Source: Rhodospirillales bacterium
GTDB lineage: Bacteria; Pseudomonadota; Alphaproteobacteria; ATCC43930; CGMCC-115725
NCBI GenBank assembly: GCA_028288725.1
Contig: JAQGIC010000079.1
Span: 1-64,000 of the forward strand
Reading direction: 5' to 3'
DNA length: 64,000 nucleotides
Position numbers and translations under genes: made by a program. Shown here one piece after another: positions 1-64,000 of the stretch. A model generated the notes under the pieces. The model worked only from the letters and a program-made list of their open reading frames with translations, made no database searches and was not told the DNA's origin. Position 1 is the first letter of the stretch; each line of letters starts with the position of its first letter.

Positions 1-1177
1 AGCCGATCGCCCGCCCCGTCCCGATCGGCGCCAGGCCCAGATGCGTCAGCACCGTCTCGCCGATGTCGGCGAAGCTGGCGCGCAACCCCGCGTCGCCCCC
101 GGAGACGCCCGGCCCGAAGCCCACGACCGGCACGCATTCGCGCGTATGGTCCGTGCCGGCCCAGGTCGGGTCGCAGCCATGGTCGGCAGTCAGGATGACC
201 AGGTCGCCTGGCCGGAGGGCGGCTTCGAGCGACGGCAGCCAGCCGTCGAATTCGACCAGGGCGGCGGCATAACCGGCCGGGTCGCGGCGGTGGCCGTAGA
301 GCGTGTCGAAATCGACCAGGTTGACGAAGCCGAACGCGCCGTCCGGGGCTGATGCCACCAGCTCCAGGCTCTTCGCCATCAGCACCGCGTTGCTCTCGCC
401 CTTCACGATCGTACCGGTCGCGCGATGGGCGAAGATATCGCCGATCTTGCCCAGGGACGTGACCGGGCGCCCGGCCGCCTGGAGCCGGTCCAGTATCGTG
501 TCGGCCGGCGGCGGCACGGCATAGTCGTGGCGATTGGCCGTGCGCTTGAAGCTGCCGGGCGCGCCCAGGAACGGCCGCGCGATGACCCGGCCGATGTTGT
601 ATGGGTCGCACAGCACCCGCGCCCGCTCGCACAGGTCCAGCAGCCGGTCGAGCCCGAAATGAGCCTCATGCGCCGCGATCTGCAGCACGCTGTCGGCCGA
701 GGTGTAGCAAATCGGTTTGCCGGTCGCGATATGCTCCGCGCCCAGTTCGTCGATGATCGTGGTGCCTGAGGCCGCGCAATTGCCGAGGATGCCGGGCAGA
801 TCGCTCTCGCGCACCAGGGCTGCGACCAGTTCGGCCGGAAAGCTGGGGAAATCCGGCGGGAAATAGCCCCAGTCGAAATGCACCGGGCAGCCGGCGATTT
901 CCCAATGGCCGGTCGGCGTGTCCTTGCCTCGGCTGGCCTCGGCGGCGGCGGCCCAGAAGCCGGCGCCCGCGCCCGGTGGTCCAAAGCCGCGCGGAACTTT
1001 GCCGGTCGCGATCGCCGCCGCGGCCCCCAGGCCGAGCCGCGCCAGGTTCGGCAAGGCCGGCACCGCCCGTTCGGCGACATGACCCAGCGTATCGGCGCCC
1101 GCATCGCCGAAGCGCGCCGCATCCGGCGCCCCGCCGATGCCGAGGGAATCGAGCACGATGACGAAGGCGCGGCTCAT
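1..1177 (-). CDS. deoB: Phosphopentomutase (3' end cut by window)
   Basis: This enzyme interconverts (deoxy)ribose 1-phosphate and 5-phosphate, linking nucleoside phosphorolysis to central carbon metabolism in the cytoplasm. The N-terminus [20 protein letters not shown] carries the metal-binding Asp of the alkaline-phosphatase superfamily. Further family motifs are [10 protein letters not shown], a central [10 protein letters not shown] region and the metal-site motif [18 protein letters not shown]. The frame is open to the window edge and ends in [12 protein letters not shown], so probably only a few residues are missing. The ATG lies 1 nt after the deoA stop, so it is the last visible gene of the nucleoside operon and should be translationally coupled to deoA. 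Confidence 0.95.
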
Positions 1178-1178
1178 G

Positions 1179-2489
1179 TCAGCTCTCCAGCCGGTCGAGG
1201 ATCAGCGGACGGTCGGCCGGCGCGGCCGCGCCGACGACGGCCGCCGCCTGCAGCAGGCGGATCGCCCGATCGGCCGCGGCCTCGGTCCGGGCGTGGACGA
1301 ACGCCAGCGGGCGATCCGGCCCGACCGCATCGCCGATATGCGCGCAGCGGTCGAGACCCACGGCATAGTCGATCGGATCGGCCGGCGCGTTGCGGCCGCC
1401 CCCCAAAGCCAGCACCGCGAATCCTAGCTGGCGCGCATCGAGGCCCGCGAGGAACCCGGCCGCCGCCGGCACCGCGCGCACGATCGGGGCTACCGGCAGA
1501 TAGCGCGCCGCCTGCTCGATGAAGTCGCCCGGACCGCCGAGCGAGGCCACCATCCGGCCGAATTTCTCGGCCGCCGCCCCGGAGGCGAGCAGTTGCCCGA
1601 CCCGGGCGTCCGCCTCGCCCACATCCTTGGCCAGGCCGGCCAGCAGCAGCATTTCGGCCGCCAGCGCGCGCGTGACCCGGTCGAGCCGCGCCTCGCGATG
1701 TTTGCCGGTCAGATAATCCACCGCTTCCGCGACTTCGAGCGCATTGCCGGCGGTACGGCCCAGCACCTCGTTCATGTCGGTCAGCAGGGCGGTCACTTTC
1801 AGCCCGGCGCCGGTGCCGACATCGACCAGGCTGCGCGCCAGCACCCGTCCAGCCTCGGCATCGCGCATGAAGGCGCCGGAGCCGTATTTGACGTCGAGCA
1901 CCAGGCCGTCGAGCCCGGCCGCGAGCTTCTTCGACAGGATCGAGGCGGTGATGAGCGGCACCGATTCGACCGTGCCGGTCGTGTCGCGGATGGCGTAGAG
2001 CCGCTTGTCCGCCGGCGCCAGATCGTCGGTCTGGCCGACCATGGCGGCGCCGGTCGCGACCATGGCGGCCCGGATGCGGTCGAGCGAGGGCCTCGTCTCA
2101 TAGCCCGGAATCGCATCCAGCTTGTCGAGCGTGCCGCCGGTATGGCCGAGGCCCCGCCCGCTGATCATCGGCACGGCAGCACCCGCCGCGGCCAGGATCG
2201 GCGCCAGCATCAGGCTGGTCTTGTCGCCGACGCCGCCGGTCGAATGCTTGTCGACCACCGGCTTGCCGAGCGCGCGCCAATCGAGCACGCGGCCGGATCG
2301 GGTCATGGCATCGGTCAGCGCCACGCTTTCAGCACGGTCCATCCCGCGCCAGCACACCGCCATGGCAAAGGCGGCGACCTGCCCCTCGGTCAGGCCACCG
2401 TCGGCGATGCCCTTGACCAGATAGGCGATCTCGTCGGCGCCGAGTGCCGCACCGTCGCGCTTGCGCGCCAGGATCTCCTTGGTGATCAC
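1179..2489 (-). CDS. deoA: Thymidine phosphorylase
   Basis: This 436-aa protein cleaves thymidine or deoxyuridine with phosphate to the base plus deoxyribose 1-phosphate. The phosphate-binding signature [12 protein letters not shown] and the following [16 protein letters not shown] block are intact, and the length is typical of DeoA. The start is a GTG whose GTGA overlaps the stop codon of deoC by 4 nt, a classic coupling arrangement. The deoxyribose 1-phosphate product is passed to DeoB and DeoC, encoded on either side. Pyrimidine-nucleoside phosphorylases share the fold, but the mid-protein motifs and the deoABC context favour DeoA. Confidence 0.95.
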
Positions 2490-3256
2490 GATCCCAAGCC
2501 CAGGCAGATCAGCACGTCGTCGAGCAAGGCCGACGCGCCGATCCGGAAGTTCGCCGCACTCGCATAGCCCTCGCCCAGGATCTTGTCGGCGAGCGCCAGA
2601 TAGGCCTGGGCCTCGGACACGGTGCGCACGCCGCCCGAGGCCTTGAACCCGACCCAGCGACGCTGGCCGCGGGCGGCCGCGATGGCGTCGAGCATGATCT
2701 GTGCAGCCTCGAGGCTGGCGCCCGGCTGGGTCTTGCCGGTCGAGGTCTTGATGAAATCCGCCCCGCCGGCGATGGCGATCTCCGAAGCCGCGCGGATCAA
2801 TTGCGGCGTTTTCAGCTGGCCGGTCTCCAGGATGACCTTGAGCAGCACCTTCGGCCCGCAGGCGGCCTTGGCCGCCTTGACCAGATCGAGCCCGATCGCA
2901 CGGTCGCCGGCGATCAGCGCGCCATAGGGAAACACGACATCGACCTCGTCGGCGCCCAGCGCCACGGCCGCGCGGGTCTCGGCCGCCGCAGCCTGGACGT
3001 CGGGCGTACCGGCCGGAAAGTTCGTCACGGTCGCGATCGGAACATCACTTCCAGCCAACGCTCGTTTCGCAACCGGAATATGTGCGGCATGGATGCAGAC
3101 CGCGGCGACATTGCCGGCAGGCGTGCGTGCCCGGACGCACAGACGCTCGATCACCTCGCTCGTGTCATTGTCGTTCAGGCTGGTGAAATCGATCAGCGGC
3201 AACAGCCGCTGCGCGACCCGGCGCAGGTTGGCGGGGGTATGCGGGTCAGACGCCAT
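2486..3256 (-). CDS. deoC: Deoxyribose-phosphate aldolase
   Basis: This 256-aa class I aldolase splits deoxyribose 5-phosphate into glyceraldehyde 3-phosphate and acetaldehyde. It contains the Schiff-base lysine in FIKTSTGK and the upstream VLLKVILETG strand with a second conserved Lys, plus the downstream GFKASGGVRT motif. It overlaps the stop of the purine nucleoside phosphorylase gene by 11 nt at its start and deoA by 4 nt at its end. It is the terminal step of deoxynucleoside catabolism in this operon. The start ATG at 3256 gives a long N-terminal helix typical of the longer DeoC subgroup. Confidence 0.95.
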   Translation of the reverse strand: MASDPHTPANLRRVAQRLLPLIDFTSLNDNDTSEVIERLCVRARTPAGNVAAVCIHAAHIPVAKRALAGSDVPIATVTNFPAGTPDVQAAAAETRAAVALGADEVDVVFPYGALIAGDRAIGLDLVKAAKAACGPKVLLKVILETGQLKTPQLIRAASEIAIAGGADFIKTSTGKTQPGASLEAAQIMLDAIAAARGQRRWVGFKASGGVRTVSEAQAYLALADKILGEGYASAANFRIGASALLDDVLICLGLGS

Positions 3257-4070
3257 GCTTTAGGCTTTCGAGAAAGGCCAGGATCAGTTTTTCGAGCGAT
3301 ATGGCAATCGCCGCGCCCTGCGCCAGGGTCTCGTCATGGCTCGGCGTGTCGTCGCTCATGCCCTCGGCCAGATTGGTGACGGCGGACAGTGCCGCGACGG
3401 ACAGGCCGCAATGGCGCGCGACCAGCACTTCCGGCACGGTCGACATGCCGACCAGATCGGCGCCCATCGTGCGGAAGGCGCGGATTTCCGCCGGCGTTTC
3501 GAAATTGGGGCCCGGATAGGCGAGATAGACCCCCTCGGGCAAGGCGATGCCGGCACTCGCCGCGGCCTGCCGGAAGCGCTGGGCCAGCGCCGGGTCATAG
3601 GCATCGCGCATGGAGAAGAACCGTGGGCCCCAGGCCTCGTCGTTCGGGCCCTGCAGCGGGTTGAAGCCCAGCATGTTGATATGGTCGCGGATCAGCACCA
3701 GGCTGCCAGGGCCGACCTCGCGGCGCATCGAGCCCGCGGCATTGGTCAGCACCAGCGCGTCCACGCCCAGTTGCTTGGCCGTGCGCACCAGCACCCTCAG
3801 CCGCGCGGCGCCGTCTCCGCCTTCATACGCATGGACCCGGCCGTTGAGGCAGACGACATCGACGCCGCCGAGGGTACCCAGCACCATCGAGCCCGAATGG
3901 CCGGCCACGGTCGGCACCGGAAAACCCGGCAGATCGGCATAGGAGATCCGGGTCGGCTGTTCGATCCGTTCGGCGACCGCGCCCAGGCCCGAGCCCAGCA
4001 CCAGCGCAACGCGCGGCCGGAAGCCGGGCCGGCGCGCGGCGATGATGCGGACGGCGTCGTCGATGCTCAT
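3246..4070 (-). CDS. punA: Purine nucleoside phosphorylase, trimeric type
   Basis: This 274-aa enzyme phosphorolyses inosine, guanosine and their deoxy forms to base plus (deoxy)ribose 1-phosphate. The phosphate loop LVLGSGLG, the GHSGSMVLG motif, LTNAAGS, and the GPNFETPAEIRAF plus GMSTVPEV blocks identify the low-molecular-mass trimeric PNP family (PunA/XapA/human PNP), not the hexameric DeoD. I chose the ATG at 4070 because it overlaps the cdd stop as ATGA and the protein then begins like its homologues. The reading frame stays open upstream into cdd, but that extension is a shadow. It works with the cdd, deoC and deoA products around it. Confidence 0.93.
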   Translation of the reverse strand: MSIDDAVRIIAARRPGFRPRVALVLGSGLGAVAERIEQPTRISYADLPGFPVPTVAGHSGSMVLGTLGGVDVVCLNGRVHAYEGGDGAARLRVLVRTAKQLGVDALVLTNAAGSMRREVGPGSLVLIRDHINMLGFNPLQGPNDEAWGPRFFSMRDAYDPALAQRFRQAAASAGIALPEGVYLAYPGPNFETPAEIRAFRTMGADLVGMSTVPEVLVARHCGLSVAALSAVTNLAEGMSDDTPSHDETLAQGAAIAISLEKLILAFLESLKHGV

Positions 4071-4474
4071 GATGTTCCCTTGGATATGTGGCGCCAGCCG
4101 AAGGCGCGCGGCAGCAGGTCGCCCAGGCTGACCGTGGCGCGCACGCCCTCCGGCCCGGCCAGATGGACCGGCGTCGCCGGATCGGCGAATTCGACCAGGC
4201 GCTGACGGCAGCCGCCGCACGGGCTGACCATCTCCGGCCCATCGGCGACGACCAGGATCTCGGTGATCCGCGTGACGCCGGCCGCGATCATGACGCCGAT
4301 CGCCGTCGCCTCGGCACATTGGCCTTGCGGAAAGGCGGCGTTCTCGACATTGCAGCCGGCATGGATGCTGCCGTCGGTCGCGCGCAGCGCCGCGCCGACC
4401 TTGAAGCCGGAATAGGGCGCATGGGCATGGGCCCGGGCCGCCAGGGCCGCCTGCAGCAGATCGTCGGTCGCCAT
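4067..4474 (-). CDS. cdd: Cytidine deaminase
   Basis: This 135-aa zinc enzyme deaminates cytidine or deoxycytidine to uridine or deoxyuridine. It carries the substrate motif YSGFKVGAAL, the CAE motif with the catalytic Glu in NVENAAFPQGQCAEATAI, and the two-cysteine zinc motif PCGGCRQ. The residue after CAE, Arg in the E. coli, Bacillus and human enzymes as I recall them, is Ala here. I have seen similar variants in alphaproteobacterial Cdd, so activity is expected. It sits 10 nt downstream of the second permease gene and overlaps punA by 4 nt. Its products feed DeoA-type phosphorolysis. Confidence 0.93.
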   Translation of the reverse strand: MATDDLLQAALAARAHAHAPYSGFKVGAALRATDGSIHAGCNVENAAFPQGQCAEATAIGVMIAAGVTRITEILVVADGPEMVSPCGGCRQRLVEFADPATPVHLAGPEGVRATVSLGDLLPRAFGWRHISKGTS

Positions 4475-4484
4475 TCTCGTATCC

Positions 4485-5453
4485 CTACCGCGTCTTGACG
4501 AACGGCACGCCGATCGCGTGCGGCGCCCGCGCGGAACCCACGAACCCCGCCAGCAAAAACACCGTCAGCAGATAGGGCAAGGCCTCGACCATCTGCACCG
4601 GCACCACGCCCATAATAGGCAGCGCCACGCCTTGCAACCGCACCTGCAGCGCATCGCAGAAGGCGAACAGCAGGCAGGCGGCGAAGGCCGGCGCCGGGCG
4701 CCATTTGCCGAAGATCAGTGCCGCGAGCGCCACGTAGCCGCGGCCCGCGGTCATGTCCCGGCCGAAGCCGGCGCCTTCGGCGATCGACAGATCCGCCCCG
4801 GCCAACCCGACCAGCATGCCACTCACGGCGAGCGCGCCATAGCGCAATCCCGCGACCGACAGGCCGGCGGCATCGACCGCATGGGGATTCTCGCCGACCG
4901 CGCGGACGCGCAGGCCGAACGCGGTCCGATACAGCAGCCAGGCCGACAGCGGCAGCAGCAGGATCGCCAGATAGACGATCAGGTTGTGGCCGCCGATCAG
5001 GATGTTCCAGACCGGCCCCAGCAGCGGCACGTCGGCCAGGCTGTCCGCGAGCGGCAGAACGATCGGCATGAAGCGCTGGCCATGCTCCAGCGCCGGCGTC
5101 TGACCGCCCAGATGGAACCAGGCGAGCCCGAGCGTCGGGCATAGGCCGGCCACGAGAATATTCAGCGCCATGCCCGAGACGACCTGATCGCCGCGTTGGG
5201 TGACGGATGCGAAGCCGTGGATCAGCGAGATGGTCATCGAGACGCCCATGCCGGCCGCGAGGCCCAGCCAGGGCGAGCCGGTGATCGTGGCGATGCTGGC
5301 CGCGGCGAACGACGCCGCCAGCATCATGCCTTCCAAGCCCAGCGCGATCACCCCGGCGCGCTCCGAAAACAGCCCGCCGAGCGTGGCCAGGATCAGCGGC
5401 GTCGCCAGCCGGATCGTCGCCGCCAGCACCGACAGGATATCGATCAGGCTCAC
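4485..5453 (-). CDS. Nucleoside/sugar ABC transporter permease (second subunit)
   Basis: This 322-aa inner-membrane permease belongs to the branched-chain amino acid/simple-sugar permease superfamily, in the subgroup paired with BMP-type binding proteins (B. subtilis NupQ/YufQ-like). Hydrophobic segments span almost the whole length, and the GLFSERAGVIALGLEGMM block near residues 27-45 is characteristic of the subgroup. The start is GTG, preceded by GAGGG with 6-nt spacing. The gene lies 10 nt after the first permease and 10 nt before cdd. Linkage to cdd, punA and deo genes makes nucleosides the likely substrate, which is inference from context. Confidence 0.9.
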   Translation of the reverse strand: MSLIDILSVLAATIRLATPLILATLGGLFSERAGVIALGLEGMMLAASFAAASIATITGSPWLGLAAGMGVSMTISLIHGFASVTQRGDQVVSGMALNILVAGLCPTLGLAWFHLGGQTPALEHGQRFMPIVLPLADSLADVPLLGPVWNILIGGHNLIVYLAILLLPLSAWLLYRTAFGLRVRAVGENPHAVDAAGLSVAGLRYGALAVSGMLVGLAGADLSIAEGAGFGRDMTAGRGYVALAALIFGKWRPAPAFAACLLFAFCDALQVRLQGVALPIMGVVPVQMVEALPYLLTVFLLAGFVGSARAPHAIGVPFVKTR

Positions 5454-5463
5454 TGGCGCGCCC

Positions 5464-6561
5464 TCATGCCGGCACCGTCCGCCAGCGCGCCCAGGCCCGC
5501 GTCACCGGCACGCGCAGCATGTTTTCCAAGGCCCCGCAGAACAGAATGACCAGGCCGTCCATCACCACGATGATGTCGCGCGTGACCTGCGGATAATCGA
5601 ACGCCAACTCGGCCCCGCCCTGATACAGCGCGCCGAACAGGATCGCCGACAGCACGATGCCGAACGGATGGTTGCGGCCCATCAGCGCGACCGCGATGCC
5701 GACGATGCCGGCGCCGGCGGTGAAGCCCAGCACCAGGCGATGCAGCACGCCCATGACCTCGTTGATGCCGACCAGCCCGGCGCAGGCCCCGCCCAGGCAT
5801 ACGGCCAGCACGGTCACGCGATCGACCGGAATCGCCGCATAGGCGGCGGCCGACGGATTGTGCCCAGTCGCGCGGATCTCATAGCCCCACAGCGAGCGGC
5901 GGATGAACAGCCAGACCAGGAACGCCAGGATCAGCGCCACGACGAAGCTGAGATTGAGCGGCGATTCCTCCATGGCCAGACCCAGATGCGCCGCCCATTC
6001 ATGGGCATAGGGCAGCGCGGTCGAGGCCGGGAACGCCGCCGTCTCCGGCGAAGGATCGCCGGGTGCCCGCAGCATGTCGATCAGCAGATAGGTCATCAGC
6101 GCGGAGGCCAGGAAATTGAACATGATCGTCGTGATGACGATATGGCTGCCGCGCTTGACCTGCAGCACGGCCGGCAGCGCCGCCCAGGCGGCACCGCCGA
6201 TCATGGCCGCCCCGATGGCGAGCGGCAGCACCAGCCACAGAGGATAGCCGCCCATCGCCTGGCAGACGATGGTGACGCCCAGCCCGCCCAGCATCGCCTG
6301 GCCCTCGCCGCCGATATTGAACAGCCCGGCCTGATAGGGGATGGCGACGGCGAGGCCGGTGAAGATGAAGGTGGTGGCGTAATAGAGCGTATAGCCGGCA
6401 CCGTCCAACGAGCCGAAGGCGCCATCCAGCAGGGTGCCGAGGGCCGCTCCCGGCGAGACGCCGATCAGGCCCAGGACCACGGCCCCGGCGAGAAAGGCAA
6501 GCGCCAGGTTGAGCGCCGGGATCAGCACGTAATCGATGGGCCAGGGCAGATCGCGCGACAT
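5464..6561 (-). CDS. Nucleoside/sugar ABC transporter permease (first subunit)
   Basis: This 365-aa polytopic permease is the NupP/YufP-like partner of the downstream permease. The hallmark segment PYQAGLFNIGGEGQAMLGG lies around residue 75, followed by multiple predicted transmembrane helices and an ATPase-coupling stretch, GYEIRATGHNPSAA. Its ATG shares one base with the stop codon of the ATPase gene, implying coupled translation. Together the two permeases would form the heterodimeric channel of the importer encoded by this operon. Confidence 0.9.
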   Translation of the reverse strand: MSRDLPWPIDYVLIPALNLALAFLAGAVVLGLIGVSPGAALGTLLDGAFGSLDGAGYTLYYATTFIFTGLAVAIPYQAGLFNIGGEGQAMLGGLGVTIVCQAMGGYPLWLVLPLAIGAAMIGGAAWAALPAVLQVKRGSHIVITTIMFNFLASALMTYLLIDMLRAPGDPSPETAAFPASTALPYAHEWAAHLGLAMEESPLNLSFVVALILAFLVWLFIRRSLWGYEIRATGHNPSAAAYAAIPVDRVTVLAVCLGGACAGLVGINEVMGVLHRLVLGFTAGAGIVGIAVALMGRNHPFGIVLSAILFGALYQGGAELAFDYPQVTRDIIVVMDGLVILFCGALENMLRVPVTRAWARWRTVPA

Positions 6562-8096
6562 CAGGCGGCTGCCCCGTGCACGCCGGCCATCAGCAGGCCC
6601 AGCGCCCGCTCGCTGGCCTCCGAGCGGTCGAGTTCGCCGGTGAAGCGGCCGTCGACCATCACCAGGATCCGGTCGGCGAGCGCCAGGATCTCGTCGAGTT
6701 CGACCGAGACCAGCAGGATCGCCGTGCCCTCGTGCTTCAAGGCCCGCAGGCGGGCATGGATCTGCTCGATCGCGCCCACATCGACGCCGCGCGTCGGCTG
6801 GCCGACCAGCAGGACCTTGGGCCCCCGCGCCATCTCGCGCGCGCAGATCAGCTTCTGCTGATTGCCGCCGGAGAAGGCGGAGGTCCTGAGCCGCGCGTCG
6901 CGCGGCCGGACGTCGTACTCGACCATGCGCCGGGCGGTCAGCGCCCGGATGAAGCCCGGCCGCAGCCAGGCGCCGTGGGCGTGCCCGGCGTCGCGATGAT
7001 AGCCCAGCACCGAGGTTTCCCAGGCCTCGAACGGGCCGACCATGCCGCTCTTGTGCCGGTCTTCCGGAATATGGCCGAGGCCCAGCCGGCGCAGCGCCCT
7101 GGCCCGTCCCAGGGCCGGCACCGGCGCGCCGTCCCAGGTGAGCGTGCCGCCGGCGAGCGGCGCGAGGCCGGCCAAGGCCGCCATCAGTTCCGACTGGCCA
7201 TTGCCCGAGACGCCGGCGATGCCGACGATCTCGCCGGGCCTGAGATCCAGATCGACGCTCTTGACCCGCTCGACCCCACCGGCATCGACGATGCGCAAGG
7301 CCCGGGCGCTGAGGATCGGCGTCGTGGGCATCACCGGCACCCGGTCGGGCAGGGCTGCGAGCTTGCGGCCGACCATGCGCTCGGCCAGATCAGTCTCGTC
7401 CGTATCGGCCGTGGCGACGTCGCCCACGACCGCGCCGGCGCGCATGACCGTGACCCGGTCGGTCACCGCCATGATTTCCTTGAGCTTATGGGTGATCAGC
7501 AGGACCGTCTTGCCCTCGGATTTGAGCCGGCGGAGGATCTGGAACAGCTGCTGCGCCTCGTCGGGCGTCAGAACGCCGGTCGGCTCGTCCAGAATCAGGA
7601 TTTCGGCGCCGCGATAGAGCGCCTTCAGGATCTCGACGCGCTGGCGGGATCCCACCGGCAGGTCTTCGACCCTCGCATCCAGGTCGACTGCCAGGCCATA
7701 GGCCGCCTCGATCGCTCGGGCCGCGGCGCGCGCCCGAGCGATCCCCGGCTGCAGCATCAGCCCGCCCTCGCGGCCGAGCGCCAGGTTTTCCAGCACGGTA
7801 AAGGTCTCGACCAGCACGAAATGCTGATGGACCATGCCGATGCCCAGCCGGATCGCGTCGGCCGTGTTGGCGATGCGCGCCGGCCGGCCATCCAGGCGGA
7901 TCTCCCCCGTATCGGCCTGATAGAAGCCGTAGAGAATGCTCATCAGGGTCGATTTGCCGGCCCCATTCTCGCCGATGATGCCGTGGATCGTGCCGGCGCC
8001 GATCTCGAAGCTCACACCGCGATTGGCGACGACCGCGCCGAACCGCTTCGTGATCCGGTCGAACGCGATCGCCGGCGCCGGTCGGTCCGTCGCCAC
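6561..8096 (-). CDS. Nucleoside/sugar ABC transporter ATPase, duplicated domains
   Basis: This 511-aa tandem ATP-binding protein powers the BMP-type importer. The first domain has Walker A GENGAGKST and Walker B LILDEPTGVLTP. Its signature region LPVGSRQRVEILKAL is degenerate. The second domain has GVSGNGQSE in place of a canonical Walker A, a canonical signature FSGGNQQKL, and VGQPTRGVD at the Walker B end. This asymmetry is normal for simple-sugar/nucleoside ATPases of the NupO/YufO type. I chose the GTG at 8096, 2 nt after the binding-protein stop. Longer starts reach back into the upstream gene, and the first internal Met lies beyond the Walker A motif. Confidence 0.92.
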   Translation of the reverse strand: MATDRPAPAIAFDRITKRFGAVVANRGVSFEIGAGTIHGIIGENGAGKSTLMSILYGFYQADTGEIRLDGRPARIANTADAIRLGIGMVHQHFVLVETFTVLENLALGREGGLMLQPGIARARAAARAIEAAYGLAVDLDARVEDLPVGSRQRVEILKALYRGAEILILDEPTGVLTPDEAQQLFQILRRLKSEGKTVLLITHKLKEIMAVTDRVTVMRAGAVVGDVATADTDETDLAERMVGRKLAALPDRVPVMPTTPILSARALRIVDAGGVERVKSVDLDLRPGEIVGIAGVSGNGQSELMAALAGLAPLAGGTLTWDGAPVPALGRARALRRLGLGHIPEDRHKSGMVGPFEAWETSVLGYHRDAGHAHGAWLRPGFIRALTARRMVEYDVRPRDARLRTSAFSGGNQQKLICAREMARGPKVLLVGQPTRGVDVGAIEQIHARLRALKHEGTAILLVSVELDEILALADRILVMVDGRFTGELDRSEASERALGLLMAGVHGAAA

Positions 8097-8098
8097 TC

Positions 8099-9124
8099 TT
8101 ATTGCGCCGCGACGTCGATCGGAACGATCCTGCCGGCGATGATATCGGCCTTGGCCTGATCGACGCGCGCCTTGATTTCCGGTGTGATCAGCGAGCGGTT
8201 GTTGTCGTCGATCGCGTAATCGAGCCCGTCGTCCTTGAGCCCGAGCGACAGGGTCCCGGCCTGCCACTTGTCGTCCTTGGCCGCCATCATGGCGTTATAG
8301 GTCGCGACATCGACGCGTTTGACCATCGAGGTCAGGACCGAGCCCGGATGCAGCGCATTCTGGTTGCTGTCGCAGCCGATCGAGAATTTCTTGGCGTCGG
8401 CCGCCGCCTGAAGCACGCCCAACCCGGTCGCGCCGGCCGCCGCGAACACCACGTCGGCGCCCCGGTCGAACTGGCTGCGCGCCAGCTCGCTGCCGCGCGC
8501 CGGGTCGTTCCAGGCCGAAACTGTCGTACCGGTCATGGTCTGCAGCACCTCGACATCCGGCCGGGCGAACTTGGCGCCCTGGGCATAGCCGGCGGCGAAG
8601 CGGCGGATCAGCGGCACGTCCATGCCGCCGACGAAGCCCACCTTGCCGGTCTTGGAGGTCAGCGCCGCGATCATGCCGACCAGAAAGCAGCATTCCTGCT
8701 CGCGGAACACGATCGACTGCACGTTCGGCAGATCGACCACCGCATCGATAATGGTGAAGCGAACCTTGGGATATTGCGTCGCGACCTTGGTCATGGCCGC
8801 CTGATGGCCGAAGCCGACACCGACGATCAGCGCCGCGCCGCGCTTCGCCAGCTGCAGCATCGACTGTTCGCGCTGGCTTTCGTTGGTGATCTCGAATTCG
8901 CGATAGGTGAGCCCGGTTTCCTTCTTGAACCGCTCGGCGCCATCATAGGCGGCCTGGTTGAAGGAGCGGTCGAACTTGCCGCCATAGTCATAGATCAGCG
9001 CCGGCTCGAACGTCGCGGCGAGGGCCACCCGCCAGGGGCCGAGCCCCGCGAAACCCGCCGCCGCCGTGCCGGCCACCGCCCGGCCGAACGACCGGCGCGA
9101 CATGCCGTCGAAACCAATGCCCAT
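8099..9124 (-). CDS. BMP-family (PnrA/Med-like) substrate-binding protein
   Basis: This 341-aa periplasmic binding protein is the first gene of the nucleoside operon. Homologues such as PnrA/TmpC and NupN bind purine nucleosides. The mature part begins near TFEPALIYDYGGKFDRSFNQ, whose DRSFNQ block is diagnostic, and VGFVGGMDVPLIRRF lies in the middle. The N-terminus has a twin-arginine-like signal (MSRRSFGRAVAG) followed by a hydrophobic Ala/Gly stretch. No lipobox Cys is seen, unlike most BMP proteins, so a soluble, possibly Tat-exported protein is inferred. A start at the internal ATG at 9103 is also possible. The operon promoter should lie within 9125-9225, but I see no strong consensus there. 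Confidence 0.9.
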   Translation of the reverse strand: MGIGFDGMSRRSFGRAVAGTAAAGFAGLGPWRVALAATFEPALIYDYGGKFDRSFNQAAYDGAERFKKETGLTYREFEITNESQREQSMLQLAKRGAALIVGVGFGHQAAMTKVATQYPKVRFTIIDAVVDLPNVQSIVFREQECCFLVGMIAALTSKTGKVGFVGGMDVPLIRRFAAGYAQGAKFARPDVEVLQTMTGTTVSAWNDPARGSELARSQFDRGADVVFAAAGATGLGVLQAAADAKKFSIGCDSNQNALHPGSVLTSMVKRVDVATYNAMMAAKDDKWQAGTLSLGLKDDGLDYAIDDNNRSLITPEIKARVDQAKADIIAGRIVPIDVAAQ

Positions 9125-9225
9125 ACGCTGACCGCCCCCGCGTGAAATCGAGGCTCATCTCTAAGCCCTAGCCGCCGGGTTTGTCTACGCGTCCACCGCG
9201 TCGCAACGGCCCGTCGACATCCAGG

Positions 9226-9263
9226 CAACAAGGCCCGAAGACCGGGGCACGGTCCTCGGGCCC
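9226..9263 (-). terminator. Probable intrinsic terminator after the CHRD gene
   Basis: On the minus strand, arms at 9251-9263 and 9233-9245 form a 13-bp stem with one G-T wobble and a 5-nt loop. A short T-containing tract (TTGTTG) follows. It lies about 14 nt downstream of the CHRD-domain gene stop and upstream of the nucleoside operon, so it would separate the two transcription units. The T-run is weak, so efficiency is uncertain. Confidence 0.55.
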
Positions 9264-9276
9264 GCCTCGGCGCCGA

Positions 9277-9771
9277 CTACTTCTTCGCCGCGTCTTTCTT
9301 CGGCATCTTCATCTTCATGCCGTCGGCCTTGACCACCTGGCCGCGGATCTCGCCGGCCGGATTTGCCGCGGTATGGACGTTGAAATACATCATGCCGCCG
9401 GTCAGCGCGGTCGCCTGGTCATCGCTCAGGGTTGCGGAGCCGATGACCGGGCTGATGACGGTGCCGCCCTTCGGGCCGATCGGCACCAGCACGCCGGCCG
9501 CGACGCCGGGCTTGGCCGGCCCGTGGAAATGGGCGGCGGTCGCATCGCCGGTCAGGCCGGCGTACGTGATGTTCCAGCTCATTTCCTTGGTCGCGTCGTC
9601 ATACTTCACGGTGCCATGACCCTTGCCCTTGGACATGGTGGCCGGGGTTTCGCTCTTGCCATTCAGAACCACGCTGTAGGTCCAGGTCTTGGCCTCGGCC
9701 GACGGTGCGGCGGCGAAAGCCGCGAGTGCCAGCGCCAAGGCGGCCATGCCGGCCTGCATTCGGATCTTCAT
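9277..9771 (-). CDS. Secreted CHRD-domain protein
   Basis: This 164-aa exported protein has an N-terminal signal peptide (residues 1 to about 28, ending in PSAEA) and a single CHRD domain. The domain features are GKSETPA near the start, the central AAHFHGPA motif, and YFNVHTAANPAGEIRGQV near the end. CHRD domains are beta-rich modules shared with chordin, and their bacterial role is unknown. The C-terminus is rich in Lys and Met (KADGMKMKMPKKDAAKK), which might bind metal or an anionic surface. The gene stands alone, divergent from prfC. A GGGGGAA sequence upstream of the ATG is a possible ribosome site. Confidence 0.85.
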   Translation of the reverse strand: MKIRMQAGMAALALALAAFAAAPSAEAKTWTYSVVLNGKSETPATMSKGKGHGTVKYDDATKEMSWNITYAGLTGDATAAHFHGPAKPGVAAGVLVPIGPKGGTVISPVIGSATLSDDQATALTGGMMYFNVHTAANPAGEIRGQVVKADGMKMKMPKKDAAKK

Positions 9772-9815
9772 TGCTCAATTCCCCCATAAGTGGTTGGTCC
9801 AGCATGCTGCTGCAC

Positions 9816-9829
9816 GTATATATCTATAC
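9816..9829. promoter_or_regulatory. AT-rich palindrome-like element between CHRD gene and prfC
   Basis: The 14-bp sequence GTATATATCTATAC is a near-palindrome and an isolated AT island in GC-rich DNA. It sits 45 bp upstream of the CHRD gene start and 137 bp upstream of prfC. It could provide the -10 region for either divergent gene or an operator. No clear -35 partner could be assigned. Confidence 0.3.
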
Positions 9830-9966
9830 AGGAGGCGTTACATCAACGCGACGGCCGCATCCTGTCGCAGGGGCCCCCTGCTTCCAATGATGATGGCGCG
9901 CCGGGCCGCCTGTGGTAGAAGCGCCAATCTTTTTTCCGGCCGAGCCCCTAACCGATCGTTGGCCCC

Positions 9967-11553
9967 ATGAGTGCGCTTCCCGCCCCCGTCGCCAATCGAC
10001 GGACCTTCGCCATCATCTCGCATCCCGACGCGGGCAAGACCACGCTGACCGAAAAGCTGCTGCTGTTCGGCGGCGCCATCAACATGGCGGGCGAGGTCAA
10101 GGCGCGCGGCGACAGCCGGCGCGTGCGGTCGGACTGGATGGCGGTCGAGCGCGAGCGCGGCATCTCGGTCTCCTCCGCCGTGATGACCTTCGTGTTCGAC
10201 CAGCTGACCTATAACCTGCTCGATACGCCGGGCCATCAGGACTTCAGCGAGGACACCTATCGCACGCTGACCGCCGTCGACAGCGCGGTCATGGTCATCG
10301 ACGCCGCCAAGGGCATCGAGACCCAGACCCGCAAGCTGTTCGAGGTCTGTCGCCTGCGCGACGTGCCGATCATCACCTTCGTCAACAAGATGGACCGCGA
10401 GGCCCGCGATCCGTTCGACCTGATGGGCGAGATCGAGGAGCAGCTGGCGCTCGACGTGACGCCGGCGACCTGGCCGATCGGCATGGGACGCGATTTCCTC
10501 GGCACTTACGACATTCTGAATGACACGCTGCTGCTGTTCGGCCGCAGCGACGGCGACCGCGTGACCGAGCCGGTGCGCTGCACCGGGCTCGACGATCCGC
10601 AATTGGCCCGGCATCTGCCGGAGAAGGCGCTCGCCAAGCTGATCGAGGAAGTCGAGATGGTCCGCGGCCTGTGCCCGCCGTTCGACCTCGAATCCTATCG
10701 CGCTGGCGCGCTGACGCCCGTGTTCTTCGGCAGCGCCATCAATAATTTCGGCGTGCGTGAGCTGCTGAAGGGCGTGGCCGAACTGGCGCCCCCGCCGCGT
10801 TCGCAGCCGGCAGAGCCCCGCCCGATCGCGCCGAGCGAGCCCAAGGTCACCGGCTTCGTGTTCAAGGTGCAGGCCAACATGGACCCGCAGCATCGCGACC
10901 GCGTCGCCTTCGTGCGGCTCTGCTCCGGCCGGTTCCAGCGCGGCATGAAGCTGAAGCATGTCCGCACCGGCCGCATGATGGCGGTGCAGAACCCGATGTT
11001 CTTCCTGGCCCAGGACCGCAACCTGGCGGAGGAAGCCTGGCCTGGAGATATTCTAGGCATTCCCAATCACGGCACGCTGCGCATCGGCGACACGCTGACC
11101 GAGGGCGAGGAGCTGAAGGTCACCGGCATTCCGAACTTCGCGCCGGAAATCCTGCGCCGCGTGCGGCTCGACGACCCGATGAAGTCGAAGCATCTGAAGC
11201 GCGCGCTGGAACAGATGGCCGAGGAAGGCGTCACCCGCGTGTTCAAGCCGATGATCGGCACTGACCTGATCGTCGGCGTGGTCGGCCAGCTGCAGATCGA
11301 CGTGTTGGCCGAGCGCATCCGGGCCGAATATGACCTGAAGATGCATTTCGAGCCGGCGCCCTACGAGACCGCCCGCTGGGTCGCCTGCGACGACAAGGTG
11401 ATGATGAAGCGCTTCCTGGAGGAAGTCCGCGGCAGCCTGGCCGAGGACCATGACGGCGCACCCGTGTTCCTGGCCCGCAACAGCTGGGAATTGAATCGCA
11501 CGCTGCAGGATTGGCCGGGCGTGAAGTTCACGGCGACGCGGGAGCAGGCGTAG
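9967..11553 (+). CDS. prfC: Peptide chain release factor 3 (RF3)
   Basis: This 528-aa translational GTPase removes RF1/RF2 from the ribosome after peptide release. It has the G1 loop HPDAGKTT, the effector and G2 region ERERGISVSSAVM, the G3 motif DTPGHQDF and the G4 motif NKMD, with the following REARDPFDLMGEIE typical of RF3 and not EF-G. Full length and the C-terminal FLARNSWELNRTLQDWPGV block match the PrfC family. The preceding TGTGGTAGAAG region could contain a promoter, but no strong consensus is seen. The gene ends 6 nt from the convergent toxin gene. Confidence 0.96.
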   Translation: MSALPAPVANRRTFAIISHPDAGKTTLTEKLLLFGGAINMAGEVKARGDSRRVRSDWMAVERERGISVSSAVMTFVFDQLTYNLLDTPGHQDFSEDTYRTLTAVDSAVMVIDAAKGIETQTRKLFEVCRLRDVPIITFVNKMDREARDPFDLMGEIEEQLALDVTPATWPIGMGRDFLGTYDILNDTLLLFGRSDGDRVTEPVRCTGLDDPQLARHLPEKALAKLIEEVEMVRGLCPPFDLESYRAGALTPVFFGSAINNFGVRELLKGVAELAPPPRSQPAEPRPIAPSEPKVTGFVFKVQANMDPQHRDRVAFVRLCSGRFQRGMKLKHVRTGRMMAVQNPMFFLAQDRNLAEEAWPGDILGIPNHGTLRIGDTLTEGEELKVTGIPNFAPEILRRVRLDDPMKSKHLKRALEQMAEEGVTRVFKPMIGTDLIVGVVGQLQIDVLAERIRAEYDLKMHFEPAPYETARWVACDDKVMMKRFLEEVRGSLAEDHDGAPVFLARNSWELNRTLQDWPGVKFTATREQA

Positions 11554-11559
11554 CAGACG

Positions 11560-11868
11560 TCAAACCGTTCTGCGATCCTGCCCAGGCCCGAAAACGCGAA
11601 GCACGACAACATTGCCCGCGGTCCGGCTATCCCCGGTATCCGGTCTAATCTCGTAGAGCACGCGATAGCCCTCGACCGGGATTTCGCGAATCTGCGGATG
11701 ATCTCCATACGCCCAGAGACACGGCAGTTGTCTCAGCATGCGGATTGCGGCGCGGATATTTTGAAGCTTACGCCGCGCGACAATTCCGGCGCCGGGTTGA
11801 CGCAGCCAGTCCCGCACATTGACCAAGTCGCGCAACGCCGCCGGCGCGATCGTCAGGCTTCTGGACAA
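11560..11868 (-). CDS. RelE/ParE-family toxin
   Basis: This 102-aa basic protein has the ParE/RelE toxin layout. An N-terminal helical hairpin begins APAALRDLVNVRDWL, followed by the RKLQNIRAAIRMLRQLP helix, and the C-terminal strands are REIPVEGYRVLYEIRPD and VVVLRVFGPGQDRR. Known members act as ribosome-dependent mRNA endonucleases (RelE) or gyrase poisons (ParE), and the target cannot be decided here. The start is a TTG at 11868, 6 nt after the antitoxin stop. No better start is present in frame. It is the second gene of a two-gene toxin-antitoxin unit. Confidence 0.8.
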   Translation of the reverse strand: MSRSLTIAPAALRDLVNVRDWLRQPGAGIVARRKLQNIRAAIRMLRQLPCLWAYGDHPQIREIPVEGYRVLYEIRPDTGDSRTAGNVVVLRVFGPGQDRRTV

Positions 11869-11874
11869 AGGAAT

Positions 11875-12090
11875 TCAGCGCGCGGCAGGGATAGGCAGAT
11901 CTTCCTCGCCGTCGAGCTTGTCGAGCCAAGCATCGAGGGCGTCGCCAGACACTCCCTGCCCGGCATCCAGCTCTGCCCGCGCTTCTGCGATCAGCGTGCG
12001 CTCATGGGCAAGTCGCCGCGCCCGCTCTGCGGCGCTTTCAGCGCGTGGTGGTTTCTGCTGATTGTTCAGGTCGCGACGAGATAGAGCCAT
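11875..12090 (-). CDS. Antitoxin partner of the RelE/ParE toxin
   Basis: This 71-aa, highly charged small protein precedes the toxin gene by 6 nt. The N-terminal part (LSRRDLNNQQ) is followed by a long Ala/Glu/Arg helix. The C-terminal GDALDAWLDKLDGEEDLP resembles the toxin-binding tail of ParD-like antitoxins. The ATG at 12090 is preferred over a TTG three codons upstream. A TATATT box lies only 7 nt before this ATG, so the mRNA may be nearly leaderless. The assignment rests on size, charge pattern, the tail motif and adjacency to the toxin. Confidence 0.75.
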   Translation of the reverse strand: MALSRRDLNNQQKPPRAESAAERARRLAHERTLIAEARAELDAGQGVSGDALDAWLDKLDGEEDLPIPAAR

Positions 12091-12103
12091 GCTTTGCAAT
12101 ATA

Positions 12104-12121
12104 AGAGGCTTTCAGGCCTCT
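12104..12121. promoter_or_regulatory. Inverted repeat upstream of the antitoxin gene
   Basis: AGAGGC and GCCTCT form a 6-bp inverted repeat around a 6-nt spacer. On the minus strand it is followed by TATATT, just before the antitoxin ATG. It lies 18 nt downstream of the ABC ATPase stop. It could be an autoregulatory operator of the toxin-antitoxin unit, a weak terminator for the ABC operon, or both. Confidence 0.4.
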
Positions 12122-12138
12122 CGCCAGAGCTGCTGACA

Positions 12139-13200
12139 TCAGCGAGCTCCCGGAATCACCCACCCGTCCGTGATCTGCAGCCGCACCGCTGCCCCCGGCT
12201 CCGGCACCGCGCCCGGCTTCGCCAGCATCTGCAGTTCGCACTCGTCCTGACCGTCGATCGTCAGCTCGACCAGCCACTCGCCACCCTGGTAACGGGCGCG
12301 GCGGCAACGTGCCGGCAGGCCTTCGGCGGCCAGGATCAGGTCTTCCGGGCGCAGGCAGAGCCGGGCCCGGCCTTCCGTTTGGCCGGATGCCGCCCGCACG
12401 ACGGCGCGATGGTCGCCGATCGCCACCGTCGCCATCCCCGCTGCCGCCTTCAGCACATTTGCCTCGACCACGCCGCCCATGCCGATGAATTGCGCCACGA
12501 ATTCCGTCGCGGGCGAGCGATAGAGCGTCTGCGGCGCCGCCAGTTGTTCGATCCGGCCGTGGGCCATGACCGCGATCCGGTCGGCCAGCGCCATCGCCTC
12601 GCTCTGGTCATGGGTGATGTAGAGCATGGTCGCCCCGGTGCGGGCGCGGAAATGCTGGAATTCGTCGAGCAGGCTCGCCTTCAGATGCACGTCGAGGTTG
12701 GCCAGCGGTTCGTCGAGCAGCACCAGGTCGGGCGACATGGCGAGGCAGCGCGCCAGCGCCACCCGCTGGCGCTGGCCGCCGGACAGCGAGGCCGGGCGCC
12801 GGTCGTCGATGCCCTGGAGACCGACCGCCTCCAGGGCGGCTGCGACCTGGGCGCGGTATTCGGCGCCCTTGATCCCGCGCGTGCGCAGCGGATATCCCAC
12901 GTTCTCGCCCACGCTCATATGCGGCCAGAGCGCGTAGCTCTGGAACACGATACCGACGTGACGATCCTCGGGCGGCACGTGCAGGGTCTTGTCTGCGACC
13001 AGCCGGTCGCCCAACCGGACCGACCCGTCGCTCGGCCGCTCGAACCCGGCGACGAGGCGCAGGAGCGTGGTCTTGCCGCAACCGGATGGCCCGAGGATGG
13101 CCAGGAATTCGCCATCGGCAACGTCGAGCGAGACGCCATCGACCACCGGCGCCGCATCGCCGAAGCGCTTGGTTATCCGGTCGAGGATCAGGCCTGCCAT
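12139..13200 (-). CDS. ABC transporter ATP-binding protein, FbpC/PotA-like
   Basis: This 353-aa ATPase energises the importer encoded upstream. It has Walker A GPSGCGKTT, the Q-loop region VFQSYALWPHMSV, signature LSGGQRQR, Walker B LVLLDEPLANLD and the switch His in YITHDQSEA. A C-terminal TOBE-like region (residues about 240-353, with LCLRPEDLIL) follows. It overlaps the permease gene by 13 nt. Family members import ferric iron, polyamines, phosphonates or other small anions. The AfuA/FbpA-like binding protein makes Fe3+ one candidate, but the substrate is not settled. Confidence 0.9.
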   Translation of the reverse strand: MAGLILDRITKRFGDAAPVVDGVSLDVADGEFLAILGPSGCGKTTLLRLVAGFERPSDGSVRLGDRLVADKTLHVPPEDRHVGIVFQSYALWPHMSVGENVGYPLRTRGIKGAEYRAQVAAALEAVGLQGIDDRRPASLSGGQRQRVALARCLAMSPDLVLLDEPLANLDVHLKASLLDEFQHFRARTGATMLYITHDQSEAMALADRIAVMAHGRIEQLAAPQTLYRSPATEFVAQFIGMGGVVEANVLKAAAGMATVAIGDHRAVVRAASGQTEGRARLCLRPEDLILAAEGLPARCRRARYQGGEWLVELTIDGQDECELQMLAKPGAVPEPGAAVRLQITDGWVIPGAR

Positions 13201-14897
13201 GGCAACACCGGATGGTTGAGATTGCGCGCCAGCAACGAGGCGACGGCCATCAGGCCGACGGTCGCCGCCACGGTCAGGCTGGCGATCGCGGCGGCGAGCG
13301 TGTTGTCGCCGGCCTGCTCCAGGCTGAACACGACGACGCCCAAGGTCTCGTGTCCGGCGGACCAGAGCAGCGCCGAGACGGTCAGTTCGTTGAACGCGGT
13401 CAGAAAGACCAGCAGCGCGCCGGCCGCCGCCGCCGGCGCCACCAGGGGCAGCGCCACGGTCAGCACCCGCCGTGCGAAGCCGGCGCCGGACATCTGCGCC
13501 GCCTCTTCCAGCCTGATGTCGAGCTGCCGGAACGCGGCGGCGACGGGACGCTGCGCCAGCGTGAAGAAGCGGGCGAGATAGGCGATCAGGATGATCCCGA
13601 GGGTGTTGTAGAGCGACAATCCCAGAACCGGGCGGATGAAGATCAGGATCGCCGCGATGGCGAGCACGACGCCGGGCAAGGCATAGGAGAGCTCGGTCGC
13701 CAACACCAGCGCGCGCATCAGCCGGCGGCCGCGCCAGACCGCGAAATAGGCGACCGGCACCGCCGCCAGAAACAGCAGTATGGCGGCCGCGGTCGCCAGG
13801 ACGAAGCTGTTCGCGACCGCGCGCCGCGCCGCCGGATGCTCGAACAGAATGAAGCGGAAATTATCGAGGGTCGCGGTGGCGAGGCCGAACGGCTGGCCAT
13901 AGGCCTTGACCAGGGCCGTCGCGAGCAGAGCCGAAAGCGGCACCAGCAGCGTCGCCGCCAGAAAGCCCCAGACCAGCAGGATGACCGGCCCGCGCCAGGC
14001 CCCGAGCGACAGGCGCACCGGCGTGGCGGCGGCGCCGTCGACGCGTACGTCGCGCCGGCCGGCGAGCCAGCTTTCGACCAGCACGCCGACGATCGCGATC
14101 ATGCCCAGCACCAGGGACAGCACGGCCACCTCGGACAGCACCCGCGGACCGAAGCCGGACAGGCGCTGATAGATCAGCGTTGTCAGCATGGAAAAGCGCG
14201 CGGGAATGCCCAGCAGCGCCGGCGTGCCGAAATTGCCGATGTTGGAAACGAAGGCGAGCGCCATGCCGGCGATCAGGCTGGGCCCCATCAGCGGCACGAT
14301 GATGGTGCGCACGACCCGCGCCGGCCGGGCGCCGGACGCGCGCGCCGCCTCGATCAGATCGCCCGGCAGCGACCTCAGCGCCGTGCGCAGCCCCAGAAAC
14401 ACGAGCGGCGCATGTTCCAGGCCCAAGAGCACCGTGATGCCGGTCGCCGAATAGAGCGGATGCCGCGTGCCCGGTGCCGGAGCCAGTCCCACCAGATGCA
14501 GCAGCGCGCTGGACGGTCCGAGCAGCTCGATCCAGGCGATCGTGGTGATCTGCGACGGCACCATCAGCAGCATGACGAAGCCGAACACGGCCAAACGCTT
14601 GGCCGGCAGGTCGGTCAGCGCCACGACCAGGGCCATGGCGCCGCCGACCAGTCCTGAAATCATCATCGCGGCCAGGCTGACCCAGAGCGTATGGCCGAGC
14701 GCCACCCAGGTCGCCGGATCGGCCAAAACGCGACGGAACGGTCCCGGCCCCGGGGTCCCGCCCGGTAGGACGCCTTCGACCAGCAGGCGTCCGATCGGAA
14801 CGATCGCGATCAGCGTGAGCAGCGCCGCCAGGCCCCAGAACAGGGAGCGCTCGGCGACGATCGATTGCCCGCGACGCCCGGACGACGCAGTACTCAC
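13188..14897 (-). CDS. ABC transporter permease, fused two-domain FbpB-type
   Basis: This 569-aa inner-membrane protein contains two consecutive binding-protein-dependent permease domains. The first half carries the coupling motif LIEAARASGARPARVVRTI and the second EEAAQMSGAGFARRVLTVAL, each an EAA-type loop. About twelve transmembrane segments are expected. Such fused permeases pair with AfuA/FbpA-type binding proteins. The start is a GTG that overlaps the binding-protein stop as GTGA. An N-terminal helix starts near residue 18 after a short polar leader. Confidence 0.9.
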   Translation of the reverse strand: MSTASSGRRGQSIVAERSLFWGLAALLTLIAIVPIGRLLVEGVLPGGTPGPGPFRRVLADPATWVALGHTLWVSLAAMMISGLVGGAMALVVALTDLPAKRLAVFGFVMLLMVPSQITTIAWIELLGPSSALLHLVGLAPAPGTRHPLYSATGITVLLGLEHAPLVFLGLRTALRSLPGDLIEAARASGARPARVVRTIIVPLMGPSLIAGMALAFVSNIGNFGTPALLGIPARFSMLTTLIYQRLSGFGPRVLSEVAVLSLVLGMIAIVGVLVESWLAGRRDVRVDGAAATPVRLSLGAWRGPVILLVWGFLAATLLVPLSALLATALVKAYGQPFGLATATLDNFRFILFEHPAARRAVANSFVLATAAAILLFLAAVPVAYFAVWRGRRLMRALVLATELSYALPGVVLAIAAILIFIRPVLGLSLYNTLGIILIAYLARFFTLAQRPVAAAFRQLDIRLEEAAQMSGAGFARRVLTVALPLVAPAAAAGALLVFLTAFNELTVSALLWSAGHETLGVVVFSLEQAGDNTLAAAIASLTVAATVGLMAVASLLARNLNHPVLPWQA

Positions 14898-15874
14898 CCG
14901 CCGAACAGGTCCGTGAATTGCCGCTTCAGCAGATCGGCATCTGCGGCGGTCTTGGCGAGATCGAGCGGCAGGATGTGCAGATCGGCGGTCTTCGGAAAGC
15001 CCGGCGGCGGCGCCACGTCGGTGCGGGCGGGCAGGAAGCCTTGGGCGACCGCCAGTTCCTGGCCCGGCTTCGACAACAGGAAAGCGACGAACGCCTTGGC
15101 CGCTTCCGGGTTATGCGCCGTCTTCAGGATCGCGACCGGCTCGGTCACCGCCGAGACGCCTTCCTTCGGGAACACGAAATCGACCGGCGAGCCCTTGTCC
15201 CGTGCGTTCAAGGCCATGAATTCGACGATGATGCCGTACATCTTCTGGCCGCCGGCGACGGCGGTCACCACCGCGCCATTGCCCTTGGCCGCGTCGGCGC
15301 CGTTGGCGGCCAATCGCTGGTAATAATCGCTACCGAGCGAAGAGCCGTCCAGCGCCGCCATATGAATGGCGGCCGCCCCCGAATAGAGCGGGCTCGGCAA
15401 GACGACCTGGCCCTTCGCTTCCGGCTTCAACAGATCGAGCCAGGACGCGGGCTTCGACGGCGCCGCCTTGTTGTAGATGATGCCGGTCGTGATCAGCTTC
15501 GTGCCGAAATAGCTCTTGTCCGGGTCATAGGTCCCGGCCGGAAAAGCCTGCACATCGGCCTGCGCGTAGGCCGCCAGACGGCCGTCGGCCTTGAGCTGTT
15601 CCATCGAAACCGCATCGGCGATGAACAGCAGGTCGGCTTTGGGCGCGCCGCCGACCAGCTCGGCCGCGAGCTTGTTCATGATTTCGGTCGTGCCCGAGCG
15701 GAACACCTCGACCTCGACCTGCGGCTCCTGCTTGTTGAAGGCCGCCACCGTCTCCGCCGCGATCTTGTCCGGCTGCGAGGTATAGAGCACGAGCTTGCCC
15801 GAAGCCGCCCAGGCCGAGCCGGACAGCAGCAGGCCCGCAGCCAGAACGGCGCCGCATGTTTCAACGAACCGCAT
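14894..15874 (-). CDS. ABC transporter substrate-binding protein, AfuA/FbpA-like
   Basis: This 326-aa exported protein captures substrate in the periplasm. A signal peptide (residues 1 to about 24, ending GSAWA) precedes KLVLYTSQPDKIAAE, the typical opening strand of extracellular solute-binding family 1 proteins. Other family stretches are APKADLLFIAD and IIYNKAAPSKPASWLDLL. Two ATG codons are adjacent. GGAG lies 6 nt before the second (15874) and only 3 nt before the first, so I chose the second. It is the first gene of a three-gene operon, 86 nt after pssA. A CGAAGCTTCG palindrome lies in that gap. Confidence 0.88.
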   Translation of the reverse strand: MRFVETCGAVLAAGLLLSGSAWAASGKLVLYTSQPDKIAAETVAAFNKQEPQVEVEVFRSGTTEIMNKLAAELVGGAPKADLLFIADAVSMEQLKADGRLAAYAQADVQAFPAGTYDPDKSYFGTKLITTGIIYNKAAPSKPASWLDLLKPEAKGQVVLPSPLYSGAAAIHMAALDGSSLGSDYYQRLAANGADAAKGNGAVVTAVAGGQKMYGIIVEFMALNARDKGSPVDFVFPKEGVSAVTEPVAILKTAHNPEAAKAFVAFLLSKPGQELAVAQGFLPARTDVAPPPGFPKTADLHILPLDLAKTAADADLLKRQFTDLFGG

Positions 15875-15960
15875 CATGTTCTCCCGCCCGTCCACTTTCT
15901 TGTCGAAGCTTCGCGAGACTGCCGTTTCTGTGTGACGGATTTTTGACAAGCCGCCGCGTA

Positions 15961-16821
15961 TCAGCCTTGCGGCTCGTTTGCGTCGACCGCGCGCAGAACC
16001 GGCGCACCCTCGCCGCGGCCCGCCCGGATTTCCTCCGCCGCACGCTTCAGGCGGCGATAGGACCGGATCGAGAGCGGGATCAGGCCCAGATAGAGCAGGC
16101 CCACGACCAGCAGCGTTTCCCAAGGTTCGGCCGCCAGGAAAGCGGCGAAGGCGCCGATCGCCAGCATCATCGGCACGACCCAATTATGCGGCACGCGGAA
16201 GCGCTTGAACGAGAAGGTCGGCACGCGGCTGACCATCAGCCCGGCCGTCAGCGCCGTGGTCAAGGCGACGAAATAGGGCGAATGGAAGAAGGCGTTGCCG
16301 AACTCGAAGCTGGCGACGATCGGCAGCATGGCGATGCCTGCTGCCGCCGGGGCCGGCACACCGGTGAAGAAATTATAGGCATAGGGCGGCGGATCAGGCA
16401 GTCCGAGCTGCGTATTGAAGCGCGCGAGCCGGAGCGACATGCAGACGGCGAACAGGCACGACACCGCCCAGCCGAGGCTGCCGATCGTGTCCATGGTCCA
16501 GATATAGAGCAGCATCGCGGGCGCCACGCCGAACGAGATGAAGTCGGCCAGGCTGTCGAGCTGGGCGCCGAAGCTGGACGTGCTTTTCAGCAAACGCGCG
16601 ATCCTGCCGTCGAGCCCGTCGAGCACGCCGGCGATCAGGATCGCGCTGACGCCCTGCTCGAACTTGCCGACGATGGCGAAGCGAATCGCGGTCATGCCGG
16701 CGCATAAGGCCAGCAGGGTCAGCATATTCGGGATCATGCGGTTGATCGACAGGCCGCCGATCGGCCGTATGCGGACCCGGCGCCGACGCGGGCGCGCCGG
16801 CTGGTCGCGGGGACGGATCAT
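15961..16821 (-). CDS. pssA: CDP-diacylglycerol-serine O-phosphatidyltransferase
   Basis: This 286-aa integral membrane enzyme makes phosphatidylserine from CDP-diacylglycerol and serine. The CDP-alcohol phosphatidyltransferase signature, DG-x2-AR-x8-G-x3-D-x3-D, is complete around residues 70-95 (DGLDGRIARLL through LDSLAD). Multiple hydrophobic helices follow, with a basic C-terminal tail. A Arg-rich cytosolic leader precedes the first helix. The ATG overlaps psd by 4 nt, so the two consecutive steps of phosphatidylethanolamine synthesis are coupled. Confidence 0.95.
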   Translation of the reverse strand: MIRPRDQPARPRRRRVRIRPIGGLSINRMIPNMLTLLALCAGMTAIRFAIVGKFEQGVSAILIAGVLDGLDGRIARLLKSTSSFGAQLDSLADFISFGVAPAMLLYIWTMDTIGSLGWAVSCLFAVCMSLRLARFNTQLGLPDPPPYAYNFFTGVPAPAAAGIAMLPIVASFEFGNAFFHSPYFVALTTALTAGLMVSRVPTFSFKRFRVPHNWVVPMMLAIGAFAAFLAAEPWETLLVVGLLYLGLIPLSIRSYRRLKRAAEEIRAGRGEGAPVLRAVDANEPQG

Positions 16822-17504
16822 CGCACCAGACCCAGACGCTTCGGCTCGACCGCGAGCGAGTCGGCCAGAACCGTCTCGCCGCCGATCACCGTCTGCCCCT
16901 CGATCGCATAGACCGCCCAGCTGAGCGGCACATAGAGATCGGTCCGGCTGCCGAAGCGGATCAGGCCGAACCGCTCCCCGACCTGCACCTTGTCGCCGAC
17001 ATTGGTCCAGGTGACGATGCGGCGGGCGATCAGGCCGGCGATCTGCACGACGGCGATATCGACGCCCGCGTCGGTCGTGATCTTGAGCGCGTTGCGCTCG
17101 TTGAGGTCCGACGCCTTGTCGAAGCTCGCGTTGACGAACTGGCCCTTATGATAATGCGTCTTCGCCACCGTACCCGGCATGGGTGCCCGGTTGATGTGCA
17201 CATCGAACACATTGAGGAAGATGCCGATTCGCAGCATCGGCTCGGTACCCATGTCAAGCTCGGCCGGCGGTGCCACCGGGGCGACCGAGACGACGAGCCC
17301 GTCGGCCGGGCTGACGACCAGCCCATCGCGCACCGGCGTCACGCGCGGCGGGTCGCGGAAGAAATAGATGCACCAGAGGGTCAAGATCAGACCGATCCAG
17401 CCGAGCGGCGCCCAGACAAAGGCCAAAACCAAGGACACGGCGGCGAAAATCGCGATGAATTTCCAGCCATCGCGATGGATCGGCACCAGAACATGTTCGA
17501 GCAA
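16818..17504 (-). CDS. psd: Phosphatidylserine decarboxylase, short form
   Basis: This 228-aa membrane-associated enzyme decarboxylates phosphatidylserine to phosphatidylethanolamine. It belongs to the short proteobacterial/archaeal Psd group. It has an N-terminal hydrophobic hairpin, the VFDVHINRAPMPG block and the self-cleavage site near GLIRFGSRTDLYVP, where the Ser of FGS becomes the pyruvoyl group. The start is a TTG at 17504 supported by AAGGAAG 7 nt upstream. No in-frame ATG fits. It is the first gene of psd-pssA. The 244-bp region to the divergent DUF2126 gene holds its promoter, but no consensus could be picked confidently. Confidence 0.94.
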   Translation of the reverse strand: MLEHVLVPIHRDGWKFIAIFAAVSLVLAFVWAPLGWIGLILTLWCIYFFRDPPRVTPVRDGLVVSPADGLVVSVAPVAPPAELDMGTEPMLRIGIFLNVFDVHINRAPMPGTVAKTHYHKGQFVNASFDKASDLNERNALKITTDAGVDIAVVQIAGLIARRIVTWTNVGDKVQVGERFGLIRFGSRTDLYVPLSWAVYAIEGQTVIGGETVLADSLAVEPKRLGLVR

Positions 17505-17748
17505 TTGGTCGCTTCCTTCGATGGGCCGGGGCGCGGTCCCGACATTGATTGGGCCCTAACCTAGCGCCAAAAGCAGCATTCCGCATCCGTCTGCGAATGC
17601 ACACCCGCTTTCTGGCCCGCTTTATGCTTCAATGGAACCGCAGGATGTCGCGCGTCGAACCACCAGATCGGCTGTTCCGAGCGACGCCTGTGGCTGATAG
17701 CTTTGGGGACGGCTCCCGTCGAGCCGCCCGGGAATGAACGGACGACCG

Positions 17749-20700
17749 ATGACCATCCATGTCGCCCTCAATCATAAGACCACCTATCAGTATGATCGGC
17801 CCGTGGCGCTCGGGCCCCAGATCGTCCGCCTGCGTCCGGCCCCGCATTGCCGCACGCCGATCCTGTCCTATTCCCTGAAGGTCACGCCGGCCGAGCATTT
17901 CATCAATTGGCAGCAGGACCCGCAATCCAATCATCTGGCGCGCCTCGTGTTCCCGGAAAAGACCCGGATGTTCGAGATCGAGGTCGATCTGGTCGCCGAG
18001 ATGGCGGTCTACAATCCCTTCGATTTCTTTCTGGAGGAAAGCGCGCAGAGCTTTCCCTTCGCCTACGAGCCGGATCTGGCCCGCGAACTGCGCCCCTATC
18101 TGGAGACCGGGGTCGCCGGCCCGCTGCTCTTGAACCTGCTGGACGAGATCCCGCGCGACAAGACGCCGACCATGGATTTCCTGGTCGAGATCAACCGCAT
18201 CATCCAGAACCGGATCGGCTATGTCATCCGCATGGAGCCGGGCATCCAGACCTGCGACGAGACGCTGGACAAGGCGTTGGGCTCGTGTCGCGATTCGGCC
18301 TGGCTGCTGGTCCAGGTGTTCCGCCACCTGGGCATCGCCGCCCGCTTCGCATCGGGTTATCTGATCCAGCTCGCCCCCGACCAGAAATCCTTGGACGGCC
18401 CGTCCGGCACCGAGGTCGATTTCACCGATCTCCATGCCTGGACCGAGGTCTATCTGCCCGGTGCCGGCTGGATCGGGCTCGACCCGACGTCGGGCCTGCT
18501 CGCCGGCGAAGGCCATATTCCGCTCGCCTGCTCGCCCGATCCCAGTTCCGCCGCCCCGATCACGGGTGCCGTCGAGAAGGCCGAGGTCACGTTCGGCTTC
18601 GAGATGTCGGTGAAGCGCATCCTGGAGACGCCGCGCGTCACCAAGCCCTATACCGACGAGCAATGGCGCGCCATCGACGCGCTGGGCGAGGCGATCGACC
18701 TCGATCTTCAGACCAGCGACGTGCGGCTGACCATGGGCGGCGAGCCGACCTTCGTGTCGATCGACGACATGGACGGCGCCGAATGGACGGTGGCGGCCCT
18801 CGGCCCCAACAAGCGCAAGCTGGCCGGCAACCTCGCCCGCCGCCTGAAGCAGCGTTTCGCACCCGGCGCCGTGCTGCATTTCGGCCAAGGCAAATGGTAC
18901 CCGGGCGAGCCGCTGCCGCGCTGGGCGCTCAACATCATCTGGCGCAAGGACGGCGTGCCGATCTGGCGCGACGACAAGCTGATCGGCGACGATTCGGTCC
19001 CGGGCAAGGTCGATCCCGACATGGCCCGGCGTTTCATCGAGGCGCTCGCCGACCGGCTCGACGTCGCACCCGAGTTTGCGATCCCGGCCCATGAAGACGC
19101 CTGGGCCTATCTGTCCCAGGAGCGCCGCCTGCCGATCAATGTCGATCCGATCGACAACAAGGTGCCCGAGAAGCAGCAGCGCGAGCGGATCGCCAAGGTG
19201 TTCGAGCAGGGATTGGACAAGGTCGCGGGCTATGTCCTGCCGCTGGAACGGCGCAAGCGCCCGGGCGGCGCGCTGCAATGGGCGTCGGGCCCCTGGTTCC
19301 TGCGCCACAACCATCTGTTCCTGCTGCCCGGCGACAGTCCGGTCGGCCTGCGCCTGCCGCTGGACAGCCTGCCCTGGGTCAAGCCCGAGGATGCCGAGCC
19401 GATCATCGAGCCGGATCCGTTCGAGGGTCGCCCGCCCCTGCCGCCGCAAGTCCGTCGCGCGGCCCCGGCCGTGCGCAACGCGCCGTCCGAGCAGGCGGTC
19501 ATGGCACCCAAGCCGGGCCAGTCGGCACCCGGCATCGTGCGCACCGCGCTGGTGGTCGAGGTCCGCGACGGCAAGCTCCATGTCTTCATGCCGCCGGTCG
19601 AGCGGGTCGAGGATTCGCTGGTTTTGATCGCCGCTATCGAAGAGACCGCGGCCGAGCTGGACGTGCCGATTTTCCTCGAAGGCTACGGCCCGCCGCGCGA
19701 CCCGCGCCTCGGCCACCTGAGCGTCACCCCGGACCCGGGCGTGATCGAGGTCAATATCCATCCGGCGTCGAGCTGGCGCGAACTGGTCGACAACACGACG
19801 ATCCTCTACGAGGAGGCGCGCCAATCGCGGCTCACCACCGAGAAATTCATGATCGACGGCCGCCATGTCGGCACGGGCGGCGGCAATCACATCGTGCTGG
19901 GCGGCGCCACCCCGGCCGATTCGCCGCTGCTGCGCCGGCCCGACGTGCTGAAAAGCCTGATCGCCTATTGGAACAACCACCCGTCGCTCTCGCGCCTGTT
20001 CTCCGGCCTGTTCATCGGGCCGACCAGCCAGTCGCCCCGCGTCGACGAGGCGCGCGACGATGCGCTCTACGAACTCAGCCTCGCGTTCGAGCAGATCCCG
20101 ACCGGCGGCGATTGTCCGCCCTGGCTGATCGACCGGGTGCTGCGCCATCTGCTGGTCGATCTGACCGGCAATACGCACCGCGCCGAATTCTGCATCGACA
20201 AGCTCTACAGCCCCGACAGCGCCACCGGCCGGCTGGGCCTGCTGGAGCTGCGCGCGTTCGAGATGCCGCCGCATGCCCAGATGAGCCTGGTGCAGCAACT
20301 GCTGCTGCGCGCCTTTATCGCGCGATTCTGGCATCAGCCCTACGAGGCGCCGCTGATCCGCTGGGGCGGCGCCATCATGGACAGATGGCTGCTGCCGCAT
20401 TTCGTGGCGGCCGACATCAGGGAAGTGGTCGAGGACCTGGCCCGCACCGGCTATCCGCTGGCGCCGGAATGGTTCGCGCCGCATGTGGAATTCCGCTTTC
20501 CCCATTATGGCCAGATCCAAGCCAACGGCATGACGCTCGACGTGCGCCAGGCGCTGGAACCCTGGCACGTGCTGGGCGAGGAAAGCGGGCCCGGCGGCAC
20601 CGTGCGCTATGTCGATGCGACGGTCGAGCGGCTGGAGATCAAGGTCAAGGGCATGAGCGGCGAGCGCTATGCGGTCGCCTGCAACGGCCGGCGCCTGCCG

Positions 20701-21039
20701 CTGACGCCCACGGGCGCCACCGGCGAATATGTCGCCGCCGTACGCTTCCGCGCCTGGGCCGCCCCCAGCTCGCTGCACCCGACCATCGCCCCCCATGCGC
20801 CGCTGACCATCGATATCGTCGATACCTGGCACAATCAGTCGATCGGCGCCTGCACCTATCACGTCGCCCATCCGGGCGGCCGCAATTATACCACCCTGCC
20901 GGTCAATGCGTATGAAGCCGAGAGCCGTCGGCTCAATCGGTTCTTCGCGATGGGCCATACGCCGGGTACCATCATCCTGCCGCCGCTGGCGGTGAATCCG
21001 TCCTTCCCCCTGACGCTCGATCTGCGCCTGCGCGGGTGA
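17749..21039 (+). CDS. Transglutaminase-like / DUF2126 putative amidoligase
   Basis: This protein of about 1096 aa has two parts. Residues 1 to about 300 form a bacterial transglutaminase N-terminal plus core domain with an apparent triad: Cys180 in GSCRDSAW, His229 in DLHAWTEVY and Asp245 in GLDPTSG. The remainder is DUF2126, classed as a putative amidoligase, with MGGEPTFVS near residue 330 and a conserved block with IEVNIHPASSWREL and GTGGGNHIVLGG. The natural substrate is unknown. Family gene neighbourhoods suggest ATP-dependent peptide bond formation coupled to peptide cleavage or transfer. I chose ATG 17749 by homology of the N-terminus (MTIHVAL). An in-frame ATG at 17734 is the alternative. 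It starts a three-gene operon. Confidence 0.88.
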   Translation: MTIHVALNHKTTYQYDRPVALGPQIVRLRPAPHCRTPILSYSLKVTPAEHFINWQQDPQSNHLARLVFPEKTRMFEIEVDLVAEMAVYNPFDFFLEESAQSFPFAYEPDLARELRPYLETGVAGPLLLNLLDEIPRDKTPTMDFLVEINRIIQNRIGYVIRMEPGIQTCDETLDKALGSCRDSAWLLVQVFRHLGIAARFASGYLIQLAPDQKSLDGPSGTEVDFTDLHAWTEVYLPGAGWIGLDPTSGLLAGEGHIPLACSPDPSSAAPITGAVEKAEVTFGFEMSVKRILETPRVTKPYTDEQWRAIDALGEAIDLDLQTSDVRLTMGGEPTFVSIDDMDGAEWTVAALGPNKRKLAGNLARRLKQRFAPGAVLHFGQGKWYPGEPLPRWALNIIWRKDGVPIWRDDKLIGDDSVPGKVDPDMARRFIEALADRLDVAPEFAIPAHEDAWAYLSQERRLPINVDPIDNKVPEKQQRERIAKVFEQGLDKVAGYVLPLERRKRPGGALQWASGPWFLRHNHLFLLPGDSPVGLRLPLDSLPWVKPEDAEPIIEPDPFEGRPPLPPQVRRAAPAVRNAPSEQAVMAPKPGQSAPGIVRTALVVEVRDGKLHVFMPPVERVEDSLVLIAAIEETAAELDVPIFLEGYGPPRDPRLGHLSVTPDPGVIEVNIHPASSWRELVDNTTILYEEARQSRLTTEKFMIDGRHVGTGGGNHIVLGGATPADSPLLRRPDVLKSLIAYWNNHPSLSRLFSGLFIGPTSQSPRVDEARDDALYELSLAFEQIPTGGDCPPWLIDRVLRHLLVDLTGNTHRAEFCIDKLYSPDSATGRLGLLELRAFEMPPHAQMSLVQQLLLRAFIARFWHQPYEAPLIRWGGAIMDRWLLPHFVAADIREVVEDLARTGYPLAPEWFAPHVEFRFPHYGQIQANGMTLDVRQALEPWHVLGEESGPGGTVRYVDATVERLEIKVKGMSGERYAVACNGRRLPLTPTGATGEYVAAVRFRAWAAPSSLHPTIAPHAPLTIDIVDTWHNQSIGACTYHVAHPGGRNYTTLPVNAYEAESRRLNRFFAMGHTPGTIILPPLAVNPSFPLTLDLRLRG

Positions 21040-21061
21040 CGGCGAACGTGTCCCAACCGGA

Positions 21062-23539
21062 GTGGCGATCCCAGCCGTGAGCCAGAGTTTCCTGGCCGGA
21101 TACCAGGTTCCGGCCGGTACCTACGACGAGATGTGCGGCCCCGACGGGGCGGTGCGGCCGGCCTGGGCGGCGTTGCTGAAAGCGCCCGACTTCGCCTCGG
21201 CGGCGACGGTCGAGTCGCGCTGGCAGCTCGCGGAACGCATGATCCGCGAGAACGGCGTCACCTATAACGTCTATGGCGATCCGAAGGGCCTGGCGCGGCC
21301 CTGGCCGCTCGACCCCCTGCCAGCGATCGTCCCCGCGTCCGAATGGCGGCAGATCGAAACGGGCCTGGCCCAGCGCACGCGTCTGCTCGACCGGCTGCTG
21401 GCCGATCTCTATGGGCCGCAGACCGTGCTGAAGGACGGCACGCTGCCGCCGGCCCTGCTGTTCGCGAATCCCGGCTTCCTCAGGCCCTGCCACGGCATCC
21501 AGCCGCCGGATGGGGTCCAGCTGCATCTGGCCGCCTTCGATCTGGGTCGCATGCCCGACGGCGGCTGGGTCGTGCTCGACGACCGGACCCAGGCGCCGTC
21601 CGGCGCCGGCTATGCGCTGGAAAATCGCATGGTGCTGTCGCGCAGCCTGCCGGATGCGTTCCGCGCCCAGCCCGTCGAGCGGGTGTCGGGCTTCTTCCGG
21701 GCGCTCCGCGAAACGCTATCGCGTGCCGCCTCGGCCGCCGCCGCCCGGTCGCGCGGGTCCGGCGCCGAACCCCGGATCGTGCTGCTGACGCCCGGGCCCT
21801 ACAACGAAACCTATTTCGAGCATGCCTATCTCGCGCGCTATCTGGGCTATCAGCTGGTCGCCGGCGAAGACCTGACCGTGCGCTACGACCGGGTCTATCT
21901 GAAGACGCTGGGCGGGCTGCAGCCGGTCGACGGCATCTTGCGTCGGCTGGACGAGGATTTCTGCGATCCCCTGTGGCTGAAGAGCAATTCGAGCCTGGGC
22001 GTCGCCGGACTGGTCGCCGCCGCCCGGCGCGGCCATGTCGCCATTCTGAACCCGCTGGGCAGCGGCGCCGTCGAGGGCGCCGGGCTCATCCCCTATCTGC
22101 CGGCGCTGGCGCGCAAGCTGCTGGGCGAGACCCTGCTGCTGCCCCAGGCCGAGACGCGCTGGCTGGGCACGCCCGGTGCGCTGGACACGCTCGACGCCGA
22201 CCTCGCCGACCGGGTGGTGAAACCGGCCTTCTCCGGAATGGACGCCTCGCCGGTCTATCCGGAACATCTGGACGTGGGCCGCCGGGCCGAATTGATCGCC
22301 CGGATCAAGGCGGCGCCTCAGCGCTGGGCGCTGCAGGACCATCTGCCGCTGTCGAGCGTGCCGGCCTGGGTCGACGGCAGGGCGGTGCCGCGCGGGCTGT
22401 TGCTGCGGGCCTATGTCACCGCCGACCAGGACGGCGGTCACAAGGTCATGCCCGGCGGTCTCGCCCGGGTGGCGCCCGAGGTCGGGCGGCTGATGGTCTC
22501 GCTGCAATCGGGCGGCGGCAGCAAGGATGTCTGGATCGTCGGCGACCGGCCGAGCGAGCATGTCAGCCTGTGGCAGTCGCAGCCCGACGCGGTCGAGCTG
22601 AAGCGCCATGCCGCCGATCTGCCGAGCCGGGTCGCCGACAATCTGTTCTGGCTCGGCCGCTATGCCGAGCGGACCGAGATCACCATCCGTCTGGTCCGGG
22701 CCGCGCGTCAGCGCGGGCTGCCCGACCTCAACAACCCCGGCGGCCCCGCCGTGGCGCCCTTGCGCGAATGCCTTGCCGGCCTGGGCTTCGTCCTGGCCGA
22801 GGGGCCGCCACAGCCGGCCGCGATCATGGCGGGCCTGAGCCAGCCGATCGAGGCGCTGCACCGCGCGGCGACGACCGTGCGCGACCGCCTGTCGATGGAC
22901 ACCTGGCGGGTGCTGAATGCGCTGCCGGCACTGGCCGATCTCGATCAACTGCTGCAGCGCCTGGCCGCCTTCAACGGTCTGGTCATGGAGAACATGACGC
23001 GGGGGCTAGGCTGGCGTTTCCTGGAGATCGGGCGGCGGCTGGAGCGGGCCTACCAGACGCTTGCCTTCGCCCGCGTGCTGGGCCAGGCGGTCGGCCCGAC
23101 CGAACCGGCGCTGCTCGATGCGCTGCTCGAGGTCGCCGACAGTTCGATGACCTATCGCGCGCGCTATTTCATGGGGCTGAAGCCGGCCGCCGTGCTGGAT
23201 CTGGTCCTGGCCGACGAGGCCAACCCCCGCGCGGTCGCATTCCAGCTTTTGGCGATCGGCCAGCATCTGGCCGCCTTGCCGCGCGAGCGCCACGGCACGT
23301 CGACGACGCCCGAGGCCCAGGCGACGGCGGCGGTCATGGCGGCGCTGCGCCGCGCCGACATGGTCAAGATCGCCCGCGGCGGACCGGAGGAAAAGGACGG
23401 CCGGCCGAAGCTCGACCGGCTGTGCATCGCCCTGACCAGCGATCTGGCCGAAATCTCGGACCTGCTGAGCGAGGCCTATTTCAAGCATGCCGCGGCCGAG
23501 CCTTTGGCCACGGCCGCCTCGCATCCGGCGCGGGCCTGA
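21062..23539 (+). CDS. Circularly permuted ATP-grasp fused to alpha-E domain
   Basis: This 825-aa protein joins two modules often encoded separately. Residues about 10-490 are the circularly permuted ATP-grasp ligase (former DUF404/DUF407), with GTYDEMCGPDG at the start, LTPGPYNETYFEHAYLARYL, and LKSNSSLGVAGL centrally. Residues about 515-800 form the helical alpha-E domain (DUF403) with its ER motif in NLFWLGRYAERTEI. The ATP-grasp probably forms an amide bond between unknown partners, and alpha-E proteins accompany it across bacteria. The start is uncertain: GTG at 21062 or GTG at 21077, neither with a well-spaced ribosome site. It begins 22 nt after the DUF2126 gene and ends 5 nt before the next. 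Confidence 0.88.
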   Translation: MAIPAVSQSFLAGYQVPAGTYDEMCGPDGAVRPAWAALLKAPDFASAATVESRWQLAERMIRENGVTYNVYGDPKGLARPWPLDPLPAIVPASEWRQIETGLAQRTRLLDRLLADLYGPQTVLKDGTLPPALLFANPGFLRPCHGIQPPDGVQLHLAAFDLGRMPDGGWVVLDDRTQAPSGAGYALENRMVLSRSLPDAFRAQPVERVSGFFRALRETLSRAASAAAARSRGSGAEPRIVLLTPGPYNETYFEHAYLARYLGYQLVAGEDLTVRYDRVYLKTLGGLQPVDGILRRLDEDFCDPLWLKSNSSLGVAGLVAAARRGHVAILNPLGSGAVEGAGLIPYLPALARKLLGETLLLPQAETRWLGTPGALDTLDADLADRVVKPAFSGMDASPVYPEHLDVGRRAELIARIKAAPQRWALQDHLPLSSVPAWVDGRAVPRGLLLRAYVTADQDGGHKVMPGGLARVAPEVGRLMVSLQSGGGSKDVWIVGDRPSEHVSLWQSQPDAVELKRHAADLPSRVADNLFWLGRYAERTEITIRLVRAARQRGLPDLNNPGGPAVAPLRECLAGLGFVLAEGPPQPAAIMAGLSQPIEALHRAATTVRDRLSMDTWRVLNALPALADLDQLLQRLAAFNGLVMENMTRGLGWRFLEIGRRLERAYQTLAFARVLGQAVGPTEPALLDALLEVADSSMTYRARYFMGLKPAAVLDLVLADEANPRAVAFQLLAIGQHLAALPRERHGTSTTPEAQATAAVMAALRRADMVKIARGGPEEKDGRPKLDRLCIALTSDLAEISDLLSEAYFKHAAAEPLATAASHPARA

Positions 23540-23544
23540 CCGCC

Positions 23545-24423
23545 ATGCTCTATTCCGTCCGCCACCGCACGACCTACCGCTATGACGAGCCGGTCTCGCT
23601 GTCGCATCACGCCGCCCATCTGCGGCCGCTCGACCGGCATCAGCAGAGCTGCCGGTCGCATCAATTGGTGATCGAGCCGCTGCCGACCAGCATCGAGCAG
23701 ACCACGGATTATTTCGGCAATGGCGTCATGGTGTTCACCATCGCCGGGCTGCATCAATCGCTGATCGTTATATCGACCAGCGAGGTCGAGATGCGGCCGA
23801 TGACGCTCGATCCGTCCGTGGGGCAGGCACCGTGGGAGCGGATCGCCGCGGTTGCCGCCACCCCCCGCGATCCCGCGGATCTGGTCGCCGCCGAATTCGC
23901 CGTCGCCTCGCCCGCGGCCGACGTCACGCCGGTGATCCAGCGCTATGCCGCCCCGTCGTTTCCGGCGGGCCGCCCGCTGATCGAAGCGGCGCTCGACCTG
24001 GCCCATCGCATCCATGGCGAATTCAAGTTCGATCCGACCGCGACGACGATCTCGACCCCGACCGAAGAGGTGCTGCGGCTGAAGCGCGGCGTGTGCCAGG
24101 ACTTCGCCCATCTGATGATCGCCGGCTGCAGGGCGCATGGCGTGCCCGCGCGTTATGTGAGCGGCTATCTGGAGACCGACCCGCCCGCCGGCGGCAAGCG
24201 CCTGGTCGGCGCCGACGCATCCCATGCCTGGGTCGCGGTCTATGCCGGCGACGGGATCTGGCTGGAGATCGACCCGACCAACGACCGGCTGGCCGGCACC
24301 AGCCACGTTGCCGTGGCCCAGGGCCGCGACTACGGCGATGTCAGCCCCCTACGCGGCGTCATCCTGGGCGGCGGCGACCATGTGGTCGAGGTCGCCGTCG
24401 ATGTCGAACGGATGCTGATCTAA
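23545..24423 (+). CDS. Transglutaminase-like cysteine peptidase
   Basis: This 292-aa protein has the same architecture as the start of the DUF2126 protein: an N-terminal beta domain (YSVRHRTTYRYDEPVSLSHH) then a transglutaminase core. The triad appears intact: Cys184 in RGVCQDFAHL, His227 in SHAWVAVY and Asp243 in EIDPTND. No signal peptide is seen, so it is probably cytoplasmic. It is the last gene of the operon, 5 nt after the ATP-grasp/alpha-E gene. A second transglutaminase in the same unit suggests that peptide cleavage or transfer is integral to the pathway. It converges on the S10 peptidase gene 60 nt away. Confidence 0.9.
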   Translation: MLYSVRHRTTYRYDEPVSLSHHAAHLRPLDRHQQSCRSHQLVIEPLPTSIEQTTDYFGNGVMVFTIAGLHQSLIVISTSEVEMRPMTLDPSVGQAPWERIAAVAATPRDPADLVAAEFAVASPAADVTPVIQRYAAPSFPAGRPLIEAALDLAHRIHGEFKFDPTATTISTPTEEVLRLKRGVCQDFAHLMIAGCRAHGVPARYVSGYLETDPPAGGKRLVGADASHAWVAVYAGDGIWLEIDPTNDRLAGTSHVAVAQGRDYGDVSPLRGVILGGGDHVVEVAVDVERMLI

Positions 24424-24483
24424 GCCCTTGCGCGCGGGGCCTCAATGGCCCTGCAGTTCAAGAAGATTACCTCGCGCCGGATC

Positions 24484-25974
24484 TCACTTCGGCGCCGGAT
24501 AGAGCGCCTTGGCGTCCCGGGTCAGCGCCTTGCGCGAGTCCGCTCCCAGATACAGCATATGCCCGCCGGGATAGAGCTTGAGCTGGACGCGGGATGTGTC
24601 CGGCAGATGATCCAGCAGGTATTTGTCGATACCGTAGGCGGTCAGCAGATCGGTATAGCCATGGGCGACCATCAGCCTCAGGGACGGATCGAGCGCCAGC
24701 AATTGGCGCAGGTCCTGGATGCCGCCCGCCTGAGCCGGCCCTTCGCTGTGCCAATCCCATTTCTCGTTCACGTCATTGGCCAGCAGCCGATAGTCGAGAT
24801 CGGTCTTGAAGCCCAACTGGTCATGCGCATAGCCGGCGAAGGCATTGGCGAAGCTGCGGGTGAAGCCGTCCAGCACCGGGTCATCCTGCCGCGCCCGCTC
24901 GCTGTCGGGAAACGGATCGGGCATCGCCAGCGTCGCGTCGTACAGGCTGACGATATCGCCGTCGCTTTGCCGGAAGTGCTTGGCCATGGCCTCGATCGGG
25001 ACGATGCCGCGATATTGCGCCACGAGCGGTTCCGGCAGGCCGATCAGATCGGCGACCTTGCCATAGAAGGCATCGCCTGCCGCACCGCTCGGCGGCTTGG
25101 CCGCGAGCGTCGTCAGATAGTCGCCCAGCGCGAATTGCTCGATCGCCGGCAGCTTGTCCGGCGAGAAGCTGCCCTTGCGCGCCAGTTCGGCCGCCGCGAA
25201 GGACGGCAGCCGCAGGGCCGCCACCAGCGGATTGCGCTCGGTGCCGAACAGCATGTTCGCCTCGATCAGCGGCGAGATCATGGTAATGCCCTGCAGCACG
25301 ACGCCCTGGTCGCGCTGCAGGGCGCGGGCGACCTTGGCCGCGCGCAACCCGCCATAGCTCTCGCCCAGCAGATATTTCGGCGAAGCGGTTCGTCCGTTGC
25401 GGATCAGATAGAGCCCGACCAGTTTCGCCAGATAGTCGGCGTCCTGGCGCACGCCCCAGAATTGCTTGGGCGCCTGATCCGGCTTGGCGGCGACACTATA
25501 GCCGGTGCCGATCGGATCGATGAACACCAGGTCGGTGAAATCGAGCCAGGTCTCGGCATTCTCGACCAGGCTCGCGCGGGCGCCATCGAAACCGCCGCCG
25601 AAATCCAGCCGATAGGGTCCGGCCAATCCGAGTTGCAGGTAGGCGGAGCCGGCGCCCGGCCCGCCGTTGAAGACGAAGGTGATCGGCCGGTCCGCCGGCT
25701 TGGCGCCGTTCAGCGTATAGGCGGTGTAATAGACCGATGCCGTCTGCTCGCCCTTGTCGTCGCGCAGCGGCAGGGTCCCGGCCGTAGCCGCGTAGGCGAG
25801 CTTGCGGCCGGCGACGTCGATCGTGTGCTGCGTCACCGAGTCGGCCGGCAGCATGGCCAGCAGGCTCGGGAGATGGTCGGGTCTGGCGGGCGGATCCTCG
25901 GCCCGGGCGACCGGCCCCGCCAACAGCAGGAACCCCAAGGCACAACAGGACGTTAGGCGGAAAATGGCGATCAT
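24484..25974 (-). CDS. Exported S10-family serine carboxypeptidase
   Basis: This 496-aa enzyme removes C-terminal amino acids from peptides, probably in the periplasm or outside the cell. A signal peptide covers residues 1 to about 25 (ending PVARA). The oxyanion motif NGGPGAGS is followed by the nucleophile Ser206 in GESYGG, Asp442 in HGYTDLL and His472 in PGGHMLYLG, so the catalytic triad is complete. The ATG at 25974 gives a proper signal peptide. The frame remains open upstream, but only as a shadow of the divergent epimerase gene. It lies between a peptide-ligase operon and an epimerase-like gene, which suggests but does not prove a shared peptide substrate. Confidence 0.9.
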   Translation of the reverse strand: MIAIFRLTSCCALGFLLLAGPVARAEDPPARPDHLPSLLAMLPADSVTQHTIDVAGRKLAYAATAGTLPLRDDKGEQTASVYYTAYTLNGAKPADRPITFVFNGGPGAGSAYLQLGLAGPYRLDFGGGFDGARASLVENAETWLDFTDLVFIDPIGTGYSVAAKPDQAPKQFWGVRQDADYLAKLVGLYLIRNGRTASPKYLLGESYGGLRAAKVARALQRDQGVVLQGITMISPLIEANMLFGTERNPLVAALRLPSFAAAELARKGSFSPDKLPAIEQFALGDYLTTLAAKPPSGAAGDAFYGKVADLIGLPEPLVAQYRGIVPIEAMAKHFRQSDGDIVSLYDATLAMPDPFPDSERARQDDPVLDGFTRSFANAFAGYAHDQLGFKTDLDYRLLANDVNEKWDWHSEGPAQAGGIQDLRQLLALDPSLRLMVAHGYTDLLTAYGIDKYLLDHLPDTSRVQLKLYPGGHMLYLGADSRKALTRDAKALYPAPK

Positions 25975-26091
25975 CGAGACATCATCCGAAGCCGGGGACG
26001 GCCCGCACTGTAGGGCGCCGGGCACAGGCTCGTCCACGCCGCCGGCCCGACACTCTTCGCCGCAGACAAAATCCACGGTATTCTCGGCATC

Positions 26092-27096
26092 ATGCTGCCC
26101 CGCGCTCTGATCCCTCCCGACCGGCCGAAGATCACGGTCCGGTCGGAGCAATTCCCGCTGGAACGTGCCGCCGACGGCACCCGCGGCCGTGCCGAGATCG
26201 TCCTGGTCGAGATCCACGAGGGCAGCAAGCGCGGGCGCGGCGAATGCGTCCCCGATCCGGCTCGGGGCGAAACGGCCGACGCGATCGTGGCGCTGATCGA
26301 GGCGGTGGCCAACGATATCTCGACCGGCATCATCACCCGGCGCAGCCTGCAGCGCATGATGCCGGCGGGCGCCGCGCGCAACGCGATCGATCTGGCGCTG
26401 TGGGACTTCGATGCCAAGCGGACCGGCTCGTCCGCCTGGCAGATCGCGGGGCTGGACGTGCCCCATCGGGTGACGACATCCTTCGCCATTCCGCCCGGCA
26501 GCGCCGAAGCCATGGGAGCGGCCGCGGCCGAGCAGGCCCATCGCCCCCTGCTGAAGCTGACCCTGGAATCGGTTCACGCGTTCGATCGGCTGCTCGCGGT
26601 CAAGGCCGCGGCACCCCGGGCCCGGCTGATCGTCGATGCGTGCGAAGGCTGGACGCTGGAAAGCCTGACCAAGGCGTTGCCGACCCTGGCCGAAGCCGGG
26701 GTCGAACTGATCGAGGATCCGCTGCCGGTCGGCGAGGACAGGGCGCTGCGCGGCTTCAGGCACGTGATCCCGATCTGCGCCAACCGCACGTGCACCGACC
26801 GGTCGAGCCTGCCCGAGTTGGCCGGCCTCTACGACGCGATCAATGTCGAACTGGATCGAACCGGCGGCCTGACCGAGGCGCTGGCGCTGATCGAGCAGGC
26901 GCGCGACGAGGGCTTCCGCATCAAGCTCGGCTGCCGGCTCGGCACCTCGCTCGCGGTCGCCCCCGCCGTCATCGCGGGCCAAGATGCCGACTGGATCGAC
27001 CTGGACGCCCCGCTGCTGCTCGGCCGCGACCGCCAGCCCGGCCTGCGTTTCGACGGCAGCCTGCTCTATCCGCCGAGCGTGTCACTCTGGGGCTAG
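26092..27096 (+). CDS. DgcA/dipeptide-epimerase-like enolase-superfamily protein, altered active site
   Basis: This full-length 334-aa protein matches alphaproteobacterial N-acetyl-D-Glu racemase/dipeptide epimerase (DgcA) proteins throughout: GRGECVP near the N-terminus, AGAARNAIDLALWD, and a C-terminal capping segment. Metal ligands Asp182 (VDACEGW) and Glu208 (IEDPLP) are kept. Several canonical residues differ. The KxK pair is K155-L-T157. The ADES-type motif with the third metal ligand reads ANRT (Asn231, Arg232). The KLDK motif reads ELDR, with Glu253 in place of Lys. The second catalytic base is therefore probably lost. It may be inactive, have a different reaction, or be a binding protein. 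It is divergent from the S10 gene by 117 bp. Confidence 0.82.
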   Translation: MLPRALIPPDRPKITVRSEQFPLERAADGTRGRAEIVLVEIHEGSKRGRGECVPDPARGETADAIVALIEAVANDISTGIITRRSLQRMMPAGAARNAIDLALWDFDAKRTGSSAWQIAGLDVPHRVTTSFAIPPGSAEAMGAAAAEQAHRPLLKLTLESVHAFDRLLAVKAAAPRARLIVDACEGWTLESLTKALPTLAEAGVELIEDPLPVGEDRALRGFRHVIPICANRTCTDRSSLPELAGLYDAINVELDRTGGLTEALALIEQARDEGFRIKLGCRLGTSLAVAPAVIAGQDADWIDLDAPLLLGRDRQPGLRFDGSLLYPPSVSLWG

Positions 27097-27104
27097 TCTT
27101 GCTC

Positions 27105-27155
27105 CGTCGTTCCCGCGCGGCTCCCGCTGGATTCCCGCCTCTCGCGGGAATGACG
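27105..27155. repeat. REP-like palindromic element
   Basis: The outer arms CGTCGTTCCCGCG (27105-27117) and CGCGGGAATGACG (27143-27155) are inverted copies with one mismatch, around a further GC-rich inner sequence. The CGTCATTCCCGC core with GGATTCCCGC inside is the pattern of dispersed REP-type palindromes common in proteobacterial intergenic DNA. It begins 9 nt after the epimerase-like gene. Only one copy was noticed in this window. Confidence 0.55.
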
Positions 27156-27223
27156 AAAAACCGACAGCCGGAACATCTCCCGTTACGGCGGCGTTCTCTC
27201 AGCGCAACCCGAGAGGACCTAAA

Positions 27224-27568
27224 GTGCGCCCATCCAAATTCGTCCTGATGTCTCTCGTCGTCGGCTTTATCCTGCCGGCCGCCGGTTGCGTGGTCGAGAC
27301 GCGCCCCGTGCACCCGGCGGCGACCGTCGTCGTGGCCCAGCCGCCTCCGCCGCCGCCGCGTGCCGCCGAATATGTTCCCCCGCCGCCGGCCGGTCAGCCG
27401 AACGTGGTCTATGTCTGGCAGCCGGGCCATTGGCGCTGGAACGGCCATGAATATGTCTGGTTCCCGGGCCAATATGCCGAGCGTCCGGCCCATGTCGAAC
27501 GCTGGATACCGCCCCATTGGGACGAGCGCGGCGGACAGTGGTTCTTCGTCGAAGGCCATTGGGCTTGA
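27224..27568 (+). CDS. Small lipoprotein with YXWGXW-like aromatic repeats
   Basis: This 114-aa protein starts at a GTG with AGAGGA 6 nt upstream, a clear ribosome site that decides the start. The N-terminus is a lipoprotein signal with lipobox LPAAGC (Cys at about residue 22). A Pro-rich linker (PPPPPPRAAEYVPPPPA) follows, then two aromatic repeats, VWQPGHWRWNGHEYVWFPG and the later ERWIPPHWDERGGQWFFVEG. Such WxxGHW/YXWGXW repeat lipoproteins are common in proteobacteria and have no known biochemical function. A cell-envelope location is expected. Confidence 0.82.
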   Translation: MRPSKFVLMSLVVGFILPAAGCVVETRPVHPAATVVVAQPPPPPPRAAEYVPPPPAGQPNVVYVWQPGHWRWNGHEYVWFPGQYAERPAHVERWIPPHWDERGGQWFFVEGHWA

Positions 27569-27578
27569 CAGCTACGCA

Positions 27579-27607
27579 CTTGACCCTGGGGCCGGATGGG
27601 ACCATTT
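27579..27607 (+). promoter_or_regulatory. Possible heat-shock (sigma-32) promoter of hspQ
   Basis: CTTGAC (27579-27584) and CCATTT (27602-27607) are separated by 17 nt, 38 nt upstream of the hspQ ATG. The CTTG -35 element and spacing resemble alphaproteobacterial RpoH promoters, but the -10 match is only partial. Heat-shock control would fit the gene. Confidence 0.35.
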
Positions 27608-27645
27608 CCAGGGCTCCATCCCGTTCCGGAGTCGCGTTGTCCGCT

Positions 27646-27972
27646 ATGGTCCCCACGACCACCAAATTCTCGATCGGCCAGATTCTGCGCCACCGCCACT
27701 TCGCGTTTCGCGGGGTCGTGGTCGATATCGACCCGATCTACAGCAATGGCGAGGCATGGTACGAGCAGATCGCGACGAGCAAGCCGCGCAAGGATCAGCC
27801 CTGGTACCATCTGCTGGCCGAGGACGCGGCCGACGGCCACTACCTGGCCTATGTCTCGGAACAGAACCTGCTGATCGACGAGGCGGCCGAGCCGATCGGG
27901 CATCCGGAACTCGCGGCGCGCTTCGGTCCGCTGGTGGATGGCGTCTATCAGACGAAGCAGCCCCTGAATTAA
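27646..27972 (+). CDS. hspQ: Heat shock protein HspQ (YccV family)
   Basis: This 108-aa cytoplasmic protein matches HspQ/YccV. In E. coli the protein binds hemimethylated DNA and acts as a specificity enhancer of Lon protease. The family core is complete: KFSIGQILRHRHFAFRGVV, then PRKDQPWYHLLAE and YVAYVSEQNLL-like YLAYVSEQNLL. The ATG at 27646 begins the conserved region 5 residues before KFSIG. The open frame extends further upstream without support. The stop overlaps a hairpin shared with the convergent GNAT gene. Confidence 0.93.
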   Translation: MVPTTTKFSIGQILRHRHFAFRGVVVDIDPIYSNGEAWYEQIATSKPRKDQPWYHLLAEDAADGHYLAYVSEQNLLIDEAAEPIGHPELAARFGPLVDGVYQTKQPLN

Positions 27973-27989
27973 GCGGCTTACTAGCCGCT
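27972..27989. terminator. Convergent hairpin between hspQ and the GNAT gene
   Basis: AGCGGCT and AGCCGCT form a perfect 7-bp stem with a TACT loop. The hairpin touches the stop codons of both convergent genes. On the plus strand the sequence AGGGCTCTTTC follows, only a weak T-run. It probably marks a bidirectional transcription end. Confidence 0.4.
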
Positions 27990-28449
27990 AGGGCTCTTTC
28001 GCCGGCTCCAGGATTTTGTGGAGCGTGAACAGCGACTGGCCGCCGACGTAATCGTCGAGCACGCCGATCTCGACATAATCGAGCTTGCGATAGAATCCCG
28101 CGGCGGGCTCGCCCAGCGCCGTCAGCCAGATGCTGCGGCAGCCGCGATGGCGGGCTTCCTCCTCGACCATCCGCATCAATTCCCGGCCGAGGCCGGCGCC
28201 GCGCCGCGCCTCGACGATCCACAGCGTCTTGATGAACAGGCGGCGCCACATGATATGGCCGTCGGCACCGCCCTCGATATGGCCGGCAACGTCGCGGGCG
28301 AATACGGCGAAATGCGCATGCTCGGGCGCGCCCAGGCGGGCCTCTTCGAAGGCGAACAGCCCGCGCTCCAGGACCGCGACGTCGGCCGGGTTCGGATTGG
28401 GCTCGACTCCGATCAGCACGGTGTTCTGGTCGGGTCGGATCATGGCCAT
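27988..28449 (-). CDS. GNAT-family N-acetyltransferase
   Basis: This 153-aa protein has the GNAT acetyl-CoA-binding motif A, V-E-x-RRGAGLGRELM (residues about 84-98), preceded by the strand RLFIKTLWI, and ends with the FYRKLDYVEIGVLDDY segment typical of the fold. The substrate is unknown. A second ATG two codons inside (28443) is an alternative start. It is convergent with hspQ and lies 17 nt after flbT on the same strand. No PseH-type role is evident despite the nearby pseBC genes, because the key sequence resembles generic small-molecule GNATs. Confidence 0.8.
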   Translation of the reverse strand: MAMIRPDQNTVLIGVEPNPNPADVAVLERGLFAFEEARLGAPEHAHFAVFARDVAGHIEGGADGHIMWRRLFIKTLWIVEARRGAGLGRELMRMVEEEARHRGCRSIWLTALGEPAAGFYRKLDYVEIGVLDDYVGGQSLFTLHKILEPAKEP

Positions 28450-28465
28450 AGGCTGCGCCGGTCGA

Positions 28466-28981
28466 TCAATTTTCGTCGATGGCCGAAATGCGCCGTTCCA
28501 GTTCGGCGATCTTGCCCTTGATCCGGCCGATTTCCTTGTGGCGGTCGATGCGCGGCGGCTTCGGCTCGATATAGCTTTCGCCCGGATGGGCCGGCGGCTC
28601 GGTCGACTCGCCCGCTTCGAGCGCGATCAGCCGGCGCGACGCGCGCAGCGCGTTATACAGCTTGTCGTCGGCGATCAGTTCGCGCAGATGCGCCACGATC
28701 GGCGCGGAGACCGGCCAGGCGATCACGAACCGGTCCATCAGCGCGTCGCCGATCGTCTCCCATTCGCCGCGATTGGCGTCGAACAGGTAGGCGTTCTGGA
28801 TCGCGTGATAGATCTCCTTGGCCGGCGTATTGGCCTCGGGCTGGGTCAGCACATCCTTGTCGCGCAGGATGTTCGCCTTGTTATGGACGGTGAGCGAGAT
28901 ATTCGCCGAGCCGCTGTTCTCGATCACGGCGCCGTTGATGATGATCTTGGCGCCCGCCGGCAGCGGGATGGAGAGGGGCAT
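28466..28981 (-). CDS. flbT: Flagellar regulator FlbT
   Basis: This 171-aa protein matches FlbT, the alphaproteobacterial post-transcriptional regulator that binds flagellin mRNA (studied in Caulobacter). The diagnostic N-terminus MPLSIPLPAGAKIIINGAVI and the NILRDKDVLTQPEANTPAKEIY block are clear. The C-terminus is a charged helix (RIKGKIAELERRISAI). The ATG at 28981 is preceded by GAGG with 6-nt spacing. A longer frame upstream is unsupported. It is transcribed divergently from flgE across 250 bp. Its usual partner flaF lies 7 kb away, which is unusual. Confidence 0.88.
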   Translation of the reverse strand: MPLSIPLPAGAKIIINGAVIENSGSANISLTVHNKANILRDKDVLTQPEANTPAKEIYHAIQNAYLFDANRGEWETIGDALMDRFVIAWPVSAPIVAHLRELIADDKLYNALRASRRLIALEAGESTEPPAHPGESYIEPKPPRIDRHKEIGRIKGKIAELERRISAIDEN

Positions 28982-29093
28982 TGCAATCCTCGAAAACGCA
29001 GGTCGTGGTGAAGGCGGCGGCAATTTTAGACGATTGTACCTGATCTCCGGCCAGATGCGAGCCGGCAAGAACCGCCGCCCAAACTAAGCCTTA

Positions 29094-29112
29094 CCCGGCA
29101 GGATTTGCCGGG
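29094..29112. promoter_or_regulatory. ftr-like perfect palindrome upstream of flgE
   Basis: CCCGGCA and TGCCGGG form a perfect 7-bp inverted repeat with a 5-nt GGATT spacer. Its centre is about 99 bp upstream of the transcription start predicted from the sigma-54 promoter. Caulobacter FlbD-binding ftr elements are GC-rich palindromes of this kind, about 100 bp from sigma-54 flagellar starts. Binding by an FlbD/FleQ-type enhancer protein is therefore inferred. It could also serve divergent flbT. Confidence 0.6.
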
Positions 29113-29175
29113 CAGATTCGGCCATGGTCCGAAAAATCCAAGACCAAGCCATTGGATTACAACAAACATGCCGTC

Positions 29176-29190
29176 TGGAACGGCGCTTGC
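29176..29190 (+). promoter_or_regulatory. Sigma-54 promoter of flgE
   Basis: TGGAACGGCGCTTGC matches the sigma-54 consensus TGGCACG-N4-TTGCW, with the invariant GG and GC separated by exactly 10 nt. The predicted transcription start is near 29202. That gives a leader of about 30 nt containing the GGAGG ribosome site at 29222-29226. Confidence 0.8.
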
Positions 29191-29231
29191 GACGAGGCTT
29201 AGGACGAATTTCGCCAGCCTCGGAGGCACCC

Positions 29232-30614
29232 ATGAGTTTGTTCGCCAGCTTGACGACCGCCGTCGGCGGTCTGAATGCCCAGTCCGCCGCGATCGGCAAT
29301 ATCTCCGACAACGTCGCCAACGCGCAGACCGTCGGCTTCAAGCGCATCGACACCGGCTTCGAAAGTCTGGTGACGAGTTCGAATGCGAATTTCAACCAGC
29401 CGGGCGGCGTCCTGGCCCAGCCGGTCTATGAGAACGCGCTGTCGGGCTCGCTCGTCACGGCGGCATCTTCGTCCGATCTCGCCATCTCCGGCCAGGGTTT
29501 TTTCCAGGTCAAGGCGCCGCCATCGACGACCGCCGGCACGACCACGGGCTCGCAATTCTCAGGCTCGAACTTCTACACGAGGCGCGGCGATTTCACGATC
29601 AACAACCAGGGCTATCTGGTCAATGGCGCCGGCTATTACCTGGAAGGCTACAACGTCAACCCGCAGACCAACGTGGTCAATAACGCGAACGGCTCGGCCG
29701 TGCCGATCCAGGTGACGCAATTGCTGGACAACCCGGTCTCGACCACGACGGTCAACCTGGCAGCGAACCTGCCATCGTCCTCCGTAAGCGATTTGACGGC
29801 GGGCTACACAACGCCCGCCCCCGTATCGGTCCAAGTCTATGATTCATTCGGCAATACGCACCAAGCGTCGATCCAGTTCAACAAGCTGGACCCGACCCAG
29901 ACCAGCCCGGTTGGAAATACCAACTCTTGGAGCGCCGCGATCACACTGGCCGGCTCGACCAGCCCGGTCACCACGCTCCAATTGACGTTCGGCGACGGTT
30001 CCGCCGCTTCCACTGCCGCAGGAACGCTCGCTTCGATCGCAGATATCACCAGCCCCGCCAACACTGCCGCGAATGCAGCGACGATCGGCCCGACGACAGC
30101 CGGATCCGCCTCGACCGTCAGTATTCCCTATACGATCGGCGCCGCCACACAGAAAATATCGTTCAACTTCGGTACTTACGGCACCGACACCGGTGTCACC
30201 CAGTTCGCCGACACGCAGGTCAATGTCTCGTCGATCACCCAGAACGGTATTGCCCGCGGTTCGTTCCAGAACCTGTCGATCGACAACAACGGCAATGTCG
30301 CGCTCAATTATTCGAACGGGCAGTCGCTGACCTATTTCCAGATCCCGATCGCGCAGTTCAACGCGCCGGACCAGCTGCAGCGGCTCAACGGCAGCGCGTT
30401 CAGTTCGACCCAGACCAGCGGTGCGGCCCAGCTGTCCTCGCCCAATGCCGATGGCGCTGGCTCGATCTCATCCTCGACGCTCGAGCAATCGAACGTCGAT
30501 ATCGCCAGCGAATTCACCAAGCTGATCACCGCCCAGAACGTCTATTCGGCGAATTCCAAAGTGATCACGGCCGACAATCAGCTGCTGCAGACCGTCATCA
30601 ACCTGGTCCAGTAG
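29232..30614 (+). CDS. flgE: Flagellar hook protein FlgE
   Basis: This 460-aa extracellular protein polymerises to form the flagellar hook. The N-terminal rod/hook motif is SLTTAVGGLNAQSAAIGNIS, followed by NVANAQTVGFKRIDTGFESL, and SGQGFFQV with FYTRRGDFTINNQGYL comes next. The C-terminal NVDIASEFTKLITAQNVYSANSKV helix is typical. The middle (about residues 165-330) is Ser/Thr/Ala-rich and variable, as expected for surface-exposed hook domains. GGAGG ends 5 nt before the ATG. It is preceded by a sigma-54 promoter and followed by flgK, flgL. Confidence 0.93.
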   Translation: MSLFASLTTAVGGLNAQSAAIGNISDNVANAQTVGFKRIDTGFESLVTSSNANFNQPGGVLAQPVYENALSGSLVTAASSSDLAISGQGFFQVKAPPSTTAGTTTGSQFSGSNFYTRRGDFTINNQGYLVNGAGYYLEGYNVNPQTNVVNNANGSAVPIQVTQLLDNPVSTTTVNLAANLPSSSVSDLTAGYTTPAPVSVQVYDSFGNTHQASIQFNKLDPTQTSPVGNTNSWSAAITLAGSTSPVTTLQLTFGDGSAASTAAGTLASIADITSPANTAANAATIGPTTAGSASTVSIPYTIGAATQKISFNFGTYGTDTGVTQFADTQVNVSSITQNGIARGSFQNLSIDNNGNVALNYSNGQSLTYFQIPIAQFNAPDQLQRLNGSAFSSTQTSGAAQLSSPNADGAGSISSSTLEQSNVDIASEFTKLITAQNVYSANSKVITADNQLLQTVINLVQ

Positions 30615-30630
30615 TCCTAAGCCTTAGTCA

Positions 30631-30653
30631 CCGGGCGCGCAAAGCGCGTCCGG
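30631..30653 (+). other. Hairpin between flgE and flgK
   Basis: CCGGGCGCGC and GCGCGTCCGG pair over 10 bp with one G-T wobble around an AAA loop. It lies 17 nt after the flgE stop and 19 nt before the flgK ATG. No T-run follows, so it is more likely a processing or mRNA-stabilising structure than a terminator. Confidence 0.45.
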
Positions 30654-30672
30654 AACCCTGGGAATCCGCGCC

Positions 30673-32451
30673 ATGTCGCTTTTTTCGATCCTAAGCAACG
30701 CGACGACTGCCCTGCTGAATACGCAGGCGCAGATCAATGTCGTGTCGTCGAATATCGGCAATGCGCAGAACCCGAACTATTCGCAGCGCAGCGCCACGGT
30801 CATCGACAGGTCGCCGCAGAACGGCGGCAGCACCCAGATCGTCGACGTGACCCGGGCAGTCGACGGCACGCTGCAGACCAACTATCTGAACCAGACCAGC
30901 AATTCGGCGGCGAGCACGACTGTCAGCCAGCTTTATACCCAGCTGGAACAGCTGACCGGCTCTTCGACCGTATCGCCCGTCCTCAGTTCCGCCCTGCAGA
31001 CGTTTCAGAATTCCTGGCAGGCGCTGCAGGCGACGCCGGAGGACACGAATATCCAGGCGCAGGTGCTGACCAGCGCCCAGAGTCTGGTCAACACGATCCA
31101 GACCGTGTCCCACGGCGTCGAGCAGGCGGCGTCCCAGGTCACGACCCAGCTGGGCACCGACGTCTCGACGCTCAACAGCTCCTTGACCAAGATCGCGACG
31201 CTGAACCAGCAGATCGCGAGCGGGTCGCACAATAACCAGGACACCACGGCGCTTCAGGACGCGCGCGACCAGATCATCACCACGGTCGCCGGCCTGGTGC
31301 CGGTCCAGCAGCAGACGAATGCCGATGGCACGGTCTATCTGTCGACGCCGTCGGGCGTGGCCCTCGTGCAGCAGGGCGCCAATTCCTTCGCCTATGATGC
31401 GACGAAAGACAGCTTCTATGCCGCGGGCGACCCGGCCAAGACCTCGCTCAATGGCGCGCTGACCAACGGGAAGATCGGTGCCGAGATCGGCATTCTGGCG
31501 AACACCGGCGCGCAGACCCCGTTGGACGTCAAATCGCTCAATGGCTATCTGTCGCAAGTCGCGACTATCAATACAGCGATCGCTGCCTCAGGCCCTCCGG
31601 CGGCGGCGACAGGCGCGCAGACAACTCAGTTAAACGCGCTCACGACCGCGATCCAGGCGCAGGTATCAGCTACGCCGTCGGTCGCAGCGGACGGAGAGCT
31701 GACGCTCAAGATCGGCCCGGCGGCTACCGCGACTACGCTGGTTACCGGAAGCACGACAAGCCCGCTCGCCTATAATAGCAGCACGAACACCCTGTATCTC
31801 GCCAGCGACCCTACCCAGGCCTCGCTCAACAGCGCCGTCACCTCGGGTGCGATCCACACCGACCTCACCAGCATCACCGGCGGCGTCAACCAGACGGCAA
31901 ACGGCACCGGCGTGCTCGGCAATCTTCGGGCTCAGCTGAACAGCTTGGCCGACCTGCTCTACAATCCCGCCAACCCGACCGCGTTTCAGACAGCTTTTAA
32001 CCCCACCGCGACCGCCGGCAGTGATTTCTTTACCGGCACGACGGGCGGTGCGAACGATCGCTTCACGCTCTCCGTCAATGTCAACTCCACGACGCTCGCA
32101 TCGCTGATCGCGGCCACGCCCAGCATCGCGGTCAATGTCGCCAAGACCTTCACCGCGACCACGAACAGTTTCAACGCCGGCGGCGTTTCGATCGGCTCGA
32201 CCAACGTGCTCGGCATCGCCAACGCGATCGCATCGAGCCAGAGCAGCCAGGCCGCCGCCGCCACCAGCAATCAGACCACGGCGACCGCGAACACCAGTGC
32301 CGCGCAGCAAGCCTATCGCAACGTCACCGGCGTGTCGTCGGATCAGCAACTGGCGCAATTGGTCTCGCTGCAGAACGCCTATTCGGCCGCGGCCAAGATC
32401 ATTTCGACCGTCCAACAGCTCGAGCAGACCCTGCTCACCGCCGTCGGCTAA
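30673..32451 (+). CDS. flgK: Flagellar hook-associated protein FlgK
   Basis: This 592-aa protein forms the first hook-filament junction ring. It starts with the axial-protein motif LSNATTALLNTQAQINVVSS then SNIGNAQNPNYSQRS, and has the ALQDARDQIITTVAGLV segment (residues about 195-211) typical of FlgK. The C-terminal SLQNAYSAAAKIISTVQQLE coil closes the family pattern. Residues about 215-276 and 337-405 look like copies of one unit: compare AYDATKDSFYAAGDPAKTSL with AYNSSTNTLYLASDPTQASL, each followed by similar NGxL and GAI/GKI stretches. This suggests an internal duplication in the surface region. Confidence 0.92.
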   Translation: MSLFSILSNATTALLNTQAQINVVSSNIGNAQNPNYSQRSATVIDRSPQNGGSTQIVDVTRAVDGTLQTNYLNQTSNSAASTTVSQLYTQLEQLTGSSTVSPVLSSALQTFQNSWQALQATPEDTNIQAQVLTSAQSLVNTIQTVSHGVEQAASQVTTQLGTDVSTLNSSLTKIATLNQQIASGSHNNQDTTALQDARDQIITTVAGLVPVQQQTNADGTVYLSTPSGVALVQQGANSFAYDATKDSFYAAGDPAKTSLNGALTNGKIGAEIGILANTGAQTPLDVKSLNGYLSQVATINTAIAASGPPAAATGAQTTQLNALTTAIQAQVSATPSVAADGELTLKIGPAATATTLVTGSTTSPLAYNSSTNTLYLASDPTQASLNSAVTSGAIHTDLTSITGGVNQTANGTGVLGNLRAQLNSLADLLYNPANPTAFQTAFNPTATAGSDFFTGTTGGANDRFTLSVNVNSTTLASLIAATPSIAVNVAKTFTATTNSFNAGGVSIGSTNVLGIANAIASSQSSQAAAATSNQTTATANTSAAQQAYRNVTGVSSDQQLAQLVSLQNAYSAAAKIISTVQQLEQTLLTAVG

Positions 32452-32471
32452 GAACCTGAGGAGATGAACAG

Positions 32472-33641
32472 ATGAGTGCCATCAGCTCGCTCAGCAGCTT
32501 TCTGCAGAACCTGTCCCTGGTGCAGAATTCGCAGAGCCAGATCGCGAAACTGACCTATCAGGTCGACACCGGCCTGAAGTCGCAGGATCTGCAGGGCTAC
32601 GGGACACAGGCGAACCAGCTGCTGAACCTGAAAAGCGCGCAGACGACGGAGCAGAACTACGTCTCCAACAATACCCAGACCCAGACCATCCTGTCGGCCT
32701 ATGACGCGACGCTGGGACAGGTCAAGACCGACGCCACGTCACTGAGCGCGTCGCTCAATGCCTTTTCCGCGACCGACACGATCTCGTCGACCAATCTGAA
32801 GACGCTGGTCAACAGCCTGAGCGTCGACATCGCCGCCACGCTCAACAGCCAGGTCGGCGGCCGCTATCTCTATGGCGGGACACGGTACACGACGGCGCCG
32901 GTCGGCGATCTGACCGGCTATCTCAATAATGTGAACAACGTGCCGAGCTTCGTGTCGCCGGCGACGACTCCGCCGACCGTGACCCCGCTCACCGTCACAG
33001 ACGGGAAGACGGTTCCCGGCACGCTGCCCTCGCCGCAGACGTCGCCGCCGACCATTCTGGTCCCCGGCTATGACAGCCAAGCCAGCACGCTGAACGCGTC
33101 GGCAATCCCCAGCGCCACGACAGTCGCGGCAGCCACGCAAACCGTCACTTCGCAAACGACGGCGATCGCCAACAATCAGACGACCAGCTACGGCGTCAGC
33201 TCGAACGACCCGACGTTCCAGCATCTCGTTTACGCGCTGCAGAACGCGCTCGCCGCCGCCAACATCTCTCCGATGACGCCGGCCTTGCAGAGCCAGCAGC
33301 AGGCCTATCTCGATCAGGCCAAGAGCGAGATCGGGATCGTGCTGAACGGCGTCACGGCGGTTACGGCCAGCGCTGGCCCCCCCGCGGTCACTGCCGTCGC
33401 GGGGGTCACCGGCATCCAGAGTCTTCAGGACCAGAACGGCCTGACCCAATCCGCCGTCGCCAACGCCAATACCGTGCACAACCAGACGCTGGCCACGCTG
33501 GATTCGCAGATCACCAGCATCGACCAAGTCGATCCGGCGACGGTCGCAGCCGAGCTTACGGCCGCGCAGAACCAGCTTGCGGGCAGTTACAAGGTCGTCT
33601 CGTCGGTGCTGAATGACACCCTGCTCAACTATTTAAAGTAG
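32472..33641 (+). CDS. flgL: Flagellar hook-associated protein FlgL
   Basis: This 389-aa flagellin-like protein forms the second hook-filament junction ring. The N-terminal coil contains SFLQNLSLVQNSQSQIAKLT and VDTGLKSQDLQGYG, and GGRYLYGGTRYTTAPV near residue 130 is the FlgL hallmark. The C-terminal half has a Thr/Ala-rich insertion with AGPPAVTAVAGVTG and a closing coil ending VLNDTLLNYLK. It lies 20 nt after flgK with AGGAG upstream of its ATG, so it is in the flgE-flgK-flgL unit. It is longer than the roughly 300-aa enterobacterial FlgL. Confidence 0.88.
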   Translation: MSAISSLSSFLQNLSLVQNSQSQIAKLTYQVDTGLKSQDLQGYGTQANQLLNLKSAQTTEQNYVSNNTQTQTILSAYDATLGQVKTDATSLSASLNAFSATDTISSTNLKTLVNSLSVDIAATLNSQVGGRYLYGGTRYTTAPVGDLTGYLNNVNNVPSFVSPATTPPTVTPLTVTDGKTVPGTLPSPQTSPPTILVPGYDSQASTLNASAIPSATTVAAATQTVTSQTTAIANNQTTSYGVSSNDPTFQHLVYALQNALAAANISPMTPALQSQQQAYLDQAKSEIGIVLNGVTAVTASAGPPAVTAVAGVTGIQSLQDQNGLTQSAVANANTVHNQTLATLDSQITSIDQVDPATVAAELTAAQNQLAGSYKVVSSVLNDTLLNYLK

Positions 33642-33707
33642 GGCCGCACTTAAGCAGTGAAGTTTTAACCCTACCCGGCAACACTCGGAGCTGAGGCGTC
33701 AGAGTCC

Positions 33708-34745
33708 ATGTTGGGAATCCAATTAATGTCGGCACTGTCCGATCCGTATCGCGAATTCGACAACAAGTCGGTCCTGGTCACCGGAGGCACCGGCAGTTTC
33801 GGCCGGCGCTTCATCAGAAGTCTGCTGAACCGTTCGAACGTGCGGCGCGTCGTCGTCTATTCGCGCGACGAGTTCAAGCAATACGAGATGCAGGAGCAGT
33901 TCCGCGAGCACGCCGCCGTCATGCGTTTCTTCATCGGCGACGTGCGCGACGGGCAGCGCCTGCAACTGGCGGCGCGCGAGACCGACATCATCGTGCATTC
34001 GGCGGCCCTGAAGCAGGTTCCTGCCGCCGAATATAATCCATTCGAGGCGATCCGCACCAATATCATCGGCGCCGAGAATGTCGTCCATGCCGCGCTGAAC
34101 AACGGCATCGAGAAGGTGCTGGCGCTGTCGACCGACAAGGCCGCCAACCCGATCAATCTCTATGGTGCCACCAAGCTCGCCTCCGACAAGATCTTCGTCG
34201 CGGCCAACAATCTGTCGGGATCGATCGGCACCCGCTTTTCGGTCGTGCGCTACGGCAATGTCGTGGGCTCGCGCGGCAGCGTCATTCCGCTGTTTCGCCG
34301 CATGATCGCCGAGGGCGCCGACCATCTGCCGATCACCGACGCGCGCATGACCCGGTTCTGGATCACTCTGCAGCAGGGCGTCGATTTCGTCGCCTCGTCG
34401 ATCGCCATGATGCGCGGCGGCGAGATTTTCGTGCCCAAGATCCCCAGCATGCGCATGACCGATCTGGCGGCCTGCATGGCGCCGGAGCTGCCGATCCGCG
34501 AGATCGGCATCCGGCCCGGCGAGAAGCTGCACGAGGTCATGGTGACCGATGATGATTCGCGCCTGACGCTGGAACTGCCCGACCGCTATGTCGTCGAGCC
34601 CGCCTTCAATTTCTGGGAGCGCGAGACCTATCTGAAATCCGGCGCCAAGTCGGTCGCCGAGGGTTTCCGTTATGCCTCGGACACTAACCAGGACTGGCTC
34701 GACGGCGATCGTCTGAAGCGGTTGATGGCCGAGACGATCGAATGA
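33708..34745 (+). CDS. pseB: UDP-GlcNAc 4,6-dehydratase (inverting), PseB/FlmA
   Basis: This 345-aa short-chain dehydrogenase-type enzyme catalyses the first step to pseudaminic-acid-like or related flagellar sugars. It has the nucleotide-binding GGTGSFGRRF loop and the SDR-type YGATK motif. VYSRDEFKQYEMQ and KQVPAAEYNPFEAIRTNIIG are diagnostic of the PseB/FlmA group. The start may be 33708 or the ATG at 33726 (MSALSD), and the ribosome sites do not decide. It overlaps pseC by 4 nt. The 66-bp gap after flgL contains a TTAA-N11-TTAACC pair and a CCCGGCA half-site. Confidence 0.93.
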   Translation: MLGIQLMSALSDPYREFDNKSVLVTGGTGSFGRRFIRSLLNRSNVRRVVVYSRDEFKQYEMQEQFREHAAVMRFFIGDVRDGQRLQLAARETDIIVHSAALKQVPAAEYNPFEAIRTNIIGAENVVHAALNNGIEKVLALSTDKAANPINLYGATKLASDKIFVAANNLSGSIGTRFSVVRYGNVVGSRGSVIPLFRRMIAEGADHLPITDARMTRFWITLQQGVDFVASSIAMMRGGEIFVPKIPSMRMTDLAACMAPELPIREIGIRPGEKLHEVMVTDDDSRLTLELPDRYVVEPAFNFWERETYLKSGAKSVAEGFRYASDTNQDWLDGDRLKRLMAETIE

Positions 34746-35992
34746 CCGGAACCGACCCGCGCGGCGCTTTCCTGCCCTACGGCAGACAGGCGATCGATGA
34801 GGCCGATATCGCGGCGGTCGTGGATGTGCTGAAGAGCGACTATCTGACGACAGGCCCCAAGGTCGCCGCGTTCGAAGCGGCGCTGGCGGCCAAATTGGGG
34901 GTCCGCTTCGCCGTCAGCAATTCCAGCGGCACCGCGGCCCTGCACCTGGCTTGCCTGGCGCTGGGCCTGGGGCCCGGCGATGCGGCGATCGTGCCGTCGG
35001 TGACATTTCTCGCCACCGCCAATGCGGTGCGCATGGTCGGTGCCGAGGTGGTGTTCGCCGATGTCGATCCGGACAACGGCCTGATGCGGCCGGAGGATCT
35101 GGACCAGGCTTTCGCCCGGGCCGCCGCGGCGGGCTTGCGCGTCCGCGCGGTGTTTCCGGTCCATCTGGCCGGCCAATGTGCCGACATGGCCGGTCTGTCC
35201 GAGCTGGCGCAGCGGCATGATTGCGCCGTGGTCGAGGATGCCTGTCACGCCATCGGCGCCTATCACGCCTGCGGCGACGGCTCGGCCGCCGCGGTCGGCA
35301 GTTGCCGCCTGTCCGACATGGCCGTTCTGTCGTTCCATCCGGTCAAGACCGTCGCGGCCGGCGAAGGCGGCGCGGTCACGACCAACGACCCGGCGCTCGC
35401 CCGCCGCCTGGAGCGGTTGCGCTCGCACGGCATGGTGCGCGACGCCCAGGAGTTCGAGATCGCGGAGCTGGCCTTCGACCAGGCCGGCAACGCGAACCCG
35501 TGGTACTACGAGATGCCGCAGATCGGCTGGAACTATCGCCTGTCCGACATTCACGCCGCCCTGGCGCTGAGCCAGCTCGACCGTCTGGATCACTTCGTCG
35601 AGGAGCGCCGTGCGCTGGCTAGCCGCTACGACGATCTGATCGGCGCCTTGGGCGATGAAATTCAACCGATCCGGCGCAGTCGCTTTTCGATGCCGGCGTG
35701 GCATCTCTACAGCGTTCTGATCGATTTCGACGGCACCGGGATCGAACGCGCCCAGGTGATGAACCGGTTGCGGGAGCAGGGGATCGGGACCCAGGTCCAT
35801 TACATCCCGGTTCATCGGCAGCCCTATTATGCCCGGATCGATCCCGGCCTCGTGCTGGCCGGCGCCGACGGCTATTATCGGCGCACCTTGTCGCTCCCGC
35901 TGTTCGTCGGCATGACCCAGGCCGACGTGAAGCGTATCGTCGGCAGCCTCAGCGGTATGATCGGCCGCCGCAAAGCACGGGCAGCCTCATGA
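34742..35992 (+). CDS. pseC: UDP-4-amino-4,6-dideoxy-AltNAc transaminase, PseC/FlmB
   Basis: This 416-aa PLP enzyme aminates the 4-keto product of PseB. It belongs to the DegT/DnrJ/EryC1 aminotransferase family. The PLP lysine is Lys202 in SFHPVKTVAAGEGGAV, preceded by VVEDACHAIGAY and SNSSGTAALHLACLALG. The C-terminal QVHYIPVHRQPYY block matches sugar transaminases of the PseC type. It overlaps pseB by 4 nt. Flagellar neighbours imply that the amino sugar decorates flagellin or another flagellar component, as reported for FlmA/FlmB in Caulobacter. Confidence 0.92.
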   Translation: MTGTDPRGAFLPYGRQAIDEADIAAVVDVLKSDYLTTGPKVAAFEAALAAKLGVRFAVSNSSGTAALHLACLALGLGPGDAAIVPSVTFLATANAVRMVGAEVVFADVDPDNGLMRPEDLDQAFARAAAAGLRVRAVFPVHLAGQCADMAGLSELAQRHDCAVVEDACHAIGAYHACGDGSAAAVGSCRLSDMAVLSFHPVKTVAAGEGGAVTTNDPALARRLERLRSHGMVRDAQEFEIAELAFDQAGNANPWYYEMPQIGWNYRLSDIHAALALSQLDRLDHFVEERRALASRYDDLIGALGDEIQPIRRSRFSMPAWHLYSVLIDFDGTGIERAQVMNRLREQGIGTQVHYIPVHRQPYYARIDPGLVLAGADGYYRRTLSLPLFVGMTQADVKRIVGSLSGMIGRRKARAAS

Positions 35993-36080
35993 GACCCTGT
36001 GTCGACGATCCGGGTTTAGGCGATCTGGATGCCGCCCCGGCGGACATCCGACGAGACGAGGATTTGGTAGAGGATCGGCG

Positions 36081-36506
36081 ATGAAGACCGGATACGCGAA
36101 GCAGCAGACGATGGCGATGGAACACGCCAGTCCGGAACAGACCCTGGCCTGGGGCTTGACCACCACCGCGCGGAAAATGGCGGCCGTCATGCCGCCCGGG
36201 ACGCCGCGCGAGGAGGTGCTGGATGCCGTCCGCCTGAACTGGCGGCTCTGGACCATCATCCAGGCGGAACAGGCCGATCCGGATTGCCAGACGCCGCGCA
36301 ACATTCGCGAGGGCCTGCTCAACCTGTCCAATTTCGTCGACAAGCGCTCGGTCGATCTGCTGGCGTCGCCGACGTCGGAAAAGCTGGAAGTCCTGATCAA
36401 CATCAACCGCAACATCGCGGCCGGCCTGCTCGGCACCGACCTCACGCCGGAACAGAAGGCCGAGCGCGACCGCCAGGCCGCGGCGGATCGCGGCGTCAGC
36501 GCCTAA
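36081..36506 (+). CDS. flaF: Flagellar biosynthesis regulator FlaF
   Basis: This 141-aa all-helical protein matches FlaF, which assists flagellin synthesis/secretion in alphaproteobacteria together with FlbT. Diagnostic segments are VRLNWRLWTIIQAE, RNIREGLLNLSNFVDKRSVD and KLEVLININRNIAAGL. It follows pseC by 88 nt and overlaps the end of the convergent formyltransferase-like gene by 4 nt. Separation from flbT by about 7 kb is unusual, because the two are commonly adjacent. No flagellin gene is in this window. Confidence 0.85.
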   Translation: MKTGYAKQQTMAMEHASPEQTLAWGLTTTARKMAAVMPPGTPREEVLDAVRLNWRLWTIIQAEQADPDCQTPRNIREGLLNLSNFVDKRSVDLLASPTSEKLEVLININRNIAAGLLGTDLTPEQKAERDRQAAADRGVSA

Positions 36507-37198
36507 TCTCCCAACCTCGGTGCCGTCGGCGCTTCCGGCGGCACTTCATAGTGAAACTCCCGGCCATGCAGCAGGACGCTCATGCGCCCCCCCGGCTGCT
36601 CGGCGAAGGCCCGCCGCCGGCGTTCGAACTCCGCCGCATCGATATCGGGCGTCACCCGGCACATGGCTTCGAGGTCGGCCCGCCGCGTCTTGGTCCCGCT
36701 CCAACGATCGGTCGAGCGCGGCAACGGCCGGTCGTCGTTGATCAGCCACGGCGCCCAGCGGATCATCAGCTGGATCGCCGCCTGATAGGCCCGCATGCCG
36801 TAGGCGGCCTGGCCGCCGCCCGTTTCCATCTCGAACCATTGCACATCGACGATCGGGCCCTCGTCGACGCGCGGCGCCATCTCATGCAGGGTCGAGCCGA
36901 AGCGGACGGCGCCGTGGTAGGCGCCCCAGCATTCCGGATGACGCCCGGGGAAGGTCGGCGGACCCGGATGGATGTTGTAGGAGGGGCCGGGCAACAAGCC
37001 CAGCAAGGCGGTCGGCACGATGACGCTGGTGCAGAAAGCGAGCAGCCGCGTGTCCTCGGTCCCCGCCAGGATGGCGGCCTCGAGCTGAGTGCCCAGATGG
37101 ACCGCCTCGATCCGCGCCTCGGGCGCGTGCCGCGTGAAGAACGGCAACAGAATGCCGGCTTCGAACTCGCCGGTCAGCAGCAGCAGACGCCCGGGCAT
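36503..37198 (-). CDS. Formyltransferase-family protein, possible sugar N-formyltransferase
   Basis: This 231-aa protein has a formyl_transferase fold signature: YNIHPGPPTFPG carries the catalytic Asn and His pair, and VDEGPIVDVQ the catalytic Asp, as in methionyl-tRNA formyltransferase and sugar N-formyltransferases. GAVRFGSTLHEMAPRVDEGP is a typical context. It lacks the C-terminal tRNA-binding domain of Fmt, which argues against Fmt. Next to pseB-pseC it may formylate the 4-amino sugar in place of PseH acetylation. That is inference. It is convergent with flaF and overlaps it by 4 nt. Confidence 0.75.
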   Translation of the reverse strand: MPGRLLLLTGEFEAGILLPFFTRHAPEARIEAVHLGTQLEAAILAGTEDTRLLAFCTSVIVPTALLGLLPGPSYNIHPGPPTFPGRHPECWGAYHGAVRFGSTLHEMAPRVDEGPIVDVQWFEMETGGGQAAYGMRAYQAAIQLMIRWAPWLINDDRPLPRSTDRWSGTKTRRADLEAMCRVTPDIDAAEFERRRRAFAEQPGGRMSVLLHGREFHYEVPPEAPTAPRLGD

Positions 37199-37433
37199 GA
37201 CTTGAACGTACCTTCCAGCAGAAGCCGACGGGGATGGCTCCCGTCCTCGCTGGCCATTAGAGCAAACCGATGGGGTCGCCGGGAAGTCCCGCGCGCGTCC
37301 GATCGTCGAAACGGGAGGATTCGGTCGCCGGAGGCCGTCGGACCGGCATCGCGGTCGAGCGGCGCCCGGTGCGGGCGCGAGCCGGAGACCATCGCGGAGC
37401 CCGGGGCCGCGCGATCGAAGTCTGCCTCTTAAG

Positions 37434-37457
37434 CGATCAGGACAGGCGTCCCGATCG
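37434..37457 (-). terminator. Hairpin downstream of the small FlaG-like gene
   Basis: Arms 37434-37443 and 37448-37457 form a stem of nine pairs and one mismatch with a 4-nt loop. It begins 17 nt downstream of the stop codon at 37474 on the minus strand. No clear T-run follows. The rest of 37199-37433 shows no supported gene or motif. Confidence 0.3.
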
Positions 37458-37473
37458 ATCGCCTGGACCGTGC

Positions 37474-37818
37474 TTACGCTTTCGAACTGGCGGCAACTTC
37501 CGGCGCCGGGCTCGTCGGCGTCTGTCCGGGCACTTCGACCCGTGATTGGCTGACCTGATAAAGCCGCAGCTGCGCCTTGGACGGGGTTTGATACTCCGCG
37601 TCACCGGTCGTGCTGTTGCGATATTCGATTACGAGCTGACTGGTTGCCGGATCGATCGCTTCGATCGGACTGGGATACAAGGCGGACGCTTTGCCTTGCG
37701 CCGTCGACAGGCTTTTAGCCGTCTCACTGGTCGAGGCTGTTTCGGCTGTGCTGGGACCGGGCTTTACCGGCGACGCAACCGTCAGCCCCGAGCTTGGCTG
37801 GACGGAAATGCTTGACAT
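37474..37818 (-). CDS. Small flagellar-locus protein, possibly FlaG-like
   Basis: This 114-aa protein is not firmly recognised. The N-terminal half is Ser/Thr/Ala/Pro-rich and likely disordered (VKPGPSTAETASTSETAK). The C-terminal half contains IEAIDPATSQLVIEYRNSTT then YQTPSKAQLRLYQ. This DP-x-VIEYR...TPSxxQLxxY pattern is reminiscent of FlaG and of small proteins in other alphaproteobacterial flagellar loci. The ATG at 37818 has AAGGAG upstream and a near-consensus sigma-70 promoter at 37847-37874. An extended frame upstream is unsupported. Confidence 0.6.
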   Translation of the reverse strand: MSSISVQPSSGLTVASPVKPGPSTAETASTSETAKSLSTAQGKASALYPSPIEAIDPATSQLVIEYRNSTTGDAEYQTPSKAQLRLYQVSQSRVEVPGQTPTSPAPEVAASSKA

Positions 37819-37846
37819 TTTGCAAACACTCCTTCGGGGGTAGCTC

Positions 37847-37874
37847 ATAATACGCGCCGCGCCGAAGATGTCAA
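37847..37874 (-). promoter_or_regulatory. Near-consensus sigma-70 promoter of the small FlaG-like gene
   Basis: On the minus strand TTGACA (37869-37874) and TATTAT (37847-37852) are separated by 16 nt. The transcription start would be near 37840, giving a leader of about 22 nt that contains AAGGAG. This is the best sigma-70 match noticed in the window. Confidence 0.65.
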
Positions 37875-38170
37875 GTGGAGGCTGTTGGTTAACACCACGA
37901 GCCTTAACGACCGAGAGTCGCACTGCCCAGATCAACAATAAAAATCGACGATTATTCCGAGCCGTTTGGGATCAAATCATGGTTTGAGCTTGTATTAGCC
38001 ATTTTAAATTCACTGCCGTTACCGATTTCAATTCGTTAAAATCCCATATCAACCAGAACTGAAGCAGCCGTGGGTAGCGGGCGGTCGCACCTTACGGATT
38101 CGTTAACCCTATCAGAGACATAGTGTGGAAATCCGCGGTTCGGCCGCGCCGATCCCCGACCGGAGCATCG
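37875..38170. other. AT-rich intergenic region upstream of flhB
   Basis: No gene is supported in these 296 bases, which follow the divergent sigma-70 promoter. The region is much richer in A+T than its surroundings. It holds several GTTAA motifs: TTAAC-N10-TTAAC near 37888, TTAAA near 38035 and TTAACCC near 38103. A TCAAA-N6-TTTGA inverted repeat lies near 37972. These may be control sites for flhB or the divergent gene. CtrA-type TTAA motifs come to mind, but the spacing is not the canonical N7. Confidence 0.4.
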
Positions 38171-39244
38171 ATGGCCGACGACCAGGACTCCAGGACAGAA
38201 GACCCAACCGGCAGACGGGTCAGCCAAGCCCGCGACCGCGGTCAGGTCGCCATGTCCAAGGACGCGTCGACGGTCGTCCTGCTGACCATGATGACCTTCG
38301 CCCTCTATGCGGTGCTGCCCTGGTCGATGCGCCCCTTGCTGGGCCTGATGCGCCGCTTCATCGAGCAGCCCGAACGCATCATGGTCGGAACCCAGCCGAG
38401 CTTCGAGGCGCTGCTGAGCGAGATCGCCCATAAGTTCGCTTTTGCGCTGACACTGCCGCTGCTGCTGATGATCGCCGCCGCCGCCGTCGTCGTCTGGGCC
38501 CAGGCCGGCTTTCTCTGGTCGACCGGCAAGTTCGATTTCAGCCTCAAATTCCTCAATCCGCTGAACGGCATCGGCAAGCTGTTCTCGGTCAAGCAGTTCA
38601 TCGAATTCGGCAAGGGCCTGATCAAGGCCGTGATCGTCGGCGCCGTCGCCTACAGCTATGTCTCGCCCGAACTGATGAAGATCGAGCTGCTGACCGGCCT
38701 CGAACCGATCGCGTTGACGCGGGAGCTGTTGCACATCCTGCTGCAGCTGATGATCGGCGTGCTGCTGGCGATCGGCTCGATCGCGCTGCTCGACTATTTC
38801 TATCAGAAATGGTCGACCCTGCAGGGTCTGAAGATGACCAAGCAGGAAGTGAAGGACGAACACAAGAACGCCGACGGCGACCCGCATATCAAGGGTCGCA
38901 TGCGGCAGATCCGGATGACCCGGGCCCGCAAGCGCATGATGGCGTCGGTGCCCAAGGCGTCGGTGATCATCACCAACCCGACCCATTTCGCGGTCGCGTT
39001 GCAATACGAGATGGGCACGAGCGGCGCGCCGCGCGTCGTGGCCAAGGGCGTCGATTTCGTGGCCAAGAAAATCCGCGAGCTGGCGGCCCAGCATGACGTG
39101 CCGATCATCGAGAATCCGCCGGTCGCCCGCGCGCTCTACGCCACGGTCGAGATCGACGAGGAAATCCCGCCGGAGCATTACAAGGCGGTCGCCGAAATCA
39201 TCGGCTATGTCATGAAGCTGAAGAAGTTCAAGAAGGCTTCTTGA
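38171..39244 (+). CDS. flhB: Flagellar type III export protein FlhB
   Basis: This 357-aa inner-membrane component of the flagellar export gate switches substrate specificity from hook to filament. The N-terminus MADDQDSRTEDPTGRRVSQA is the FlhB leader. Four hydrophobic helices follow, then the cytoplasmic domain with QEVKDEHKNADGDPHIKGR and the autocleavage site NPTH (residues 269-272). GGAG lies 5 nt upstream of the ATG at 38171, which supports this start over an upstream extension. It stands apart from the usual fliR and flhA genes. Its stop codon lies 35 nt before the hrpB start. Confidence 0.95.
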   Translation: MADDQDSRTEDPTGRRVSQARDRGQVAMSKDASTVVLLTMMTFALYAVLPWSMRPLLGLMRRFIEQPERIMVGTQPSFEALLSEIAHKFAFALTLPLLLMIAAAAVVVWAQAGFLWSTGKFDFSLKFLNPLNGIGKLFSVKQFIEFGKGLIKAVIVGAVAYSYVSPELMKIELLTGLEPIALTRELLHILLQLMIGVLLAIGSIALLDYFYQKWSTLQGLKMTKQEVKDEHKNADGDPHIKGRMRQIRMTRARKRMMASVPKASVIITNPTHFAVALQYEMGTSGAPRVVAKGVDFVAKKIRELAAQHDVPIIENPPVARALYATVEIDEEIPPEHYKAVAEIIGYVMKLKKFKKAS

Positions 39245-39279
39245 CCGCGGGGGCCCGTTGCGCCGATGACGCTCCGGTC

Positions 39280-41766
39280 ATGAACGATCCCGCCGGCCTG
39301 CTGCCCCCCGACCTGCCGATCCGCGAAGCCCTGCCCGCCTTGCTGGCGGCGCTGGCGCGCGGCTCCAACGCAGTGCTGCAGGCGCCGCCCGGCGCCGGCA
39401 AGACCACCGGCGTGCCGTTGGCGCTGTTGAGCCAGGCCTGGCTCGGCCAGGCCAAGATCGTGATGCTGGAGCCGCGCCGGCTCGCGGCGCGCGCCGCCGC
39501 CCGACGGATGGCCGACCTGCTGGGCGAGACGGTCGGCGAGACCGTGGGATATCGCGTGCGGCTGGAAACACGCGTGTCGCGCCGAACCCGGATCGAGGTC
39601 GTAACCGACGGCGTCTTCACCCGCATGATCCAGGATGCGCCGGATCTGGACGGCATCGGCGCGGTGCTGTTCGACGAGTTTCACGAGCGCCGCCTGGAGA
39701 CCGACCTGGGACTGGCGCTGACGCTGGACGCCCAGAGCGGCCTACGGCCCGAACTGCGCCTGATCGCCATGTCGGCGACCCTCGACGCCGGGCCGGTCGC
39801 GGCCCTGATGGGCGATGCCCCGGTGATCACCTCCGAGGGCCGGGCCTATCCGGTCGAGATCCGCCATCTGGCAGCACCCGCACCCAACCGCCTGGCCGAG
39901 GCAGTGGCCGACGCCGTCGATCTGGCGCTGCGGGAGCCCGGCGGCCTGCTGGTGTTTCTGCCGGGCGGCGGCGAGATCCGGCGGGTTCAGCGCCTGCTGG
40001 AGGCGCGGCGCCTTGGGCCCCAGATCGATCTTCTGCCGCTCTATGGCGATCTGGATCCGGGCGCCCAGGACAAGGCGCTGTCGCCGGCACCGCCCGGGCG
40101 CCGCAAGATCGTGCTGGCCACTTCGATCGCCGAGACCAGCCTGACCATCGATGGCGTCCGCCAGGTGATCGACGCCGGCCTCGCCCGCGGTTCCCGCTAT
40201 GATCCGCGCACCGGAATGGTGCGGCTCGAGACCGGCAAGGTTTCGCAAGCGGCCTCCGCCCAGCGCGCCGGTCGTGCCGGCCGCACCGAGCCGGGCATCG
40301 CCTGGCGGCTGTGGCCCGAGACGCAGCACAAGGCGCTGGCACCCCGGGCCGAGCCGGAGATCGCCATCGCCGATCTGGCACCGCTGGCGCTCGAACTGGC
40401 GCAATGGGGCTTGGCCGACGCGGGCGCGCTTCGCCTGCTCGATCCACCCAACCCGGCCGCCTTCGCGAACGCGCGGCGCCTGCTGGCGGATCTGGGCACC
40501 TTCGATAGCGACGGACGACTGACCGGCCACGGCCGGCGGATGGCTGCGCTGGGCCTGGCGCCGCGACTGGCCCATATGGTCCTGGCGGCGGCCGACCAGG
40601 GCGACGGCGTGCTCGCCACGGCCATTGCGGCGGCGCTGAGCGAACGCGACATCGCCGGACGCGACGCCGACCTGCGCTCCCGGCTGGAACTGATCGAACG
40701 CCCCGCCGGCAACGACGCCGCCCGTCGAGCCCGGGAGATCGCCCGGCGGCTGGCGCGGCAGATCGATCTGCCCTGGGGGCCGGTCGATCCGGCCGGCGCC
40801 GGTGCCGTCCTGGCGCTGGCGTACCCTGACCGCATCGCCAAGCGGCGGGCCGAGACCGGCCGCTTCCGCCTGTCGGGCGGCCAGGGCGCCTATCTGCCGG
40901 AGCAGGACCCGCTCGCCGGCGCCGAATTCCTGGCCGTCGCCGATTTGGACGGTCAGGCGCCCGACGCCCGCATCTGGTTGGCCGCCCCCTTGAGCGAGAG
41001 CGAGCTCGAACTGGCGCTGGGCAGCCGCATCCGCACCGACGACGAGGTCGTGTTCGAGCCGACGACCCGCTCGGTCCAGGCCCGTCGCCGCCGTCGGCTG
41101 GGGGCCCTCGTCCTGGGCGACGCCCCGCTGGCCAAACCCAAGCCGGAGGCGGTCACCGCCGCGCTGATCGACGGCATCCGCCAGACCGGGCTCCAGGTCC
41201 TGCCCTGGACCGCGGCGGCCGAGAGTTTTCGCCATCGCGTCGGTTTCGCGGCACGCCTCGACGGGCCGGCGGGCGACTGGCCGGCGCTCGACGATGCCAG
41301 CCTGGCCGGCGCGCTCGACGATTGGCTGGCCGGCGCACTCGACGGCAAGCGCAGCCTGGGCGACCTCGCCACCATCGATCTGCTGGCCCTGCTGCGCAAT
41401 CGGCTCGACTGGCACCAGCAGCAGGCGCTGGACCGCCTGGCGCCGACCCATGTCACCGTGCCGTCGGGCTCGCGCATCGCCATCGACTACGGCGCCGACG
41501 ACACGCCGATCCTGGCGGTCAAGCTGCAGGAGATGTTCGGGCTCGCCGAGACTCCGGCCATCGCCGGCGGCCGGGTGCGCCTGAAGCTGCATCTGCTGTC
41601 ACCGGCCCGCCGCCCGATCCAGGTGACGAGCGATCTCGGCGGCTTCTGGGCCGGGTCCTACAAGGCGGTACGCGCGGACCTGCGCGGCCGCTACCCGCGC
41701 CATCCCTGGCCGGAAAATCCGCTGGAAGCACCGCCGACCGCGCGCGCGAAGCCGCGCGGGACGTGA
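39280..41766 (+). CDS. hrpB: ATP-dependent helicase HrpB
   Basis: This 828-aa DEAH-family superfamily-2 RNA helicase has Walker A PPGAGKTT, the DEAH-equivalent motif FDEFHERRLETDLGLAL, the SAT motif (MSATLDAG), motif V (ATSIAETSLTIDG) and motif VI (AQRAGRAGRTEPG). The long C-terminal region ending in the GGFWAGSYKAVRADLRGRYP-type block is specific to HrpB. The exact biological role of HrpB is unclear. I chose ATG 39280 because homologues begin just before the DLPIREALPAL segment. A TTG at 39241 is possible. The ribosome site is weak, so coupling to flhB is plausible. Confidence 0.92.
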   Translation: MNDPAGLLPPDLPIREALPALLAALARGSNAVLQAPPGAGKTTGVPLALLSQAWLGQAKIVMLEPRRLAARAAARRMADLLGETVGETVGYRVRLETRVSRRTRIEVVTDGVFTRMIQDAPDLDGIGAVLFDEFHERRLETDLGLALTLDAQSGLRPELRLIAMSATLDAGPVAALMGDAPVITSEGRAYPVEIRHLAAPAPNRLAEAVADAVDLALREPGGLLVFLPGGGEIRRVQRLLEARRLGPQIDLLPLYGDLDPGAQDKALSPAPPGRRKIVLATSIAETSLTIDGVRQVIDAGLARGSRYDPRTGMVRLETGKVSQAASAQRAGRAGRTEPGIAWRLWPETQHKALAPRAEPEIAIADLAPLALELAQWGLADAGALRLLDPPNPAAFANARRLLADLGTFDSDGRLTGHGRRMAALGLAPRLAHMVLAAADQGDGVLATAIAAALSERDIAGRDADLRSRLELIERPAGNDAARRAREIARRLARQIDLPWGPVDPAGAGAVLALAYPDRIAKRRAETGRFRLSGGQGAYLPEQDPLAGAEFLAVADLDGQAPDARIWLAAPLSESELELALGSRIRTDDEVVFEPTTRSVQARRRRRLGALVLGDAPLAKPKPEAVTAALIDGIRQTGLQVLPWTAAAESFRHRVGFAARLDGPAGDWPALDDASLAGALDDWLAGALDGKRSLGDLATIDLLALLRNRLDWHQQQALDRLAPTHVTVPSGSRIAIDYGADDTPILAVKLQEMFGLAETPAIAGGRVRLKLHLLSPARRPIQVTSDLGGFWAGSYKAVRADLRGRYPRHPWPENPLEAPPTARAKPRGT

Positions 41767-41861
41767 TTTGCCGCGCGACGGACGCGAAGCTCCTCGCAAC
41801 CGGCAGCGGTGGCGGCTAGTCTCTCGGCATCGTTTCGTACCGCCTGCCGGGAGCCTGCGCT

Positions 41862-42188
41862 TTGCGTTACCTCATGCCGTTTCTGTTCGCGCCCGCCCTG
41901 CTGCTCGCCGGCTGCCAGCCGCCGCCGAGCCGGCCGAGTGCCGCGGCACTGTCGTCCCAGAACACTGCCGCCGCGGCCGAGCCGCTGGTCGCCAAATGCC
42001 GGGCGGAATTCATGAAGTCGCTGGGCGGGCTGCCGGTCGCCCCGCTTGGCGGCCCGTCGGTGACGAATTTCGGCGACGCGATCGTGATCCGGCTCGAGGC
42101 GCAACCGGTCGATCCCAACATCATCGATGCCAAGCTCTACAGCTGCGATTTCGAACAAGGCCAGATGACCCGCCACGGCCCCGCCTGA
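41862..42188 (+). CDS. Small predicted lipoprotein
   Basis: This 108-aa protein has a lipoprotein signal with lipobox LLLAGC (Cys about residue 18). The short mature domain contains VAKCRAEFMKSLGG and IDAKLYSCDFEQGQ, so two further cysteines may form a disulfide. I do not recognise a family. The start is a TTG at 41862 with GGGAG 8 nt upstream. An in-frame ATG at 41874 lacks a ribosome site. It is convergent with the efflux operon, and the stops are 18 nt apart. Confidence 0.65.
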   Translation: MRYLMPFLFAPALLLAGCQPPPSRPSAAALSSQNTAAAAEPLVAKCRAEFMKSLGGLPVAPLGGPSVTNFGDAIVIRLEAQPVDPNIIDAKLYSCDFEQGQMTRHGPA

Positions 42189-42206
42189 ATTTAAGGCCCG
42201 CCCGAG

Positions 42207-45200
42207 CTACTCCGCCGGCACCGCCATGCTCGGCTGCCGGCGGGTCTTGCGCCGGCGCAGGCGGTCGATGAACAGATAGACCACGGGCGTGGTGTAGATC
42301 GTCAGCGCCTGGGACACCAGCAGGCCGCCGATGATGGTGATGCCCAGCGGCTGGCGGATCTCGGACCCCGCCCCATGGCCCATGGCGATCGGCAGCGCGC
42401 CGAACACGGCGGCCAGCGTCGTCATGGTGATCGGGCGGAAGCGCTGCCGCGCCGCCTGCAGGATCGATTGTTCCGGCGTCAGGCCCTGGCGCCGTTCCGC
42501 GTCCAGCGCGAAATCCACCATCATGATCGCGTTCTTCTTGACCAGGCCGATCAGCAGAATGATGCCGATCATCGCGATGATCGACAGGCTGGTGTGGGTG
42601 ACGATCAGCGCCAGCAATGCGCCCAGGCTGGCCGAGGGGATGGTCGACAGGATCGTCAGCGGATGAGCATAGCTTTCATACAGCATGCCCAGCACGACAT
42701 AGACCGCGATCACCGCGCCAACCAGCAGCAGCGGCATGGAATTGTTGGAATCCTGCGCGTCGCGCGCGTCGCCCTCGAACGTGGCGCCGACGCCTTCAGG
42801 GAAGATCGCCGCGGCCTCCGCCTTCTTGATCGCGGCCATCGCGTCGCCGATCGTCACGTCCAGCTTGGTATTGAACGAGATGGTGATGGCGGGACCGGCG
42901 CCCTGGTGATTGAGCTGGACCGGCGCCGTCCCCGGCTCGGTCTGCACCAGGAAGCTCAAGGGCACCTGGGCCGCGTTCGTCCCGGGCACGAAGATGCGGC
43001 TGAGCGACGACAGGTCGCCCTGGAACTTCGGATCGACTTCGAGCACGACCTTGAACTGGTCCAGCGGACCATACATCGTCGCGACCTGGCGCTGGCCGAA
43101 GGCGTTGTAGAGCGCGTTGTCGATGGCGCTCATGGTCACGCCGAGCCGACCGGCGCGGGCGCGATCGATCTTCAGATTGACCTGCAGGCCCGCCTTGTCC
43201 TGGTCGGTACTGACATCGGCGATCTCGGGCAGGGCCTTCAGCCGCTCGCGCATCGCGTCGGCCCAATGCTGCAGCAGGGGCAGGTCGTTGGCATGCAGCG
43301 TGTATTGATACCGCGCGTTGCCCTGCCGGCCGCCGCCGCCGAAATCCTGCACCGGCGACAGGAAGGTCTGGATGCCGTCGACCTTTTCCAGCTGCGGCCG
43401 GAGCCGCTCGATGATCTCCTCGACGCGCGGGCGCCGGCTCGGTTCGACCAGATTGACGGTGATGCTGCCGTTGTTCAGCCCCTGGAAGCCGTTCGAGCCG
43501 ATGTTGGAGGTGATGCTTTCGACCGCCGGATCCCGCTCGATCACGGCCACGGCGGCGCGCTGCCGGTCGCTCATCGCGGCGAAGGAAATGTCGGGCGGCG
43601 CTTGCGTCGCCCCCCGGATGACGCCGGTATCCTGGGTCGGCAGCGCCCCCTTGGGCACCGCGCCGAACAGCAGGATCGTGCCGACGGCGGCCCCGACGGT
43701 AACGGCGAGCATCAGCCAGCGATGGCGCAGCGCCCAAACCAACGATTCCATATAGCCGTCGATCGTCCGTTCGAGCACCCGCTCGCATGCCCGGCCGAAG
43801 GGCCCGTTGGCGGCATTCACATTGCCGATCGACAGGAACTTCGCGCACATCATCGGCGTCAGCGTCAGCGACACGACCGCCGACATCAGGATCGCCGCAC
43901 ACAGGGTGACGCCGAATTCGCGGAAGAACAGGCCGAAGATGCCCGGCATGAACAGGATCGGGATCAGGGCCGCGATCAGCGAGATGGTGATCGAGACGAT
44001 GGTGAAGCCCATCTGCCGCGACCCACGGATCGCCGCCTCGACCGGCGTGTGGCCTTCCTCGATCAGGCGGGTGATGTTCTCGATCATCACGATCGCGTCG
44101 TCGACCACGAAACCGACCGCGACGATCAGCGCCATCAGCGACAGATTATCCAGGCTGTAGCGAAATGCGTACATGACCGCGAATGTCGCCAACAGCGAGA
44201 CCGGAATGGTGACGCTGGGGATCATGGTCGCCCAGAAGCGCCGGAGGAACAGCGCGATCACCAGCACGACCAGGCCGATCGTCAGCAGCATGGTGAATTG
44301 CACGTCCGCGATCGCCGCCCGGATCATGCGCGTCCGATCGGCGGTAACATGGACCTGCACCGACGGCGGCATCCAGCGCTTCAACAGCGGCAGGGTCGCC
44401 ATGATGCGGTCGACCGTCTCCACCGTATTGGCATCAGGCTTCTTGCGGATCGAGATGACGATGCCGCGCTCGTCGCCGAACCAGCCGGCAAGCTTGGTGT
44501 TGGCGACGCCGTCATTGACCTTGGCGACATCCTTCAGGCGGACCGGCGCGCCGTTGCGCCACGCGATGACGATGTTGCCCCAATCCTCGGCGGTGAACAG
44601 CTGATCGGTCGCCGTGATCATCAGCGCCCGGTCGTCGCCCTGGATGCTGCCCTTGGGCCCGTCGACATTGGCCGACTGGATCGCCGTGCTGACGTCCGAC
44701 AAGGCCAGCTTCATGTTGGCGAGCGCGGCCGGGTCGACCTCGACGCGCACGGCGCTCTTCTCGGCACCGTTGATGTCGACCTCGGACACGCCTTCGAGCT
44801 GCGACAGCTTCTGGGCCACGACCGTATCGGCATAGTCGTAGATCTTGCCCGGCGGCAGCGTGTCCGAGGTCAGCGCCAGGGTCAGGATCGGAAAGGCCGA
44901 GGGGTTCGCCTTGAAGAACGTCGGCAGGCGCGGCAGGTCCTGCGGCAGGTTCTGGACCGAGGCGTTGATCGCCGCCTGCACGTCTCGGGCGGCGGTGTCG
45001 ACATTCCGGCTGAGCTCGAACTGCAGCATGATCATGGTGCTGCCGAGCGTATTGACCGAGGTGATCTGGGTCAGGCCCGAGATCGTGCCGAGCTGTCGCT
45101 CCAGCGGGGTCGCGAGCGAGGCGGCCACGGTCTCGGGATCGGCGCCGGGCAGGTTGGCCGACACGCGGATGATCGGCAGATCGACGTTCGGCAACGACGC

Positions 45201-45302
45201 CACGGCCAATTGCCGATAGGCCACGATACCCAGCAGCATGACGCCGACGGCGAGCAGTACCGTCGCGACCGGCCGGCGAATGAAGGGCTCGGAAATACCC
45301 AT
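42207..45302 (-). CDS. mdtC: RND efflux pump inner-membrane subunit, MdtC-like
   Basis: This 1031-aa inner-membrane proton/drug antiporter subunit belongs to the HAE-RND family. The N-terminus MGISEPFIRRPVATVLLAVG and ASLPNVDLPIIRVSANLPGA match MdtC/MuxC proteins. The TM4 proton-relay pair is present in VGFVVDDAIVMIEN. Two large periplasmic loops follow TM1 and TM7. It is the last gene of an mdtA-mdtB-mdtC-type operon and starts 5 nt after the partner subunit. In the characterised E. coli system, MdtB and MdtC form a heteromultimer. No outer-membrane channel gene is seen nearby. Confidence 0.9.
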   Translation of the reverse strand: MGISEPFIRRPVATVLLAVGVMLLGIVAYRQLAVASLPNVDLPIIRVSANLPGADPETVAASLATPLERQLGTISGLTQITSVNTLGSTMIMLQFELSRNVDTAARDVQAAINASVQNLPQDLPRLPTFFKANPSAFPILTLALTSDTLPPGKIYDYADTVVAQKLSQLEGVSEVDINGAEKSAVRVEVDPAALANMKLALSDVSTAIQSANVDGPKGSIQGDDRALMITATDQLFTAEDWGNIVIAWRNGAPVRLKDVAKVNDGVANTKLAGWFGDERGIVISIRKKPDANTVETVDRIMATLPLLKRWMPPSVQVHVTADRTRMIRAAIADVQFTMLLTIGLVVLVIALFLRRFWATMIPSVTIPVSLLATFAVMYAFRYSLDNLSLMALIVAVGFVVDDAIVMIENITRLIEEGHTPVEAAIRGSRQMGFTIVSITISLIAALIPILFMPGIFGLFFREFGVTLCAAILMSAVVSLTLTPMMCAKFLSIGNVNAANGPFGRACERVLERTIDGYMESLVWALRHRWLMLAVTVGAAVGTILLFGAVPKGALPTQDTGVIRGATQAPPDISFAAMSDRQRAAVAVIERDPAVESITSNIGSNGFQGLNNGSITVNLVEPSRRPRVEEIIERLRPQLEKVDGIQTFLSPVQDFGGGGRQGNARYQYTLHANDLPLLQHWADAMRERLKALPEIADVSTDQDKAGLQVNLKIDRARAGRLGVTMSAIDNALYNAFGQRQVATMYGPLDQFKVVLEVDPKFQGDLSSLSRIFVPGTNAAQVPLSFLVQTEPGTAPVQLNHQGAGPAITISFNTKLDVTIGDAMAAIKKAEAAAIFPEGVGATFEGDARDAQDSNNSMPLLLVGAVIAVYVVLGMLYESYAHPLTILSTIPSASLGALLALIVTHTSLSIIAMIGIILLIGLVKKNAIMMVDFALDAERRQGLTPEQSILQAARQRFRPITMTTLAAVFGALPIAMGHGAGSEIRQPLGITIIGGLLVSQALTIYTTPVVYLFIDRLRRRKTRRQPSMAVPAE

Positions 45303-45307
45303 CGGCC

Positions 45308-48300
45308 TTACTCGGCCGCATCCGGATCGCGGATGGCGTTGAACGGCAGCGGCAGCTGCTGGCGCCGCTCGACCTTGGTCCGGAGCCGGCGTCCGACGGC
45401 GAGCCGCACGCGCTCGAAGAACAGATAGATCACCGGCGTGGTATAGAGCGTCAGGAACTGCGAGACGATCAACCCGCCGACGATGGCGATGCCGAGCGGC
45501 CGGCGCAGTTCCGATCCCGTCCCGCTGCCGATGGCCAAGGGCAGCGCCCCCAGCAGCGCCGCCATGGTCGTCATCATGATCGGTCGGAAGCGCAGCAGGC
45601 AGGCCTGGTAGATCGATTGCTCGGCGCTCATGCCCTGCCGTTCGGCATCGAGCGCGAAGTCGATCATCATGATCGCGTTCTTCTTGACGATGCCGATCAG
45701 CAGGATGATGCCGATCAGCGAGATCACGCTCAAGTCCTGATGGAACAGCATCAGCGACAACAGCGCGCCGACGCCGGCCGAGGGCAGGGTCGACAGGATG
45801 GTGATCGGGTGGATGTAGCTCTCATAGAGCACGCCCAGCACGATATAGACCGTCACGATCGCCGCCAGGATCAGCCCCAGCTCGCTGTCGAGCGACGCGC
45901 GGAATTCGGCGGCGCTGCCGGCAAAGCCGGTCGCGATCGTCTCGGGCAGGCCGATCGCCTGTTCCGAGCGCTGGATCGCGGTCAGCGCCGCGCCGAGCGA
46001 GGTGCCCGCCGGCACGTTGAACGACAGCGTCGTGGCCGGGAACAGTCCCTGATGGGTCACGACCAGCGGCGCCAGCTGGGTCACGATGGTCGCGACCGCG
46101 GAGAGCGGCACCTCGGTACCCTTGCCGCTGTTGAGCGAGGTCGTGGTCGCGACATTGCTGGTGGTCTGGCTGCCGTTCGAGGTCGGCGTCGTGCTGGCGA
46201 CCACGCCGCTCGACAGCTGGGTGCCGGTCGATAACGTGCCGTTGGTCGCCTGGACATAGATCTTGTCGAGCCCGTTCATGTCCTTCTGGAACGCCGGATC
46301 GATGCCCAGGATGACGTGATACTGATTGAGCTGGGTGTAGATCGTCGCGATCTGGCGTTGACCAAAGGCATCGTAGAGCGTGTCGTCGATCGATTGCATA
46401 CTGACGCCGAGCCGCGCCGCCGCGTCGCGATCGATCTTCACCAATGCCTGCAAGCCGGCATTCTGCTGATCGCTCGCGACATCGGCCAGCTCGGGCTGCT
46501 TGCGCATTTCGGCGACCAGCTTCGGCACCCACTGGCCCAGCTCGGCGACATTCGCGTCCTGCAGCGTGTACTGGTATTGGGTGCGCGACAGGCGGTTGTC
46601 GATCTGGATATCCTGGACCGACTGCATATAGAGCGTGATGCCGTGCACGCCGCCGACCAGGCGCTTCAGCCGCTCGATGATCTGGTCGGCCGACGCCGTG
46701 CGCTGGTCGCGCGGCTTCAGATTGATGTAGAGCCGGCCGCTGTTCGGCGTGGTGTTGACCGTGCCGGTGCCGACGAAGCTGTCGACCGCGGTCACGTCCG
46801 GGTCCTTCGCGACCTCGGCCGCGATCGCCTGCTGGCGCTGGGCCATGCCGTTGAACGAGATATCCTGCGCCGCATCGCTCACGCCGACGATCAGGCCGGT
46901 ATCCTGCTGCGGCAGGAAGCCCTTGGGCACTTCGATATAGAGCAGCACGGTCACGGCGAGGGTCAGCACGCTGAAGAGAAGCGTCAGCGTCTGATGGCGC
47001 AGCACCCAGCGCAACCCGCTGTCATAGCCGTCGCGCATCCAGTCGAAGAACCGCTCGCTCCAGCCGAACAGCGCGCCCGGCCGATGGTTCGGGTCCTCGG
47101 GCTTCAGCAATTGCGCGCACATCATCGGCGTCAGCGTCAGCGACACCACGGCGGAGATGACGACGGCGGCACTCAGCGTGATGGCGAATTCGCGGAACAG
47201 CCGGCCGATCACGCCGCCCATCAGCAACAGCGGAATGAACACGGCGATGAGCGAGACCGTCAGCGAGATGATGGTGAAGCCGATCTGCTTCGCCCCTTTG
47301 AGCGCCGCATCGAGCGGCGTCTCGCCCGCCTCGATATAACGCACGATGTTCTCGATCATGACGATCGCGTCGTCGACCACGAAGCCGGCGGCGATGGTCA
47401 GCGCCATGAGCGAGAGATTGTCGAGGCTGAATCCTGCGAGCGACATGATGCCGAAGGTCGCGATCAGCGAGACCGGCAGGGTGACGCTCGGGATGATCGT
47501 CGCCCAGAATTTGCGCAGGAACAGGAAGATGACCATCACGACCAGCGCGATGGTCAAGAGCAGCGTGAACTGCACGTCGGCGACCGAGGCGCGGATGGTG
47601 AGCGTCCGGTCGGTCAGCACGTCGATCTTGATCGACGGCGGCAGGGCCGCCTGCAGCTTGGGCATCAGCTTGCGGATCGACGCGACCGTCTCGATGATGT
47701 TGGCGCCGGGTTGGCGCTGGATGTCGAGGATCACCGCCGGCTTGCCGTTGTACCAGCCGGCCAGCTTGTCGTTCTCGACCCCGTCGATCACGGACGCCAC
47801 ATCCCTGAGCCGGATCGGCGCGCCATTGCGATAGGCCAGGATCTGGTTGCGGTAGCCCTCGGCATCGAACAGCTGATCGTCGGCGCCGATCTGGAAGGAT
47901 TGGCGCAGCCCGTCGATCGAGCCCTTGGCCAGATCGACGGTCGAGGACGAGACGGCGGTGCGGATGTCGTCGAGCGCCAGCCCCAGATTGGCGACCTGGG
48001 TCGGGTTGATCTGGATACGGACGGCTTCCTTCTGGCCGCCCTCGATCGTGACCACGCCGACGCCGTCGACCTGGCTCAGCTTCTGGGCCACGACCGTGTC
48101 GGTATAGTCGTTGACCGTGCGGAGCGGCAGGGTATCCGAGGTCAGCGCCAGGATCAGGATCGGCGTATCGGCCGGGTTGACCTTGCTGTAAGTCGGCGGA
48201 TTGGGCAGCTTCGAGGAGGGTATGATGCCGGCGGCCGCGTTGATCTGCGACTGCACGTCCTGGGCGGCGCTGTCGATGTCGCGGCCCAGATCGAACTGCA

Positions 48301-48577
48301 GCGTGATCTGGCTGGTGCCGAACGAGCTGGTCGAACTCATCGAGGTCAGGCCCGAGATCGTGCCCAGCTGATGTTCGAGCGGCGTGGTGATCGACGAGGC
48401 CATGATCTCGGGTGCGGCGCCCGGATAGCTGGTCACCACCTGGATCGTCGGAAAATCGACCGAGGGCAATGCCGCCACCGGCAGCAGCCGATAACCCAAC
48501 CCGCCCAGCAGCACCACCCCGATGATCAGGAGCGTCGTGGCGATCGGCCGGAGGATGAAGGGGTGGGAAACGTTCAC
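45308..48577 (-). CDS. mdtB: RND efflux pump inner-membrane subunit, MdtB-like, with Ser/Thr-rich insertion
   Basis: This 1089-aa RND transporter is the heteromeric partner of the downstream subunit. The N-terminus MNVSHPFILRPIATTLLIIG and AALPSVDFPTIQVVTSYPGA match MdtB/MuxB. The proton-relay Asp pair is present in AGFVVDDAIVMIENI. The protein is about 50 residues longer than usual. Part of the excess is an insertion of about 40 Ser/Thr/Asn-rich residues (around 775-817) between YVQATNG and EVPLSAV, where related pumps have a short turn. The start is a GTG that overlaps the adaptor stop as GTGA. Confidence 0.9.
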   Translation of the reverse strand: MNVSHPFILRPIATTLLIIGVVLLGGLGYRLLPVAALPSVDFPTIQVVTSYPGAAPEIMASSITTPLEHQLGTISGLTSMSSTSSFGTSQITLQFDLGRDIDSAAQDVQSQINAAAGIIPSSKLPNPPTYSKVNPADTPILILALTSDTLPLRTVNDYTDTVVAQKLSQVDGVGVVTIEGGQKEAVRIQINPTQVANLGLALDDIRTAVSSSTVDLAKGSIDGLRQSFQIGADDQLFDAEGYRNQILAYRNGAPIRLRDVASVIDGVENDKLAGWYNGKPAVILDIQRQPGANIIETVASIRKLMPKLQAALPPSIKIDVLTDRTLTIRASVADVQFTLLLTIALVVMVIFLFLRKFWATIIPSVTLPVSLIATFGIMSLAGFSLDNLSLMALTIAAGFVVDDAIVMIENIVRYIEAGETPLDAALKGAKQIGFTIISLTVSLIAVFIPLLLMGGVIGRLFREFAITLSAAVVISAVVSLTLTPMMCAQLLKPEDPNHRPGALFGWSERFFDWMRDGYDSGLRWVLRHQTLTLLFSVLTLAVTVLLYIEVPKGFLPQQDTGLIVGVSDAAQDISFNGMAQRQQAIAAEVAKDPDVTAVDSFVGTGTVNTTPNSGRLYINLKPRDQRTASADQIIERLKRLVGGVHGITLYMQSVQDIQIDNRLSRTQYQYTLQDANVAELGQWVPKLVAEMRKQPELADVASDQQNAGLQALVKIDRDAAARLGVSMQSIDDTLYDAFGQRQIATIYTQLNQYHVILGIDPAFQKDMNGLDKIYVQATNGTLSTGTQLSSGVVASTTPTSNGSQTTSNVATTTSLNSGKGTEVPLSAVATIVTQLAPLVVTHQGLFPATTLSFNVPAGTSLGAALTAIQRSEQAIGLPETIATGFAGSAAEFRASLDSELGLILAAIVTVYIVLGVLYESYIHPITILSTLPSAGVGALLSLMLFHQDLSVISLIGIILLIGIVKKNAIMMIDFALDAERQGMSAEQSIYQACLLRFRPIMMTTMAALLGALPLAIGSGTGSELRRPLGIAIVGGLIVSQFLTLYTTPVIYLFFERVRLAVGRRLRTKVERRQQLPLPFNAIRDPDAAE

Positions 48578-49854
48578 GCCGGGTCCGCCCCGCTCTTTTC
48601 GGCCTTGCCGCTTTTACGTTCGCTCTTCTGGCGCTCGCCCTTGGCGCCGTCGGCGGTCGGCGGCGCATCCTGCGTGCCCGTCTCGATCTTGCTGCCGTTC
48701 TGCAGGCGATATTGCCCGTCGACCACGACCTGTTCGTTCGCGGCCAGGCCCTTGTCGATCAGCGCCACGTTGTTCTGGGTCTGGGCGACCGTGACGTCGC
48801 GCATCTCGACCGTCTTGTCCGGCTTCACGACCCAGACGAAATCGCCCTTGGGCCCGTGCTGCACCACGGTCGACGCCACCGTCAGGCCGTTGTGGCGGGT
48901 CGAGACCAGCACGCTCGCGTTGACGAACTGGCCCGGCCAGAGCGCGCCATCCTCGTTCGGAAAGGTCGCCTTCAGCTTGACCATGCCAGTCGTCTGATCG
49001 ATCTGATTGTCGACCAGCTCGAGCGTGCCCCGGCCCAGCGCCGTGGTGTTGTCGCGGCCATAGGCGATCACCGCGAGATTGCCGGCGCCCAGCCCCTTGG
49101 CGACCGACGGCAGATTGTCGGCCGGCAGCGTGAAGATGACCGTGATCGGGTGGATCTGGGTGATGGTGACCAGGGCCGTGCTGTCGGACGCATGGACGAT
49201 GTTGCCGATATCGACGTTGCGGATGCCGGTGCGCCCGTCGATCGGCGAGGTGATGCTGGTGTAGTCGAGCTGGGTCTTGCTGTAGTCCGCCGTCGCCTGA
49301 TCGGACGCGACCTGCGCCACGTACTGGTTGACCAGCGCCTGCTGGGTATCCAGCGTCTGCGGGCTGACGAACTGCTTGCCGACCAGCCCCTGGTCGCGGA
49401 CCAGATCCTTGCGCGCGTTCGCCAGCTGCGCCTCGTCCTTGGCCTTGGTCGCGAGCGCCTGCCTGTACTGGGCATCGTAGGGGCGCGGATCGATGATCGC
49501 CAGCACGTCGCCGGTCTTCACATCCTGGCCTTCCTTGAACAGGAGCTTGATCAGCTGGCCGTCGACCCGGCTCTTGATCGAGACGGTATTGTAGGCCTGG
49601 ACCGTGCCGAGTCCCGACAGGTAGAGCGGAACGTCGCCCTGGTCGACCGCACCGACCACGACCGGGATCGGGTCGTTGCTGAGCGCGCTCATCATTCGCC
49701 GGCCACCGGGGCCGCCTGGCGGACCCTCCGAAGGACCGCCGGAGCCTCCGCGAGCGCGCCCCGCGGCGATCGTCTTTTCGCCCTCACGGTAATGGTAATA
49801 CGCGCCGCCGACGACGGCGATCACGGCGAGGATGAGGATCCACTTAAAGCGCAT
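48574..49854 (-). CDS. mdtA: RND efflux periplasmic adaptor, MdtA-like
   Basis: This 426-aa membrane-fusion protein links the RND pump to an outer-membrane channel. A membrane anchor (residues 5-22) is followed by a Gly/Pro-rich linker. Then come lipoyl-type halves (VSIKSRVDGQLIKLLFKEGQ and YTSITSPIDGRTGIRNVD) flanking an alpha-hairpin (residues about 125-195). Beta-barrel and membrane-proximal domains follow, with LWPGQFVNASVLV. The C-terminus is a charged Lys/Glu tail. It is the first gene of the three-gene operon. The 128-bp gap to the divergent antiporter gene must hold its promoter, but no clear consensus was found. Confidence 0.9.
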   Translation of the reverse strand: MRFKWILILAVIAVVGGAYYHYREGEKTIAAGRARGGSGGPSEGPPGGPGGRRMMSALSNDPIPVVVGAVDQGDVPLYLSGLGTVQAYNTVSIKSRVDGQLIKLLFKEGQDVKTGDVLAIIDPRPYDAQYRQALATKAKDEAQLANARKDLVRDQGLVGKQFVSPQTLDTQQALVNQYVAQVASDQATADYSKTQLDYTSITSPIDGRTGIRNVDIGNIVHASDSTALVTITQIHPITVIFTLPADNLPSVAKGLGAGNLAVIAYGRDNTTALGRGTLELVDNQIDQTTGMVKLKATFPNEDGALWPGQFVNASVLVSTRHNGLTVASTVVQHGPKGDFVWVVKPDKTVEMRDVTVAQTQNNVALIDKGLAANEQVVVDGQYRLQNGSKIETGTQDAPPTADGAKGERQKSERKSGKAEKSGADPA

Positions 49855-49982
49855 GATGTCCCTTATACGGTCGGCGCGCTAACCTTTGGGCCGCGCTCCT
49901 CTAGATACGAGGACGGCCGGCCACGCATCCCGGCCAGCCCGTCTCGCATGTTGCTCCTATAGCACCCGTTTTCAGCGGCGCG

Positions 49983-52685
49983 ATGACTAACTCCCAGCTT
50001 TCTGTAACAACAGATTGCAGACGCAAGCCGGCACCATCGCTTTTTTTCCCATTCCGTCCCGGGTCTGCCATCATCATATCCGAGGATGCCGGGCTTGCGG
50101 ATACTGCCTTGCGTTCTTTTCGCCTGCCCGGAGATCCCGTCCTGTACCCGACAGACGTTGCCACCATCGTTCTTGCGGTCGCCAGCCTGCTTCTGGTCGT
50201 CAGTGTCGTACAGCCGCTCGCGGGGCGCTTCGGCCTGCCGACGACCGTGCTGCTGGCGCTCGTCGGCACGGCGATCGGCGGCGGTGCGTCCTTGGTGCTG
50301 AACCTGCCCGGCATCTCCGCGTTCGACGCCATGGCCCGGCCGTTCGCCGAGCCGCCGGTGACCTCGTCCGTGTTCCTCGATTGCTTCCTGCCGATCCTGC
50401 TGTTCCAGGCCTCGATCAGCATCGATATCCGGCGGCTGCTCGAAGACGCGGCGCCGATCCTGATGCTGGCGGTGCTGGCCGTACTGGTGACGACCGGCCT
50501 CATCGGCTGGACCCTGTCGGAATTGTCGGGCCAGCCGCTCATTCCAGCCTTGCTGCTGGGCTCGATCGTCGCCACGACCGATCCGGCCGCGGTCGTGGCG
50601 ATCTTTCGCGATCTGGGCGCGCCGGCGCGGCTCACGCGCCTGGTCGAGGGCGAGAGCCTGCTGAACGACGCGGCGGCGATCGCGATCTTCACCATTCTGA
50701 TCGGCCTCTTGAAATCCGGCGGCCATGTCGAATGGGGCTCCGCCGTTGCACAATTCGTGGTGAATTTCGGCGGCGGCATCCTGCTGGGCGCCGCGGCGGC
50801 ACGGTTCGTGACCGCGTGCCTGCCGCTGCTGCATGGCGACCGGGCGGCCGAAATGACCCTGACGCTGGCGCTGCCCTATCTGGTCTTCATCCTGGGGGAA
50901 GAGGAACTGCACGTCTCGGGCGTCGTGGCCGTGGTCGCCGCCGGCATCACGTTCGGGTCGACCGCGCTCTCGCGCATGTCGCCGTTCAACTGGACCTTCC
51001 TGAACGAGCTGTGGGAACAGCTCGCGTTCTGGGCCGGGTCCTTCATCTTCATCCTGGCCGCCATTCTGGTGCCGACCCTGCTGATCGACGTCGGCCGGAA
51101 AGACCTGCTGCTGTTGGCCGTCGCCCTGGGGGCGGCGCTGGTCGCCCGTGTCGTCGTGCTGTTCGGCGTGCTGCCGCCCTTGACCTGGCTGAAGCTGAGC
51201 GCCCCGGTTTCGACCGCCTACAAGCTGGTCATCACCTGGGGCGGCTTGCGCGGGGCGGTCACCGTGGCTCTGGCGCTGGCGGTGACGGAGGATGCCGGGC
51301 TCGACCCCGAAGTCAAACGCTTCGTCGCCGTGCTGGCGACCGGCTTCGTGCTGTTCACGCTGTTCGTCAACGGCACGACGCTCCGCGGCATCATCCGCCT
51401 GCTGAAGCTCGACCGGTTGAGCCCGCGCGACGAGGCGCTACGCGACAATGTCGTGGCCCTGTCGCTCGCCGATCTGCGCGATTCGCTGGCGACGACCGCA
51501 GTCGACTACCGGATGAGCGAGGCGGTCGCCGCAGAGACGCTCGCGCGTTATTCGACGCGGATCGAGAGTGCCAGCCAACGGCGGCAGAAGCGGGTCGCCG
51601 GTCTCGACGGCGAGCGGGCCGAGGTCCTGGAGCGCGATCGGCTGGCCATCGCGCTGGTGGCGCTCGCCAGTCACGAGCGGCGCCTGGTGCTCAACCACCA
51701 TGCGGAGGGCACGGCATCGCGCCGGACGGTCGAGGCGCTGCTGCGCGGCGCCGACGGCATGGTCGATGCCGCGCGAATCGACGGCCGCAGCGGCTATATC
51801 CAGGCGGTGAAGCGGATCGGCCGGCCGACCTTCGGATTCCGCTGCGCACACCTCCTGCATCGGTACCTGCGGGTCGAAACGCCGCTGGCCGGACGCCTCG
51901 CCGAACGGTTCGAGCGCCTGCTGGTCACCCGCATGCTGCTCGACGAATTGGCCCGCTTCATCGGACAGAAACTGTCGCGGTTCCTGGACGACCGCCTGCT
52001 GCAGATCATCAACGACATCCTGGCGATCCGGCGCGACCGGACCCGGCGCATGCTGGACGCGTTGCAGGCGCAATATCCGGAATATCTGGCGGCGCTGGAA
52101 CGCCGGATCCTGGAACAGACGGCGCTCAGGCAGGAATTCCAGGCCTATCGCGGCCTGTATGACGAGGGCCTGATCGGCCAGGAACTCTATGAGGATCTAA
52201 GCCGGCGCCTGCGCAAGCGCCGGGGGGCGACGGAGGCGCGGCCACGGCTCGACCTGGGCCTGAAGCCGGGCGAGCTGATGCGCCGCATCGATCTGTTCCG
52301 CGATCTGGCCCCGGACCAGGCCGAGCGTCTGGGCCGCCTCGCGCGGCCGGTGATCGCCGTGCCGGGCGACAAGCTGGTGCGCAAGGGCGAGCGGGGCGAC
52401 GCGGTGTTTTTCATCTCGTCGGGCGCCGTCGAGGTCATCCTGCCGGGCGAACCGGTCACCCTCGGTCGCGGCGACATCTTCGGCGAAATGGCGCTGATGA
52501 CGGGCGAACCGCGCCGGGCCGACGTCATCGCCGTCACCTACAGCCAGTTGCTGGTGCTGCACGCCTCGGATTTCCGCCGCTTCCTCGGCTCCAATCCGGA
52601 TGTCCAGACAAGCATCCAGAAGATCTTCGACGACCGGATGATGGAAGTCGTCGCCCGGAAGGCGCCGGCCCTGTCGGAGCCGTAA
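49983..52685 (+). CDS. CPA1-type Na+/H+ antiporter with C-terminal cyclic-nucleotide-binding domain
   Basis: This protein of about 900 aa combines an antiporter and a regulatory tail. Residues about 55-480 contain the CPA1 core with ATTDPAAVVAIF and the ion-binding EGESLLNDAAAIAIF, plus TWGGLRGAVTVALALAV. A long charged helical region follows, then a cyclic-nucleotide-binding domain at about 790-880 with the phosphate-cassette-like FGEMALMTGEPRRADV. The layout resembles SOS1 and sperm NHE proteins. The start at 49983 is uncertain: the first 50 residues look non-conserved and the ribosome site is weak, so initiation could be further in. Confidence 0.85.
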   Translation: MTNSQLSVTTDCRRKPAPSLFFPFRPGSAIIISEDAGLADTALRSFRLPGDPVLYPTDVATIVLAVASLLLVVSVVQPLAGRFGLPTTVLLALVGTAIGGGASLVLNLPGISAFDAMARPFAEPPVTSSVFLDCFLPILLFQASISIDIRRLLEDAAPILMLAVLAVLVTTGLIGWTLSELSGQPLIPALLLGSIVATTDPAAVVAIFRDLGAPARLTRLVEGESLLNDAAAIAIFTILIGLLKSGGHVEWGSAVAQFVVNFGGGILLGAAAARFVTACLPLLHGDRAAEMTLTLALPYLVFILGEEELHVSGVVAVVAAGITFGSTALSRMSPFNWTFLNELWEQLAFWAGSFIFILAAILVPTLLIDVGRKDLLLLAVALGAALVARVVVLFGVLPPLTWLKLSAPVSTAYKLVITWGGLRGAVTVALALAVTEDAGLDPEVKRFVAVLATGFVLFTLFVNGTTLRGIIRLLKLDRLSPRDEALRDNVVALSLADLRDSLATTAVDYRMSEAVAAETLARYSTRIESASQRRQKRVAGLDGERAEVLERDRLAIALVALASHERRLVLNHHAEGTASRRTVEALLRGADGMVDAARIDGRSGYIQAVKRIGRPTFGFRCAHLLHRYLRVETPLAGRLAERFERLLVTRMLLDELARFIGQKLSRFLDDRLLQIINDILAIRRDRTRRMLDALQAQYPEYLAALERRILEQTALRQEFQAYRGLYDEGLIGQELYEDLSRRLRKRRGATEARPRLDLGLKPGELMRRIDLFRDLAPDQAERLGRLARPVIAVPGDKLVRKGERGDAVFFISSGAVEVILPGEPVTLGRGDIFGEMALMTGEPRRADVIAVTYSQLLVLHASDFRRFLGSNPDVQTSIQKIFDDRMMEVVARKAPALSEP

Positions 52686-52735
52686 GCTTTCGATTAGGCT
52701 CGACGTCTGGATCCGCAACGACCGGATGAAGCAGC

Positions 52736-54373
52736 ATGACGTTAAGCCAAAGCGCCTTCGTCGACCGGTTCGCGCTCGATCGGCTGCCGCCGCGGGCGGT
52801 CTGGCCGGACCTGATATTCGACCTGCCCGAACTGGCCTACCCCGCCCGCCTCAACGCCGCCAAGGTGCTGCTGGACGATCGGGTCGCGGCCGGCGACGGG
52901 GCCCGCCGCTGCCTGCTAGACGATCGCACCGCCTGGTCCTATGCCGAGCTGCAGGATCGCACCGACCGCATCGCCCAGGTCTTGCGGAGCGAAGGCGTCG
53001 TGCCCGGCAACCGCGTGCTGCTGCGCGCGCCGAACAATCCGATGCTGGTCGCGCAATGGTCCGCGGTGCTGAAACTGGGCGCGATCGTGGTCACGACCAT
53101 GCCGCTGCTGCGCCCGCGCGAACTGGTCCAGGTCATCACCAAGGGCCAGATCAGCCACGCGATCTGCGATGCGCGGCTGGAGGCCGACCTGCGCGCGGCC
53201 CAGACCCAGGCGCCGGTGCTGCGCCATATCCTGATCGCGAACGGCGACGCGGCCGACGGGCTCGAGGCCCGCATGGCCGCGGCCCCGGGGCGGTTCGAGG
53301 CGGTCGATACGGCCGCCGACGATCTGGCGCTGATCGCCTTCACCTCGGGCACCACCGGCGAGCCCAAGGGCTGCATGCATTTCCACCGCGATATCCTGGC
53401 GATCACCGACACATTCTCGCGCCATGTGCTGCAGCCGTCGCCGGATGATCTGTTCTGTGGCAGCCCGCCCCTGGCCTTCACGTTCGGCCTGGGCGGGCTG
53501 GTCATCTTTCCGCTGCGCATCGGCGCCGCGAGCCTGCTTCTGGAGAATGCCGGGCCGGAGGCGCTGATGCAGGCGATCGGGCGCCACCGGGCGACCGTCT
53601 GTTTCACGGCACCCACGGCCTATCGCGCGATGGCGGCGATGAAGGACCGCCACGACATTGGCAGCCTGAAAAAGGGCGTGTCGGCCGGCGAGGCGCTGCC
53701 GCTGGCGACACGCACCCTGGTCAAAGATTGTTTCGGAATCGATCTGATCGATGGAATCGGGTCGACCGAAATGCTGCATATCTTCATCTCCGCCGCCGGC
53801 GACCAGATCCGGCCAGGGGCGACCGGCAAGCCGGTGCCGGGTATCCGCGCCACCATTCTGGGCGAGGACGGCGCCGAACTGCCGCCGGGCCAGGTCGGAC
53901 GGCTGGCGGTCAAGGGCCCGATCGGCTGCCGCTATCTGGAGGATCCGCGCCAGTCCCTCTATGTCGAGGGCGGCTGGAACGTGACCGGCGATAGCTATCT
54001 GATGGATGCCGACGGGTATTTCTGGTTCCAGGCCCGCAGCGACGACATGATCATTTCGGCCGGCTACAACATCTCCGGCCCCGAGGTCGAGCAGGCGGTG
54101 CTGTCGCATCCGGCCGTGGCCGAATGCGCCGTCGTGGCCTCCCCCGACCAGGAGCGGACCTTCGTGGTCAAGGCCTTCGTCGTGCTGAAGCCGGGCCAGA
54201 GCGGCGACGAGGGGCTGGCGAAGGCGATCCAGAACCATGTGAAGGCCGAGATCGCACCCTATAAATATCCGCGCGCCGTCGAATTCGTGACATCCCTGCC
54301 GCGGACGGAAACCGGCAAGCTGCAACGGTTCCGCCTGCGCCAACAGGAGCTGGAGCGTGCCGCCAAGGCCTGA
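52736..54373 (+). CDS. Aryl-CoA ligase, 2-aminobenzoate/benzoate-CoA ligase-like
   Basis: This 545-aa ANL-superfamily adenylating enzyme would convert an aromatic acid to its CoA thioester. The P-loop motif FTSGTTGEPKGCMHFH, the A5 region DGIGSTEMLHIF, the A8 hinge NVTGDSYLMDADGYFWFQ and the catalytic Lys in the A10 motif ETGKLQRFRLR are all present. The N-terminal LPELAYPARLNAAKVLLDD is typical of benzoate-type ligases, and 2-aminobenzoate-CoA ligase is the best-fitting family name. Substrate is not proven. No aromatic-degradation genes adjoin it. It starts 50 nt after the antiporter gene. Confidence 0.85.
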   Translation: MTLSQSAFVDRFALDRLPPRAVWPDLIFDLPELAYPARLNAAKVLLDDRVAAGDGARRCLLDDRTAWSYAELQDRTDRIAQVLRSEGVVPGNRVLLRAPNNPMLVAQWSAVLKLGAIVVTTMPLLRPRELVQVITKGQISHAICDARLEADLRAAQTQAPVLRHILIANGDAADGLEARMAAAPGRFEAVDTAADDLALIAFTSGTTGEPKGCMHFHRDILAITDTFSRHVLQPSPDDLFCGSPPLAFTFGLGGLVIFPLRIGAASLLLENAGPEALMQAIGRHRATVCFTAPTAYRAMAAMKDRHDIGSLKKGVSAGEALPLATRTLVKDCFGIDLIDGIGSTEMLHIFISAAGDQIRPGATGKPVPGIRATILGEDGAELPPGQVGRLAVKGPIGCRYLEDPRQSLYVEGGWNVTGDSYLMDADGYFWFQARSDDMIISAGYNISGPEVEQAVLSHPAVAECAVVASPDQERTFVVKAFVVLKPGQSGDEGLAKAIQNHVKAEIAPYKYPRAVEFVTSLPRTETGKLQRFRLRQQELERAAKA

Positions 54374-54403
54374 CGGCGGGCGACCGGCTCAAACGTTATC
54401 GCT

Positions 54404-54967
54404 CTAGAAAATCAGCCCCTCGACCTCGCGGTCGCGGCCCAGTTCCTTCATCAACCGGACGAAACGGGGCTCGCGCCGGGCGTATTCGGCGTGGCGCGCG
54501 CGGACGGCGGCGACCAGCGAGCCGTTGCGGCCCAGGATCTCGTCGCCCAGTTCGATGATGCGCAGGTTCGGCCAGCTGCGGGCGCGGATGCGGACGATCT
54601 CGGCCACGACCTCGGTCGACGGCACATCCGGCAGGGCCTGGGCCAGCAGCAGGATGGTGAAGGCAGTCGAGCGCGAGATGCCGGCATGGCAATGCACCAG
54701 CAGATGGCCGTCGGCCATGGGCAGGTCGCGCCCGAATGCCAGGACTTGCCTGATCTGCTCGATCTCGACCAGAATCTGCCCCGGCCGGATATCGATCACG
54801 TCATGGAACCGCAGTTGCAGCCGGTGGGTCGGGCTCAGCAGGCCCAGGCTTTCCGGCTCCGGAGTTTCGGGATCCAGCACCGACAGCAGATGGGTGACGC
54901 CGCGCGTCTCGAACGGCTCCAGCTCCTCGATACCGCAGATGGAGATTTCAAAGGGCATAAGGGGCAT
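54404..54967 (-). CDS. Dual-specificity / tyrosine phosphatase-like protein
   Basis: This 187-aa cytoplasmic cysteine phosphatase has the HCx5R signature VHCHAGISRST with Cys93 as nucleophile and Arg99 binding phosphate. The upstream general-acid region FHDVIDIRPGQ supplies Asp candidates. This family is common in alphaproteobacteria and its substrates are unknown. I chose ATG 54967 (MPLMPFEIS), preceded by GGATGG. A TTG two codons earlier and an ATG at 54958 are alternatives. It converges with the ligase gene 30 nt away. Confidence 0.85.
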   Translation of the reverse strand: MPLMPFEISICGIEELEPFETRGVTHLLSVLDPETPEPESLGLLSPTHRLQLRFHDVIDIRPGQILVEIEQIRQVLAFGRDLPMADGHLLVHCHAGISRSTAFTILLLAQALPDVPSTEVVAEIVRIRARSWPNLRIIELGDEILGRNGSLVAAVRARHAEYARREPRFVRLMKELGRDREVEGLIF

Positions 54968-55060
54968 CGTCAACCATCCGGATCGGGCTGTGGAGCCCCC
55001 ATTCTAACCCAAGCGGGCGCAATCAGTCGTGCCGATCGATGACGCCTGCTTTGCGCCGGG

Positions 55061-55957
55061 TTATTTCTTGGGGACCGCCACACTGATGCCGGCGACCGCC
55101 TCGTAGACCTTGACCACGGCCGCATCGTCCTCGCCGCCATGGCCGGAGCCGGCGGCGGCCAGGAACTGCTGATGCGCCGCGGCCGCGATCGGCAGCGGAA
55201 AGCGCAAGCTGCGGCCGGTATCGAGCACCAGTCCCAGATCCTTGACGAAGATCTCGACCGAGGAGAGCGGCGTGAAATCCCCATCGAGCATGTGCGGCAC
55301 CCGGTTCTGGAACATCCAGGAGCCGCCGGCGCTGTTCGAGATTACTTCGTAGAGCTGACGCGGATCGGCGCCGGCGCGGGTCCCGAGCGCCATCGCCTCG
55401 GCCGCGGCCGCGATATGCACGCCGGCCAGCAGCTGGTTGACCGTCTTGACGGTCGAGCCGATGCCCGGCCGGTCGCCCAGGCGGTAGACCGTCGTGGCGA
55501 CCGCGGCCAACGCCGGATCGGCCACCGCATAGGCGGCGGGCGCGCCCGACGACATGATGGTCAGCTGACCATCCCGCGCCTTGGCCGCCCCGCCCGACAC
55601 CGGCGCGTCGAGCAACAGATGACCGGTCTGGGCCAGACGCGCGTCGAGCGCCTCGGTAAAGGCGGCGGGCACGGTCGAGGACAGCATGACGACGGCGCCC
55701 GTCGGCAGTCGCGGCACCGCGCCATCGGCCCCGAACAGCACGGTCTCGACCTGGGCCTGGTTCACCACCATCAGGATGAGCAGCTGGGCGCCCTCGGCCG
55801 CGGCCCCGGGCCCCGCCGCCGCACGCCCGCCGGCCGCGACCAGGCTGTCGACCGCGGCCGCCCTGACGTCGCTGCCCCAGACCTCGTGACCGGCCTTCAC
55901 CAAGCTCACTGCCATGCCCATGCCCATCGAGCCCAGCCCGATCACGCCCACCCGCAT
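55061..55957 (-). CDS. Beta-hydroxyacid dehydrogenase, L-threonate dehydrogenase-like
   Basis: This 298-aa NAD(P)-dependent enzyme belongs to the 3-hydroxyisobutyrate dehydrogenase family. The Rossmann motif GLGSMGMGMA is at the N-terminus, the substrate loop DAPVSGGAAKARDGQ is central, and the catalytic Lys171 is in GSTVKTVNQLLAG. The KTVNQLLAGVHIAAAAEAMA and SVEIFVKDLGLVLD stretches resemble L-threonate dehydrogenase (LtnD). Partner genes of the threonate pathway are absent here, so the substrate is uncertain. It stands alone on the minus strand. Confidence 0.85.
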   Translation of the reverse strand: MRVGVIGLGSMGMGMAVSLVKAGHEVWGSDVRAAAVDSLVAAGGRAAAGPGAAAEGAQLLILMVVNQAQVETVLFGADGAVPRLPTGAVVMLSSTVPAAFTEALDARLAQTGHLLLDAPVSGGAAKARDGQLTIMSSGAPAAYAVADPALAAVATTVYRLGDRPGIGSTVKTVNQLLAGVHIAAAAEAMALGTRAGADPRQLYEVISNSAGGSWMFQNRVPHMLDGDFTPLSSVEIFVKDLGLVLDTGRSLRFPLPIAAAAHQQFLAAAGSGHGGEDDAAVVKVYEAVAGISVAVPKK

Positions 55958-56001
55958 TTCACCGCCTCCCGGTTATTCCTTCGTCCCGATCCTAGACGCG
56001 T

Positions 56002-56349
56002 TCAAAGGATCTCGGCCAGCCTCTCGACCGGCCGGCAGATGCGGGCGCCCTTGGACGTGACCACGATCGGTCGTTCGATCAGGATCGGATGGGCCAGGAT
56101 GGCGTCGATCAATCGATCGTCGGACAGGGCGGGATCGTCCAGACCCAGCGCGCCGTAAACCGCCTCCTTGCGCCGCATCAGGGCGCGGGGACCGATATCG
56201 AGCTGCCGCAGCAAATCGACCAGGGCGGGGCGGTCGAGCGGCTGCTTCAGATACTCGACGATCCGGGTGTCGAGGCCCGCGGCCTGAAGCCGACCCAGGA
56301 CGGTGCGGGAGGTATTGCAGCGGGGATTATGCAAGATCGTGACGGTCAT
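56002..56349 (-). CDS. arsC: ArsC-family reductase (arsenate reductase, glutaredoxin type)
   Basis: This 115-aa thioredoxin-fold protein has the catalytic Cys11 in LHNPRCNTSR and the C-terminal ERPIVVTSKGARICRP block with the conserved Arg and Pro residues of ArsC/YffB proteins. The classical enzyme reduces arsenate using glutaredoxin. No arsR, arsB or acr3 gene is nearby, so a general ArsC/Spx-like redox role is also possible. The ATG at 56349 has GAGGG 4 nt upstream and begins the conserved domain. A longer upstream frame is unsupported. Confidence 0.88.
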   Translation of the reverse strand: MTVTILHNPRCNTSRTVLGRLQAAGLDTRIVEYLKQPLDRPALVDLLRQLDIGPRALMRRKEAVYGALGLDDPALSDDRLIDAILAHPILIERPIVVTSKGARICRPVERLAEIL

Positions 56350-56480
56350 TGAGCCCTCATGCGGGTAGGTGAGTACCAAAAATGCCATGGGCCCAACGTC
56401 GATGGCGGGGGAATGGAACGGGCCTCCCAACCGTACTCCATCTGTACGAACGCGACTGTTCGGATAAGGAGTTTTGAAAA

Positions 56481-56744
56481 ATGCTTCGTCACACGCTGGC
56501 TATCGCCGCCGCCGGCCTCGGCCTCGCCGCGACCCTGGGCGCGGCTGCGCCGGCCGAGGCTCGGACCTTCGTTTCCGTGGGCATCGGCCTGCCGGGTGTC
56601 TACTACGCCCCGCCGCCGCCAGTCTACTATGCGCCGCCGCCGCCGCCCCCGCCGGTCTATTATGCACCGGCGCCGGTCTACTATGGCCCGGGCTACTATC
56701 AGCCGCAGTACCGCTACTATCATCGTCACCACGACGACGATTAA
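56481..56744 (+). CDS. Small secreted Pro/Tyr-rich protein
   Basis: This 87-aa protein has a signal peptide (residues 1 to about 27, ending APAEA). Repeats of PPPVYYAPPP type then dominate, and the tail is YRYYHRHHDDD. No enzymatic domain is present, and similar small Tyr/Pro-rich secreted proteins occur in alphaproteobacteria without known function. The His/Asp tail could bind metals. AAGGAG lies 9 nt before the ATG. A strong terminator follows 20 nt after the stop, so this is a single-gene transcript. Confidence 0.8.
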   Translation: MLRHTLAIAAAGLGLAATLGAAAPAEARTFVSVGIGLPGVYYAPPPPVYYAPPPPPPPVYYAPAPVYYGPGYYQPQYRYYHRHHDDD

Positions 56745-56764
56745 AGCACGGGTTCGATACCCGA

Positions 56765-56797
56765 GGCCGCGCCGTGCAAACGGCGCGGCCTTTTCTC
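56765..56797 (+). terminator. Strong intrinsic terminator
   Basis: GGCCGCGCCGT and ACGGCGCGGCC form a perfect 11-bp GC stem with a GCAA tetraloop, followed by TTTTCTCT. It ends the transcript of the small Pro/Tyr-rich gene and isolates the downstream kinase gene. Confidence 0.92.
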
Positions 56798-56943
56798 TGC
56801 GCGATCGCCGGCGCGACCTACTTTTCCGCGCAATAAACGGTCGGCCCTGCGCCCCTGGGCTTTGCGAACTCGCAATTCGGCGCGGCGCGATTCAACTACC
56901 CCTTGCGTATGGTAATTTTTTCGTAAAATCTGCTGCGCCCACC

Positions 56944-56969
56944 GGATCCCCGGTCGGAACCGAGGATCC
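56944..56969 (+). promoter_or_regulatory. Hairpin masking the kinase gene's ribosome-binding site
   Basis: GGATCCCCGGT (56944-56954) pairs with ACCGAGGATCC (56959-56969) in 10 of 11 positions around a CGGA loop. The GAGG ribosome site at 56962-56965 lies within the right arm, and the ATG is at 56972. The RNA structure could limit translation initiation or melt with temperature. A TTGCGT-N15-TAAAAT pair at 56903-56929 is a possible promoter upstream. Confidence 0.5.
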
Positions 56970-56971
56970 CG

Positions 56972-59110
56972 ATGCCTTCTCTCACCCCGAGAAGCCTGTT
57001 CGCTACCGTGCTGGCGCTCGCCGCGGCGCTCGTGCTGCTGGGCGGGGTCGTGGTATGGAATTCCTATCGGACGGCGGTCGGCAAGGCGGAAGCGGCGTCG
57101 CGCACCCTCGCGAGCGTGCTCGACGAGCATGCGGCCCACGATCTGGATAGCATCGACCAGCGGCTGCGCATGGTCTTCGATCTGACGACCGGCGACTTCA
57201 TCACCCGCCGCGGGGCCGAGGCCTTCACCCGCACCATGACACGGATGGCCGACGAGTCGCGTCTGGTCCGCGGCTTCGCCGTGGCCGACGGCCAGGGCAA
57301 GCTGATCGACGGCCGCGACGGCGACCCATCGGTCGCGGATCTGGATGCGTTCACGACGCAGCGCGACAAGGCATCGCCCGGCCTGTTCATCGGCGAGCCG
57401 ACCCGGATCGCCGATGGCGCCGGCTGGCAATTGCCGGTCAGCCGCGGCTTCCGTGACCCCGATGGGCGCCTGCTGGGCGTCGCCATCGCCTATCTCGATC
57501 TGGCGGCGTTCGACCGGTTCTATGCCCGGCTCGACCTGAGTGCCGGCAGCACCGTTGCCGTCGCCCGCGCGGATGGCCGGCTGCTGTGGCGCCATCCGAT
57601 GATCGATCTGACGAATCCGCCGCCCTACAAGGCGCCCGACGCTCCAGCCGGGCCCGTCGATGCCGGCGGGAGCGGCAATTACAACGCCGTCTCTCCGATC
57701 GATGGCCAGCACCGGATCGTGGGATATGTCGTCAATCCCCGGCTGCCCGTTTCGGTGTTCGTCGCCATCGACGAGAACGCGGCCCTGAGCGAATGGCGGC
57801 ACGAGACGCTGATGACCGGGCTCGCCGCCGCCGGGCTGGTCCTATGCCTGATGCTGCTCGGCTGGCGTCTGCAGCGCGAAATGACCGAGCGGGCCCGTGG
57901 CTTCGCCGACCTGGAGCGACAGGCCGCCGCCCTCGCCGTCAATACCATGCAGCTCGATCTGGCCCGCAACCTGGCCGAAGAGGCAGAGGAGCGGCTGCGC
58001 AACGCGCTCGATGCCCTGACCGAAGGCTTCCTCCTGTGGGATTCCGAGGATCGCCTGGTGCTGTGCAACGACGCGGCCCATGTGCTGGATCCCGACCCCG
58101 GCAATCAGGTCGAGTTCGGCCAATCCTTCACCGAGCTGCTGGACGACCGGCTGGCGCGCGGCCTGATCCCGGCCGCGGCGGGCCGGGAGGACGAATATCG
58201 CGCGGCCCGCATCGCCGCCCATCTCAATCCGACCCTGCCGATCGAGTTCGAGACCACCCACGGCCACATCCTGCGCATCGTCGAGCGGCGAACGACCGAG
58301 GGCGGCATCGTCACGTTGCGCAGCGACGTGACCGCCCAGCGGCAGCTGGAGCGCGCGCTGATCCAGGCCCGCCAGGAGGCCGAGGCCGGCAGTCGTGCCA
58401 AATCCGAATTCCTGGCCAGCATGAGCCACGAGCTGCGCACGCCGTTGAACGCGGTGATCGGCTTCGCCGAGCTGATCCATGGCGAGATGCTGGGCAGCGA
58501 TGCCGCCGCCCATCGCCGCTACCGTGAATATGCCGGCGACATCCGCGACAGCGGCAGCCATCTGCTGGGCCTGATCAACGACATCCTGGATTTCTCCAAG
58601 ACCGAGGCCGGCGAGATGCAGCTGGTCCAGGACCCGGTCGATCTGGGCGAACTGATCGAGAGCGCGGTCCGCATGTTGAAGCCGCGCGCCGAGCGAGCCG
58701 GCATCATGCTCGTCGGCCGGGTGCCGTCCAACCTGCCGTCGGTCCTGGGCGACGGCATGCGCCTGCGCCAGGTGCTGCTGAACCTGCTGTCGAATGCGAT
58801 CAAATACACGCCGGAGTCCGGCCAGGTGTCCGTCACGGTCGAAGCGAGCGGGAGCAGCGTGCTGCTGAAGGTCGCCGACACCGGCATCGGCATCGCGCCC
58901 GAAGACATGTCGATCGTGCTGGAGCCGTTCCGGCAGATCGACAACGACCTCAATCGCCGCAATCCCGGCACCGGCCTGGGCCTGCCGCTGACCAAGCGCC
59001 TGGTCGAGCTGCATCAGGGCGTGCTGGAGCTGGAAAGCATCGTGGGCCGCGGCACCACGGCGGTGGTCCGCCTGCCGGCCAACGAGGTCCGCCTGGCCGA
59101 GGCGGGCTGA
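56972..59110 (+). CDS. Membrane sensor histidine kinase with PAS domain
   Basis: This 712-aa orphan sensor has TM1 (residues about 10-30), a periplasmic PDC/dCache-like domain to about 270, TM2 near 275-300 and a PAS domain (AEERLRNALDALTEGFLLWD) near 335-450. The HisKA domain has the phosphoacceptor His486 in MSHELRTPLNAVIGF. The HATPase domain carries LLSNAIKYTPESG, the DTGIGIAPEDM G1 box and GTGLGLPLTK. The ligand is unknown. No response regulator gene is adjacent, so its partner must be elsewhere. The ribosome site lies in a predicted hairpin. Confidence 0.9.
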   Translation: MPSLTPRSLFATVLALAAALVLLGGVVVWNSYRTAVGKAEAASRTLASVLDEHAAHDLDSIDQRLRMVFDLTTGDFITRRGAEAFTRTMTRMADESRLVRGFAVADGQGKLIDGRDGDPSVADLDAFTTQRDKASPGLFIGEPTRIADGAGWQLPVSRGFRDPDGRLLGVAIAYLDLAAFDRFYARLDLSAGSTVAVARADGRLLWRHPMIDLTNPPPYKAPDAPAGPVDAGGSGNYNAVSPIDGQHRIVGYVVNPRLPVSVFVAIDENAALSEWRHETLMTGLAAAGLVLCLMLLGWRLQREMTERARGFADLERQAAALAVNTMQLDLARNLAEEAEERLRNALDALTEGFLLWDSEDRLVLCNDAAHVLDPDPGNQVEFGQSFTELLDDRLARGLIPAAAGREDEYRAARIAAHLNPTLPIEFETTHGHILRIVERRTTEGGIVTLRSDVTAQRQLERALIQARQEAEAGSRAKSEFLASMSHELRTPLNAVIGFAELIHGEMLGSDAAAHRRYREYAGDIRDSGSHLLGLINDILDFSKTEAGEMQLVQDPVDLGELIESAVRMLKPRAERAGIMLVGRVPSNLPSVLGDGMRLRQVLLNLLSNAIKYTPESGQVSVTVEASGSSVLLKVADTGIGIAPEDMSIVLEPFRQIDNDLNRRNPGTGLGLPLTKRLVELHQGVLELESIVGRGTTAVVRLPANEVRLAEAG

Positions 59111-59175
59111 CCGCCGGCTCTAAATATTTGATTTAGGGTGAGATTGGTCGCGACAAGGTGTCGTCGACACAGATA

Positions 59176-59194
59176 TGAGGCCGATCGGGCCTCA
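59176..59194. terminator. Convergent hairpin between kinase and RND pump genes
   Basis: TGAGGCC and GGCCTCA form a perfect 7-bp stem with a GATCG loop in the 117-bp gap between convergent genes. There is no real T-run on either strand. A bidirectional transcription end is plausible but weakly supported. Confidence 0.4.
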
Positions 59195-59227
59195 ATCTGA
59201 GTCGCACTCTGGGCCGCCGCCCGACGG

Positions 59228-62392
<3,165 letters not shown>

Positions 62393-62403
62393 GGCGGCCG
62401 CGC

Positions 62404-63609
62404 TCAGCCGGCCGTCGCGGCGGGCTTGATCTCGCCCGGTTGCGGCGTGACCTTGGTACCGGGCCGGGCGCGCACCAGCCCGTCGATCACCACTCGGTCC
62501 TTCGCGTCGAGGCCGGAGCGGATAACCCTGAGCCCGTCGATCATGGGGCCGAGCCGAACCGGCTTCGGCACGACGGTGCCGTCCTCGGCCACGGTCAGGA
62601 TCAGCTTCGCGGACTGATCGGTCACCACCGATGCATCCGGCACCAGGATCGCCTGATAGGGCTCCGAGCCCGGGATGCGCATCCGGCCGAACTGACCCGG
62701 CGTCAGGAAGAAATTCGGGTTCGGGAAGATGCCGCGGGCGCGGATCGACCCGGCACTGCGATCGATCTGGTTATCGATGAAGTTCAGGGTACCCTCGCGG
62801 GTCCATTTCTGCTCGTCGGTCAGGCGCGCGAACACCGGCACGCCGGTGCCGCGGTTGGATTTCAGCCGCCCCTCGGCGACCGCGCGCTCATAGGACAGGA
62901 ACTGCGCCTCGCTCATGTCGAAATTCAGATAGATCGGATCGAGCGAGACGATCGTCGTCAGCAGCGTCGGCGTGCCGTTCGAGCCGCCGGCAACCAGATT
63001 GCCGATCGAAACCTGATGCAGGCTGATCCGGCCGGTGACCGGCGCGGTGATGTGGCTGAATTCCAGATCGAGCTGCGCCTGGCGGATGGCGGCCTTGCCG
63101 GCCTCGACCGATGCCGCGGCCGATTTCATGGTTTGCAGCCGCTGATCGTAAGTCGATTGCGCGACGAAATCCTTCTCGCGCAGCGTGGCCGCGCGCTGCA
63201 GTTCGCGATTGGCCAGGTCGAGCGTCGCCTCGGCCGTCGCGTGCTGCGCCTGCGCCTGCTGCAGCTCGATCTCGTAGGGCCTGGGATCGATGATGAACAG
63301 CAGGTCGCCTTTGTTGACGAGCTGGCCGTCGGTGAAATGAATCTCGGTCAGATAACCGGAAACGCGGGCGCGGATTTCGACGTAGTCCACCGCGGCGAAC
63401 TGCCCGGTATATTCGTCCCACTCCGTCACGGCTTTTTGTACCGGCGCGCTGACCGTCACCGGCGGCGGGGCCGGGGAGGCCGCCTGTGCCGCCGCGGGGC
63501 TGGTCGGGTGCCCGAGCAGGAAAGCCGCTCCGCCCGCGACCACGGCGCCCCCGGCGACAGCGAGCAGAAAACGGGACCAGCGACGAGGATGAGGCTTCTG
63601 GTTCGACAC
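62404..63609 (-). CDS. RND efflux periplasmic adaptor (MexE/AcrA-like)
   Basis: This 401-aa membrane-fusion protein serves the HAE1 pump. A basic N-terminus and hydrophobic anchor (residues about 10-32) precede the barrel-sandwich hybrid domain, with VEIRARVSGYLTEIHFTDGQ and FSHITAPVTGRISLHQVS. The alpha-hairpin lies between. The membrane-proximal part contains LTPGQFGRMRIPG. I chose GTG 63609, preceded by AAGGTGG at 6 nt, over an upstream TTG at 63630. The regulator of this operon is not in the window. The 113-bp upstream gap holds no recognised consensus. Confidence 0.9.
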   Translation of the reverse strand: MSNQKPHPRRWSRFLLAVAGGAVVAGGAAFLLGHPTSPAAAQAASPAPPPVTVSAPVQKAVTEWDEYTGQFAAVDYVEIRARVSGYLTEIHFTDGQLVNKGDLLFIIDPRPYEIELQQAQAQHATAEATLDLANRELQRAATLREKDFVAQSTYDQRLQTMKSAAASVEAGKAAIRQAQLDLEFSHITAPVTGRISLHQVSIGNLVAGGSNGTPTLLTTIVSLDPIYLNFDMSEAQFLSYERAVAEGRLKSNRGTGVPVFARLTDEQKWTREGTLNFIDNQIDRSAGSIRARGIFPNPNFFLTPGQFGRMRIPGSEPYQAILVPDASVVTDQSAKLILTVAEDGTVVPKPVRLGPMIDGLRVIRSGLDAKDRVVIDGLVRARPGTKVTPQPGEIKPAATAG

Positions 63610-63722
63610 GGGCGGCCACCTTTCGCGCAAGATCGGCGCGCCATCGAAAGGCTGCCGGGTACCTCAAATCCTGCCAGATCCAGCCTTTCGAGTCTTGTAC
63701 GGAACCACTTTCCCGGCCCCGG

Positions 63723-64000
63723 TCAGGGGACCAGCACAACCCGTCCCGGCGCGCCGGCAAGGACGCAGCGATAGGCCTCCTTCGCCCGCGTCAAAGGGTA
63801 TGCATCCTCCGGTGCCACCGGGAACGCCGCCAGCGCGCCGCTCTCGAATCCCGGCGTCAGAAGCGCCAGAATCTGGGCGCATTCGACATCGGTCAGCGCC
63901 AGGCTGTCGATGCCGACGTAGGTATGCGCGCCGCGGTAGAACGCGAAGATGTCGAACGGCACGGCGCGGTCGATCGTCGAAATCAGGATCTGCCGACCCT
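63723..64000 (-). CDS. Medium-chain dehydrogenase/zinc-type alcohol dehydrogenase-like, C-terminal fragment
   Basis: Only the last 92 or so codons are in the window. The frame continues open to the right edge with GRQILISTIDRAVPFDIFAF. YRGAHTYVGIDSLALTDVE and the closing EAYRCVLAGAPGRVVLVP match the C-terminus of quinone oxidoreductase-like MDR proteins, whose ends read A-x-x-GK-V-V-L. The catalytic domain is outside the window, so cofactor and substrate cannot be judged. It is on the same strand as the RND adaptor, 113 nt upstream of it. Confidence 0.8.
   Translation of the reverse strand, partial: GRQILISTIDRAVPFDIFAFYRGAHTYVGIDSLALTDVECAQILALLTPGFESGALAAFPVAPEDAYPLTRAKEAYRCVLAGAPGRVVLVP

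Follow-up and report, generated by a model that had tools for sequence, protein, structure and literature searches.

A DgcA-type gene near a transglutaminase operon

The window, a 64,000-nucleotide stretch of DNA from a Rhodospirillales bacterium, carries on its plus strand, at 26092..27096, an intact gene for a DgcA/YcjG-type homologue of the enolase superfamily, which we propose to be a disarmed epimerase. Upstream of it lie three plus-strand operon genes encoding a transglutaminase-like protein with a DUF2126 (putative amidoligase) region (17734..21039; 1101 aa), a circularly permuted ATP-grasp plus Alpha-E protein (21062..23539; 825 aa), and a second transglutaminase-like protein (23545..24423; 292 aa). 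These are followed by a convergent, minus-strand Peptidase_S10 gene (24484..25974), whose serine carboxypeptidase-like product has an apparent signal peptide, and the epimerase homologue is divergent from this peptidase gene. The second sampled species of the genus (G001) has an identical gene order, including a neighbour about 75% identical to the S10 protein. On the far side of the epimerase homologue is a plus-strand gene for a YccV-like (HspQ/hemimethylated-DNA-binding) protein (27517-27972), after which come minus-strand genes for a GNAT acetyltransferase (27988-28449) and an FlbT-like protein (28466-29068), the latter at the edge of a group of flagellar genes.

The first-pass annotation of this DNA had described a complete frame with retained fold motifs, and we find an uninterrupted frame of 334 codons whose product matches both MR_MLE_N and MR_MLE_C (Pfam) above cut-off. 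The protein has the capping domain and modified TIM barrel of the enolase superfamily but not the three conserved acidic metal ligands, the third position being occupied by N231. Its best family model is that for DgcA, NF042940, with a score of 371 bits against a curated cut-off of 400; the three clade members scored fall between 371 and 375 (window, 371; G001 orthologue, 375; G014, 374), and three DgcN-linked or related canonical proteins score 490-503. The L-Ala-D/L-Glu epimerase model NF011708 likewise gives a score below its cut-off (267 against 343 bits). The two-base lysine pair that marks both DgcA and L-Ala-D/L-Glu epimerases is missing (T157, E253), and a dgcN gene, a usual although not strict criterion for DgcA, is found neither beside the gene nor in the genome. 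The gene is diverged but related to that of the alphaproteobacterial N-acetyl-D-Glu racemase DgcA, to which it is probably orthologous; the two proteins are alike in length, fold and motif frame, and mean identity to canonical members is roughly 51%. No second intact DgcA was found elsewhere in the window genome, in which the next match to the window protein is 31% identical.

By sequence, the closest solved structures are 4gfi (EFI-502318, Agrobacterium) and E. coli YcjG (1jpd). A model of the window protein generated by AlphaFold2 from a three-sequence alignment has a mean pLDDT of 78 and a pTM of 0.80, with low confidence at residues 1-7 and 306-324, and the same two structures rank at the top of a Foldseek search with this model (E about 1e-34). 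The best structural match is 4gfi (44% identity, TM-score about 0.86); with 1jpd, aligned by structure, the identity is 41%. The fold is predicted to be intact.

Replacement of the catalytic residues

The first-pass annotation had claimed that both acid/base lysines and the third metal ligand of the dipeptide epimerases are changed in this protein, and that two metal ligands remain. Alignment to 1jpd and 4gfi, which shows no gap in any motif from the KxK strand onward to the C-terminus, bears this out in each residue named. In the KxK motif (K155-L156-T157; 26554..26562, here and below on the plus strand) the first lysine is kept and the second is replaced. The metal ligand D182 is retained and is followed by A183 and C184 (26635..26643), so that DANEGW reads DACEGW; the metal ligand E208 is likewise retained, followed by D209 where all homologues outside the genus have Gln (26713..26718). 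N231-R232-T233 (26782..26790) stands for D-E-S, placing Asn at the third metal-ligand position and Arg at the next, and in E253-L-D-R256 (26848..26859), which stands for KLDK, the second acid/base lysine has become Glu. K278 and R282 (26923..26937), where a barrel strand ends, each replace Met. These last three sets of residues are the same in G001. In contrast to the window protein, 4gfi retains KIK, ANEGW, ADES, and KLDK. Since there is no gap in the motif regions, the canonical Lys and Asp residues are not supplied from shifted positions, a possibility that had been named beforehand as telling against a rebuilt site; shifted lysines were ruled out on the same alignments.

Four changes at near-invariant positions go beyond those noted earlier, namely Q209D, M278K, M282R, and R28D. 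The last lies in the N-terminal 'SRG' loop, where codon 28 (26173..26175) specifies Asp in place of the Arg found in 98% of homologues. YkfB holds the Glu side chain with an Arg in its N-terminal loop, and it is this loop Arg that the window protein has replaced. D303 and D305, which we take to be the site of the YkfB Asp pair that binds the amino group of the substrate (Ala) near the barrel end, are kept in all members.

YcjG (1jpd, NF011708) and YkfB (1jpm) share with the window protein the enolase fold and equivalents of D182, E208, and K155, but the acid/base lysines of these enzymes are missing from it. In YkfB, the epimerised carbon lies between lysines K162 and K268, and mutating either one lowers activity (PMC5808125). 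By our reading of the motif order, T157 and E253 would occupy the positions of these two lysines.

The rarity of this residue set was assessed among 155 aligned alphaproteobacterial homologues, taken from sampled genomes of the family and the order and, evenly spread, of the class as a whole. Outside the window genus every homologue keeps at least one of the two lysines as well as the third acidic ligand, and none has N231, R232 or E253; the finding of the same residues elsewhere had also been named as a possible objection. Outside a clade of four members described below, K155, D182, N184, E208, Q209, D231, and E232 are invariant (151 of 151), K253 and K256 are both present in every homologue that covers them (150 of 150), and K157 is present in 149 of 151. 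The other two (L178:1320-2303 in G403 and L199:1302-2315 in G119) are DgcA homologues of another family in which the sole change is Asn for the second KxK lysine. DgcN is not in their flanks and a gene for a LuxR-type response regulator comes after them; they apparently represent an independent KxN variant.

Of 20 pocket positions, 11 depart from the consensus in the window protein. The same positions in 150 other homologues show no change in 122, one in 23, two in one, and three in four, and by this comparison 11 changes is far above what would be expected from the mean identity to canonical members. The protein might nonetheless still act as an N-acyl-amino-acid racemase or dipeptide epimerase by way of non-canonical residues, as its identity to canonical DgcA and its shared predicted fold would allow. 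We consider this improbable: neither lysine remains, mutating just one of the pair is enough to impair YkfB (PMC5808125), the residues are unmatched outside the genus, and the family-model scores fall under the curated cut-offs. To judge from the aligned residues, canonical two-base chemistry is very unlikely in the window protein.

Selection, stepwise change and genomic setting

The window genus (g1) is represented by two sampled genomes, that of the window (G000) and G001, and both carry the fully changed form. The G001 orthologue is 77% identical, and D209, N231, R232, T233, E253, R256, K278, and R282 are all identical in it. The expectation that close homologues would conserve the substituted residues thus held for N231, R232, and E253 but failed for T157, which is Glu in G001; further differences between G001 and the window protein are found at 184 (H/C) and 185 (A/E). 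Among 40 intact pairs of 72-82% identity, zero or one of the 20 pocket positions differs, compared with three in the window/G001 pair, and all three sit on the KxK/DxN side. Such variability at 157, 184, and 185 is as would be expected if the old chemistry were no longer selected. We infer that the KxK/DxN side of the pocket may have been released from its old role, the other side having been rebuilt and fixed.

Between the window gene and its G001 orthologue the dN/dS ratio is 0.20, and third codon positions account for 127 of the 215 nucleotide differences. Other homologue pairs, with intact DgcA, give about 0.05-0.35 and the neighbouring genes 0.17-0.21; a value like that of the intact pairs argues that the protein is kept by selection and is not decaying. 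The frame is open in two species, and neither frame damage nor neutral evolution was found. The earlier suggestion of a new reaction or a non-catalytic role, as opposed to recent decay, agrees with this ratio, with derived residues that are mostly common to the genus, and with the intact predicted fold.

The proteins of the window, G001, and two genomes of a second genus of the same family (g4; G013 and G014) form one clade, with support of 97/93 in a careful tree of 33 rows and 98 (SH-aLRT) in a quick tree of 85 rows. Three residues are replaced in all four members: K157 (T in the window, E in G001, N in both g4 proteins), N184 (C, H, Q, Q), and R28 (D in four of four). The g4 proteins keep D231, E232, K253, and K256 and have SAD in place of the GCM motif; the window genus keeps GC and has changed D231, E232, K253, K256, Q209, M278, and M282. 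The simplest reading of this pattern would be a stepwise loss whose first steps were common to the clade. The same step could also have been taken twice, which the differing replacement letters would allow. The g4 orthologues (L021:1200-2207 and L044:1393-2400, both on the minus strand), which keep ADES and KLDK, read KLN, DAQERW, and SADWCSS where other homologues have KxK, DANEGW, and GCMxGTS. They lie directly downstream of the transglutaminase operon, facing an lpxB-like gene, and their motifs make a changed specificity likely.

The DgcN-less setting of the window gene, its operon link, and the existence of a related genus that has lost part of the residue set are additions to the first-pass annotation. 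A gene for DgcN (DUF1611) is present in nine genomes of the family, each time adjoining a canonical dgcA; no match to dgcN (PF07755) was found in G000 or G001, and the g4 genomes likewise lack it. In two other genomes of the family (G024 and G026) a canonical dgcA occurs without any match to DgcN, the contig of G024 ending at that point. Among the 155 homologues, DgcN is encoded in the flank of 102; outside the clade it is missing from the flanks of 49 others, some of them cut by contig ends, and 47 of these 49 have the full catalytic set. Lack of DgcN alone therefore does not explain the change, and we rejected it as a sufficient cause. Early decay following the loss of DgcN would account for the missing dgcN and for the three pocket positions that differ between the two species. 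It is nevertheless a poor candidate, given the open frames, the dN/dS ratio and third-position bias, the derived residues shared by the two species, and the intact catalytic sets of nearly all homologues with DgcN-less flanks.

Adjacency to the transglutaminase/ATP-grasp/Alpha-E cluster was found in more than one lineage, in g1 (G000, G001) and in g4 (G013, G014). In g4 the second transglutaminase gene is followed directly, on the same strand, by the epimerase homologue; the S10 gene that separates the operon from the homologue in both g1 species is missing. Since this gene intervenes on the opposite strand, co-transcription with the operon is not expected in the window genus, where the link to the operon rests on g4 and shared ancestry. 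Elsewhere in the order, transglutaminase operons are flanked by different genes and lack the epimerase homologue, and transglutaminase adjacency was rejected as a general feature of DgcA since it is confined to the four-member clade. A weakly similar (31%) transglutaminase encoded near a canonical DgcA gene on the opposite strand in another genome (G111, L164) looks unrelated. The association might be accidental and the role of the protein unrelated to the operon, a view compatible with the other readings and in keeping both with the divergent orientation of the window gene relative to the S10 gene and with the operons elsewhere in the order that lack the homologue. We regard such an accident as the less likely case, because the linkage persists across two genera, between which the epimerase homologues are only about 50% identical.

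In gene content, the operon near the homologue corresponds to the Anbu-type transglutaminase/ATP-grasp/Alpha-E operon, a type that the published description consulted (PMC5666114, citing Iyer et al. 2009) proposes to be a peptide-synthesis system; that description names no enolase-superfamily protein, whereas the window has one nearby. The window thus adds an unexpected neighbour to this operon type. No Anbu-like gene was seen beside the window operon; two matches to the proteasome family were found, both on other contigs. A weak match to this family at G000:C126:18330-18890 (L206), on another contig, may represent an Anbu-like protease encoded apart from the transglutaminase operon. A literature search on DUF2126 and Alpha-E found nothing specific.

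Candidate roles for the rebuilt protein

We propose, with a probability of about 0.5, that the protein derives from a racemase that became tied to a predicted peptide-ligase system, was then disarmed, and now would serve as a ligand-binding or scaffold subunit. In a small clade, the partner dgcN is missing and the gene is linked to the transglutaminase/DUF2126 - CP-ATP-grasp/Alpha-E - transglutaminase operon. Clade-wide loss of the second KxK lysine, the DANEGW Asn, and the N-terminal-loop Arg would have altered specificity and removed two-base racemisation. In the window genus, the lysine on the opposite face is replaced as well, as is the third acidic ligand, and new charged residues (D209, R232, E253, R256, K278, and R282) have become fixed in the second half of the barrel. 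The product of these steps would be a carboxylate- or peptide-binding subunit, or a scaffold, that serves the peptide-ligase/peptidase neighbourhood and no longer epimerises. Against a disarmed protein stand the retention of D182, E208, and the first KxK lysine, with Asn as third ligand so that a metal site may persist, and the occurrence of the fully changed form in two genomes only. A literature search for inactive members of the enolase superfamily found nothing specific.

Every member retains D182, E208, and K155, and also D303 and D305, presumably the place of the YkfB Asp pair; these residues lend substance to an alternative that we rate as less probable than a non-catalytic role, though a serious competitor: an enzyme with a new metal-dependent reaction. 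Metal would be held by D182, E208, and N231 (or D209/E253), E253 or K155 would act as general base, and the adjacent ligase system would supply a peptide or amide as substrate. In glucarate dehydratase an Asn is a metal ligand at the third position, which offers a precedent for N231; a literature search on this point gave no confirmation. The identity of D209, N231, R232, E253, R256, and R282 in two species at 77% overall identity also fits a new reaction. A non-catalytic role is favoured by the lack of a conserved lysine at either canonical acid/base position (T or E at 157, E at 253) and by the variation of the DxN and KxK positions within the genus. More tentatively, the protein could be an enolase-superfamily member recruited to a transglutaminase/ATP-grasp/Alpha-E peptide system and rebuilt there, either for a reaction new to the superfamily or as a pseudoenzyme subunit of a peptide ligase.

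Within one bacterial family, DgcA with DgcN, a DgcN-less, operon-linked form short of one lysine, and a form short of both lysines and a metal ligand, still under selection, make up a series along which the passage from an enzyme to another function can be tested step by step. For genes of the window type, annotation as 'N-acetyl-D-Glu racemase' or 'dipeptide epimerase' is probably wrong. Additionally, E232R and K253E reverse the charges on neighbouring strands and could preserve a salt bridge.
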